Below are positions 1-64,000 of a DNA stretch of 64,000 nt, piece by piece. Both the position numbers and the translations under genes were made by a program. The notes under the pieces are model-generated. The model was not told where the DNA came from. It was given only the letters and a program-made list of their open reading frames with translations, and made no database searches. Source of the stretch: Diphasiastrum complanatum (taxonomy: Eukaryota > Streptophyta > Lycopodiopsida > Lycopodiales > Lycopodiaceae); contig CM055107.1 in assembly GCA_029204225.1 (NCBI GenBank), positions 7,890,472 through 7,954,471 on the forward strand, in the 5' to 3' direction. Within the stretch, counting starts at the first letter, position 1. The number at the start of each line of letters is the position of its first letter.

Positions 1-10
1 AGCCTCTATA

Positions 11-390
11 CTTTTATGGAATCATATGCAAGATGTGAACATTTCATCATATTCTATGCAAAGAGTAGATCAATTTTGTTTTTTACCTCATCTCCATCAG
101 AGTTCAAATAAGAAAGTTATGACATATCAAAGATTGTTATCATACATTTGATCATGTGGCATATCTCCACCACACGCCAATCTGCAATTGTTAAAGAGAA
201 GAAGTCTACTGGCACGTCATGGTGATATGCCAAGTCATCAAATGCCACATCATCAATGTATGATAACGATATTTGACATGTCATAACTTTCTTATTTGAA
301 CTCGGATGAAGATGAGGTAAAAAGCAAAAATGATCTACTCTTCACATAGAATCCAATGGAATGATCAAATCTTGCATATGATTTTATAAA
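11..390. repeat. Long inverted repeat, MITE-like hairpin element
   Basis: Positions 21-165 are closely matched by the reverse complement of 240-382: both arms begin ATCATATGCAAGAT and share TTCAAATAAGAAAGTTATGACAT. A weaker match continues into the centre (GGCATATC near 160 and 215). The ends are less exact but include a TTTTAT run on both sides. The element has no coding capacity, so it fits a foldback MITE or another hairpin-forming DNA-transposon derivative. A precursor of small RNAs is also possible. Clear target-site duplications were not identified, so its outer limits are approximate. Confidence 0.75.
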
Positions 391-1019
391 AAAGAATTGA
401 AAATTTCTAGAAAAGTTATTGTTGTTCTACTCATCGTTAGATTAATGGATGATTTTATTGTAGATGATGTTTTGCAACTTCTTGCAAATTTGCCCTCCTT
501 AAATCATGTAAGTTTGTTTAAATATGGTTTGCTCGATATATTACTATTAACCATAACTACTAAGAGTTGGGTAGTTAGGAGTTTACGGGCAGCATGTATT
601 ATCAAATCACAAGACCTGCCCACATCGAGAGTTTCAAAATTTACACAAATATTACCGAAAAACTCCAAACATTTTCAGACCGACAAACTATGTTACATAA
701 CTTCACAAGTATAAAAAATTTATTGGGCCACATGTACACTAAACGGTTGAACAGTCAACAAAAGCACCTTGACAAATGGCCCTTTTGGTGGACTACCTCT
801 AATGTCTCATGCATAACATAAGTAGTTAAATTCACACATAGATGGATGGATTACTACATAATATGGTAGATATGTCTGATATCTAGACTGAAATCATCAT
901 TTCATGTAAAAAACTGAAATAAATGATAGCCTAGAAAATTGTCTTGTATTTTGGTTTATATGACAGCTTTTCAAAACTCATCATTTATGCCAAACATGAT
1001 GTTTTCTTAGGTTTATGTA
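391..1019. other. Intergenic sequence, nothing recognised
   Basis: AT-rich sequence. Short open frames between 397 and 821 show no recognisable motif and no splice context. Confidence 0.5.
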
Positions 1020-1235
1020 GATAAGTGGGTCTAGGGCGGATTTTTCGTCGAGGGATTGGTCTTGTTGGAAGATCCCCAGTGGGAGAAGGGCCCACACTGT
1101 CCTTACACGTGAGTGATCAGGGTAACGCCGCATCCAATCCCGAGGGCCATCCCAATTACCCTGTTCTCCCTAGCCAATAAGAGTTTTCCAGGCTCTCAGA
1201 GATATGGCCACCGTGAGATGAGATGGCTACAAACG
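1020..1235 (+). repeat. Dispersed module, partner of 44,127-44,335
   Basis: This GC-richer stretch shares an ordered series of blocks with 44,127-44,335. They are GGGATTGGTC, ACGTGAGT, CATCCAATCC followed by GGG, ATTACCC, AGCCAATNAGAGT and AGGCTCTCAGA then TATG. The order and rough spacing are the same in both copies and both lie on the plus strand. It is probably part of an old transposon (LTR or leader), but I do not recognise the family. Confidence 0.5.
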
Positions 1236-2611
1236 TTTTAGCTAGATTCGAGCTTTGGTTTTGAATTTGGTATGATTATAAATACAAGCTTCTTAGATTT
1301 TGGTCTTTGGTCACTAGGGACAGTCCTGCTTTGATAATCTGGCTTTTGTTATCATCAGTGTGGCCTTTTCTTTGTAGTCGACATTTTTCTTTCCTTCAAG
1401 CAGTGGCTCAAGTGTCCACGTTTCATTCTGCCTCATCGACTCGATCTCCTCCGACATTGCTTGCTTCTAAAATTCACCTTATGGACTCTGGATAGGTTCT
1501 TGATATGTCGCCGGCTCCTCAGCGTAGCCATTAGAAGAGGTCTCATTATCAAAAAGACCCTTTAAGAAATGCCATGTAGGATAAAGAAAAAAATCAAAAT
1601 AAAAAAATAATAATATTGTTTATTTGCTTGCCCCCAACACTCCTGAGGATCTCCAACTCCCAATGATCTAACTATAGTGTCTATTGTCACAGTTAAGAAC
1701 TCTAAACTGTTCATAGTCTAACTTGTCTAAATTCAAAAATATTTTCCCTCCATTGGTTACGAAGAGGGCAATCTTCTCACTGGATCTAGAATATGGCCGC
1801 CATCCCCAAATTCAAATTAGGAAAAAAAGTAAAATGTATAAATATGCATTCCCTCCAGTAGAATAAAAATTTGAGTGCCTTCTCCAAATATGAATGCCAT
1901 CTCCACATTGGAATGAAAATTTGAGCGCCATCTCCAAATTTGAATCAGACAGAAAAGCAAAATCAATGGATTGATGGTACAGAGTATATAATATAATAAA
2001 AGATAAGTACTTTGTTTTGTTTTAAAAAATTTGTTCTTAGTACTTTGATGCGTTTAATTACTTTCTTGTTTTTTCTGATGACAACATTGTATTATCTACA
2101 TTTGGATATCCCTACTGATTTGGCACCTTTACAGAGAAGGGGAGGCAAAGGAATTCCAATCTTTGCTGAGGATCGAATAGGGAAGAGGAGGCAAAGGAAT
2201 TCAAATATCTGCTAAAGATCATTCTCGTTATAGGGTAGAAGGAAAGAACAACTTGGATTTGTGGACAAATGGAACATTATATTCTCAAGATCCCAGCACT
2301 CTGACTCATCCCACATTCTCGTCAATAACTAATCTAGTTATATGGATATGCAATGGGCATACTGGATTACTAGGATACTGTGAGAGATTGAAGAATCATG
2401 GAAATTAGTTCTATATGATGAAAATTCACATTTTAGAATGTAAGTTGATACGGATATCCTCTTATTGTCAGAATAGAGATTGTCTTCTCCAAAAGACCTT
2501 AGAGGAAAACGAACAACTTAAAAGAAATAATGAATAATTACACCAATATAACAATCGATATCAAATACAAACTAAAGCAAATGCAATCAATCTTACAATC
2601 TATTCGAATTG
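1236..2611. other. Non-coding stretch with a small degenerate tandem repeat
   Basis: No convincing gene. Between about 1,840 and 1,945 a unit reading roughly GAATGCCATCTCCAAATTTG recurs three times with variation. A phrase at 1,547 (CAAAAAGACCCTTTAAGAA) recurs at 17,551, which suggests a minor dispersed repeat. Confidence 0.4.
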
Positions 2612-4690
2612 AAAAGTTACAATTACTGAAGGATGTGGAATTCTAAGAAGAAGGCTAGGAATAAGAAGCGAAAGCAACAAAGTTGCAAGGATATTTAAAC
2701 TCTTTCAAAAAGGATGTTATCGAAATAGAAGGATTCATGCATTCAAGTAAGCATGTTCTGATTTTTGTAACTTTATCAATGACATATGGATTTATTTCAG
2801 CTACGGTGATATTTTGCCAACTATCTGTTTTTTTGCAGATCTGCATTAGTAGCTCCTCGGAATATTAAGGACAATGCTTCACTTGGAATATCGTTGGGCT
2901 CAATATTGACAGGCAAATCCACTGAGTGTATCATTATGAACAATAGGAGTTCCAATGTAAAATGCAAATTAACAGAGTCTTTGATGGTGGACAATCAAAA
3001 AAATTTAGATAAGACTATAGTTCAAGGTGCTTCTGATTTTGTAGGTATTAGCAGGGAAGCATATGCAACAATATTTAAACTTATTAGAGAAGCTTTTAAG
3101 TAAGTTCAAATTAGAAAAGTACTAATCCCAAGGTCATATCACTTGAAGAAAGAGAAGGATACATTAAACATAGGTATGCATAAGATTATCGGTAACCCAT
3201 TTCATATTGAGGAGGTGTATGAAACTGATGGAAGTTCAATATCTTGTAGTTCATCAAACAACTTATTTGTTGATATAAATTACTTGCTAAGATACATCGT
3301 CACATTCTATGATATAACCTTTGAAAAGGTGAATGGCAAAATAATCATGGTACTTAAGCTAAATGAGTTAGAAATTGTAAAAGGGTAGAAGATGGAGAGT
3401 GTTAGTATAGCTCTCATGAATGGTGCACTATCACAAACAGTGGAACAAGGAGATTTCAGATTTAGTGTCCAGTCCGAGAATGATATATGGTGGTTGGCAG
3501 CGTTTCAAATAATTTTTCTCTTTATTACATTATTTTCAATGGATAATATAAATTCATATTAAGCTAAGTTTGAATTATTGTTTGGATAGGTATTGAAGGA
3601 GGATCATGATATATTATCATGGATATTCTCTAGGACATCTTACCCTAGGATCATCAAGGACCATATGGATGGAGGATTTCTCAATGTTCCACAAGTTGGA
3701 GACTTCAATGTTGAATGGCACTTAGCAAGTTATTTGAAAACATTGAAATGCATGTATAATGTCTCTCACGATGCTACATCCAAACACCCTTGTTTATACT
3801 ACATGAAAATGGCAAAAGATGTTACTAGGAGTACATGAATTACTAGAGAATATGCAGATCCAAACTGGAAGCATGTGCTGCCCATTCCCTTGAAAATTGT
3901 GCATGTTTGCACTCTTCATGTAGAAGTTAGATTAATAGAAAAGCTCATTTATCTTCATATAGTTTTTGCTTGAAATACTAAGCCAACATCATCCTCGAAG
4001 GAAGCTATCTCGAGATTAGAAGATGTTTTATCGAAAGCAAGACTTCATAAGGGACGTGTCAAAATACAGAAAGATGAAAAGCTTTCAGAAAAGACAAGAA
4101 ATATGCTTACTAAACCAAGCATAGGAGGAGCAAAAGCACGTCAATTCCTATCAAAACATACTGGTAAGGCTTCAAAATTTAACACTCAGTCTGGATGGAT
4201 ATCATTGCTGCCACTCAAGGTTTCGAGAAGAGCGGCAAAACTAGATTACTAAAAGTTGATGTATGGAGAAAGCTTGATAGTATGATTGAAATTTTAAGAA
4301 AAGATAAATTTTCTGATATTGACAAGAAAGCTGTACAAAATACTTGTGTCGAGTTTGTTGGTACAGTATCAAAAGCATGGGGAGAAGATCACATCACTCA
4401 TTACATGGTTAGTATAAATGCTTCGAGATGATTTTAATACTCCTTATATATTTTGATCCAAGCATAAGACTGACATTATGATTTTGACATGTGCAACACA
4501 TAATAAGAGATCATACAACATTTTTTGCAAACACATGGAAGCCTGAGTGTCTAGTCATCACAAGGGATGGAGAAGTCACATTGGCAAGCACGGGCAGCAT
4601 TTCATCAACATGGAGGAACCAATGAAAAATGAAACTACATTTATCAATTATTTCAATGGTTCTACCGTAGAGTTCAGATTTGACAAATAA
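2612..4690 (+). pseudogene. Decayed spliced gene of an unrecognised conserved family
   Basis: A coherent protein can be followed through this region, but it is broken. One reading frame runs from 2,612 to a GTAAGC donor near 2,745, passes an intron ending TTTTTTGCAG at about 2,838, and resumes in phase. After an in-frame TAA near 3,101 the same frame continues from about 3,104 and holds until about 3,510. The expected donor after that exon reads AT instead of GT. The next exon opens at about 3,591 and contains WHLASYLKTLKCMYN and later IPLKIVHVCTLHVE. Stops sit where tryptophan seems expected (3,838 and 3,973, both TGA; about 4,532, TAG). A frameshift lies near 4,190. A last exon includes GMEKSHWQARAAFHQHGG. 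The family may be a transposase-like or domesticated gene; I recall no name for it. The pattern of G-to-A stops suggests cytosine-methylation decay. Confidence is high that it was once coding and low for any function. Confidence 0.6.
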
Positions 4691-5745
4691 CAAAATCCAT
4701 AGAATATATCAAGTTTAGAAAAGCATGCAAGTTCACGCATGAAGAGAAAAATTAGAATATTGCTGAATAACAGATTACATTCTTCTTGAAACTGTGCCTT
4801 TTCTACAAATGATTTTAATATAACAAAGACATTCAGTAATCATTGTCATCAAATTATGACAAGTTCAGAAAAGCAAGAGAGAAGAGCATCATAATCAAAT
4901 GATATGTACTCAATGTAAATGTATTAATTGTATCATAACATAAAACAAAGTGTTCACTCTTCATCATCAATTTTTGTATCTCCTTCTATGCCGATGAAAG
5001 AATCCCGAACCACTTCAGTATCAAGGGTGTCAATAAGGAAGTGACTAATATCTTTAAAGGATGATGGAACTGAGGATGAGGCCATTTGAGGATCAGAAGC
5101 GATAGCTTTTTCATCATCCGAGATCTAAACTAGCAGGAAAAGTATAAAACCAGTCTAGTATTTAAGAAAACGACATTTTCTTTTACAGATAGGACACATC
5201 ATAGTGTATCTAAATTGTTCAAACAATCTAGTAAACATTCTGTCTAGTCTTTGCTTGAACATCGGGAAGAAATGAACAAGACCAGTAAAATGCATGAATG
5301 AGAGAGGACCTATGGAGATAACATGTATACTAGCTATATCCCTGAATCTAACATAGTATTTGTAAATACTGCAGAACTAGGTTGCACAGTCTTGCAAACA
5401 TGTAGATATGGGCGAAATAGTGTGTGAAAGTAGTCTAAGTTTTTAGTCATTCCAAGATCAGTAAGAAATACACTTAGGGTGCTCTCACGGCTAGATCCCG
5501 AGGACAACACCATGGCTCTCAGGTAGATATCGCTTCTGTGCGTGGGGTAAGCAAACAGGAAAAAAGAGATTGTAAGAACGCACACAGGAGTGATATGTAC
5601 GAAAACTGTAGTTGGGATATCGCATTAGTGTGTAGACAAAAGACTAGCAACAATAGATACTATAAATAGTGCGCAGAAAAGCAATTTGCCATGAAAATTG
5701 AGAAAAAAAAGTAAAAAATTAATCGGGTTGCATGTCTTTTATAGG
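4691..5745. other. Intergenic sequence, nothing recognised
   Basis: No ORF with recognisable motifs, no repeat ends and no RNA gene seen. A minus-strand frame at 5,334-5,585 has no recognisable features. Confidence 0.4.
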
Positions 5746-5749
5746 CAAT

Positions 5750-5944
5750 TTTCACACGTGTGGGTCAATGGTCAACCAAACACATGTTGCCTCCTAATGG
5801 TTCGTACAACTACACACGTGTGATCTGACTACTGGACACGTGTCACGAGTTCATCAAAAAATGTGACACGTGTCGCCTCCCTAATGGTCCATACGACTAC
5901 ACACGTGTGATATGACTACAGGGCATGTGTCACGAGGTCATTGG
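5750..5944. promoter_or_regulatory. CACGTG-rich tandem array, left half
   Basis: About two copies of an 85-86 bp unit (GCCTCC recurs at 5,789 and 5,875). Each has CACGTG or CATGTG palindromes in ACACGTGT context, at about 5,755, 5,816, 5,838, 5,866 and 5,903. CACGTG is the plant G-box bound by bZIP and bHLH factors (established knowledge). The array continues after the copia insertion at 10,306, so before insertion it lay directly upstream of the histone H3-like ORF. A regulatory role is inferred; a plain tandem repeat with a palindromic unit is the alternative. Confidence 0.55.
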
Positions 5945-6553
5945 TGTCAGAAATCGAGAGGTTAGTGAGCAGAATCTTGAGCAGGTTCGTATAGGATCGG
6001 AAACGCCACAAACAACAATAGAGTATTCAAATTGAATGATTTAGACAAATGCACAATGAAATGATACTGTAGTAGGACTAAAAATTTGCACTCTGATTAA
6101 TATCAAACAGTGAGTACATGCTTGAAGTGATAACTTTAGCTTACAGTCATTGAGAGTGATAACTTTGGTTGTAGAAACTCGAATAATCAGAAGAAGTAAT
6201 CTGATGAGATTCTAGGATTGATATCCTACAAAATATCTACAACTACCTTTTGTTGCAGTTATTACAATTGCCTCATTATAGTTAATGCATGTACAAAGTG
6301 GACAGACTATCAACGCGAAGTCGTTGGGTCGGCGACAGTATCAAAATTTACAAGTATCAAAAAATGTACAAAGATTTGAAAATACTGACTCGAAAAATAT
6401 AGAATTTTTCGAGTCGATCCGATATAAAAAATTCCTAGAAAAGATTTGATTCTGAATTTTTCAATCCTCTGTTCATAATTCGAGCTTTCTGTTTTTGGTT
6501 TTTCATGATGCTCATTATTGAATGGATTTGAGACTGAGCATCGAAATCCAACA
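5945..6553 (-). repeat. LTR of the 5.9-10.3 kb copia element (3' LTR)
   Basis: 609 bp. On the element's strand it starts TGTTGGATTTCGATGC and ends TGACA. It aligns end to end with 9,691-10,300. The purine-rich run GGAAGAG precedes it on the minus strand. Confidence 0.92.
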
Positions 6554-6559
6554 CTCTTC

Positions 6560-6767
6560 CTTAATTTGGATCTTGAAAACTTTTGATTTTTAGATTCAAC
6601 ATGTCGTTGAATCTGAGGTGGTGCTCCTTTGATAGAGCCTTTGTGAAGTAATCTCCTGCCATTGATTCTGTCCTACAGTAGACTAAGGATATATCTTTGC
6701 TTTGTACTTTCTCTCTCAAATAGTGATATCTGATTTTGATATGCTTGCTTCGAGAATGAAATCTTGG

Positions 6768-6865
<98 letters not shown>

Positions 6866-9560
6866 ATGGTGCTTAAGTTGTCACAAAAGATGGTTGTTGG
6901 ATGTGATTGTGCAAGGTTGATTTCTGCTAGTAGGTGCCTCAACCAAATTGTTTCCTTTGTAACATTTGTGTCAGCAATGTACTCTAATTCAGTTGATGAT
7001 AATGCTACTGAGGTCTGCTTTCGGCTGTTCTAGGAGATCGGTTCTTGATTGTATAGGAATACCAATTCATAAGTAGACCTTCTAGAATCGATATCTCTTG
7101 CCCAATCTGCATCTGTGTATCCTTCAAGTACGTTGGTAGGTTGGTTGTCTCCATAACGTATGCTAAGATGTTTGGTTGCCTGAATGTACTTCATGACCTT
7201 TGTGAGCACTTTCCAATGAGTTAGACCTGGATTCGATAGAAACTGGCTGAGTGAACTGATTGAATATGCAATGTCACGGGTCGAGTGCAGATCATTGCAT
7301 ACATTAGTGAGCCGATGATGGAGTGAAATAGATATTGTTTCATCTCCTCCTAATCTGCCTCAATTTGAGGATATTGTTCCTTTGACAACTTCAATCCAAA
7401 GTCAAGTGAAAAGAGACTTGGTTTGTAGTTGGCCATTCCATACTTTTTCAGCACATTTGTGAGATATCGCTGTTGGTTGATGAAAATCGGACGACTAGAT
7501 CAAATTCAGAAAATTTTGATTCCGAGACAGTAGTGGGCTTTTGGACCCATATCAGTCATTTTGTACTCCTTGGCCAGCATGCATTTCGTTTCCTTCATCA
7601 GATCCAGATCGTTACTAAATAATAGTGTATCATCTACATAGAGAGTGACGATGATGAAGAAATTTGATACAGAGTTGAAGTAGACATTCGAGTGTGCTGA
7701 GTTTGGAATGAAACCATTCTAATAAGGAATGCATTTATTTTTTGGAACTAGGCCCTAAGTGACTATTTCAGTCCATAGAGTGCCTTGTAAATTTTGCACA
7801 CAAGGTGTTGTTTTCCTCTCAACTCATATTCTTCTGGTTGTGACATAAATATTTCTTCTTCAATGGTCCCATTGAGCAAAGCGATCTGGACATCCATTTG
7901 ATGGACTTCGAGATCTACTGCAGCTGCAAAGGAGAGTAGCAAATAGAACAAAGCATGCTTGAGTATTGGGTTGAAGGTTTCAGAATAATCCAGATCTAGA
8001 ATCTGGGAATAGCCTTTGGCTGCCAAAGCATATTAGATGATTCAGAAGTTGAGGTATGACGAGCTTGACTGTTGGAAGAATAACAATGGCTGAGTTTGTA
8101 GAGATCTCTACTTCTTCTCCCAAAAGCTAGAATTTTCCAAGTTTTGTTAAGGATAGTGCAACCGATTGTATCGAATTTAACCCTTCGATCTGAATCAATG
8201 ATTCTGCTAACTGAGAGTAGATTCTTGGTCAGATTTGAGATGTGGAGAACATTGGGAAAGAAATGAGTAGGAATTTTACCCTTAAAACACATATTTGATA
8301 CAAGATTCAAATTTCTTAGTTCTTTCAACATGCCAATCAAATCTCAAAAAAGCTCTGCCCTGCGGCCTTATGATCTTTCCAGATTCAATTAAGAATTTGA
8401 GAGTGGCAAAAAGTAGTTATTAGTTTCTTGTTGACAATAACCTTGACTTCACCTTTCTGAAATTTGACTCTGACTATTTCTTTACCTTGAATTGAATGTG
8501 ATGAGTTGTCTCCAAGTTGCACAACTCGAGTGGGTGAAAGATTTATAATCTTTGAACCAGACTTGATGGTGAGTCATGTGTTGAGTTGCTCCAGAATCGA
8601 GATACCAGGAATCGATATCCTATTGTTTTCCGACCTTGGTCATAAAGGCTGCTTCATCTTCCTCATGTTGTTGTATCAAAAAACTAGTTGAGGCTGAATT
8701 TGCTTGTTGTTGGAAGTGCTTCTTCTTCTCATTCTTGAATTTTAAAGTTCTGTAGTCCTTGATCTCAAGTCCAATTCTCTTGCAATATCTGCAGAAAAGC
8801 TTCTGCTTTGGTTGGAAAGATGAAGAGTTCGAATTCGATCCTGAGTCTAAATTCAACCCAGAGCTAAAATTTGAGACTTAGTCAAAATTTGATCATGACT
8901 GCATATTGCTCTCTTTTTTTTGGATCTAAACTTCTGATTTTTGGAATACAGAGCATGAGGATCCGACTGTGTACCTAAGGAGGTTGCAGATCTTCTGGCC
9001 TCCTCTTGTTGAAGTAATAAAATCACTCTTGAAAGGGTGATCTTCTCTTGGATCAAAATTTCTAGGACCCAGTTCTCATAGGCCTCATGAAGACTCGATA
9101 ATAGAGTTATAACAACATCAGTATCTTCAATGACTGAGCCAGTTGCAGTCATTTGCTCCATAAAATTTTGGAAAGTGTTGATGTGGATCGAAACATTTGT
9201 TGCTTCAGACATTCTCAAGGTGAAGAATTTTTTCCTCAAATGCAGTTTGGAGGAGATGTCCTTGATATCATAGAGTGTTGCTAGGATGTCCCATGCATGC
9301 TTAGTAGTCTTAACAACTCGTATGTGACTGATTTGATTGTCTTTGATGTTGAGGTGATCATGACAAAAGCCTTGTCATCTTTCAGTCTCCATTTGGTGAT
9401 AGTGGCTACATGACCTCCAAGTTTAACTTATGTGCCATCAACAATGTCCCACAGTTCCTTGGCTAGTAGTATGACCTTCATTTTGAATTTTCAAAGATGG
9501 TAGTTTCTTCTATCGAGTCTATCAATTAGAGAAGAATTAAAAGACGAATCCATTCTGGTT
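6560..9560 (-). pseudogene. Degenerate gag-pol of the copia element
   Basis: Read right to left. Gag of the UBN2 type lies at 9,239-8,853, followed by a zinc knuckle near 8,790. The knuckle keeps its first two cysteines (CRYC) but the H and last C positions read L and Y. The protease motif DSGA(TQHMT) is at about 8,587-8,607. A gag-pre-integrase segment (NLTKNLLSVS) is at about 8,250. The integrase catalytic core is absent. RT then resumes with FNPILKHALF and the conserved VHQMDVQIALLNG at about 7,890. Downstream RT and RNase H can be followed with several stops to the C-terminal TKALS region at about 6,640. A (GA)n tract lies inside the RNase H frame. The element cannot move on its own. Confidence 0.88.
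6771..6863. repeat. (GA)n microsatellite within the RNase H frame
   Basis: About 46 uninterrupted GA units. On the minus strand the RNase H reading frame enters after CDNLSTIAL and leaves before the segment containing SKQAYQN. The tract therefore expanded inside former coding sequence. Confidence 0.97.
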
Positions 9561-9678
9561 GAGCAAGATCATCGGTAGAAACAATTCGAGATACTGTTGG
9601 CTATGCGCTTGCTAGGACGCGTCTTGATATAAACAAGACTTGATAATCCGCAGTAAAATACAAATTACTGCACTGTCC

Positions 9679-9690
9679 GCTCTGATACCA
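9679..9690 (-). other. Primer-binding site (tRNA-iMet type)
   Basis: The plus strand reads GCTCTGATACCA, so the minus strand reads TGGTATCAGAGC. This is the usual complement of the initiator tRNA-Met 3' end in plant copia elements, directly adjoining the LTR at 9,691. Confidence 0.92.
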
Positions 9691-10300
9691 TGTCGAAAAT
9701 CAAGAGGTTAGTCAGCGGAAGCTCGAATAGGTTCATGTAGGATCGGAAACACCACAATAAATAGTAGAATATTCAAATTGAATGATTCGGACAAATGCAC
9801 AATGAAGCTATATAGTAGTAGGACCAAAAATTTGCACTCTGATTAATATCAAATAGTGAGTACAATGCTTGAAGCGATAACTGCAGCTTACAATCACTGA
9901 GAGTGATAACTCTGGCTGCAAAAACTCAAATAATCAAAAGAAGTTTCTAATGAAGATTCTAGGATTGACATCCTACAAAATATCTACAACTACCTTTTGT
10001 TGCAGGTATTACAACCGCCTCATTATAGTAAATGCTTGTACAAAGTGGGCGGATTGTCAATGCAAAGTCGTTGGGTCGGATTTTAGATCATCGACAATAT
10101 CAAAATTTACAAGTATCAAAAAATGCACAAAGACTCAAAAAATACTGACTCAAAAAATATAAACTTTTTGAATCGATCTGATATAGAAGAATTCTCAAAA
10201 AAATTTGATCCTAAATTTTTCGATCCTCTACTCAATGAGCCCTAGTTTTTCAAGATGCCCATTAAGAAATGGATTTGAGACTGAGCATCAAATTCCAACA
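9691..10300 (-). repeat. LTR of the 5.9-10.3 kb copia element (5' LTR)
   Basis: 610 bp, TG...CA ends, homologous to 5,945-6,553. The right end abuts the ATTGG duplication at 10,301. Confidence 0.92.
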
Positions 10301-10305
10301 ATTGG

Positions 10306-10485
10306 TAGGAAACATGCCATGTGACATCTCCCTATTGCACCATACGATAGCACATGTGTGACCTGACATCCGAACACATGTCACGCAATCATTGCATGGA
10401 TAAGGCGACACATGGCAGAATCTCATAAACTGATAGTTTGCACGTGCGACAAGACGTGTGTTCGCACGTGCGAACCGTTTGATAA
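10306..10485. promoter_or_regulatory. CACGTG/CATGTG tandem array, right half, upstream of the H3-like ORF
   Basis: Continuation of the array at 5,750-5,944 after the copia element. Two more diverged units carry CATGTG, ACACATGT and two GCACGTGC palindromes at about 10,440 and 10,465. It ends about 310 bp upstream of the proposed ATG at 10,798. As a cluster of E-box/G-box type sites it could be promoter sequence. No clear TATA box was fixed. Confidence 0.5.
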
Positions 10486-10797
10486 AAGTCCTCGACCCCG
10501 AGACACTTTTCTTCAATTTTTTTTTGCTCCATCTTTCCGCATATTGCTCTTGTGCGACGGTAGGTTATGTGCACTTCTATCTATTATAATTCATATGCAC
10601 AAATTTGATATACTGTACCTCCGCATATCGCTATGGTAGGACCCTCTTCTATTTGTGTTTTACTTGTTATACTCGTTGCGCATAGAAGCGATATAACTTA
10701 CTGTCCATACATATTGCTTCTCTACAACCATCATTACACCCTTTTTCATCATATTTCATTTCTCATGCACAAGTCCAATAGCCCTCTGACTACCAAT

Positions 10798-11972
10798 ATG
10801 GATAGGAGAAAGCAGACAAAGAGAGATTTTTTCTCTACTGATACTTCCTCAGAGCCTATTGTTGCCATTAATCCACCCAGACAAACTAGAAGGCGCAACT
10901 GTAGTAAGTGGCTATATGATATTCGCAAATACCAGAAATCCACCAAACTCCTAATTTCCAAAGCACCATTTTACCATGTTATCCGCCAGATTACCAAGGA
11001 AGATCTCGGTAGTATAGTTAGGTTTACACCCGGGGCACTTCAGTGCCTTCAAAAGGCTGCTAAGGATTATCATAGCCTCTTTTCTGAGGACTCATTTTTG
11101 CTCGTCATACATGCCAAGCGAGTTATGATAATGCCTAAAGATTTTCAGCTACTATACAAGATGAGGGATAGATACTCAAAATTACATATGGGTGAGCCAG
11201 CTGCTCCCAGACCCGCCGATCCATTAGATAGGACATACCTCCCTACCAAGAGGCCCATGAAGCAGCCAACCCCCAAGAGAACCCCGAAGAAAGTAAGGAG
11301 GGTCGTTAATCCAGAGTCTCCTTTTGTAGATAATATAGATACTGCTACATTTGATTTGGTTGTAAACATAGCTACAACCATTTTGGATAATTCAGTTATT
11401 TTTGTAGATTCTTCTCATCCACCTCCTCCTCTTCCTTCTCATCCACCTCCTCCTCATGCAATTTTTTATACATATATAGATTTTGATGATTATCTTAAAT
11501 TTGAGAGTGACATGTATGATGTTGTAGATAGAATTGGAGTTCCATTTTGTTTTAGATTAGAGGAACTTGATTTCAGTATAAATTATAGGATTATTGATTG
11601 TTTGGATCTAGAAAATAAATGGGCTTTTATCAGTGATGCTGTGATAGAGTCTGGGGACACACTCTTGCAATTTGACATTGCAAGAGATTCATCGAGTGAA
11701 ATTTTGGTGCTCAACAATTCTTTCCTTCAGGCAATTAAGGAGAAGAATGACAATTTGTCACAATGTCTATTTAGTGGATATACACCAGTTACAAAATATC
11801 TGTTTAGTGGATGCACAGCAGTTACAAAATATCTGCTGGTGTCTTATCACTGCAAGTAAGTCAATTTAAATGTTTTTTGTTATTTATAGCTTTATTATTG
11901 GCATTATCATTTGAGGTATTTCTCAGAATTGTAGCTAATGGACTCTCTATTTTATTTTGCAGTGAGCACTAG
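10798..11972 (+). CDS. Histone H3-like fold protein with long novel C-terminal extension
   Basis: The start chosen is ATG 10,798 because the protein then begins MDRRKQTKR, matching the H3 N-terminus MARTKQTAR; the frame is also open upstream to 10,633. Residues about 39-126 read as an H3 histone fold. They contain DIRKYQKSTKLLI (alpha-N), a loop with one extra residue before VRF, LQCLQKAAKDY (alpha-2) and IHAKRVMIMPKDFQL. The lysine matching H3K56 is kept; no K9 or K27 ARKS motif is present. Then come a basic Pro/Lys-rich linker, two PPPP runs around residue 260, and about 90 acidic residues of unknown fold ending in a duplicated LFSGYTPVTKY. The frame hits TAA at 11,857, but a GTAAG donor overlaps it at 11,856. 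Splicing to TTTTGCAG at 11,962 replaces the last lysine by four residues and TAG at 11,972. A normal H3 is about 136 aa; this is about 353. It could be a divergent H3 or CENH3-like gene, a virus- or transposon-captured histone, or a recent pseudogene. Confidence 0.7.
11767..11832 (+). repeat. 33-bp in-frame tandem duplication in the H3-like ORF
   Basis: Two adjacent 33-bp copies encode LFSGYTPVTKY and LFSGCTAVTKY-like 11-residue units near the C-terminus. The period keeps the frame open. Confidence 0.85.
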
Positions 11973-12367
11973 AGTTTAAACTTGATCTCTATCAGGAGAT
12001 CTATAGAGAATGTTATTAAACTTTTTTGTGTAAATATTGACTCGGTCCTACCGATTGTATGTAAATATATTCCATCAGAGACTCCCATGCAATTGAATGA
12101 GAGATCATTAGTCTGGAGGTAAATTATGTCCTTCTCATCAACATTTTGAAATCAACAATCTATTGTGTTCTTATCATTGTGTGGTTTTCCATTATTGATG
12201 TCTTGTGTGCTGAAATTTTTGTAGTCACCCTAGCAAAATGATTCATTCAGTTGTGGGTGGTACACTTTGTACAATGCAAAGTTGCTTTTTGAGCAAGATG
12301 TTGATATTTCAAAGGTAATTTATTTTGTTTATTATTGGTTTTGGAATTGTGATTCATTTTTCTATTC
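11973..12367. other. Possible 3' region of the H3-like ORF; no further gene
   Basis: AT-rich, no recognisable coding frame. It may hold the 3' UTR of the H3-like transcript, since the second exon starts at 11,963. No distinct polyadenylation signal could be assigned. Confidence 0.4.
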
Positions 12368-12835
12368 GAAATGCTTCTTTTGTAGAAAGAAGGGGCATTA
12401 TGCGTCTGAATGCTACAAGAGAATAAGAGCACAAGTGGAGAAGGACAAACAAGGAAACCTTGCAAAGGAGGAGGAGGAGGATGAAGTAGATGTATTCTTG
12501 ATGGCATCTACATCCTCACCAACAAGCAATAGCAATTCAAGAGACAATTGGTGGATCGACAATGGGGCTAGCTCCCACATGTCTTGTGAAAGGACTTTTT
12601 CTCAACTTTACACTCATTCAATGATGCTAAAAAGTTTGTCTTTACTGCAAATGATGAAGAGTGTAGGATAGATGGTGTTGGCACCATCTCTTTGTGTCTA
12701 GAATCCTCAAAATGCATGGATCTAGAAAATGTCCTTTATGTACCATCAATAACCAAGAATATGCTTAGTGTTGGTCTACTCTTAGAAAGTGGTTTGGATG
12801 TCCACTTTAAGCATGGGGTTTGCTTCATCGGATTC
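12368..12835 (+). pseudogene. Ty1/copia fragment: zinc knuckle, protease, pre-integrase
   Basis: The plus strand encodes a CCHC zinc knuckle (CFFCRKKGHYASEC), an acidic linker and the copia protease motif WWIDNGASSHMSCE. After a frameshift near 12,630 it continues with NVLYVPSITKNMLSVG, typical of the pre-integrase segment, to about 12,835. Upstream gag and downstream integrase are absent, so this is a captured or truncated piece. No LTR adjoins it. Confidence 0.85.
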
Positions 12836-14614
<1,779 letters not shown>

Positions 14615-16440
14615 CTTGGTGGATTTAATCTAGATCCCAATGTGGTATCGCATTATTTACAAAATCAAAGGCCTCAAATCTATTTCTCGTTTAATTAATC
14701 CTTTACTTCTTGGTAATTTCTCGAATATAAGACATCAGACTGATTTATATGATTCTTTCCAGCATTAAGTTATTCTTCTAAAAGACTGTTATGTCATATA
14801 ATTTACTACTTATGTGAATAGACTTGGAATTCAGATAAATTCTATGGTTTAAGTGTTTCAATTATTAAACCTAGAATATCTCTTTTTGCATAAATGGTTT
14901 TTGATGGAATGGTAGTTCTGTCACTTGGGTTGAAAATAATTGAAGAGGAAGTCATTATTACTGACTTTTCTTGGATTTGGGTAGTTTCATATATCATCTT
15001 TCCAGTTAACTTTTATTGAAATTGATAATTCCTTTGAAAGGAGGGGTGAAGTGGTGGAATAAAATTCTATTTGGGAATCTCTGGGTTGCATAATGTTTGG
15101 AAGAGAACCAGATGTAGTATAGAAATGAGATTTGATTTGAAAGTAATTTCGGATACATTCAGAGTAAGATACCTAATTGAAACTTTTTTAATAAGAGAAA
15201 TTCTCTAGGGATTGTGTAGACAATCTGGAACTAGAACAAGTTTGATATTTGAATCATTATCTATAAGTAGTACTGTAAAAGGTCAAAGGTTACTAATTCC
15301 ATTTTGATTGAAATAGAAGTAAGTTTGATTAGAATTTAAGTCTGAGAGTTTTGTATTTGATCAACCTAATCTTAGTTTTAATACTAGAATCAGTGAGGGG
15401 TTGATTGAGTGGAAGAAATTATGCTATTAGAGAAAATTGGATTGGAAAACTGTTGAGAATGAATTTTATTCGTCTCAGAGATTTATGGATATGTTATTTA
15501 CTAATGAGAAATGGAAAATATTTTGTAGCTGAGTTACAAGATCTCAGTGAGATATGTGAGTAACATACGTGGGTTATGGAGGAATCTACTAGATAAAAAT
15601 GTGTTTATGTACTGGGTCATAGTGAGATTATTCACATATGTGCACGATTAATCTTGTATGAATCTACTGTGTATTCTTGGTTACTAGAGCTATTTGGTGC
15701 ACTTAACCTAGTCGATGAACATGAACATATGATCAAGTATTGTTTTGACAGATACTTGCAGAGTTAACGGATCTTTCTATGGAAGATTTATGAGTTGACT
15801 AATAGATGATTTGGATAAGGATCTAAATGGGGTGTTATGCTAGTATAATTAAGATCTGCACCTAGACATTTGAGATTTCTAAATCATTGGCAATTAACTT
15901 GAGTAGTTGATTACTCCAAGATGAAGTTAATTGGTAAAACGATTAGTGTGATGGGAAATTCACCAGGAACTGATGGTTTGTTAATTATATTGTTTGTAAG
16001 ATGCATGATTAGTGAATCATTTGGTTTCATCAGTTAAATTTGTATGCATTGGATATACAATATTCTTGGAATAGAAAATTCCTCAGTTAAGGAATAGACT
16101 CAGTTCTTTAGTGATTGTATCCCAGAGAGCTCAATTGGATAGCAAATCATAATGAATCCAAAAATAATATCTGAATTGATATTCAGTAGGACTTTGGGTA
16201 TCTAGATTTGATTCTAGATTGTAATCTAGAGCTTTTTTTGCAGTTGAAGATGATTGTCATTTTAGTATGCGTTCAGTCTTTAATTACCCGTGATCAATAA
16301 AACTTAAAATCTTGCACTTCAGTTAAAAAATCATGTTTGAAGAATATTTCTAAATCCAGTATTTTCTTAGTGGAAAGGTATTCTGTAAATGATTATGGCT
16401 TTGGATTCCAGAAAATTATGATTGACAAATCATACGAATC
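14615..16440 (+). repeat. 1.8-kb dispersed repeat, copy 1 (inverted partner at 50,745-52,570)
   Basis: This AT-rich, ORF-free block matches the reverse complement of 50,745-52,570 nearly end to end. Shared phrases in the same order include GGATTTAATCTAG, AGTAATTTCTCGAATAT, GACTTGGAATTCAGATAAAT, AGGGATTGTGTAGACAA, AACCTAATCTTAGTTT, GAGCTCAATTGGAT and CAGTATTTTCTTAGTGG. By eye the copies are roughly 80-88% alike. It is probably the non-coding part (long LTR or leader) of a large retroelement. The element type is unknown. Confidence 0.75.
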
Positions 16441-16746
16441 TAAATATTTATGATTAAGGGATCACAAATAGATACTTAAATATTGTCAGAGGATTATAAG
16501 GAATTATAATGATTCTTAAGTGTGACAATTAAGTCTTGGTCTATTAATTGAGTAAGAATTCAGATCAGTATTTTGAACCTCTTTACTCCAATATTATTGA
16601 GAACCTATGGATTTCACAGATATTCTCACAAGATAAGTATTTTACTTGTGGAGAATTTAATTTATCTAGTAAATGCTATTCTACAGGCGGTTTGGCTCCA
16701 TAGTCTCTGTTATTGTGTTCTCCTATCCTCATCTTAGGGGCAATCC
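16441..16746. other. AT-rich spacer
   Basis: Sequence beyond the limit of recognisable match to the 50.7 kb copy and before the integrase fragment. Nothing recognised. Confidence 0.4.
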
Positions 16747-17010
16747 TTGAGGGTCTTTATATGTAGCCTCTCAAAGGCTCGCAAGCAACCATTTGCTAAC
16801 TCTTCTATTAGATCTTCTAAGTCATTAGATCTCATTCATAGTGATGTGCACTCTTTTTCACAAGTATCTAATGGAGGTGCATTAATGTATGAATCTTTTA
16901 TTGATAATTACTCTAGATACATTTGGATTGAGCTTTTGGATTCCAAAAGTAAGATGTTTGAGTTTTTCAATAAGATCAATAAGCAAGTAGTTCGATCCAT
17001 AAACAACTAG
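16747..17010 (+). pseudogene. Ty1/copia integrase fragment
   Basis: A short frame reading ICSLSKARKQPF, SLDLIHSDVHSFSQVSNGG and FIDNYSRYIWIELLDSKSK. It matches the start of the copia integrase core: the zinc-binding tail, then LIHSDV and FIDxYSR with the first two catalytic positions D (HSDV) and D/N (FIDN). It stops at TAG 17,008. No adjoining gag, RT or LTR is seen. Confidence 0.8.
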
Positions 17011-17899
17011 ATCCATAAGTAAGTAGCCTTGCTGAGATGAAAATACTTTTTGATTTCAATATTAGAAAAATCCTGCCAAGTTGTGGTGATTTTTAGACTT
17101 ATGTTTCTAGCATAAGTAATATTGATAATCATAGAAAGTGCACATTGTATGATCATGTTTGTAGTGATCATCATGAGACATGGAGGTCTCAGATTTCCAT
17201 CAAGGAGGAGCATGCACATCAAGAAAGCGAATGCCTCAAGGTCAAGCATCTACATGAAATTTGGAAGGAGTCAATCATCATCATGCTTTTATCAAGTTAG
17301 TTTTGAGGAGTGTTAAAATTGGCAAAAGCACTATGACTGTGACATATATATCTAGCACAAATAGGATAAGTTATCGATGAGATATAGCTCGTCTTTGTAG
17401 GATATCAATAGGACCATCATCCTAAGTGTCAAACAAAGTGATGGACAAAAGAGTGCACATTGGAGAGAGTGGAATGCTGCATAAGTCCAAGATCTTCTCG
17501 GAAATAGTACCCTTGAAATCCAAGATCACATTAGAGGAGTTTTGAGTTCCAAAAAGACCCTTTAAGAATTCGTGCAAGATGTAGTTTATATTATTAAAAT
17601 ATTATAGCACTAATACTTTTGACTTGCCATAACTTTTTAATTGTAGCTCAGAAGTATATCATCTAACATATCATTGGAAAGCTCTTGTTGAGCGCTTTCC
17701 AATGCACTAGACTCTGCTAAATTTGGACTTGCCACAAAAACGTTATGCCATTTTTAGTGTGGAATCAAAATGTGGACTCAAAAAGTTACGTTATGTAGAT
17801 TTCAAATTTGAGTGTTTTGATTGGTCCATGTGTAAGAAAAAATTGAGAAAAATTAAAAAAAGAATCCTTACAAAGTTTGGATTTAGAACTCCTCTAATG
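17011..17899. other. No intact gene; contains one short hairpin
   Basis: Nothing recognisable apart from the imperfect palindrome at 17,672-17,704. Frames on both strands are short. Confidence 0.35.
17672..17704. repeat. Short hairpin
   Basis: CATTGGAAAGCTC and GAGCGCTTTCCAATG form a near-perfect stem around the loop TTGTT. Its significance is unknown. Confidence 0.6.
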
Positions 17900-18720
17900 T
17901 CACATGGGTGATTGAAGTCAAATCTGAATTATCTTGAGCTACTTAAATTTGAGCCACTTAAATGTCCTAAAGCTAATTCGATAAGGTCCAAAATTGACTT
18001 ATATATGATGATGGACATCAAATTTGAGTTATTTCGTGTGATAGGGGTAAACCCCATCGATAAGGAGTCAAAATCGATGAATCTTAATATACTAGATTCA
18101 AAACTAGTTGAGTCTGATTTCTTGATCAGCCATGTCAAGTGATCAACACCAAAATCACACGTTAGGCATCGATTTTGAGCTATTCTGAGTGATAGGTACC
18201 AAATTCAAGCTATTTCAATGTCTTCAAGTCACTATTCTATTGGTTTCGTCACTCAATAGACAATCTCGAGTGATAAAGGCCAAAAATACAACTATATTTA
18301 ATGATAGATAGCAAATTTGAGCTATCTGATGTGATGGGGATTAAATGTCAACAATAACTGGTGCAACAAAATATACTAGATTTGAAGCTAGTTGAGTCTA
18401 ATAACTTGATGAGCCATGTTGGGTGATAAAAAAAAAAATTACACATTAGGCATCAAATTTTGGCATTCTCAAATGATAGGCAACACATTTAATCTATTTG
18501 GATAAAATCCCTCAAAGTTGATCACTCTATGAGGAGCCTCAAGTGAGAAGTGCCAAAATGGGACTTTTTACATTGATAGACATCAAGTTTGAACTATCTC
18601 ATGTGATGCTGGTTAATTATGATTACTCAATGGGCTATGTCAAGCGATAGGGACCAAAATAGAGTTGTTTCACATGTAAGTATCAAATTCAGGTTACTTG
18701 GAATTTCCCAAACTCGTGAT
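17900..18720 (+). repeat. Degenerate satellite-like repeat block 1
   Basis: Phrases such as CAAATTTGAGCTATCT, GTGATAGG, CTTAAATGTC, GATGAGCCATGT and TCAAGTGATA recur at irregular spacing with variation. The same set appears at 42,890-43,285 in the same orientation and at 35,390-37,480 as the reverse complement. The blocks look like diverged members of one repetitive family. A few frames stay open for 70-80 codons on either strand, but the stops are not conserved between units. Confidence 0.65.
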
Positions 18721-20244
18721 TTTGATGATTTTTTAAAAATGACAAATATGTATTAATTATTGCTTAGTTTTCTAAATAGTTAAAAGAAATCGCACTTCTA
18801 TTTCATAGTTTGCTTGAATGTGCTTCTTTTCTTCGTGAATTACACAATGTCATATTCATTCAAGCATATTGACATTGGTGTGAATGTTTTAGTGATAAAG
18901 ATATTTGTGGATCTTGTTAAATTTGTGTGTACATCAATTTTGATTGTATATTTTGACAGGTGTATTTTGTCAATATCATTAACATTTTTGTTAAAATTTT
19001 GGAAAGATAACTCATGAGGAAAGAATATCTTGCTCTCAATTCTCAATCTTTGAACTAAATTCATAGACAGCCTGATAGGATAGCAAAAAATTAATATTGT
19101 CAACCTCATTCTTGGTTACGGCCCAGAGAATCATTAATATTCTCCCTCACCAATCCGGTCAGATTTTTGAAAATCATCTTCTGAAATCAATATAAGTTTT
19201 CATTCGGTAATCAATGAGACTTAACCGTTTCTCATGCATTTACTGGAAAAGTAGCCAACAAATGGGAAATCCATTACCAAACAGACTTTTTCAAAATGCA
19301 CCAAAAGTTCAAATCTTGAATAACCAAAATTTGTGAAAGTATTGTACTTTAGGACCATAAATGGATCTACAAAATATCCACAAGAGTGATTGGATGCTTG
19401 CTTAACAATCTATCAAAAAACTAGTCATCAAAAAGTTGATCTAGATTGGCAATTTGACAAACAACAAGCATTAACAATCAAAAGCATTGATCAACATTGA
19501 AATCCAAGCCCACACGTGTGTACTACAGGTTGTAGTACGGCCTTCAACCTGAGAAACAAGTAGAAATTGATTTGGTTTCATTTGGATCACAAAAACTCAA
19601 TGTACATAGTGAACTAGCTTGAGATTGCCAATGAGCTCCAAAATTTTTCTATCTTCTCACTATGGGAGCTTGGAATACATAGCAAATTCGACTTCCTTCT
19701 TGAAGTTAGGTGGATTTCCAGCATGTAATAAGGAAGTTAACTCACCCTTCTTGCCCTTAAAATGAAACCCTAGCCTAGATCCTAGAGTTATGCTTGGTAG
19801 GTAGCTAGTTGGTCAAATTTTCACCTTAAACTTAGGTGTAGGTCCTATAAAGTAGGGATGACCACCAAATAGACATGACCAACTCTCTTGACTTGACCTA
19901 ACCTACATTAGGATGGGTTTCCCATGTGGCATTATGGCCTCACATGTGCGGGACCCACTTGTGTACACAATTTACACTATTCTACATGGTTTTTGATCAA
20001 GCTAGATTTGTCAATTTTTGGCAATTCTTCACACTCCTCCTCAAATTTAGCTTGATCTATCTACAACTCTTTTGCTAGATGAATGAATGCTTTTAGAAGA
20101 GTCTAAAAAGTCCAGCTACAGACAAGGAACTTTTGAGACTCCAATAGAGAATGATGTCCATGAAAGATCTTTCACCACCTCTTAGAGGATCCCTTACAAG
20201 ATGTTCCATAAATGTGTCTATATACATGTAGCACACTTCAAAAA
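18721..20244. other. Intergenic sequence, nothing recognised
   Basis: No recognisable coding frame or repeat end. One ACACGTGTGT box occurs near 19,513. A stretch at 20,010-20,060 contains related forward and reverse AAGCTAGATTTG / CAAATTTAGCTTG words. Confidence 0.35.
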
Positions 20245-21225
20245 CTATACATCATGCCAAGCCATGGATTCCAAGGCATTTTGTGCACTTGAAGATACAT
20301 CAATTAAAATTTTAAGTGCATAAATAATGTTGCCAAAGACAACTTGCCTTGCTTGATCCATATGATTGAGCCTTGATGGCTCCATCTTGATACTCAAGGT
20401 TCTTCTTGGAGTCCTTGGGTCTTGAGCTTGCTCCTCCACTTGACTTGACTCCAAACCTTCAATGAATTGATGAATGTATTGGTCCAAAGCTATTCCTTCA
20501 AGTTTACAAATCTTCCACTCTTGAAAGATCACATTTCCACCATTGGCAACTTCTTTGATGGAAAACAAGTAGATTCTACAATCTCTACTTGAAGAGCAAA
20601 ACACTACCATTATTCCTATCATTGAAATAGGATAATCTTTGGTCCTTACATTGGAATGATCATGCTCAAAGCATGTGGACCCAAAGATTTCCAATACAAA
20701 TGATGTTTCATCTTTTATGACTCTATTCAAACTATTACAAAAATAGTTATCCAATGAAATTGCTTTATCAACAACAAATGTAGATTTCAAAGCATCCCAT
20801 TTCATTGTCTTGCCATACAAAGTAATAAACACCATGAATCTTAAAGGTAAGAAACAAGTCACCTCATGTCTACTACTACTTTCCAAAAAGTACTCAAAGA
20901 TAGTAGACTCTCCAATGCTCACCACCCTTGCAAGATGCACACTTGAATGGACAATTTGCATGCAATTTGATGACTGGGCCATTGTCATTGAGGACTCCCT
21001 TGGAACTCTCATGCTTTGAGGCTGATCCTCAAGATCTTACTCCTTTTGATGCTCCTCCTCAATGCAAGCAAGATCACACTTTGCCAAGATCTCCTCTTGA
21101 GTGATCTCCTCCTTTGCCAAGCTCATTCTTTCAAAAGCAACACTAGCTTCCAACTTAAACAATCTTCCATGTTTAAATCCCTTTGCAATGCAAACATCGG
21201 GGCAAGCTCTCACATGACTCACCAA
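20245..21225 (-). pseudogene. Unrecognised protein-coding frame with one internal stop
   Basis: On the minus strand one frame runs from about 21,225 to TAG at 20,245, interrupted only by a TAA at 21,039-21,037. The longer half begins MRVPRESSMTMAQ at 21,012 and encodes 255 residues. I see no signal peptide, membrane segment or catalytic motif. Features are a Ser/Cys-rich middle (FCSSSRDCRIYLFS), an acidic SSQVEEQAQ stretch and a basic RTPRRTL. I do not recognise the family. A degraded gag-like or exonised host gene is possible, but the length of open frame in an AT-rich region suggests real former coding. Confidence 0.4.
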
Positions 21226-21275
21226 AAAGAGTACTTTTCTAATCTACTTTCTTACAATAGTTCTAAGAGATTTGA
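21186..21275 (+). pseudogene. Possible copia protease remnant
   Basis: The plus strand reads NIGASSHMTHQKEYFSNL, like the copia protease motif D(S/N)GASSHMT followed by a phenylalanine-rich segment, with the catalytic Asp lost. It overlaps the start of the minus-strand frame ending at 20,245, so one of the two readings may be chance. Confidence 0.4.
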
Positions 21276-21310
21276 TATGGCGTGGCATTTTTCTTTTTTA
21301 AAAAAATTAT

Positions 21311-21500
21311 GTGTCATCTGACGTGGACGTCAGAACTCGGACATTCGTCAAATTTCGATGTCCACATCAGCAATCCAAAAGCTTGTCCACGTCGTCTGGC
21401 ATTTGGCATCCGGGCCTGAACCGACACGGACGTCGGATTTCGACATGTTTGGAGGACGTCAGAATCCGACGTCTGTTTCATTTTTTCGAATTCGCGCGAT
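21311..21500. repeat. GACGTC-rich dyad block
   Basis: Short dyads built on GACGTC or CACGTC occur at about 21,318-21,333 (near-palindrome CTGACGTGGACGTCAG), 21,390, 21,430, 21,455 and 21,467. Related words occur near 12,965. GACGTC is a C-box type bZIP core (known), but no gene start adjoins it. Confidence 0.45.
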
Positions 21501-21859
21501 CCAGCAGCTTCTTTCTCACTTTGTTTTGTGTAGGTTGGAGCAATTGAAGGCATCTTTGGAGGGATTATTGTGTTGCGATTCTTGAATATCAGTTCATGCT
21601 TTGGATGCTTTGAGGTTGGTGCTTGGAGATATTGAAAGCTTTTGAAGTTTTTGTTTTGCTTTTTGTTTGAAAGATAAAGTTTGTTTTGTTTGTTTTTGTG
21701 AAAGAAAGTGAAGAGAGAAAAGATAAGTGTTTGAATAGATAGTGTTAAGTTTTAAGTGTTTGAATAGATAGTGTTAAGTGTTTGAATAGATATTTGATTT
21801 AGAATTTAGGGTAACATATGAATAGTTAGTGTTAATAGAATGAAGATTCAATAGAATGG

Positions 21860-21860
<1 letters not shown>

Positions 21861-21919
<59 letters not shown>
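21861..21919. repeat. (GA)n microsatellite
   Basis: About 29 GA units directly before a 50-bp sequence that recurs at 25,713. Confidence 0.97.
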
Positions 21920-21923
<4 letters not shown>

Positions 21924-21970
21924 ACATTAAGTAAGAGCCCACCGTCTCTACTGATAGGCAGAAGTAAGAA
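21919..21970 (+). repeat. Direct repeat copy 1 (partner at 25,711-25,768)
   Basis: GAAAGAACATTAAG, then GTCTCTACTGATAGGCAGAA and AGTAAGAAA, match 25,711-25,768 with a few substitutions and a 3-bp indel. The 3.8-kb spacing is compatible with the ends of an inserted element or with fragments of two LTRs. Confidence 0.65.
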
Positions 21971-22135
21971 AAAGAACTTTTAGAAAACCAACAAATCCTC
22001 TAGATCAGAGGAACTGTCAACATTTGGCACCATTGCCCATTGAACTCTAACACCTTCTACATCAGAAACCCGCAACCTTTTCCATGCTCTGCCCGTCCCC
22101 TCACGATCACATCTTAACCGGAGGCCGCCCCTCAA

Positions 22136-22440
22136 TCGACGCCCATCAGTCAAATCTCAACTGATGCTATGAGTTAGATCTTGATCGACGCCATTAGTCA
22201 GATCTCGATCGACACCATCAGTTAGATCTCGATCGATGCTATCAGTCAGATCTCAACCGACGCTATCAGTCAAATCTCGACCGACGCCATCAGTTAGATC
22301 TCGATCGATGCCATCAATCAAATCTAGACCGATGCCCTCAGTTAGATCTTGACCGACAGTTTTTTAACAGATCTCGACCGACGGGTCCCTATCAGATCTC
22401 AACCGAAGGAATTCGATCAGATCTCGACCAAAGCAATTAG
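22136..22440. repeat. 24-bp tandem repeat, about 12 copies
   Basis: A unit close to GACGCCATCAGTCAGATCTC plus GATC recurs about every 24 bp, with C/T and A/G variation and decay at the right end. The period is a multiple of three, so one frame gives an 8-residue repeat and stays open in part. It directly precedes the zinc-knuckle ORF. Confidence 0.85.
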
Positions 22441-22785
22441 GTCCACAACAACTGACCACCCCCTCACCACCTTACGACTACACTCAGACCTTTCCACCGC
22501 AAACCATCTCCTACTCAAGCCACATCCACCCTTGAACATTCATCCTGCACTCCTTCTCAACCACCTTCCACCTCCATCAGCCATTCCAATCCCAGTAGAC
22601 CACAACTAACCGCAATAGTCCACACTAAACCATCAGCCTTTGAACCGCATTAACCTGCATTCCATCGAATTTATCGCACTCACCCGGCTCCACCGCAATC
22701 AACGCCATAGATCGCAACACATTGCAATCGACCGTTGCAACCACAATTGCATCGTAGAAACCCAACCTTCCAACTCCGCCACTGA

Positions 22786-23328
22786 TTGCACTCCCATCAC
22801 AAACTTCCACATTCCCTAGCACTCAACCGCATAGACCGCATTCCATCACATCAACACTGCATCCTCATCAATGAGTTTCAAACTACCCTGAAGTCTATCC
22901 AAAGCAGTATGCTTGGTCAGCCAAACACTGCACAGGTACCTTATAGACGAAAACCAATATGGTGCCCACACTGTCGGGCTACGCATCCTGCTGATGCTTG
23001 TCCTTCATATCGGCCTATCCAAGCACATACAGTTCAACAATATGAAAAACAACCATCACAGTCTAGACATTCCTTGACTTATCATGACTACCTACTAGAA
23101 AGTCCAGACCCACTAGCCATACAAGATGGCTACGCCGTTATACAACGGCCACTGCACACCAGATGTTTCATCTGTGGTGAAACCGGCCACTTCATGGTTG
23201 ATTGTCCAGTTAAGACCCAATACCATGCTGAGTGTCCAGACTGTATCAGAAAACACAGTTTCAAAGACTGTCCAAAACAACCAACTAAGGTCCTACCTGC
23301 CCGTGACGTCAGTTATGAATCACAATAG
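22786..23328 (+). CDS. Gag-like ORF with three zinc knuckles
   Basis: A 180-codon frame with three cysteine clusters. They are CPHCRATHPADACP at about residues 60-73, a canonical CCHC knuckle CFICGETGHFMVDCP near 132-146, and CPDCIRKHSFKDCP near 153-166. Only the middle one has the standard C-x2-C-x4-H-x4-C spacing. Zinc knuckles bind single-stranded nucleic acid and are typical of retrotransposon Gag and of some plant RNA-binding proteins. The real start is uncertain, because His/Pro-rich sequence and the 24-bp repeats lie upstream and may belong to it. Downstream coding potential breaks up after TAG at 23,326. A retroelement Gag remnant is most likely. Confidence 0.5.
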   Translation: MHSHHKLPHSLALNRIDRIPSHQHCILINEFQTTLKSIQSSMLGQPNTAQVPYRRKPIWCPHCRATHPADACPSYRPIQAHTVQQYEKQPSQSRHSLTYHDYLLESPDPLAIQDGYAVIQRPLHTRCFICGETGHFMVDCPVKTQYHAECPDCIRKHSFKDCPKQPTKVLPARDVSYESQ

Positions 23329-24882
23329 GATCCTCACGACAACACAACACGAGCACCATAGCACCCAAAAGCTCAACTTGCTGCTCACTTGAGAAGTTTC
23401 TTGCAAACTTCTACATTACCAAGCACTACACCAGCTCCATCATGCAAACAGACACTAATATGAACTGAGTCCTTGTCAAAAGAAAGTGAAACCGATATTC
23501 CGTTATGTGCTCCAATGTCCAACCAAGAGCAACCTCCACAGGGAATCGATAGTTTTTCTCCCCTTCTACAACCTCAAATCTATCTGTCTTTACACATGCT
23601 GATCAGATTTCCAATGTGCCAATTCACAATAAATCTACGATTCGGAAATCCATATAGAGATTCGGTTCTAAATCTCTTGTTCAACAAGGTCCTCAAGACA
23701 TAGTACCTCAACCACACCTGCATCTCAAGCTATATCTTACAACATCTGCTATCAATGATAGTAGATTTTCATGTCACCTACCCTGCCTTGTTTTGACAAG
23801 GGCATGTCAGAGTAAGTTTCATCACTCTACAAAACAATGGCATATTGCAACTGTCAAGGTAAATTATCAATGTTGATGAATGCAAGTTTTGTTCGACAAG
23901 TGCTATACAATTCTCACTCTTTGTCACGTTTGTTTATTTCCTTGTTTCTCTTCACCTATTCTTCAAATTCCCTTGTACAGAAGTTTAGGATTCTTGAAAC
24001 ATATGCGAAACCCATGTCAAATTAGAGTTGATTTCTGCATCTCATTACCATATTTATCTTCGAGTCGACTACAACAAGATCGAAACAAATTTAGTTAAAA
24101 ATTGTTCCATATTTAGACCAATCACATGTTCAACGTGTTTTCAACTACGTGTTCCACATGCCAATCCAATCCTAAGCATGACCAGTTACCAGTACCAACA
24201 TCCCCACCAACCGATTTTGGGGGGGGGGGGGGGAGGGGGGAAGAGAGTGGATCTGCTTGGATCCACTGGAGCAGTTGAATTGCCAACAACAACACCAACA
24301 AGATCAACAACCAAGGTCACAAACCCAAAGTCGACAACGACAAGGCTAAGAAGACAGATGGACAATCCAAAGTGACTCGATCAGAAGAAGTATCCTAGTC
24401 ACGACGAAGATCCTTCAGAAAAGGGAAACACAAGCATTGGAAATTGTGAAGCTGCTGAGAGCTCTCCAATTTTGAGAATGTCAACCAATTGCAGCAGTAA
24501 GACATTATGGTTAAACTGCGGCAATTCGTGAAAACAGTTTTTGTGATAAAGACTGGTGACAATAAGCACTTGGTTTTATGTAAGCGAACGAGGATCTACG
24601 CTTTTTCAAATGACGATCGAAGATGCCAATACAAAGCGGAGCGACATCGTCCAATATGAGTTGCAGTGGGTCCTACAACACATTAGGGGTGGGATGATGT
24701 TGGCTGATTATGACCAATCCCTAAGATACTCGGACAAAGCAACTCAAGAGCACCTCTCACCTTAGATCGAGGAGGTCTCTGAGAAGATGAGACGAACGAA
24801 GACTGAGAGCCGAGAAATGCTAGTTAGGAATGGCAAGCAAGAACTGTGTAACCCTCGTGGTGAATCCCGGAAGATGGAATGA
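23329..24882. other. Broken, possibly retroelement-derived sequence
   Basis: Several short frames continue on the plus strand (23,473-23,703 and 24,556-24,765) without a recognised domain. A homopolymer G tract lies at 24,219. It may be the decayed continuation of the zinc-knuckle element. Confidence 0.3.
24219..24240. repeat. Poly-G tract
   Basis: Fifteen Gs, one A, then six Gs. It could form a G-quadruplex. Confidence 0.95.
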
Positions 24883-25710
24883 CCATGTAGGAACTAGTAT
24901 TTCTAGGCAAATGTAATAAATCCAAGTAGACCCCTCTTAAAGAAAGTAGAGTGAGCCACCTTTTGATGGTGACCTCTAGTGGAGAGCATTATTCCACTTG
25001 TAAATTGTGAAATGTGAAAATTCCACTAGGATGCCACCTAAGGAGATCTCTTGCTTATTTAAGAGACTCCCTCTTTGAGTAGAGGAGCTTTTTGTGAATT
25101 GTATCAACTCCATGCTGAAATGAGTGCATCCATTGAGTTCCTTGATCATTCTTGTTTCTTGAGTGATGTATTTATGATCTTGCCCTTCCCTCCTTTTGTG
25201 TGTGGTTGTGGATTGTAGAGTGGATTAGATTTGCTGCTTTCTTAGAGTGGATTAGTTTCTTTTCTTGTTTGTGGATTGTTGTAGGAACCAACATTCAGGT
25301 AAACTAAATAGGCTGGATCTGTGGTGTAAATCTTGCATATTCTCTAACATTCCAGTTTTTTATGTTCTTGGGGTGTCCAAGAATCAAAAGGCTAGTTGGT
25401 TTCTTGATTCTTGAAATGCTATAGATTAGTTCTTGTTTCTTGTTTTGTCAATTTATGCAAGTGTAGCTCAGTGCAAGTAAAGTAGTGTAGGATCTGATTG
25501 TAGTTCATTTTGCAGCAAAGTAGAAGTAGGAATCCATCGTTGTTCAACTGAGCAGTAACGTAGATCATTTGTTGAACACATTGGCTTGCATTTTGGTTGA
25601 TTATGCATGTGCATTCAGTTCAAGAGTGACCCATCCGGATGTCCTCTGACAAGCAGGACATAATACATCAACAAGAACCCGTCCCTTCTGCCTGATTTTG
25701 GACTTGAAAC
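24883..25710 (+). repeat. LTR-like non-coding sequence
   Basis: It resembles a retroelement LTR. It starts TGACCATGTAGG, has a TATA-like TTATTTAAGAGACTCC near 25,060 and a T-rich downstream part, and lacks ORFs. No primer-binding site or partner copy was found, so the assignment is tentative. Confidence 0.3.
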
Positions 25711-25768
25711 AAGAAAGAACATTAAGCAAGAGTCCACTGTCTCTGCTGATAGGCAGAAGAAGTAAGAA
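25711..25768 (+). repeat. Direct repeat copy 2 (partner at 21,919-21,970)
   Basis: See 21,919. This copy reads GAAAGAACATTAAG, then GTCTCTGCTGATAGGCAGAA and GAAGTAAGAAA. Confidence 0.65.
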
Positions 25769-26479
25769 ATGTGTGTTGAATATAACTTTTTTGTTTTTTT
25801 TTTCTACGATTGTCTAAAGCATGAAAGAAGGTACAATATTATTACAAAATGAAATCACGAAAAAGAGCACAAATGCTGGAGCAAAGACTTAGTGGAACAT
25901 CATCGTCATCAAGTTCTGGTGCCCAGCCTCGACCTAAATCGCAAGTACTATTTATTTATTTGTTTAAAACTTAAGATTGTATTTATACACATAAATTAGC
26001 TTGTAGCATTAAGCTAATCATTCTTGTAATTGTAAAATAAAATTAGTATCAACAGAGCTACAATGAAAAGATATATTACGAGTGCAAACAATGCAAAGGA
26101 TTGAAAATTCGCGAAAGACAAATAATGGTGCAACATCTGTTGAAGTTTGGAAAGCACATTGCCCGACATGGATTTGGAGGTACATTTTGACTATTTAGTA
26201 CTTTTTTTATCATACACTTGTTTATAATTTTTTTGAAGAAAAAAAAAAAAACTAATGCTTGTATAATATTTCACTCTTGCAGAATAATACATTGGTGTCA
26301 GTGTCTTATAACACATCGATTGACAATCTTATTGATAGGATAAGAAATATCGATTTTGGATCATCTTTGGCATTAGACGAAGATCTTGTTGATGATCATA
26401 ATGATGTCACTAGTTACTACACACCTCATGATGTGGAAGTTATGCATCTTTCCATTCCACATGTCACTCACTCCACCAC

Positions 26480-26695
26480 ACCTCATATAGATCTTTTCAT
26501 AGAATCTATTCATCCCAAGATATCACCACACATAGATTCTATTCATCCCACGACACCTCACATGGATTCTATTCATCCCACAACACCTCACGTAGATTCT
26601 ACTATGGATTCTATTCATTCCACAATGTCACCACACATAGATTCTATCTATCTCATGACACCTCACATCGATTCTATCTATCCCACATACCTTGT
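26480..26695 (+). repeat. 30-bp in-frame tandem repeat
   Basis: About six copies of a unit encoding variants of TPHIDSIHPT (10 residues). It lies inside the third transposase exon and ends at a TAG at about 26,697. Confidence 0.85.
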
Positions 26696-26939
26696 GTAGA
26701 ATCTCCTCTTCTTCCTATCCCATCTAGATCTACTCCATTAAAAAAAAAAAGAATACGACTTGGATGCATTTTGACAAGGTTTGAAAATGAACAACCAAAT
26801 TTACGTACTATTGACTTATCCAAGAATGTTTAAAATTCATTGACTGAGTCTCCCCTTTCTCCCTACCTAGACGCATTTTGATTAAGCCCTTTGATAGAAA
26901 GAAATATTCATGCTGGCGTGATAGAATACCACCACCATT

Positions 26940-27494
26940 ATGTGGAACATCATTTTCATATTTGGGTCATATGTACGTGATCAAGCCAGTGAGCACTTTC
27001 CTAACGCGAGATTGGATTTATTTTCTTTGACTAGCATTGATGTCCCTTTGAATATTGTTGTCACATTAATGCCTTATGTAGGACCTCGATATAATTGGGG
27101 TGATTGGCATGCTCTATGTCATCACCAATGGAGAATGCAGGTTTACATCTTGAATGCCAATGCTTGTTCTTTGGAAAAGTGTCGTGTGCAAGGAGAGAAT
27201 GTTTTGAAATCACATCGTATGTACATTGATGGGCGTCCAGAAAAACATGGCAATATTGTTGCATATATAAATAATTCCATTGGTCACCCTTCATTAACTA
27301 ATTGTGATTTTGAGGAATGTGCCAATGGAAAGGAAGAATACTTTTCTAGAAACTCAAAAGGTACATACGTAATGGTATGTGCGATAAGGCCCATTAAATG
27401 TGGTGAAGAGCTATTCATCAAATATAGCTTCAATCCTCCTCTTCCAAGATGTGTACAAAAGGCTTTGAGCCAAACTCAAGCATGTACCTTGTAA
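26940..27494 (+). CDS. SET-domain segment within the CACTA gene
   Basis: A 184-codon frame whose C-terminal half is a SET (lysine methyltransferase) domain. It has RPEKHGNIVAYINNS, which fits the cofactor-binding RxxNHS motif with His replaced by Asn. It is followed by NCDFEE and then VMVCAIRPIKCGEELFIKY, which fits the GEEL-x-x-Y motif. There is no post-SET cysteine cluster. The upstream part has no recognised domain, and frames before 26,940 are broken, so it looks like a captured 3' portion of a plant SET gene. It lies between recognisable TNP2 exons on the same strand. NHS-to-NNS and the lost upstream exons make activity doubtful. SET identity is firm; whether it was ever spliced into the transposase is unknown. 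Confidence 0.7.
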   Translation: MWNIIFIFGSYVRDQASEHFPNARLDLFSLTSIDVPLNIVVTLMPYVGPRYNWGDWHALCHHQWRMQVYILNANACSLEKCRVQGENVLKSHRMYIDGRPEKHGNIVAYINNSIGHPSLTNCDFEECANGKEEYFSRNSKGTYVMVCAIRPIKCGEELFIKYSFNPPLPRCVQKALSQTQACTL

Positions 27495-28442
27495 ATATCA
27501 AAATACATTTTATCTATTTAGTGAGAGCAAGTTATAATGAATGTCAATTAATTGTTTTTTTTTATATTTCATATTGCATGTCTTAATTTTAGTTTTAATT
27601 TTCATGAATGCCAATCTTATATGTTAATTGATGAATATTTGTTTCCCATATTTGAAGGACTATGAATCATCATCTAGCTCTAGTGATGATGACAATAGTC
27701 ACTCCATATCCAAAACAAGATTGGCATACGATGGGCCACACATAAATCAACTATCACGTCGTGAGTGTATGAGATTGAGAGCCATGATGAAAATAGATGA
27801 ACAACAATGTGCCAAAACAGATCAGCATCGATCTTTTTTTTCAGAATCAAGATCAAGTGCCGAAAATGATTTTTGCATTCAAGATGAAGTTGAAATCATG
27901 AACAACTTGATAAATAACGTCTATGAGCATCATGACGTGTAAGTACGCACTGAACATGATAGTGAATCATTTATTAGTGTCAAGGAAAAAAAATTGAGAG
28001 AAGAATCACACACACCATTATATGCTGGAGCAAAGACATCTCGTTTGGCAGCTTTGTTGCTTATATTGAACCTCCAAACAAAATATAAATGGAGTGATAC
28101 AAGTGTTACATCCTTATCTGGGTAAATAAGATTGAGATTTTTTGTAAAGGTTTTAGTAGATGTGTTGTTCAAGTCAAAAGTTTTAGTTGGCTAGATGATC
28201 TTTTATTTTATATTATGAAAATTCATTTGATTATGTACAGGTTATTGTACAAATTACTCCCAAAAGGAAATACTATGTTAGAGACAAGAGGTGAGGCACG
28301 AAATATGTTGAGTGCAATGGGAATGGACTATACATTGCATCATGCTTATCCAAAAAAATGCATCTTATATCGTGGTGAGTATCGGGGGTTAAAAGCTTGT
28401 CCTATATGCGATACTCCTCGATATCGAGATGAATTACATTTG

Positions 28443-29560
28443 ATGTAGCCATTGCTTCTACCCACAATTGTTTTGGTGCTTTCGCATGAGCCATCATACA
28501 TCTTGCAGCCTCCATCAGTGTACGATTCCTTCGTTCAGCTATTCCATTGTGCTGAGGTGTATAAGATGTAGTTTTCGTGTGCATAATACCTCGATCAGTA
28601 CAATAAGCTTTGAATTCATTGGAAATGTACTCACCTCCACGATCTGTGCGAATTTGCTTCAGCTTATTGCTTGTCTACTTCTCAGCTCAATTTGTATACT
28701 CAACAAATTTCTCGAAAGCTTCAGATTTGGTACGAATAAGGAATACTACAGCGAACTTGTTGAAGTCATCAATAAACGTAATGAAGTACTTTGCATCACC
28801 CAACGACAATACTCCAAATGGTCCACAAATATCTGAGACTTCTTAGAAGATTTATTCTTTTGAGTAAATAGAGTATTTTTTGAATCACCGTTGTCGTCAT
28901 AGCATTCACGAGCTTCTATTCCCTCCTTCACTCTGTCTATTGCCTTTTGAAGTGTCAGTATCGCATCTTTCGCCAATAAGGTTCTTGTTGTGTAGAATGA
29001 CCTGGGTAGGGCTTGAAGAAAATAACTTAGCCGTTTTTCCTTAGAAATTGTATTTTCTGCACTAGAATTTTGCAAGGAAATAAACAGATCTTTAATCTTT
29101 CACACGAATGTGTTCAGGTCTTTGTCGTCCCATTATAGGTTAGTTAATTGGTCTTCCAAGAACATGATCTGATTACGAGATCGAGTCTCATTCTTGGTTT
29201 GCAATTCTTCCCATAAATCCTTTGTGTTCAAAATTGATGTAAGATCTAGCATTATGTTGTCATGCACTAAAGACGCAATAATTGCTATAGCTTTGTCATT
29301 TTTTAAACTCATTCTCGAAGTTCTTTGCTAGGAGTAGCTTCTGGCTTCTCCTCAATTGGTTCTACCCACTACCATAGACCTTTGCCCTTCAACAAGAATG
29401 AAGTCTTTAATTTCCAAATCAAGTAGTTTGAACCTTCTGGGTCCAAGATTGTAGTGATCTTAGCTTGAATATTGATGATAGACGACATCTTTTAATTCTG
29501 AATAACCTCCAAATAGTGGCTTACTGATGGATGTACAAAGAATGCTGAGAGGGATGAGAA
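28443..29560 (-). pseudogene. Copia gag/integrase remnant
   Basis: Gag-type sequence lies to the right (SYFLQALPRSFYTTRTLL near 28,990), then KNKSSKKS. The frame then jumps directly into the integrase core, so zinc knuckle, protease and the integrase zinc-binding region are deleted near 28,840. The core retains FIDDF, RTDRGGEY and HNGIAERRNRTLME, that is D, D and E in order. At least two stops (TGA, TAG) and a frameshift interrupt it. The frame ends at KQLWVEAMATSN. Confidence 0.87.
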
Positions 29561-29590
29561 GATACCATTGTATCAACTTTAATTCTGTAT

Positions 29591-29602
29591 GCTCTGATAC
29601 CA
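29591..29602 (-). other. Primer-binding site (tRNA-iMet type)
   Basis: The plus strand reads GCTCTGATACCA, one base from the LTR end at 29,604. Confidence 0.88.
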
Positions 29603-29603
29603 T

Positions 29604-30602
29604 TGTAGGAAAATATTAATTATTCTTCCACAGAGAACACGATGCAAGTTTGAATAAATCAAACTAATATCAGTGTCTTCAATTGGGATTGTATCTGATC
29701 TATGTACTAATAGAACAATATTAGTTCTGATTGAATATGCATGTGAAAATTATATGCGAAAGTAAGAGACAATTTAAGACAATTTAGACAATAAGAAACT
29801 ATCGATCAAAAACAAATTTTTATAACTCTGAATCTAATTCATCAATATACATCTCTTGCTGTCTTATCTCGTTGTTGTGTCTCTGATTGAGTGAGTGTGT
29901 TACAACGAGTAGTGCACATGTATTTATATTGCTACAGGACAAGTCTTTTGGCCTTTCAATGTTGTAACAGTAGATATCTAACCGTTTACGATAGTTGATA
30001 TTCAAATAGACGCTTTGTTTTCAGGCTCGAATAAATTCTGTTCGCGAATTATTTGCGACAGTCCATCTCTTCGTCTCAGCTTCGTGGTTCGCAAATTGTT
30101 TGCGACACTTGTCCCTTCACAACATTTTTGTCTTTCGCGAATTGTTCACAACAAATGACAATTCTTGAGCTTGAAGAAGAAATCTAGAATATTTCGCGAA
30201 CTGTTCAAAATAGTTTCGCAACAAGTGAGCTTGAACAACAGCCCAGTAGATTTCGTGAATTATTTGCAACAATTTCGCGACATTTGAGGTTTGAACAAGA
30301 AACAGAATATTTTGCGACAAGATTCTGTTCGTGAATCTTTCAATCTTGAACAAGAAAGCCACAAGCTTCTACAAGAATCTGTTTCGCAAATCTTTCGAGA
30401 TGACTGCAAGACAAAATTCGTGAGTCTTTCGAGTTGGTCAGGAATAGAAATGTTTCGAGTTTGCGTTCGTTTCTTTCTCATCCTTTTTCAAGTAAACTGC
30501 ATGCTTTGTTAGTAGAATCAAGATCTGTCTGATCAGTTGGTCTACACACAACGGTAATCATAGTAGATTGTAAGCATTCATTCCAAAAAGTAAAGCACAA
30601 CA
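29604..30602 (-). repeat. 5' LTR of truncated copia element
   Basis: On the minus strand it would run from TGTTGTGCTTTAC to TTTTCCTACA, about 999 bp. The PBS-side end is clear; the outer end is chosen from the TGTTG word and is less certain. The 30,030-30,430 part is rich in TTCGCGAA-like palindromes. Confidence 0.65.
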
Positions 30603-30677
30603 TACATCATTCATTATCAGTGAGCTACCATTTCTCAAATCATTCTCACCTTTGTTTGCAGGAGAGCAAGAATGAGG

Positions 30678-30679
<2 letters not shown>

Positions 30680-30758
<79 letters not shown>
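30680..30758. repeat. (GA)n microsatellite
   Basis: About 39 GA units, 78 bp beyond the LTR end. Confidence 0.97.
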
Positions 30759-30759
<1 letters not shown>

Positions 30760-31295
30760 AAGAAAGCATGAGAAAAACTGAATAGGGTTGTGTGATTTTC
30801 CTCTTTATAGAACCAGAGGATACTTAGGTATTCTAAGTGCAAATTACTGCTCACCGTTAGATTGACTGTCCAAAATATGCAGAGATTCTGGCCATTGAAA
30901 GATTCACGACTTTTTCACCAATTTTTTAAGAAAACTTTTTCTATTATGTGGGGTCTTTTATTATAGTAAGGCATTTTTTCCCCCCACTAGTAAATAAGCT
31001 CCATCTAACATCCCATCTCGGGAAGAAGATTTCAAAGCCCTGACATGCAACCACTATTCTGCTCACAAACCAAGAAACCAGAATATAACAACCATAAACT
31101 ATCCTTTCGAGTCCACAAATGGAAAGTTGTCAACGAACACACAATCCATAAAATCATTCCAAAACCGATTCAACCAGAAATAGGGAAGAACATCTACTTA
31201 AAAGACCACCGTTTATCGAAATTCACTGAATTTTCATCGACACAATTCCACCACGCTTTGGTCCACACTGAGCTTCTCACAAGCTCCAATTGGTT

Positions 31296-31312
31296 GCTCT
31301 GATACCAATAAA
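31296..31312 (-). other. Copia primer-binding-site-like sequence
   Basis: The plus strand reads GCTCTGATACCA, the same tRNA-iMet complement seen at 9,679 and 29,591. It implies a minus-strand LTR starting near 31,310 and running right. No gag could be read to the left (31,000-31,290), so only a stub may remain. Confidence 0.5.
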
Positions 31313-31728
31313 ATGTTTCCCAAGACTTCCAATTAGGAATGAGCGCCAAAAACACAATAAGGGAGTGTTGTGGACAAAACCGACCCAACCAATCCTAGAT
31401 CGTCCTATCTAGCCCCCGCGCACTAGGGAGTATGGCAAATCTCTATGATAGGAAGCGCTTACCAATCTGATAACATAACGGCTGTAGACTCTCAATGATC
31501 CTAATGGACACAGGAGAGGGTATATAGAGAGAGTAGCTCCCCCCCTACATGTCCATGCACTGAATCCACATGTAAGCATGCTATCAACTCATGCCTAACT
31601 CCCATGCATGTCCACTGTGTGTAGGTATCCCTAACTCATAATAACAAAGACCCATGCATAGACACAGTGCATGTGCATCCTATCCCATACTAGGATGCAA
31701 CACACATGCCCATACTGCTGCATGCAGT
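31313..31728 (-). repeat. Possible copia LTR remnant
   Basis: Non-coding sequence next to the PBS-like site. It contains a TATATAGAGAGAG word near 31,520 and repeated CCCATGCAT and CATGTCCA words. No partner LTR was found. Confidence 0.3.
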
Positions 31729-31832
31729 CCCTTCACTCTGATTGGCTATTAAAGTACCATTAGGATCACTATCTTGACCATCAAGATCACTTTGTGTTTC
31801 TTGAGGTCAAGGTGTGTTTCCCAACTTAAGAA
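31729..31832 (+). repeat. 100-bp direct repeat, copy 1
   Basis: CCCTTCACTCTGATTGGCTA through CCAACTTAAG recurs at 32,327-32,428 with about ten differences. Confidence 0.85.
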
Positions 31833-32136
31833 GGGGTTATGTCGTGTAGTACATAGAAAGCTTCGATCCAATAGGGTGAGGGCTAAGCGACAAAATATTA
31901 GGGGGGATCTAGGCTTGCTAAGGTTGTCAATCTTAGCTTTCGATCGGATCATGGAATAGCCTATATTGGTGTGGCATTCATCTCGGATGCTATCTCTCTT
32001 TTGGCCTTCTCAGTTTCGTTTATTTGTGCTTATCTAGGCATTCTTGGCTCTAGATCTTTTCCTTAGGAGGTTGGTCTTCTCAAGGGAGGTGAACAGTGAA
32101 AGAAACCCTATCTACGGATCTTAGTGATCACTCCAT

Positions 32137-32245
<109 letters not shown>

Positions 32246-32326
32246 GGACAGAGTTTTATTAGGAAGAGTAGAAGATTTTCAAATACAAGGGAAATGGCTC
32301 TCTCTTATAGATTTGAGAGGTGAGCT

Positions 32327-32428
32327 CCCTTCACTCTGATTGGCTATTGAAGTTCCATTAAGATCACTATCTTGACCGTCAAGATGTCTTTGTGTTTCTT
32401 GAGGTCAATTTGTGTTTCCAACTTAAGA
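32327..32428 (+). repeat. 100-bp direct repeat, copy 2
   Basis: Partner of 31,729-31,832. The two copies flank the poly-T/(GA)n segment. Confidence 0.85.
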
Positions 32429-34080
32429 ACTTACAAAAGCTAAGTTAAAAATACTTTATTGAATAATTGTGCTCCATGGCACTTATTAGCCTAAGGCCCA
32501 ATGTTGGACTCACACACGCAAGATGCCAACTGGTCGCCTGTTTCTAATACTTCTGACTCTCTACTTTATTGTTTGGGCTTGTTCCAGAAGCCTCTTGCCA
32601 TATTCTAGAATATTCCATGTCGTTCCCAGAATCGGACAACAGAAATTTTTGAAGATAGAAATGTCGTGGAGGACATGGCGATGCCAACTGATACAGCTCA
32701 TGAACAAGATTGTGATGTCATGTACTACTAATACATTAGTGTTTATCAATGCATCAGAATAGCCATTGTAAGCTTTGTAGGCCCAAAAGGAGCTATTAGC
32801 CTTAATAACAAGGCGATTCTCTCTTTAGGCCCTTCAAAGTAACTAATAAGGATAATAGGCCAATAAGGGCCCAATGTAGTTTAAATAATACTTAACAAGG
32901 GCTAACTATCCCTCAAGATAGTTAAGTGAAGTAAGAGCATTGTCTATAACTAGGCAAGAGACATCATTTTTTGAATCTTTTGGCTCATTTGCAAGTGAGA
33001 TCTTCTAGCTTTCTTCTTGTGAATGTGAGCCATAGGGATTTCCATTGCTAGGTCTCATGTGCCTTATCTACATGAATCCATACTCATGTACATTGGTTTG
33101 TACTCTTCTTTTCATTTCTATTGTGATTCCACTAAGATCTTTGTGTTTCTAGCTTTCTATGAATATGCTATCTTGAATGCTTTGTACTTTTCTTGTTCTT
33201 AGCTTTACTTCCATTGTAATTGCTAATTGCTTAGATTTGACACATGACATTTCTTGGGATCAAAGCTTAGATCCTATATTCATGATGATTTTATGTGAAT
33301 TTCATTAGATTTGATGAGTTCATTGTTTTTGTAGCTTTCTTTTTGCTAATTTTTAACTTTGAATTTTTCAGGTCTGCTCAGACCAATTTTTGACACTCAA
33401 TTTCATTTTTCATTTCTAATTTGATTTTATAGACTTGTAGATCTTTGTTTTATCTTTCATTTGCACCAATTTGCAAGGCATTTGGATAAGAGATGCAAAA
33501 GTTATTGCACTTTTCCCAAAAGGTATCAAATAGGTGACTAGAATTTTGCTTTCACTTGATTTGAATTTTTCAGATTTGATCTGAGTTTTTATTTCAAATT
33601 TCTTTACATAAGATTTTAGAGCATTGTCTGAGCTTTGATCTGATCCATATGGCAGGTCATTTGGATTAGTATTCAAAAACTTATGACAAATCTTGATTTG
33701 TAGCTTTAGTTTTGCTAGTTTTTTTCCTTCAATTTTCAGACCTATTCTTGTGATTTATTTGACCTATCAAATCACCTCAATCATTGATTTGATCTATAGG
33801 CTGATAGAGCTTCTTGTTAACTTTTCAGAGGTGATTTGGATCAATATTCAATAAGTTATGATCAAATTAGTGGAGATGGTCAAACTAGCCAAAATTTTGA
33901 AAACAAATTTACAAGTGAAAGAGAAGCATTTCAAGTTTTCAATTTTGAAGTTTCATTTCCTTGTAAATATTTTTTTGAATTCTTCATTTTGAAGTTCAAC
34001 TATAGAAAAAAAACAAACGTAACCTCACCTACCCACAGCCATAACCTAGCTTAAACCTGCCCTATTCCTACCCTAACCCT
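32429..34080. other. AT-rich intergenic sequence
   Basis: No recognised coding frame or repeat. T-rich with frequent TTGATTT/TTTTCAGA words, as in plant introns or intergenic DNA. Confidence 0.35.
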
Positions 34081-34190
34081 ACTCGGCTACCCATTTAAAC
34101 ACTCGGCTACCCACTGAAACACTCGGCTACTCGGCTACCCATTCAAACACTTGGCTACTCGGCTACCCACTCAAAGCCTCGGCTCGGTCC
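34081..34190. repeat. Short tandem repeat (CTCGGCTACCCA unit)
   Basis: ACTCGGCTACCCATTTAAAC and close variants recur about five times at roughly 20-30 bp spacing, with an extra CTCGGCTA inserted in some units. Confidence 0.85.
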
Positions 34191-34229
34191 ACTTCCATAC
34201 TATTTCCTTATTTCTTCCCTCTCACGATC

Positions 34230-34757
34230 AGTGTGATGGATGCTGCTGATGGCATTGACCGATTCTCAGAAGCACCAATGGGATCCACGTACGAAACAGA
34301 TTCAAATCAGGCTTGCCAAAATGCACATGCGAGTGACATCAGTTGTGCCATCAAGGTACTATCCCCCAGAATCGCAAAGATACATAAAATCGGCGTGTAA
34401 TTCTGCACAACTTTCTGGTTTTGGAGCATGGTGGATGATGGCAGCATTTGACCCAACTGAAGATATTGTTTCAAAGCTCAACCCCATAAAATGCTGTTGC
34501 TTTGACCGAAATTCCTCCAACTTATCACTCACAGAAACTTCTGTCAACTTTTCTTCCTCGGTGCGCTTCCGTTTGTGAGATCCATTCTCTAAATAGTAGC
34601 CTACAGCACCATAGAGCTCTTGCATCTGTCCATCAAGCCATGCCAAATAAGAGACAATAGCAACTCCATCACGAATGTGTGCATTTCGCAATCCTTCAAG
34701 CTCCACAGGATGGTTTAGAGCCTTTGCAAGGGCAATTGGTGACTGCTGCAAGATGAT
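34230..34757 (-). pseudogene. Xaa-Pro aminopeptidase P (APP1-type) gene fragment
   Basis: On the minus strand an exon opens after a GCATGTAG acceptor at 34,758. It reads SPIALAKALNHPVELEGLRN, then VSDKLEEFRSKQQHFMGLSF, AAIIHHAPKPESCAEL, and DSGG-stop-YLDGTTDVTR. This matches the start of the pita-bread catalytic domain of plant aminopeptidase P. That enzyme removes N-terminal residues before proline using two metal ions held partly by the Asp residues of DGTTDVTR. The break is a TAG at 34,359-34,361 where Gln is expected. A one-base deletion near 34,328 then shifts the frame before HFGKP. The retained intron border shows that this is a genomic fragment, not a reverse-transcribed copy. The rest of the gene (N-terminal domains, later metal ligands) is not in the window. 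Confidence 0.85.
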
Positions 34758-35389
34758 CTACATGCAACTTGGTGTATATAATTAGACTTGCAAGTAGCAA
34801 GTCAACCCATATCAATGCGGCACCACTTGTATCAAATTTCGAAAAATATGACATGTTCCTACATAGGAAAATTGTAAAATTTCCTAGTTAGAGACTATTT
34901 TTACAAGTTTAGAAATCTATTTGGACTCCTTTTAATTGAGACAACATTTTTCCTAGTTAAAAAATATACACATTAGAAAATGTATGTGTACAAATTCTAT
35001 CTAGGAAAACATCAAAATTCCTAGATACATTTGCACCATCTTTAACTAGTAAAAATATTTCCTACTAATAAAATGTATCTTGGCATATATTTCATCTCGG
35101 AAATCCCTTGATCTAACTAGGATTTTTCTAAAAAAAAAAATGTATGTGATATCAAGTTAATTTAAGAAAAAAATTAATTTTCTAAATACATTTTGAATTA
35201 TGAATTAAAAAACATTCTTATGTATTATAAAGGCATGCCTTTTTCACTTGATATACCTCAAAATCGATGCAATATATCAATTGAGATACAACTTTGGCAT
35301 GCAATACACAAGGTTGTTTATAGAGTGATCAAATTCAAAGAATATCGAGCTGCTTTCAAGCTTCAAATCATTCAAAGTTGATGCATGTC
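34758..35389. other. AT-rich, possibly intron of the APP fragment
   Basis: It adjoins the intron acceptor of the aminopeptidase fragment. Words like TTTCCTAGTTA and AAATTCCTAG recur. No coding frame. Confidence 0.35.
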
Positions 35390-37480
35390 ACCCAAAATAG
35401 CTAAAATATAATGCCCAACAAGCGATTTGGTGCTTATCATTAAGCATAGTTCATCAAATGATCAAAATTAACCAATCTCAATGTTAATAGCTTCAGATTG
35501 TTCGAGTACGATCCCTTATCAATGGAAGTATTTCCTATCACTTCAGATAGCTCAAATTTGATATCTATTTTTCAAGATAGCTTGAATTTAATGCCTACAC
35601 ACAAGAATGCTCAATTTTGATCCTCACCTGTGGACGTGGCTCATTGAGTGATCAAATTTGACTAATATCAACTCCAGTACATTGTAAATTGGTCATGTTT
35701 GATCTCTTGTTGTTAGTGTTGACCCCTATGACACAAGATATCCCAAACTTCATTTCACTTGATATCAATCAATTTTGGCCCTTAGAGTGTTCATTGAGTG
35801 ATTAAATCAAATGAATTCTAAACTTAGGACAACTACATAGCTCAAATTTCACACATATGACTTAAATTAATGCTCAAATTTAATGCATAACATGTAATTT
35901 TGGACTTTGTTAGTTGACATGGCTCATTGACTGATCAAGCTAAATCATTTTTAAGTCTAGTACATTTAGATTGTTTGAATTTGATTGCCTATTGATGAAG
36001 TTGACCCCTATCATCGAATCGATTGGTTGAGAGGTTTAAAAGAGAATGTCATCATTGGTTGAATGATTCCCACTGGTACTGGATGTGAAGGAATAATTTG
36101 GCAAAGAGATAGCTTAAATTCAATGTATGTCATTCAAGATGGCTTGATTTTGAACATTATCACTCAAAAATGTCCATTAAGTGATGAAATTAGAAGAATC
36201 TTGTGTCCAAGTCTAATAATTGACTAATATTGACTCCGGAACATTTAAATTGCTCATGTTCGATCCCTTGTTGATAGAATTGATCCCTATGACACAAGAT
36301 ATCCCAAACTGTATTCACTCAAGATCAATCAATTTTGGCCCTTATCGCTCAAGATTGTTCGTTGAGTGATTATATTATATGAACCCTAAGCTTAGGGCAA
36401 CTACATAGCTCAAATTTCACGCATATGACTTAAAATAGCTCAAATTTGATGCATAACATGTAATTTTGGACTTAATTAGTTGACATGTCTCATTGAGTGA
36501 TCAAGTTCAATCATTTTTTAAGTCTAGTACATTTAGATTGTTTGAATTTGATTGCTTATTGAGGAAGTTGACCCCTATCACATGAGATAGCTAAAATTCA
36601 ATGTATATCACTCAAGATGGCTTGATTTTGGACATTATCACCCAAAAATGTCCATTAAGTGATGAAATTAGAGGAATATTGTTAGACTAGAACCAACTTG
36701 ATGTCTACATGTCTCAATAGCTTCAGTTCAACGCCTATACTACAAGTTAGTCTCTAACTACTTAACATGGCTCATCAAGTGATCAAACTCAATTGATCTC
36801 AATTTTAAAACATTTAGATTGCTTGAGTTCTATCTCTCATTGGTGGAATATGTTCCTATCACTTGAGATAGCTCATAATGACATCTGCTAAAAATAGGTC
36901 AATTACCTCTTTAGATTCTGTTTGAACATCTACAAATCAATACTCTAATTTAAACTATGACAATGAATGATGAGTCACTTGAGACCACTCAAATTTGGTC
37001 CCTAGTGCTCAAGAATGATGAAATCAGATGAATTTTGAGCTTAGGATCACATAGCTCGAATTTCATTCACATGACTCAAAATAGCTCAAATTTAATGCGT
37101 AGCATGTAATTTTGACTTTTATTAATTTACATGCTTAATTTTAGTCATTCGCGAGTCCAATATGTTTAAGTTTCCTTGAATCTAATTCCTTCTTGACGAA
37201 GTTGACCCCTATCACATGAGATAGGTAATATTCAATGTATATCACTCAAGAAGGCTCCATTTTGGACATGATCACCCAAAAATTTTTATTAAGTGATGAA
37301 ATTAGAGGGATCTTGAGTCCAAGACATTAAGCTAGCACATGGATACCACTTGCAATAACTCGAGTCTAATACATATACTACAATTTAGCTTTAACTCCTT
37401 GACATGGCTCATCTGAGTGATCGATCTCAATTCCAAAGCATTTAGACTCCTTGAGATCTATCTCTCATTGTTGGAATTGG
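35390..37480 (-). repeat. Degenerate satellite-like repeat block 2
   Basis: The longest block of the family at 17,900 and 42,890, in reverse orientation. Phrases such as AGATAGCTCAAATTTGAT, TTGACCCCTATCAC, CATGGCTCATTGAGTGATCA, GTACATTTAGATTG and AACTACATAGCTCAAATTTC recur many times. A larger unit of roughly 600-700 bp also seems duplicated (compare 35,640-36,000 with 36,220-36,590). No conserved ORF. Copia sequence begins abruptly at about 37,490. Confidence 0.7.
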
Positions 37481-37489
37481 CTTCTATCA

Positions 37490-39650
37490 TCATCTTATCA
37501 GTCTGTATGGAATTCGAACATCTTCATCTGGGTGGTCAAGGTCGTTCCCTTTGTCGATGTGGGCAGGTCGTAGTACTATCTGTTGAGGACCTCGTAGTTG
37601 ATTGGATATTCATCAGTCATCGTTCTTGCCTCGTCAAATCTGACATCTTTGACAGTCTTTACTTCATTGGTTTGAGGCATGTATATTCTGTAATAGGAAA
37701 AATGTACATCATATCCAACCAAGACTTCTATTTTGAAGATAGACTGTCATACTGCATGCTTATGACCAAAAATCCTTTGGTAGTTTCATCTCAGCTAGCA
37801 TAGATCTGGCACTTTCCACAATCGTATGATTCTTGCGCTCAGCTACACCATTGAGAGCAGGAGTGTGAGCTTGCGTAAATTGTCTTTTAATCCCACATTG
37901 ATCACAAAGATCATTGAAGTCATTAGACTTGTACTCACCTCCACTATCTGATCTTAGGACTTTGATCTTCCTACCTGTCTGATTTTCGACCAATGCTTTG
38001 AAGCTCTTGAAATTGTCAAATGCATCTGATTTCTTCTTCAAGAAGTAGATCCACGTCTTACATGACATATCATCAATAAAGGTCATGAAATAGAAGGCTT
38101 TACCTAAGGACATGGTCCACTTAGGCCCGCATAAATCTGTGTGGATTAAATCCATGATGTTCTTTGCTCTTGCAACACCCCCTTTATTGAACTTTTCTCG
38201 ATGCTGCTTCCCATATACACATGATTCACACATCAATTTCAAGTGGTCTTCAATGGTAGGCAATCTTGTTACCATCTCCAATTTTCTCATCAAACTGAGA
38301 CTTCCCAAGTTCAAGTGACCAAGCCTCTTATGCCACAACTCAGTTTGCGATGGAATGGATGATACAAGTCCATGTTGCCTCTTGATTGTAACATTCAACC
38401 TGTACAATTTTGTATTGGGCTCCCTTACTCCATACGCAATAACTTTGAACTTTTGGTTCACATCCTTCACAAAGCAACGATCATGGGTGAATTCTACTTT
38501 CAACTTTTGATCAGTAATGACTCCAACAGAAAGTAGATTTTTCTTCAAACCTGGTACGTAAAGTACTACCTGATCATCCTGCTTTTGCCATCAGGTAGTT
38601 GGATTGAAACGGTTTCTATCCCCTTGATCTTGCACACCTCACCATTTGCTTGTGAAACGGACGTTCCATTATCCAACACTTTCAAGCTATTGGACCAATT
38701 CTTGTTACCTGTCATGTGTCTTGTGACTCCCGAGTCAATATACCACGCTTGATCATCTTGATTAGATGACAATGTAGATATGAAGATGCTAGAGTCTTCA
38801 ATTTCACCCTCATGGACAAGGTTACCTACTTGTTTTGGTTTCCCCTTGCCTTGTTCCTCCAGGAATTTGCGACATTCACTCTTCCAATGGCCCTTTTTAC
38901 CACAATGGAAGCACTTGTCTTTCTTCTTGGTCTTACTGGAAGATCCCTCATCCTCCTGAGTCCTGGCAAATTGCTGCTTAGACTACTTCTTGCCCTTGCC
39001 CTTGCCTTGTTTTTGGTGTGTCGCAAGTGCCTAATCGTCAGTATTCTGACATCTAGCTTTCACCATTTCTCGTGGTTGCTCTTCTTGCATCAAGATTCCT
39101 GTGAGCTCGTCAAAGGTTGGCAATCTTTCTCTTGATGTTATTCCGCTCACAAACATCTAATAGGGTTCTGCAATGCCGCACAATGCATTGTGTACCAGCT
39201 CCACATCACGTATGCGCTCACCAATAGAATGCAGTTCATCCCTCATTGTCTTGATTCTGGTCATATACGTTTGAATCTGCTCTCCTTGTTCCATTCGGGC
39301 ACTATTCAGCTTTGACTTCAGAAATATGATTCTAGACGGATTTGACGTCTCGAACTGCTCCTTTAGCACATCCCATGCCTGTCTGGGTGTAACAGCATCA
39401 CAAATGTGGGTAATGATGTGATCCTTCACTGACAAGTTAATGAAGGTCAAAGCTTTTCTCATCTTTTTGTCGAACACTTTGATATCCGCTTTATTTGGCG
39501 GCCTTCTCTCATCACCTGTGACGACTTCCCACACGTCTTTTTCCATCAGTATGTTTTTCATTTTGAATTTCCACACTGCATAGTTGATCATCCCGAGTCC
39601 AATTTGCTACTTTCACTCAAAATGGACTCTCCCATGTTTGCCATCGCAAA
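37490..39650 (-). pseudogene. Ty1/copia gag-pol fragment (gag to integrase)
   Basis: Minus strand, right to left. Gag starts MANMGESILSE at about 39,645 and continues after a frameshift as YAVWKFKMKNILMEKDVWEV (39,591-39,157). A zinc knuckle CFHCGKKGHWKSEC is at about 38,900. The protease motif YIDSGVTRHMTG has Ala replaced by Val. Pre-integrase (KKNLLSVGVITDQ) follows. The integrase zinc-binding region has HKRLGHL and CESC, and the core has FIDD, RSDSGGEY and NGVAERKNHT (38,548-37,760). The post-core region continues with stops to about 37,490, where satellite-like sequence starts. RT, RNase H and both LTRs are missing. Relatively few breaks suggest a younger element than the one at 5,945. 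Confidence 0.9.
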
Positions 39651-40397
39651 ATTGCTTGAAACTTCTGCCGTAGGCTAAAAGCAGTATGTTGAGACCAACT
39701 GTGATGTCAGAAGTTTTAAATGATGACCTACACTTTTTCCCTTACCAGGCCACTCGTCGCTTTTCCACCAATTTGAAAGCCAAATCAGCGTCGCCTTCTG
39801 AAATGCACTCAGTCGTCAACTCCCAACTACGTGCCCAGTGGAATGGTGAAATCACTTTTGGCGCACTCCGAACACTTTCTCCTCTACAATCAATCTATTT
39901 TGCTATATCGTACTTGCAGGTACAGTTCGGGTGCCCTTCGTTTGGAGGTTATAGACTTTTGTTTGGGTCAAAACGGACAAAGGACCCAAAAATAGGGATT
40001 TTCCTTGTTTCTGAACTGTTTCTTCACCTTGAAGAAACTTCACTCTTCACTTGTGAAGGGACCTAACTCAACTTTCACTTTGAAATTTTTTAATGAAGTT
40101 GAAGGCCAAAATACACTTCAAGACCCTTCAACCTTTCATGGGCTCTTTAAGTTGTCATCCAACGGTCACTTCACATCCACGGTCTAGATCACTCCTTGAG
40201 AAATCAATCTCCACCGTTCATTCGTATCTCTTCTCAATCCTGCAGCTGTGATCTTTCCATAACGCTGAATCAGGGTACTCTGGCCGCTGGACCCTTTGGA
40301 GCGCTACAGCTCCACTCCCTTCACCGCGCGCGACAGCCTCCTCGCGGCCTCCTTCTTCCTTCAAGCTTCCAAGCTTGCTAGTTATGGCATCTCTTAT
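39651..40397. other. Non-coding, possible copia LTR/leader
   Basis: No recognised coding frame. A TGTTGAGACC word at 39,688 could mark an LTR end of the adjoining copia fragment, but no primer-binding site is seen. A GC-richer patch lies at 40,260-40,360. Confidence 0.3.
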
Positions 40398-42200
40398 TGT
40401 TAACTGATATTTTCACACGAAAAATCGGGCTAATATTGAAGTTTAAGTTTGCAATAATTGAAGAAAACCGGCATGTAAAACCCGGTTATTTGAGAAAAAT
40501 CGGCTCAAATTTGCCTTAGAACTGGGTCCCAACCCATCCTAAAGTGGCTAGACACAGTTTAAAAGTAAGTAACTGACTTTCGAAAAAACCGTCAAAAATA
40601 TTTTGTGGTCAAGTTTTGTAAGACCGAGCCAAAAGTGCCGGTCCACCTAGAATTGGGTCCCAGCCCACCCTAAATGAGGCTAGAGCAAATTTTGCGGCCT
40701 TAGAAATGGCCGGTAAATATTTTACGACTTTTCAAAAAAATGGCCAGTGGTAAAAGAATAACCGATATGACCATGCTAAAATCTCACCATGTACTGAGTC
40801 CATTTTTACTAATATATGATCACTCACTGTATTTTGCAGGGAAACCCTGTTGTCGTGGGAGCCCTAGTCATGAATGCCGAAAAATTCCACAGAAAAAAAA
40901 ACCGAGAAAGAAAAGTTTCGAGTAAAAATGGGACCGGGAAATATGGATTCAGTGTCAAGGAGTCACAGAAGCCCTCACGGCAAAGTTTGGGCAATTTACG
41001 GGCAATGAACGAAATGTGCGGGCCAAGTGGTTACCCAACAGGCCAAAAATTCAGACAAATGAGCAGTAGGCACACGGCCCTTGAAAAATCCAAGAAAGGC
41101 CGAAAACATAGGTACCCAAAGAAAAACGAAGGCTGCCTACTAAAAATAGGGGTTGAAAAAGGGCCTCACCCAAAATTTGGATAATAAATGCCAAAACACC
41201 TTGGAGGCTATAAAAATTGGGAGGTACACCCACTAGCCATTGATATTTTGGGGTTCTAGGGTGTACAAAAGAGAAAACTTGAATGGCCTCCCTAGCCTTT
41301 GACAAAAATGGCATCTTGGCTAGTTTTGGAAGAGAGCCTTGAATGCACCACTACCCCACTCTCTTATGGAGGCCACTAGGTGTACTATCAAATGGGTTGA
41401 GGACAAATGGCAAAGAGGGCTTGAAGGGCATGAAAATTGGCAAAGCCTCATTTTGAAAGGGGACACTTGGGTTTTCCTATAAAAAGGAGCCAACTCTTTG
41501 TATTTGTGGATGTGTGTTGAGAGTTAGTGTATTTGGAAGTTAGTGCTTTTGGATGTTAGTGCTTTTGGCTGTTCATAATTTGAGAGTGGAGTATAGTTGG
41601 ATGATGATGTGATAGTTTTGATGTGATGTTGGTTGAAAGTTTTTTAGAGTTGAAAGTTTTTGGAAGATGGGTGCTTGCTTGAGAGATCTTTGTTCATGAG
41701 TAGGTTTGATTCCTTGTAAGTTTGGTTTGATGGATGGTTAAATGTTGCTTTTGCCTTGTAGTATGCTTATGCATTGGTGCAAGTATTGTCTTGCATAGTT
41801 ACTTGTGGAGTGATGGATGTTTGGGGTTGAATGCTTGTTAGTGGATTGAGAGTAGACTCACTTGTAGTTGCTAGCAATGGATAGGTTGGGTGCCTGTGGC
41901 TTGGTTTGAGAGTTGTGTTTTTTTCCTCCAATTAGTTGATTGATTGTTGGAGGCTTGACTGGGTTGATAGAGCTTTTGTTTGCACTCCTTGGGATTGAAT
42001 CTATGCTTGTTGATGGGAAAAGTGGGTTGTGCTTGAACATTGAAAGTAATGTGAGTGTTTGGTAGTAGTTTTTGCGTAGTTGCTTGTAGAGTGAGGGATG
42101 GTTAGAGTTGAATATCATTGTTGGTGGATTGAGACTTGGTTGCAATTGACATCAATGATTAGGATGGGTGTTTGTGGCTTGGCTTGGAAGTGTGCAATGC
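40398..42200 (-). repeat. Ty3/gypsy-type LTR, inverted copy
   Basis: Matches the reverse complement of 46,386-48,183 over about 1.77 kb at high identity, judged by eye at well over 90%. The left end TGTTAACTGATATTTT corresponds to the right end of the other copy (TGTTCGCCGATATTTT in reverse), so 40,398 is a true LTR terminus. It lacks an adjoining primer-binding site, so it is either a downstream LTR or a solo LTR in minus orientation. It contains an internal duplication of about 280 bp (compare 41,797 and 42,076). Frames that look coding in both copies are only conserved because the DNA is. Confidence 0.8.
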
Positions 42201-42204
42201 ATAA

Positions 42205-42310
42205 AAGCCGAAGCTGTTAAAAACATAGTTCATTTTTGCAGACTGTCGCGACACTTAGAGTATTTTTGCAGACTGTCGCGAAAGTAATGTATTTCTGCAA
42301 ACTTGTTCTA
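42205..42310. repeat. Short tandem repeat with TTGCAGACTGTCGCGA
   Basis: Two copies of TTTTTGCAGACTGTCGCGA (about 42,233 and 42,263) and a diverged third. It lies between the gypsy LTR and the copia 3' end. Confidence 0.75.
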
Positions 42311-42628
42311 AATGCTAATTTCATGGAAGTCCTTGAAGATGGCCAAGTCTTTCATGACTTCAAATTATTGAACTTAACATCTGAACTTGAAATCATGACA
42401 GGATTGGTTACCCTTTGTTGGAGATCAGCCGGAAGTCCGTTGTAGACATTCTTCAAATAATTTGGCTGTCTAAGTTTGGGATTCCTGCAGGTATCATATG
42501 AGCAGACATAGAACCAAAGTTGGTTTCACCTGACCCTAGATGAATGATCAATAAATGTGCAAGAAGAATCATGAAATAGAAATTAGTCATTCACCAAGGA
42601 GGAAACTATGAGATTAATTTCCAAGAGT

Positions 42629-42880
42629 CCCCCTTAAGGTCACGGTTGGTGTCTTGGTATCTTCATCAGGTTCAGCTTGTTGAAGAATTTCCGGTGCTTG
42701 ATCCTGGGAAGTGCTTTGGTAAAAATGTCTGCGACCATTTCTGTTGTGGAGTAGTATTGAAGGATCACTTGCCTTGAGAAAACTTTCTCCTGAATGAATT
42801 GATACTGGATTTCTATGTGCTTGGATTTGCCAATACAATACTTGCATCTCCTAATGATGCAGTTGGCATTGGACCACATA
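42629..42880 (-). pseudogene. Copia RNase H C-terminus fragment
   Basis: Minus strand: SKHIEIQYQFIQEKVFS, then TTEMVADIFTKALPRIKH and FFNKLNLMKI, the standard C-terminal end of copia RNase H. It is followed by a polypurine tract AAGGGGGACTC near 42,630. The 3' LTR would begin at about 42,625 and run left, with its outer end unclear. Upstream RNase H and RT are missing. Confidence 0.85.
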
Positions 42881-42889
42881 GATCGCTAT

Positions 42890-43285
42890 GAGCAAACTAG
42901 AGTGACAAGTGCCAAAATGGGGCTACCTCGTATGATGTTGGTCAATTATGGTCACTAAGGATCAACTATGTCGAGGGATAAGGAGAAAAATCATAGCATA
43001 GGTATGAAAGTCAAGCTATCTTGAGCGAGAGTCGTCAAATTTGAGCTATCTGAATGTCCTAAAGTTGAGATTCCTCTAATTTGATCACTCAATAAAAAAT
43101 ATCATCTGATAAGATCAAAAATTGACCTATCTCTGATGATGCACATCAAATTTGAGTTATCTCGTTTGATAGGGGCCAACTCCATCGACAAGGGATGTGA
43201 TACGGGTCAATTCCATCAATAAACTGGTCGAACTTGGGCAATCAAAATGTCTTAAATTTGAGATTGGTCAAGTGTAATCAATTGA
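42890..43285 (+). repeat. Degenerate satellite-like repeat block 3
   Basis: Same family and orientation as 17,900-18,720: CAAATTTGAGCTATCTGAAT, CATCAAATTTGAGTTATCTC and GATAGGGGCCAA. Confidence 0.65.
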
Positions 43286-43292
43286 TGAACTA

Positions 43293-43568
43293 TGAGTTAG
43301 AATTAAAGTAGAATCACTGTGCCACTGTATTGTGGGTCCTATCAGTTGATAAGGATCAGTTGGCCTCGCCACGAGGCAAGTCGATGGGACACACGTCCCG
43401 TCAACGGCAACCTGGGTCATGCATGGGTTGCCTGAGTGAACAACTATATGTACAGTGTAATTTCATTTTGAGAAATACAGTTGCTATGTGAGCTTGCTGT
43501 GGAGAGTGTTTTCTGTCTGTGTGTCTGTGTAGCATAATTTGTGTTCTTGTTCGAAGCAAATTCTAAGT
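43293..43568 (+). repeat. Short copia LTR (plus orientation)
   Basis: About 276 bp between satellite-like DNA and a primer-binding site. The ends show the complementary words TTAGAATT and AATTCTAA expected of LTR termini. The TG...CA ends are imperfect (TGAGTTAG, CTAAGT). Confidence 0.65.
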
Positions 43569-43580
43569 TGGTATCAGAGC
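43569..43580 (+). other. Primer-binding site (tRNA-iMet type)
   Basis: TGGTATCAGAGC on the plus strand at the LTR end. The downstream sequence (43,581-44,120) is non-coding leader with no gag readable. Confidence 0.88.
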
Positions 43581-44126
43581 CGTACAGGGAGTGTACACAA
43601 TACAGCATCGTCGTTGAAGAGAGCTTCGGAAGAACTGTCTTCTGAGAGTTCGGGGTTTACGGCGGGTTGAAGACGGAAGGAAAAACACTGGTGCAGAGAG
43701 TTTAGCACACAGAAGCCTGGTGAGCTTGAGACTGTGTGAGGATTCAGAGACAAGGGTTGTCGGCTGAATCAGAACCTCAGCAATCGGAATTTTGAAATTT
43801 CGAAGTAGGCTATTTGGTGTTTGCAGTCAGTGTGCATTCAATCGGACACCGTTTGACAAACGGATTAAAGCATCAGAGTTCAAGCAGTAGGGTGACCTCA
43901 GAGCAAAAGGATAGGCCTATCAGAACACTATGAATTGGAAGCCAAGAAGATATTTATGTGAAAAACCTTGGTTGGGGTTTTGGGAGCACAAAATCAGAGA
44001 TTGCTCTCCATTCTGAACTGTTTTGCAAGCTGTGAAAATCCAGAGGAGGACGCCCTAGCAGTGCGAATCAGACCAGTTGAGGCCGTGGACAGCCGCGGCC
44101 CAGAGAGAGAGAAAGATGGTTGAGGA

Positions 44127-44335
44127 ATCATAAGCGTTAGGGCCATTTCCGGTAGGGGATTGGTCCAGCCAAAACGTCCTAAAAAAGTCAAGGGGCACCA
44201 CTACTGATGGTGGATATGCCCTACGTGAGTAACGAAGGTCCTGCCACATCCAATCCTGGGGGCTTCCTCTATTACCCCGTGCTCTCGAGCCAATGAGAGT
44301 GTTCTAGGCTCTCAGAAGTATGACTGTAAGGAGGG
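44127..44335 (+). repeat. Dispersed module, partner of 1,020-1,235
   Basis: Shares the ordered blocks GGGATTGGTC, ACGTGAGT, CATCCAATCC plus GGGGGC, ATTACCCCGTGCTC, AGCCAATGAGAGT and AGGCTCTCAGAA with 1,020-1,235. Confidence 0.5.
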
Positions 44336-46385
44336 GGTGCTAGTACTTTTGATGCAATGATTCACTAGCTTTCTAGGGTCCTAGTTCCGGAAAATTTCTG
44401 ATCACTAATTCACGTTAGGATCTTGCTAATATCTCTTTCCCCATTGAATTCGGCTTACAGTTAGTAAAAAATCTTACATGGGCTGGAAACCGATTTACTA
44501 TCTATGATGTGCTCGTGGGGTGCAAGTTGTATGCCTGCTTTGTTTGCTAAGCGGCGGTATTTTCGCCGACCGTCGGGTCTAGGTATTTCGCTAGACGATA
44601 CCGATGGCGGGTGTGACTAGTGTGACGCTTAACCAAGGCGGTGTATTTCAACCGTGAATAGTGGACGGCCCGCTCTAGTGTCTCACAGAGGTCGGGTCCA
44701 ATTAATACGCTTCATAATGGAAAAAATGTAAGAAACACTTCAAAAACTTGACGATTCCATATAGCTGTTTAATAAATCTAATTGAGCAAGATGTTAACTA
44801 CCCAACTTACGGTTCTCTCCATACAACACATTCTAAATCAGTAGGAAACAAAGTTATTTACTTAACACTTTCCCTAAACAAGTTGGAAATAGGCAATCAT
44901 CGTTCTAATTAGCCATGCCGCATCTGTTTAAAAAATATTACGATTCCGGACTGAATGTGAATTTGTGCTAAAAATGATTCACTATAATGCACAATCGACC
45001 CATACTCTACAACAATCCATTCACTAGTTAGGTACTTGCAATTACTAAACTCAAGCAAACAACATTCTCATTGCAAGCAAGTGATTTTGAGTTCATAATA
45101 TCGGTAAACCCACAAATACGCATCGACCTGATAATTCAATGTCTACTTGTTCAAGAAAAGGATCACAATCATTTAGGTCCCAATAGGGACATGGCAGATT
45201 ATTGAAATGATTAGGTCCTCATACAGTTACACAATGAATTCTCAGTATCCTATCATTCATTCAATGAGCGAAAGCAAATACGGACGTCAAACACCCACAT
45301 TCCAATTGAAAGCAAGTAAACACGAGAATAAACATCGATGTGAGGTAAACCCATACCTCAGTGTGAGAGAGAAACCACAAATCATAGAGGCACTAGTTAT
45401 GAATGCCGCTTTTGGTTTGAGGTAGCCTTGCCTTCGTCCTTCAAAGAGCTGCTTGATCAAGTCAACATGCGGATTAGATCAGAGAACAAGTAATCAACCA
45501 AACTTTGTCTCAGATTGGCGGAAGAATCGACAACTCAATGAACAAAGGCAGCTTGCAAACAGGTCTGAGAGGGCTCCAGCGAGGGCTGGCTGAAATTAGA
45601 ATTGCAGGTCTGATTTTTTCTGATGTAGGGCCGCAGATATGTCTTAGTAGACAACAGGCAGAGGTGGGCAGTGTTAACAGTCAGACAACGAACTGGTACA
45701 GGCAGCGCACAAAGGTAAGGCGGTAGGCAGCGCATAGTACTTGCACATAAATGAAGGATCAACGAGCAGAGGCAGTCAGCAGGCAGATCGCAGGGCCAGC
45801 AGGTAGGTCGCAGGCCCCTCTCTTGCAGAAAAAACAGCAGGGTAGTTCGCACTAGGATTTGAAAGATTGCTATAGAGGAGCCGCAGGCAGACAAGTGTAG
45901 GTAGTAGGCAGGGTACTGCTGGAAACTATGATAGATCGCCGCTACATCCGCAGTCTCGGGGTAATCGCTATAGCAGGTTGTAGTAAGACCCCAGGTGGAT
46001 TTAGCAGCAAACTTGAATATTGTCAGAGGGCTCCGTTGACAACGCTTGAACTATCTGTGCTACAATAGTCGATGTCACAGTCGATGTCACAGGCAGCTTG
46101 AACATCATTTGACTTGCAATGTGCTTACTTCCTCATAAAAGCCAAGCTCATATTCCATCACATTCAATGCTACATGAACACTACTTCTTCAAAATACAAA
46201 ACAACCAATCACTTGAATTACGACAAACATTCAACCATCATCTACTTAACAAGCAAGGAAAAGTGTTAGTACACCAAAAACTTGCCTTAGGCAAGCACCC
46301 AACTAACACATGCAACGAACTATGAACACCCGAGTATCAATGATGGGTTCTCACACTATGCTCAATTCTTAATTGGAAGGAAAGC
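44336..46385. other. Non-coding; possible 5' part of the gypsy LTR
   Basis: No recognised gene. Because the LTR ending at 48,183 has no clear start at 46,386, part of this stretch may belong to it. A possible TG start is at 44,726 (TGTAAGAAACAC), but that is a guess. Repeated CAGGCAG/GGTAGGCAG words occur at 45,650-45,910. Confidence 0.35.
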
Positions 46386-48183
46386 ACAAACACCCATCCT
46401 AATCATTGATGTCAATTGCAACCAAGTCTCAATCCACCAACAATGATATTCAACCCTAACCATCCCTCACTCCACAAGCAACTACGCAAAAACTACTACC
46501 AAACACTCACATTACTTTCAACGTTCAAGCACAACCCACTTTTCCCATCAACAAGCATAGATTCAATCCCAAGGAGTGCAAACAAAAGCTCTATCAACCC
46601 AATCAAGCCTCCAACAATCAATCAACTAATTGGAGAAAAAAAACACAACCCTCAAACCAAGCCACAAGCACCCAACCTATCCTTTGCTAGCAACTACAAG
46701 TGAGTCTACTCTCAATCCACTAACAAGCATTCAACCCCAAACATCCATCACTCCACAAGTAACTATGCAAGACAATACTTGCACCAATGCATAAGCATAC
46801 TACAAGGCAAAAGCAACATTTAACCATCCATCAAACCAAACTTACAAGGAATCAAACCTACTCATGAACAAAGATCTCTCAAGCAAGCACCCATCTTCTA
46901 AAAACTTTCAACTCTAAAAAAACTCTCAACCAACATCACATCAAAACTATCACATCATCATCCAACTATACTCCACTCTCAAATTATTAACTCACAAAAG
47001 CACTAACAGCCAAAAGCACTAACATCCAAAAGCACTAACTTCCAAATACACTAACTCTCAACACACATCCACAAATACAAAGAGTCAGCTCCTTTTTATA
47101 GGAAAACCCAAGTGTCCCACTTCAAAATGAGGCTTTGCCAATTTTTATGCCCTTCAAGCCCTCTTTGCCATTTGTCCTCAACCCATTTGATAGTACACCT
47201 AGTGGCCTCCATAAGAGAGTGAGGGAGTTGTGCATTCAAGGCTCTCTTCAAAAACTAGCCAAGATGCCATTTTTGTCAAAGGCTAGGGAGGCCATTCAAG
47301 TTTCTCCTTTTGTACACCCTAGAAGCCCAAAATGTCAATGGCTAGTGGGTGTACCTCCCAATTTTAGAGCCTCCAAGGTGTTTTGCCATTTATTATCCAA
47401 AGTTTGGGTGAGGCCCTTTTTCAACCCCTATTTTTAGTAGGCGGCCTTCGTTTTTCTTTGGGTACCTATGTTTTCGGCCTTTCTTTGATTTTTCAAGGGT
47501 CGTGCGCCTACTGCTCATTTGTCTGGATTTTTGGCCTGTTGGGTAACCACTCGGCCCGCACATTTCGTTAATTGCCCGTAAATTGCCCAAACTTTGCCGT
47601 TAGGGCTTCTATGACTCCTTGACACTGAATCCATATTTCCCGGTCCCATTTTTACCCGAAACTTTTCTTTCTCGATTTTTTCTTCTGTGGTTGACTTTTT
47701 TGGCATTCATGACTAAGACTCCCATGACAACACGGTTTTCCTGAAAAATACACTGAGTGATCATATATTAGTAAAAATGGACTCAATACATGGTGAGATT
47801 TTAGCACGGTCATACCGGCTATTTTTTTACAACTGGCCATTTTTTTGAAAAGTCGTAAAATATTTATCGGCCATTTCTAAGGCCGCAAAATTTGCTCTAG
47901 CCTCATTTAGGTCGGGCTGGGACCCAATTCTAGGTGGACCGGCACTTTTGGCTCGGTCTTACAAAACTTGACCACAAAATATTTTTGACGATTTTTTCAA
48001 AAGTCAGTTTCTTACTTTTAAACTGTGTCTAGCCACTTTAGGACGGGTTGGGACCCAGTTCTAAGGCAAATTTGTGCCGATTTTTCTCTAATAACCGGGT
48101 TTTACAGGCCGGTTTTTCTTCAATTATTGCAAACTTAAACTTAAAAATTAGCCTGATTTTCCGTGCGAAAATATCGGCGAACA
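46386..48183 (+). repeat. Ty3/gypsy-type LTR, plus copy
   Basis: Inverted partner of 40,398-42,200. It ends CGGCGAACA at 48,183, one base before a TGGCGACT primer-binding site, so this is a 5' LTR in plus orientation. Its upstream limit is unclear: the match to the other copy ends at 46,386. Confidence 0.8.
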
Positions 48184-48184
48184 T

Positions 48185-48201
48185 TGGCGACTACCACTGG
48201 G
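48185..48201 (+). other. Gypsy-type primer-binding site
   Basis: TGGCGACTACCACTGGG follows the LTR after one base. It resembles the TGGCGACTC-type sites of some plant Ty3/gypsy (Tat/Ogre-like) elements; the tRNA is not certain. Confidence 0.7.
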
Positions 48202-49719
48202 TAGTATGGTCCCCATACGACAGACCCAGAGTCTCTGGTTTTGCAGACCAGCTCCTGGTGGTGGATTAAGTTAGTGGGCTCAGCACCCTTGCTAGGTGAT
48301 GCTAACCACAGTGAGTTGGTAGGATGTCTTCAACAGCTTCCTACCCAAAGGCCATCGATTTAGCCCTTAGGATCCACCTGCAACCGGATTGGAATTAACC
48401 ACAGCATCTTTGAACAGTTTGGTGTCTTCATACCTGTAAAAACCCACCTGTGACCTAAATGGCAAATGCTCCCAATTCCATCAGATGTAAGGCAATGCCC
48501 ACTTTCGGACCCATGCATGGAGGGGGATATCCAAATGCAAATCTCAGGATTGGAGATGGGATGATATGGATGAAAGTCATCAATATTGTGTCTAACACCG
48601 TGTCATTGATGTGTGTGTGAATGCATACGCAATGAGGCTTTAGTGCCCCAACTCTGAAACCGGTCCAGACTGGTGATTACCAACTTTTTTTTTTTTTTGT
48701 TTAGACATTCAACTTATACTCTCTAAGAACTGATTCAACAGGGAATAACCATCTAGTCTCCTCTCTGTACTGACTCTTCTCTCAAGCCCTATATTCTGAC
48801 AGTAGTCCATGTAAGACAACTTACTATTGAGCGGTTTCCCCAACACGCGCTTAAGTCTAACATTCATCCATCATGCACTTACATAAAAGCCAACTCAGAA
48901 ACGTAACAAGCTTAACCATTCAGACTTAAGAAAACTGGAATCCCAACCAACTCGAAAGCCAACTCAGAAACGTAACAAGCTTAACCATTCAGACTTAAGA
49001 AAACTGAAATCCCAACCAACCCGAAAGCCAACTCAGAATCCGTCCTCAAAAGGTAACCAAAGGCAAAGACAAGCCACACATGAAACCCGAGGCATAGTGG
49101 TCGCCAAACTGACCAATTGGCATAGCGGCAAGCCACACGTCGATGACGAGGACCCTTAGGCACCGGTGACACAAAAAGGTTGTAGTAAGAGTCCTTCCAC
49201 TTGGACCAGTCCCGGAGGCGAAACCGAAATGGTAATCATCCCCAAGGATCAACTTTATTAGATTTGGAAGAGGTTACATTCATACATAGACTGACCGGTC
49301 TCGAGGCCACCAACACGTGTTGGGCATTGTGCCTGGCTCGTGCTGGTAGAGGGAGCTGAGGCTTGGCAACTGGACTCCTGGTGCTGGTTGAGCTGCCCAA
49401 GTTTCTGTCTGCCGGACTCCCCCTATAGTTCTGATATGATTCGGCGCACCCCCTCTGTTCTGAAACATAGTGCTTTCTGGTAAAGCACGCTTTTTAGGAC
49501 TTAGTTTTTATTTCGCTGATTAAGCCTGGCAAGCCTGGCAGAATCAGTTTGGCTCCCGGACATGGGTCCCGGGAGCCGTTCCGGCGGCAGAATCAACTTG
49601 CTTCCTTACTAGGCCATGACTCGAGCTCCAGAGCTAGCTCATGACTTGTGACTACTTGACTGGCTCACCACAGGTCAGAGGCTCAGTCCTTGACGTTCTA
49701 ACTTGCTCTGGGACCTTAG
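48202..49719 (+). other. Gypsy leader and non-coding sequence
   Basis: Long leader after the primer-binding site with a poly-T near 48,687 and a 69-bp tandem duplication. No gag or pol motifs were read, so the element may be non-autonomous or truncated. Confidence 0.4.
48886..49039. repeat. 69-bp tandem duplication, 2.2 copies
   Basis: AAAGCCAACTCAGAA starts at 48,886, 48,955 and 49,024. The two full units differ at about two positions, so the duplication is recent. Confidence 0.95.
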
Positions 49720-50260
49720 GGAGCGTCACCCCTTAGAGTCTTATAGGGCACATTGGGTGCACCTGAGTCAGCTTTACAACAGCAGATGGGAGGAACACTC
49801 GGGCCTTGGCAGCCTGAATGCCAAAGGGAATAAGCCCAAGGTAATAAGGTCTCTATAGGTGAATTTGCGGCATTGAAAGGTTGCATGAATAGTAAGACCC
49901 ATAGGTGTCTGAGAGCAAGGAACATGAAGCAAGGGAGGGAAGCTTGTTAGGTGGAAAAAAAGAGGTGAAAACTCGAGAACAACTAGTGTGGTCAACAATT
50001 TGTGATCGAAGCAAGCAAGAAGAGTTTGTGAAAGAAGAGATGTGTGCAACAAGCGTAGCCGGCTCGCATGAGGAAGTTGCCACATGAGCAAAATCAGCAA
50101 ACGATGACATAGAATTATGGTCAGAAGCAACAACGATCCGTGAAGATAGCTCACAAGAGATGTATATGAGGCAGGATCAATCGAGAGGACAGGAGGGAGG
50201 CTAAGAGTAACTTGTTGTCGCCCTCAACCACACCATCACTGGTGTGTGAAGGCATTCATG
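49720..50260 (-). pseudogene. Highly degraded copia gag-protease remnant
   Basis: On the minus strand FADFAHVATSS and then a degenerate DHTSCSRVFTSF resemble the end of copia gag and the protease region around DSGATDHMTG. The next segment, LLHVPCSQT, resembles the usual VLHVP. The catalytic motif is destroyed. Weak assignment. Confidence 0.4.
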
Positions 50261-50744
50261 GTGATGCACATACGTTGCTATCTCCCACTGCCATCATCGT
50301 TTGCTAATCTTCCTTGTAATTGAAAACTCTTTTTTGGTTTCCAGGGGAGGATCAAACTTGACAATTTTTTTTTTTTTGGATGCCAAGGTAACCTTTCCAA
50401 CCGTATGACTAGGCGGCAACATTAAAATGAACCAAAATATTTTCGCGCTCACTTCGCTCTTTTCCTCCTCCTCTGCTTCGTCTTCTTTGTTTAATCACTT
50501 TGCTTCTTCTGCTTCATCTTCCTCTGTTTGATAACTTGTTTCTTCTACTGGCTTCTTCTTCGTACACAATCGCTTGCTTTTCTTTAAATTTTACAAGGAC
50601 CATGATGTTGTAGCGCCACCATCGTTAGGAATAAAATGTGTGTCGTATCCTTTGATCTGTTCAGATATTAACTACAGAACCTCCTGTCAACGGAACAAAA
50701 TCACCTTCTTTAAGCATTACAAAAGACATGAAAAACTCACGATT
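50261..50744. other. Spacer, nothing recognised
   Basis: CTT/CTC-rich patch at 50,450-50,570 and a short poly-T near 50,365. No gene. Confidence 0.35.
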
Positions 50745-52570
50745 GGTGCTAAAAAAAAATTTATTACTAAGAGTCATTACGAAATCTTTTTCACTAGGAA
50801 AATACTGGATTTTAGGAACATTCTCTAAATTCTTTTACTGAAGTGTGAAATTCAAGTTCTATAAACCACTAGTAATTAGAGACTGATCGCAATGTATCAA
50901 AAATGACAATCATCTTCACTACAAAAAATTTTAGATTACAATCCAGAATCACATCTAGATATCCAAAGTCCTGGTGAATATCAATTCAGTTGTTATTCTT
51001 GGATTCATTATGATTCGTTATCCATTTGAGCTCTCTGGGATACAATCACTAATGAGCTGAGTCTATTTCTTAATTTAGGAATACTCTATCGCAAGAATAT
51101 TGTATATCCAATGCACATAATTTAACTGATGAACTGAAATGATTCACTAATCATGTGTCTTATAAGCAATATAAAACAAAACCATCAGTTTCTGGTGAAT
51201 CCTCTTCACACTGATCGGTCTACCAATTAACTTCATCCTGGAGTATCTACTCAAGTTAATTGTTTATGATTCAGAAATCTCAATGTCCAGGTGTAGTTTT
51301 AATTATACATGTATAACACCACATTTAGATCCTTATCCAAATCATTTATAAGTTAATCCATAAATCTTTTATACAAAGATTTGTTAACTCTGCAAGTATC
51401 TATCAAAACAATACTTGATCATATGCTTATGTTCGCTGACTAGGTTAAGTACACTAGATAACCTTAGTAACTAGTATTACACAGTAGATTCATACAAGAT
51501 TAATCGTGCACATATGAGAATAATCTCACTATGACCCAGTACATAAACACATTTTTATCTAGCAGATTCCTCCAGAACCCACATATGTTACTCACATATC
51601 TCACTGAGATCTTGTAACTCGGCTACAAAATATTTTCTATTTCTCTTGAGTAAATAACATATCCGGGAAATCTCTTAGATGAATAAAATTCACTCTCAAC
51701 AGTTTTCCAATCCCACTTACCTCTAATTACATAATTTCTCCCACTGATTAACCCCTCTCTGATCCTAGTACTTAAACTAAGATTAGGTTAATCCAATATA
51801 GAACTCTCAGACTTAAATTCTGATCAAACTTACTTCTATTCCAATCCAAATGAAATTAGTAACCTTTGACTTTTTATTGTACTACTTATAGATAATGACT
51901 CAAATTTCAAACTTGTTCTAGTTCCAAATTGTCCACACAATCCCTAGTGAATTCTTCTTATTTTGAAAAGTTCCAATTAGGTATCTTACTCTGAATCTGT
52001 CCGAAATTGCTTTCAGACTAAATCTCATTTCTATATCGTAGTTGGTTCTCTTCCGAAAACTATGCAACCAACAGATTCCCATATAGAATTTTATCCCACC
52101 ACTTCACCCCTCCTTTTAGAGAAATTATAAATTTCTATAAGTTAACTGAAAAGATGATATATGAAAATATCTAAATTCTAGAAAAATCAGTAATAAGTGC
52201 TTCCACTAAAGGATTCACCACATTACACACAAGACTTTTCCTTCAAATATTTTCACTCTGAGTGATAGAAACTACTATTCCATCAAAATTCATTTATGCA
52301 ACAGAGATATTCCATGGTTTAAGAAATTGAAACATGTTAACCTTAGAATTTATCTGAATTCCAAGTCTATTCACCCAAGTAGTAATTTATATGACATAAT
52401 AGTCTTTCGGAAGAATAGCTTCATGCCAGAAAGAATCATATAACCAGTCTGATATCCATATTCGAGAAATTACTAAGAAGTAAAAGATTAATTAAGAAAG
52501 CGAGAAATAGATTTGAGGGCCTCTGATTTTGTAAATAATGAGATATCACTTTGGGACCTAGATTAAACCT
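50745..52570 (-). repeat. 1.8-kb dispersed repeat, copy 2
   Basis: Reverse-complement partner of 14,615-16,440, from the GAGGTTTAATCTAGG end at 52,570 to CCAGTATTTTCCTAGTG near 50,790. ORF-free and AT-rich. Confidence 0.75.
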
Positions 52571-55102
52571 CAAAATTTTCCAAAATACCCCACATTTGAT
52601 CGAATGGTTTTCTTCTTTCCCATATCGCGACTAGGTACTAAAAAAACCATTGATCATCAGATCTTTACAATCCTATATTTTCTTTCCAAAATTATTGACG
52701 TCTCATACCATCAGCTTTTCCTTCCAGAAAATCCTTAACCGTCTTATCTGATATTCTAGAGATCCATTGATCATAGCTATCCTACAATCACTATAGGAAA
52801 TTCTCTTGTTCCCAAACACTAGAGAATCCATTTATTTGGATGATTGGCATGCCTATCAGATGGATACCCAAAATCCACATCTGATTACGTGACTTACACA
52901 GAAGAATTAACATGGTTCAATATTACATCCTGATCCTTTCTGGTTGATGATAAGCTTCAAACCCCTATTGATGCATCAAATCTAGGGATAAGCTTCTGTC
53001 AACTAACAGATCCAATGTAATCCACGTATCAGATTCCACTTCTAACCTTACAATTGACATTCAAAAATGCGGATAACTCAGTGATTACAAAGATATCAGT
53101 TACGAATTGAACTGAATGAATTTTAACCAGAAAATTAATAACCAGTATTAAGCAATAATGTACAGAGATTACTAAAATCGTAACTGCGAAATACATTTCT
53201 CGATCACACTTACTACCTCTGATGTCCACTCATCTTCCTTCAGAATTTTCAGTTCTTTGAAAATCTATTTCAGCTAAGATACCAAGAAGACGTAACAAAA
53301 TTAGTAAATGTTTTAAAAAAATTAATTACTATAGGAAAAAGTCCAAAACAATTTCATTTCTATCCTATACCTGGGTTGAATATAATTCATAATAGGATTT
53401 TATTGGAAATGAAATCCGTTATGTAATTTCTATTATTCCAAAAAAAATTCTTTTTATTGACTGGTTTGACATTACTCTGTTAATATTGACAAAACCTATC
53501 CAAACATAGAATATGAAATTACATGAATGGAAATTCCACCAATAGGATTTCAGTAATTCTTGAACCGTATCTTGTCAGATTTACTGACTAGATAAAGAAT
53601 ACTATCGCCACTCATCCAATCTGGTCATTTCATTTTGTCTGACGATTTTAATTCAAATTTAACGAGTTTTTTGCACAAACGTTCACTTGACTGATTATTA
53701 TCGATCAACATCGATTAGAAAACTTATCAGACAAGTAATTGATTCCCAAATATCAAATGAAAATTCAACCAAAAAAGAATGAAAAAATCAAATTTTAACT
53801 TTCAATTTGGGAGTTCAACTCCAAAATTAAAAAATGACAGCACAGTAAAAACTGTTGGCAATTCATTGCGGTTCATTATGTAAATTTTAACTTATCTATC
53901 ACCAAAAAATAATTTAGACTTAGTGAAAACACTGTGATCAATTTTTGACTGATAAACTCAGTTTAATCAATTCACTAATCTAAACTGATTCCATAACAAA
54001 AAAAATGACCAAAATTTTGATTTTTTCCAGAAAACTCAAATTTTGCTTTATTTTACGCAATTCAAAAATTTTGACGAAAATACTGTTAGTACAAAAGACA
54101 ATCGAAGTCGAAAAAATCGAAACATTGTCCGGACGTCTACGACTCCTCAGTTTCTGATCAGACAATGGTTGTCTTTGACGCCTGAGGAGCTCGCGTTATC
54201 ATACTGCTTCCAATCTCAAAATTGATGCTACCAACAGTCTTAAACCATCAATTAGACTTCCATGAAGCATTCATACTGATCCTAAGATGCAGTATAGGCT
54301 GAGAACAAAGATTTCTTGATTTGTAGAAGTCAAAATAGCTTCAAACTTGATGGAGATGGTGCATAAGCCACCGACCATCATTTCACAGGTCTGATAGCTT
54401 GTTAGGAAGGTAAAAAGGAATGCTAATCATGCTGTAATTAATTCCAGAATGATCTCCTTATGGATCTGGAGAGATCCATCCCCCAAAAATCACCAAAAGT
54501 GGTCATTTTTTGAACTTTTTTGACTTCCTACAAGTTCAATTGCTGGAATTATTGGTTCTAACTTCAGAGAAAGCTACAAAAGACTTTTGTTCCCTCTTTA
54601 CAAGCTCTACATGGTGTTTTATAGCCACCTACTATCCAACTTTATGAAAAAACAAGCAAAAATGATTACTTTTGGCTATTTTTCGATTTTTTCATCACCA
54701 TAAAGTGAAAATTCATGACATACAACTCTTTCTCTAACACATGCAAACCCATTTACAGAATTACAACCATCTAATTGATCTGATCTTGCTGGAAAATTTA
54801 TGTCGCATTGAAAAATCATCTCACCTCATATTTCACTATAAGCATACAGTGATTTCAAACGTTCTGCTAGTCCTGCTTCAGTTTTTGCATTGAGCACACC
54901 AAGATTTTCAGTCTTAAAGCTCTAGTCCCAAATTTTGGAATGAGCATGAAGAGAAATTATTACATCTCATGCTTAACTAGCTATTATCTGAAGTTAACCA
55001 TACCAGTTAAACATTGGGCAAGGCAAAAACTCAAAAAATAGTGACCAGAAATTACTGGTTTGCATTCTCTCTCCACGTAGTCTCTCTCTAAAGTGAAATT
55101 TC
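52571..55102. other. AT-rich non-coding sequence
   Basis: No recognised gene. If the 1.8-kb repeat is part of an LTR element, this may be more of it, since the copy at 14,615 is truncated here. Short hairpins around CTCAGGCGTC / GACTCCTCAG occur near 54,140-54,190. Confidence 0.3.
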
Positions 55103-56340
55103 TTAAAGGGCCCATTTTGAGTCCATATTTCTACTAATGAGATATGTTGTCTGTACATCCATTTGATGTATCTCCAAATCTGCTACAACAGCAAACGATA
55201 ACAAAAGTCGAATAGAAGAATGCTTGACTACTGGACTGAAGGTCTCAATGTAATCGACATTGTATACCTGAGAAAATCCTCTAGCGACAAGTCGGGCTTT
55301 TCTTTTGTCGATGCTTCCGTTTGCTTTGTAATTGACTTTGAAAATCCATTCGCAATCAACTACATTTCTACCATGACAAGCGTTCATGTCTGGTTCTTGA
55401 TAAGAGATAAATACTCTTTATCCATAGCTTCTTTTCAGAGATCATAATCGCGCTAACTGAGTGCCTCTTCGACAATCGTCGGCTCTTAAAAAAGGTAGGC
55501 TGCAGACTCGTCGATATACCTGGCAGGTGGTCTGTTGGTTCTTGATGATCTTCTGGAGATTAGAGGAAGCTCATCATTTTCATCATACTGTAGTTGTTGA
55601 TTTGCAACATCACCATCTTTGGATTCACCGTTGAAATGTTGTTCGTCAAAAGTGGATGAGCTTGGACCTTCAATGGGAATAGTCGACTGAGGAATTCGAA
55701 GTTCAATATGTCTAAAGAGTTAGACAAGTCGGCTACATGGGCTTTTTCTTTTCCCTTAAGGTTGATAATCTGATCTTCGATGAAGATGACATCCTAGCTA
55801 GTGAATATCTTCGACTCGATGGGATCGGACAATTTGCAAGCTATTGCGAATGAGGTGAATAGTGTTTGGAAATATTTCCAAGGTATCTAGTGGGTTCTAG
55901 TAACAATCTTTTGGTCTGATTTCTGCTATGCGAGTTCAGTAGATCTTTCTTAAATATTCCTTCTGCATTAATGTCATTGTTAACATCTTCAAAGTGACCT
56001 AGAAGAATATTCCATATTCTAGGATACCCTATCCTTTCATTCTCATGTAACTATCGATCACTCAGTAAATCGGATTGTTATTCACCACTCTCGGAGATGT
56101 TCTAGCAAATTCGACAATTTTCAAGTGATTGTCGTTTTCTGCATTGGGTAGTACTGAGTAGTTCAACTTGTGCGTTCTCTTTTCGATTCTAGGTGATGTG
56201 CTCCTATGTCGACTCAATTTCAACTAGACATGCATCTACATTCTTGCTTGAGGTTGGCATGATATTCATCATGCAATCGGTGGTTTCTTGTGTGTCACAA
56301 CTAAAAATTTGCCTATTCAACAAGGTCCTAGTCAGGTCCT
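55103..56340 (-). pseudogene. Ty1/copia fragment: integrase C-terminus to RT start
   Basis: Minus strand, right to left: a degraded post-integrase region, then RRSSRTNRPPARYIDE, then MDKEYLSLIKNQT. RT opens with DCEWIFKVNYKANGSIDKRK and ARLVARGFSQVYNVDYIETF, and SIRLLLSF then HQMDV (55,387-55,150). The frame leaves RT homology directly after HQMDVQT, so the palm domain with YVDD is missing. Several TAG/TGA stops. No LTR adjoins. Confidence 0.87.
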
Positions 56341-57595
56341 AGGATCATTGTCTTACTAAATACTGATATTGCCCCTTTTTCTGATATGATTTGTAAAGTG
56401 CGTACGTACCTGAATCCATTACTTGTGTAGCTTTTTCTACTTCCCATATTGAGTCATTACTTTCCACTATACCCATCCTTTCTATTATATCTCAACACTT
56501 CATTTCACAATACTCCCCATTCCCATTATAATGCCCCGACCCAACTTTGTTTTGACAATTGTTGAATTTTTATGCCTATCATTGGTCAAATTGCCTTTCA
56601 TAGTATTAGGGGGAAGTTTTTGAAACTCACGGTATGATCCTCACAATACTAGTCAGTGGAAATTTTAGGTATGGCTTGAATTTTCGCCTACGTCACATTA
56701 CTGTATGGGGGAGCCGACATAAGGATTTTGATGCTGATTGTTTAGGTAGACCCCAAAAAGTGATATTATTAATAATGTTTTCATACACGTAGGACGCCAA
56801 ATATATTTTCCTCTTGATGTTCATAGTTAACTCCAACAAGGCTTGGTGGAGAGCTTGTTGTGTGTGGTGGAGGTCTTCAAGTTTGTGCTAGCCTTTATCT
56901 TGGGGCCGGCCTAGGAAAGCAATTTTTTGGGATTTCTTGGATTGCATGGTGGAGTGAAAGTGTAAATGGGAGATGAGATTTTGTTCAATGGAGTTTAGTG
57001 GAATTGGTTGGGTAATTCAGGTAGTCAGTGCTCTTTCTGTGGAAGTGAGAGTGTGATGGTGGATAAAAAATCAAAAGAAATAAAATGATAAAAATATAGA
57101 GAGAAAAAGATATAGAGATAGATAGATGGGTGTGTGTGTGTGTGTGTGTGTGCGCACTAGTGAAGTGTGCCTATCGATGACGGACGGCCGATGGTGTATG
57201 TGTGTGAGCGCGCGGGGGCGTGCATGAGAGAGAGAGAGAGAGAGAGAATATCAGCCACGTGTTTTGTAGACACGTGTGGCCTATCTAGTAGCTGAAATTT
57301 GATATTAAAATGGACGCTTGTCGAAAATCAGACGGCAGTTGGTCAAATTTGGGGCTAGCCTCCTCGGCCCTCATCTGCCTGGTGGTGGGGGCTCATTCAC
57401 AAACTAACCCTTTTTCGGACGGTTCATCATTACCGGCCCCATACCCATACGCATGCCATGCCCATCCATGTCCATGTATTTAGTTTTTGGCTTTTTCCCT
57501 GTGTGTGTGTGTGTGACGTTTTATGCCGGCAAAGCATGACACTTTTTTACTACAGCTCACACATTCTCTCTCTAAAATAGTACAATATATATACA

Positions 57596-57640
<45 letters not shown>

Positions 57641-58796
57641 TATAAATAAACTACATCAACAATAGGGAATCATTTATTAATTAATCAAGGTAAAATCACG
57701 AACCCAAAATATTCACTTTTGGAAGAAAAAAAATTAAGTATATAACAATAAAATCAGCATTTTAAATTCGAGAACATAAAATCATTGCAAGACTAGACCC
57801 ATGATTTCTAGAAACCCAACCATAAAAATGGCTCGACCTCACCCTCATTTATTGCAAAATGACCAAATGAAAAGATTGGTGAAAACTGTCATTCTCTTAT
57901 GTGAAGGATGGCAAATGCTATCCAAAATGGCATGTATGGTCAAACTTTACGAAACTTCCTAGAAAAGCCAAAGCAATATGGAATATTTTGTGAAAGTCTA
58001 TACAAGTTTTCACGCAAGTGAAAGTGCCATAAAACTTTATGGTATAGGTGTTTTTATAAGCTCATTGGCTTTTACAAATTTTAAGTCTCTTCATAAATAC
58101 ACTATATCAACAACATAGAAGACTTTGATGATTAATTAGGATATAATTACCTACCTTGAACACTTGTATATAATAAACAAAAGCTAAGTAGCCAACAATC
58201 AAAACAACATCCGATGATTTCTAGGAACTAGAAACTTCCTTGGGAATCAAATGCACTTGATGATAAAATATAGGATATTCATATCAATGATAGGGAATCC
58301 TTCAGTAATTAATTAAGGTAAAAATATCCACATTGAGATAGTAGCCAACAATGAAAACATCAAATAAATCCAAGAGGAAAAATACATTCCAAAACTACAT
58401 CAATGATTCCTAGAAAGTCATAAACTTCATGGGGATTCTGAAAAGCTTGAAATACAAAAAAGATTCGGCAATGTATTTGTATCTATGTATGTAAAGCCAT
58501 AGATTTTTATATAAATATGTAATCTATAAGGCCATATGGCATAGAAGCTGAACGAAGGCAACAATCATACTTGTGTGTGCTCAAAGACTACTACTACTAT
58601 AGTTTGCACTTCAGTTATTTGTAGTCCATAGAATGATTTGTGTGTGATGTGAGCTACTATAGTACCACTTGAAGTACATCATCATTGCCAATACTAGAAA
58701 CCTCACTCTTGCAACCATTTTTACATGATTTGATTGAAGATATTCAGAAGTGACAATCATCACTAGAATTGAATTATCATTTGGAAATATAACATC
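56341..58796. other. Upstream region of the GDSL gene with simple repeats
   Basis: Non-coding. It holds (GT)n at 57,129-57,151, (GA)n at 57,227-57,247, a CACGTG pair at 57,256-57,275 (CCACGTGTTTTG and ACACGTGTGG), (GT)n at 57,500-57,514 and (GT)n at 57,600-57,636. Any promoter of the esterase should lie near 58,500-58,790; no single TATA box could be chosen. Confidence 0.5.
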
Positions 58797-60581
58797 ATGG
58801 ACTTGTCAATGAAGGAAATATATCAACTTTTAAAAATATCTCTACTCTTGATATTAACCGCCTGTACTGCAGGTATGTTGAATGTAGATCATGTACCGTT
58901 GATTTCATCTATTGTTGTAGATGTACTTGTTGATTTTATCTATTGTTGTAGATGTACTTAGGTATGTTGAATGTAGATCATGTACTGTTGATTTTAACAA
59001 TTGTTGTAGATGTACTTGTTGATTTATCTATTGTTGTAGATGTACTTGTTGATTTTATTAGAAGTTATATGTTGATGTGTCAACTAGCCTTGTGACATTG
59101 ATCAACTTGAACTGTCAACTACTTTGTTTGACCATTATGTACTTCCACTTTCAGAAATGGTGCATGGTGAGCAACTATTGCCATTGTTTGCTTTTGGAGA
59201 CTCGCATTTGGATACTGGAAATGCTAATAGTTCCATAATTTCACGAAAATTCCCATACGGTGTTTCATGGCCTGGTTTTCCAACTGGACGCTTCTCAGAC
59301 GGTTACACCCTCACTGATTTGATTGGTATGCCTTCTCTCTTTAATCTTCTAGTTATGGCAATTCTCAATCTTTGAGACATTGTATGTTCTCACATAGATG
59401 TTATTTCTCCACAGTTAAGAGAATATTCTCTTCTGCTATTTCACACAAATACTTGGATAATTCTCGCAAGAATGCCATTAAAGGAGTAAACTTTGCTATT
59501 GGTGGCAATGGAGTGTTGAGCAATTCGGAGACGAGTTTCAGTATGCAAGTCGACCAACTCCAAAGCATTATACCACTCTACAAAGTTGCCCAAGCAAAGA
59601 TTCTAGTAATTGTGTCTTTTGGAGCAGATAATTATATAAACCACCTTCAAAACAATGGCTCAATATCGGTACAAATTTCTATGTTCACGCTTTCCATTTT
59701 CCATATAGATACTCAACAGTTACATTTACACGTAAATGCAAGCATTTGAATCCACCTTTATTTCATTGATTCTCTAGCAAAGAGGAGTTGATTGTTGATT
59801 ATATATGTATCAGGGATTGTCAGCTTTGGTCGTTGAAGTAGTTGATGAGATCATCAGTAACTTGCAACGACTTTACAAGATGGGACTGAGAAGATTTGTG
59901 GTATCGAATCTCGGGCGCCTCGATTGCTTACCTATTGAGACAGCTTCTCTATCCTATAGCCAGTGCAGAACAGAAATACAACCTCTAATAGCATTTCACA
60001 ACCACTTATTGGTGCAACATATTAACACAATGCTGGAGAATCTATCAGATGCAGAATTTGTCATCTTAGATCAAAACAAGGCATTCTCTTTTGTCATGGA
60101 CAACGCGAGTCTACTGGGTAATTTGAGACCTCCATCAACACCTTCATATCTACCTACCTTGATAATGTGTTAGCAAAATTTAGTCAATCCATACCATGCA
60201 ATTTCTTTATATGCAAGTGTGATATACAGTATTGTGAAAAATGCTAGGCAAAATATCATTCTAGCTTAATACTTGTATGGGGAGAACTTTTCATGTATAA
60301 AATGCTTCTAACACATTCTGATCCATAGGCTTCACATATGCTCTTGTGTAGGTATCAAGGAGGTTTTCAAGCCTTGTTGTATGGCAAAGATAGGGCAAGC
60401 TAAGTGTGGAGAGATAGGTAAGCAAGGAGAGCCTCTATACAATCTTTGTTCCAATCCACAAAACTATCTATTTTGGGATGACAAACATCTCACTCAAGCT
60501 GGATGGCAAGCGATCACCTCTGTTTACTACAACTCCACCTTGACAACTTTGCCGAGCTGGATGTTGACAAAATCACATTGA
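58797..60581 (+). CDS. GDSL esterase/lipase (SGNH hydrolase), five exons, secreted
   Basis: Exons 58,797-58,872, 59,155-59,325, 59,415-59,668, 59,814-60,117 and 60,352-60,581 all have GT-AG borders and join in phase to give 344 residues, close to the family's usual 350-370. The N-terminus MDLSMKEIYQ followed by LLKISLLLILTACTA is a signal peptide, so the enzyme is probably secreted to the wall or apoplast. Block I is FAFGDSHLDTGN (catalytic Ser in GDS; the usual L is H). Block II is VNFAIGGNG. Block III reads SFGADNYI, where the family has GxND, so the oxyanion-hole Asn position is Asp. Block V is FWDDKHLTQAGW (catalytic Asp and His). The family hydrolyses acyl esters, lipids or cutin-like substrates; the substrate here is unknown. 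The gene has no internal stops and looks functional, unlike everything around it. Confidence 0.88.
58873..59070 (+). repeat. Tandem repeats in GDSL intron 1
   Basis: TTGTTGTAGATGTACTT recurs about five times, and a larger unit starting AGGTATGTTGAATGTAGATC at 58,871 recurs at about 58,961. The larger unit duplicates the 5' splice-site sequence of exon 1. Confidence 0.9.
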
Positions 60582-61739
60582 TATATTTCTATATCAACTT
60601 GTCTAGTGTGCAACTTAATCTCTTATATTCATGGGTGACCAGTGGAGATTAAATAACAAGTGATTTGAGCTTATTTCCTAAATGTGTATTGTAGCACTTT
60701 CAAAAGTGCCTAATATGTATTATTTAAAGTTTAAAATCATTGGTAATTTAATGCTAAAATTAGTCTATTTTCATTTATTTTGTTGTGTTTAGAATAATGA
60801 TAATCCTCAAATCAACAGATTTTGTGTGCACATTGTTTTTTCAAATTTGAATCACCTTTACAATAGACTTAACATTCATAGTATTACTACTATGTTTGCA
60901 ATTAGCTTATACTTTTTGTATCATACGTTTAGTACTCGTATGTTATCCTCATTCTTGACCCATTAAACATTCTACTCAACCAAAGTTGTCATACACAAAG
61001 TCCATTGCTCTTGATAGTCCCATATTGTTAAGACAAGTTCAGAACATGTCTTCAACATTCAAAACATTCTACGAAATGTATGAATCTCAGATTAGTTTGT
61101 CATTTACAGTCAAGCTTTTTATCCTACTTACACTATGATTTATGATCCTATTTGTTACATACTTTTTTGAGATCACAACCTCATACATTAGTGTAGTTGT
61201 TGTTCTTGATACATAATAACTCACAATAATGATGATAAAGTCACCAATATAAAAAAGTGAACCTACTCATTATTATCTAATTTACGAATTCTATCATATC
61301 TCTTACCAAAAAAAAAAATTGCAAAAGTTTTTGAGTAAACAATTTGCAATTTATTAAATTTGCTTATTTAGACAAAATAGGTACTTGTACAATGAAGCTT
61401 GCAAATGAGATTTTAACTTTTAAATTTTAGATGAATTAACGAAAAATTGTAAATTCAATAGTAGATAAATGATAAAAGAAAGTGCATAGACATGGACTCA
61501 AGTATTTAATCTTTGGAGAATATATCTATTAAGACATAAAAGAGATACTGTAATGTATTTATTTTATTGTTTAATCGTTTATATTATGATTTTTACATTG
61601 TGTCATTATATACAATTTATTTTTTGATATAATTGCTTGTGCAAATGGAGAGCTGTTTATTGATTTTATTGATGCAAAAAAAGGAACTCAAAAAATGCAA
61701 ATTTCAACTAGAACTCTGGTGACAAACTGATAAAAATTT
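60582..61739. other. 3' flank of the GDSL gene, AT-rich
   Basis: Likely 3' UTR for the first 100-200 bases. No further gene, RNA or repeat recognised. Confidence 0.4.
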
Positions 61740-61854
61740 TGAACGATTCACGAACAGTTTCGCGAAACTCGAATTATTTCTGTCGAGAATAATTCATGTT
61801 GGATCAATCAAGCTCTGTAACACAACAAAACAAAACGAGACGAAATCTAGACGA

Positions 61855-62125
61855 AAATGAAGCGAAGCGAAGCGAAGCGAAACTTAAACGAGCTTTGACA
61901 TTGATTTATGCTGGAAGCATAGAGATTGTGAAATGACACGAAACGAAACGAAGTGCAAGCATTCGCGAAAAAATCAATCAGGCTCTGTAACGAGATGACA
62001 CGAGATGAAATGAAACATGACGAAATGAAACGAAATGAAACGAAACTTAAGTGAGCTTTGAAATTGATTTGCGCTTATAGCCAAGTGATCGCGAAGCGAA
62101 ACGAAGCGAAACACGAAGCGAAAGC
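61855..62125. repeat. CGAAA/GCGAA-rich degenerate simple repeat in LTR
   Basis: Runs such as GCGAAGCGAAGCGAAGCGAA (61,862) and CGAAATGAAACGAAATGAAA (near 62,022) occur in three clusters separated by unique sequence. Confidence 0.85.
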
Positions 62126-62789
62126 ATTCACGAACAAAATCAGTTCATCAAGAATTCAGATATGATCAATGGTCACTGCCGGCTATATCATTCCTACAAT
62201 CCTTCAAAGTGTAGACAGACACTGCTGATCTACGTTAACAAGTTAATATAGCATTCAATGAAATCAAACCAATGTGCAGAATTGAATAAACAAGCGAATC
62301 AGATACACGAATAGTAGCAGACAAAAATACATTTAAGATCATACAATCATACAGATTAATATTCGCATAACAGCTACAATATTATTAATTGATCTTCTGA
62401 TTTTTTGAGCACTGTGCGACATAACACACAGTGCATTGGCGTGAGAGAAATACAATTCTCTCATGAATAATGTCTTGCTTACTAGCAGACTTCTGGATCT
62501 ACAGATCCTCTACAAAATTGTCTCGCTCACAGGCGGACTTGTATTCTGTATTTTTTGTCTTTTTCTGACTTCTTATCTTGCTTACAGTATTATGCATCAA
62601 ACAGAAAGTATATAGTTCACAAACTTTTTCATGTCGCGTCACGTAACTTTCAGATTAGAAGAATTAAACATCTATAATTAATCACGAATTACAAGAGTGG
62701 CAGATTAGCCACAATCTAGAGTACCTCTGCTAATGTCATGATATCTAATCAAATATTTGTAGGCCATGGTACTTGGCTGATCTTTTTGG

Positions 62790-63989
62790 TCATTTGTGGA
62801 GCAAGAAGGATTTTGTGTCATGAAATAATTTTGTGTCATATGTCACGAAATTGTTTTCAAACAATTTTGTGTGTCTTTTTTTGTCAAAATCAGAGTGGAG
62901 AGCTAGCAAGGCTTTGGCACTAGAAATATTTTGTTTCTTCAGCTCCCTCTCAAAGCATGATAGCTTGATGACTCCAAGACTGCTTCGTTGTCTCTCGAAT
63001 AGACCTTTGTCTAGGGCCTTTGTGAAAATGTCAACAACCATGTCTTTCATTCCAATGAAAGTAGTCTGCAGTATCTTCTTCCCGATCAAATCCCTTATTA
63101 AGTGGTACTTGATCGCAATGTGTTTCATCCTTGAGTGAAACACAGGGTCTTTTGTCAGATGTATTGTAGATGTGTTGTCCATCTGCAAAAACAGAGGTTC
63201 ATTCCTCGTTTCACCTAGTTCGTCAAGGAACTATTTGAACCAAATTATTTCGTTGGCCATCTTTGCTGCTGCAAAGTACTCTGCTTCGTAGGATGACTGA
63301 GCCACAATGGATTGCTTCTTGCTGACCCAAAGAATTGCTACTCCTGACGCGATGGTGCATCCTCCTGAGATACTTTTGTAGTCATCCTTGAGGGATGCCT
63401 AGCTAGTATCACTATAGGAAAGCATCTGGAAACCTGCATCACGACAATAACACAAACCAAAATCTTTTGTTAACTGAAGATATTGCAAAATTTGTTTTGC
63501 AATCTTCCAGTGTGTTGAGCCTGGATTTGTGCAGAATTGGCTCATCTTGAACACGACATAAGCAATGTCAAGACGTGTGTTAGCTGCAAGGTACATCAAT
63601 GATCCTATCAGTTTTCTATATGGTGTGAGCTACATCAATTCTCTCTCTTCTTTAGTCCTTGAACAATTTTCGTTCGTTAGTACAGTTTCTGCAAGCATTG
63701 GAGTATTCGCTCCTTTGCAATTCAGCATCCCAAAATCTTCTAGGATTTTCTAGGTATATCTGGACTGATGAAAGTACAATTTAGCTCCCTCATAGTCCAT
63801 GTCAATCTGTAAGCCAAGATAACACATGGCTTCTCCCAAATCTACAATCTCGAGATGTTTCGAGATATCATCCTTCACTTCAGCAATAAGCTTCTCACTC
63901 TTGCAGAGTATCAGAGTGTCATCCACATACACAGCTACAATGATGATCTTCCCCTCTATAATTCTTATATAGACATTGGAATCAGCCAT
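62790..63989 (-). pseudogene. Copia RT (C-terminal half) and RNase H
   Basis: Minus strand: AVYVDDTLILCKS holds the RT catalytic YVDD. Then come DLGEAMCYLGLQI, GSLMYLAANTRLDIAYVV and SYSDTS, and RNase H with SSYEAEYFAAAKMANE and FLQMDNTSTIHLTKDPVFHS. The C-terminus has VDIFTKALDKGLFERQR and a 50-residue tail. There are stops after RYT (TAG), in RELM-stop-LTPYR, after SDTS and in WFK-stop-FLDE, so it is inactive. The frame is open at the right window edge. Confidence 0.9.
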
Positions 63990-64000
63990 TAGTGGCTTAA

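Follow-up and report, generated by a model that had tools for sequence, protein, structure and literature searches.

Histone H3-like frame of the window

The stretch of 64,000 nucleotides that was analysed (the window) contains on its forward strand an open frame (10798..11859) which runs from an ATG to a TAA and encodes 353 residues. Its first part is a histone fold. Pfam Histone was recognised over residues 17-122 of the window protein (E 7.9e-21, 75 bits vs a cut-off of 26.4), and copy B, another copy of the same gene, reached 93 bits. The top match in the PDB was a histone H3 chain over residues 30-124 (E 4e-18). The H3 fold that had been proposed in an initial annotation of this DNA, for which a missing H3 match in profile searches would have been fatal, was thus clearly detected with both resources. 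By eye, the RRKQT motif near the N-terminus resembles the RTKQT of H3. The fold scores over the curated cut-off with H3 as the top match, as does that of a core histone H3; core H3 ends a few residues past the fold, whereas the window frame reaches residue 353 and intact copies end at 328-337.

Downstream of the fold, the window protein continues for about 220 residues with a basic linker, proline runs and an acidic C-terminal domain that belong to no recognised family. Beyond residue 126 the best Pfam match had an E-value of only 0.08 and the best PDB profile match one of only 0.22, in agreement with the description of this region as novel in the initial annotation. The structure prediction that had been recommended there as a check was run on the window protein alone; the model showed a mean pLDDT of 33 and a fold search with it returned nothing at E <= 0.001. 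No NCBIfam match was obtained for the window protein or for genes A and E (see below). The features identified around the frame are listed in Table 1.

Table 1. Features of the transposon copy and of the H3-fusion gene in the window
Feature	Position	Strand	Details
Transposon copy as preserved, without right end, including the LTR insertion 5945-10300	1529..12367	+	Matches to other copies span 1529 to 12366-12371; the other copies extend further
Left terminal inverted repeat (TIR), 35 bp	1529..1563	+	Differs from the 35-bp TIR at 3 positions, chance expectation 0 matches; inverse copy ends copies A and B
Gene A remnant, possible transposase, no known family	2448..4428	+	ORFs with stops and frame changes; pN/pS 0.47 vs copy D
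Gene B remnant, no known family	5019..5939	-	ORFs, part of a minus-strand gene; exon 1 pN/pS 0.47 vs copy A
LTR retrotransposon, copia-like by eye, inside the transposon	5945..10300	-	ATTGG duplication at 5940-5944 and 10301-10305; TG...CA ends
H3-fusion gene, exon 1	10798..11855	+	Fold (residues 33-126, approximately), then a basic linker containing proline runs and an acidic C-terminal domain; unspliced frame stops at TAA 11857-11859
Intron 1 (inferred)	11856..11962	+	GTAAGT...TTGCAG; donor present in 10 of the 11 copies in the alignment
Putative exon 2	11963..12118	+	From 11-copy alignment; window copy has a stop at 11970-11972; codon-position support weak
Putative exon 3	12225..12314	+	Splice-like signals by eye; next exon past the truncation point

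Termini, copy number and gene order

The initial annotation had not recognised that the sequence is a repeat. A DNA search with the window sequence returned 47 dispersed matches in the genome, and protein searches with the window protein and with copy B as queries scored 115 and 122 copies, from 9,103 and 9,674 first-look candidates, respectively. At least 122 H3-like copies were therefore scored, 26 of them free of stops and 96 bearing stops (copy B query); identical scores make it likely that some of the 26 come from duplicate contigs. The copies have sequence in common far outside the H3 ORF.

This shared sequence is bounded by TIRs. Copies A and B terminate on the right in the inverted form of the 35-bp TIR, with unrelated DNA outside. 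In the whole genome (1.74 Gb, probably that of a plant), 1,987 matches to the TIR were obtained at <=2 mismatches, while the reversed-pattern control gave 0. The listed matches falling within 7 kb of each of the 122 H3 matches were recorded, using 150 matches of gene A, 137 of gene E and 73 right ends (80 matches minus 5 duplicates and 2 that fell short of the terminus). Among the matches listed, order and strand near the H3 copies were consistent in 16 of 16 cases for gene A, in 23 of 23 for gene E and in 11 of 11 for the right terminus. As only best-scoring matches were included, the majority of H3 matches lacked a listed partner. The order is left end, gene A (+), gene B (-), H3 fusion (+), gene E (-), right end.

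The spacing is preserved as well. From the start of gene E to the right end, 831-859 bp were measured in 21 of 21 cases among the matches listed, and from the start of the H3 frame to the right end 3.3-3.8 kb. Between the left end and the H3 start lie 5.3 kb in a C19 copy and 4.1 kb in a C24 copy; the left end was absent from the guessed position in copy C19:24036267 and was not found within 3 kb upstream in copy L023. Five TIR pairs were identified with spacings of 8.1, 9.4, 9.5, 11.0 and 11.8 kb, three of which enclose a listed gene E. One of the five pairs is flanked by a target-site duplication of 3 bp (TCA on both sides) and the other four by none.

Dispersed units with a constant gene order between terminal inverted repeats are a mark of TIR DNA transposons. 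The window frame is almost certainly the first exon of a gene belonging to a high-copy transposon of this type, which has four genes and a length of about 9-11 kb. The suggestion of a gene carried by a mobile element was thus right, with TIRs at both ends, dispersed copies and a fixed gene order. The viral origin offered alongside it fared differently. A multi-gene, two-strand unit might be an integrated DNA virus, a reading that draws on the several genes without known family on both strands and on the occurrence of histones in some DNA viruses. The introns, the short TIRs and the thousands of TIR ends are instead what a transposon would show, and none of 8 pattern matches in viral contigs encoded a relative, in a search that reaches close relatives only. 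An endogenous virus is thus extremely improbable.

Genes A, B and E

Gene A is present in at least 150 genome copies. When fragments of genes A, B and E were compared with other copies, pN/pS ranged from 0.32 to 0.80; the ratio was below 1 in 26 of 26 comparisons, with p <= 0.05 in 22. No Pfam family was recognised in the fragments, which stem from genes not assembled in full, so that a domain may have been missed; in particular, they gave no match to the Pfam transposase domains of hAT, Mutator, CACTA, PIF/Harbinger and Tc1/mariner. In neighbouring sequence, a CACTA transposase and a SET domain were picked up by the same scan. PDB profile searches of gene A and of gene E gave no match for either. 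If gene A is the transposase, it may define a superfamily outside the coverage of Pfam.

Several other elements were observed around the copies. A SET-domain frame is located at 26940-27494 (+) of the window (E 4.9e-08), and in the flank of another copy (L035, 7643-9755, -) a SET look-alike (E 6e-07) adjoins a CACTA-type Transposase_21 frame (E 7.6e-33); a CACTA family with a SET-domain gene may be present in this genome. In the region of L038, at 893-2070 of copy D, a relative of the gene E region was detected in inverse orientation with 64-66% identity, which points to an older lineage that is sister to the element. Directly after the truncated transposon, the window contains a fragment of a copia-type gag/protease gene (12380-12829; zinc knuckle by eye). 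On its two strands, a long CT/GA simple repeat at 13256-13582 can be read as serine/leucine and arginine/glutamate frames, which are non-genic.

Exons beyond the open frame

By placing the end of the gene at 11972, the initial annotation implied an intron at 11856-11962. The corresponding donor, GTAAG or GTAAT, was found at the end of exon 1 in all aligned copies except L011 (10 of 11). The stop codon in exon 2 at 11970-11972 is common to 5 of the 11 aligned copies, the window copy among them. For exon 3, the first frame tried received no support from codon positions. Further splice-like signals occur downstream, and the protein of the family is hence probably longer than exon 1. From these sequence signals, it is probable that the H3-fusion gene of the family comprises exons beyond exon 1.

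Decay of the window copy

The transposon copy of the window is interrupted by an LTR retrotransposon, and other copies of the transposon run through the insertion site uninterrupted. The LTR pieces at 5945-10300 are 85% and 90% identical, which indicates that the transposon insertion is old. On the branch leading to the window copy, 48 changes were counted (39 nonsynonymous and 9 synonymous), giving a pN/pS of 1.27 (p 0.79) with no sign of constraint; on 12 control branches the ratio was 0.46-1.17, the measure being noisy on decaying branches. A duplicate of the window copy at C16:8684439 is 98-99% identical to it. The identity extends across neighbouring LTR-element sequence (98.7% with this sequence included), and the duplicate therefore looks like the product of a segmental duplication.

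These data bear on the proposal that the sequence could be a domesticated gene, with the window copy and its C16:8684439 duplicate having taken over a host function. It has in its favour that exon 1 is open in both. The window copy is nevertheless truncated, with its right part lost, interrupted by the LTR element, stopped in exon 2 and without constraint on its own branch, while the second copy appears to have arisen by segmental duplication. Domestication is therefore unsupported and was considered highly unlikely.

Stop codons are frequent among the best DNA matches. In the nucleotide alignment, 19 of these matches each carry at least two in-frame stops; up to two spurious stops also arise in this alignment for intact copies, and the protein search independently showed stops in several of those 19 copies. 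Orthologues full of stops had been named at the outset as an observation that would refute the proposal. Among these 19 matches this appears to be the case, but other copies are intact and constrained (see below). The stop-filled relatives and the intact, constrained copies would both be explained if the window carries a decaying copy of a functional transposon gene. Among 18 decayed relatives, 26 of the 73 stops correspond to CAG to TAG or CGA to TGA changes. Such changes are expected where methylated cytosines are lost at CHG and CG sites, and they suggest that copies of the element have been silenced.

Selection between intact copies

Selection within the mobile lineage was assessed with copies A-D, which were selected for having no listed stop and which form six pairs that are not independent. 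Picking open frames removes stops and does not itself generate a synonymous excess. Over the fold, pN/pS was 0.16-0.31 in the six pairs, with p at most 6e-4 in each. The C-terminal region (residues 222-353) gave 0.21-0.83, with p < 0.05 in five of the six pairs, and the linker 0.50-0.68, with p < 0.05 in one pair only. This demonstrates that purifying selection acts on the H3 fold between intact copies.

The constraint also weighs on the idea of a mere passenger, i.e. a captured host H3 without any role that was multiplied by its carrier and is now decaying, as in Dothideomycete fungi. Such a fate has a published fungal precedent (PMC6710886), and it would account for the stops in 96 of 122 copies and in all 19 aligned best DNA matches. 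It does not predict a fold constrained in six of six intact-copy pairs, a C-terminal domain constrained in five of six, or 26 stop-free copies out of 122, and is accordingly quite improbable.

Source of the histone fold

The fold of the window copy is identical to the canonical H3 of the host at 42 of 85 aligned residues. Across the element copies, identity amounts to 42-48 of 85 residues with host H3, 37-46 of 86 with Arabidopsis CENH3 and 36-40 of 86 with rice CENH3. In a tree of 85-87 columns, which has long branches, the elements form a group of their own, apart from H3 and CENH3. Among the matches listed in a genome search with Pfam Histone, 13 scored about 164-165 bits (one was inspected and is canonical H3), and the others 82.8-109.5 bits. 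Several in the latter range are H3-like copies already listed, and one at 83 bits is an exon of canonical H3. The match at 109.5 bits, L054 (C11:4817357-4817716), is a diverged H3-like sequence in an open frame of 260 codons. LIPRAPF, EDSFL and a W just ahead of the alpha-N helix are common to L054 and the elements; L054 may be part of a different lineage of elements.

Canonical H3 and CENH3 of plants share with the element protein the histone fold with its IHxKRVxIMPKDxQL stretch and a short RRKQT start. The element protein differs in that, at about half of the positions in the fold, its residue is not that of host H3, in that it lacks most of the H3 tail and in that more than 200 residues come after its fold. 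A fold derived from the centromeric variant CENH3 might guide the element, or the protein it encodes, to centromeric chromatin. The elements recall plant CENH3 in LIPRAPF, the EDY and EDSFL stretches, KDFQL and an additional residue ahead of RF. Identity to host H3 is at least as high as to CENH3, though, and the tree separates the elements from both; a CENH3 origin was considered rather unlikely.

Proposed role of the H3-fusion protein

The best overall explanation, to which we assign a probability of about 0.6, is that the frame is the H3-fusion exon of a high-copy transposon in which a captured H3 is kept by selection and has a helper role. According to this model, an ancestral element would have acquired a histone H3 coding sequence. 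The captured H3 would then have diverged and gained its long C-terminal extension, the protein being retained by selection during the multiplication of the element. The H3-fusion protein is predicted to enter the nucleus, to pair via its fold with H4 or with itself, and to sit as a helper on the DNA or chromatin of the element. The likeliest task of such a helper would be escape from silencing, with targeting or transposome assembly as alternatives.

A histone fold with an added domain, both selected in an element that acts within silenced chromatin, points to a helper working on nucleosomes. A chromatin-helper role of some kind has roughly even odds on the sequence evidence, and anti-silencing in particular is put forward tentatively, as less likely than not. 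Few host proteins are as conserved as histones, which play a central part in transposon silencing; the present data suggest that the element may deal with host chromatin through a histone of its own. The boldest version, that of an undescribed DNA transposon superfamily whose own H3 variant would form on element DNA a private nucleosome evading or overriding host silencing, is speculative and rather unlikely. What was found is a transposon family of more than 100 confirmed and probably thousands of copies with a diverged H3 under selection. Such a family would make the action of transposons on nucleosomes directly testable, and would show H3 variants arising and diversifying within mobile elements.

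Comparison with known systems

Within the open-access literature of PMC, no plant transposon-encoded histone and no transposon H3 that is both fused and under selection was found. A hAT transposon with a captured H3 was considered as the identity of the present element. The hallmarks of hAT are a hAT transposase and an 8-bp duplication; no hAT match was obtained in the fragments searched and the 8-bp duplication is absent from all five TIR pairs, which gives no support for this identity.

The best precedent is nonetheless provided by the hAT DNA transposons with captured histone H3 of the fungi Pyrenophora tritici-repentis and Pseudocercospora fijiensis (PMC6710886, PMC3538342). The captured H3 copies in fungi are reported to be mostly truncated or RIP-inactivated (PMC6710886). 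The fungal elements and the present one are alike in being TIR DNA transposons with an H3-like sequence and a high copy number. They differ in that the element described here combines a strongly diverged fold with a long new domain and purifying selection between intact copies, and has no recognised transposase.

With regard to the role, the closest parallel may be VANC, which is not known as a histone-fold protein. VANC is the anti-silencing protein of the VANDAL elements of Arabidopsis (PMC5735166, PMC10398659). Anti-silencing, which is only conjectured for the H3-fusion protein, has been demonstrated for VANC, and VANDAL resembles the present element as a plant DNA transposon with accessory genes, the analogy possibly extending to the role of the encoded protein.
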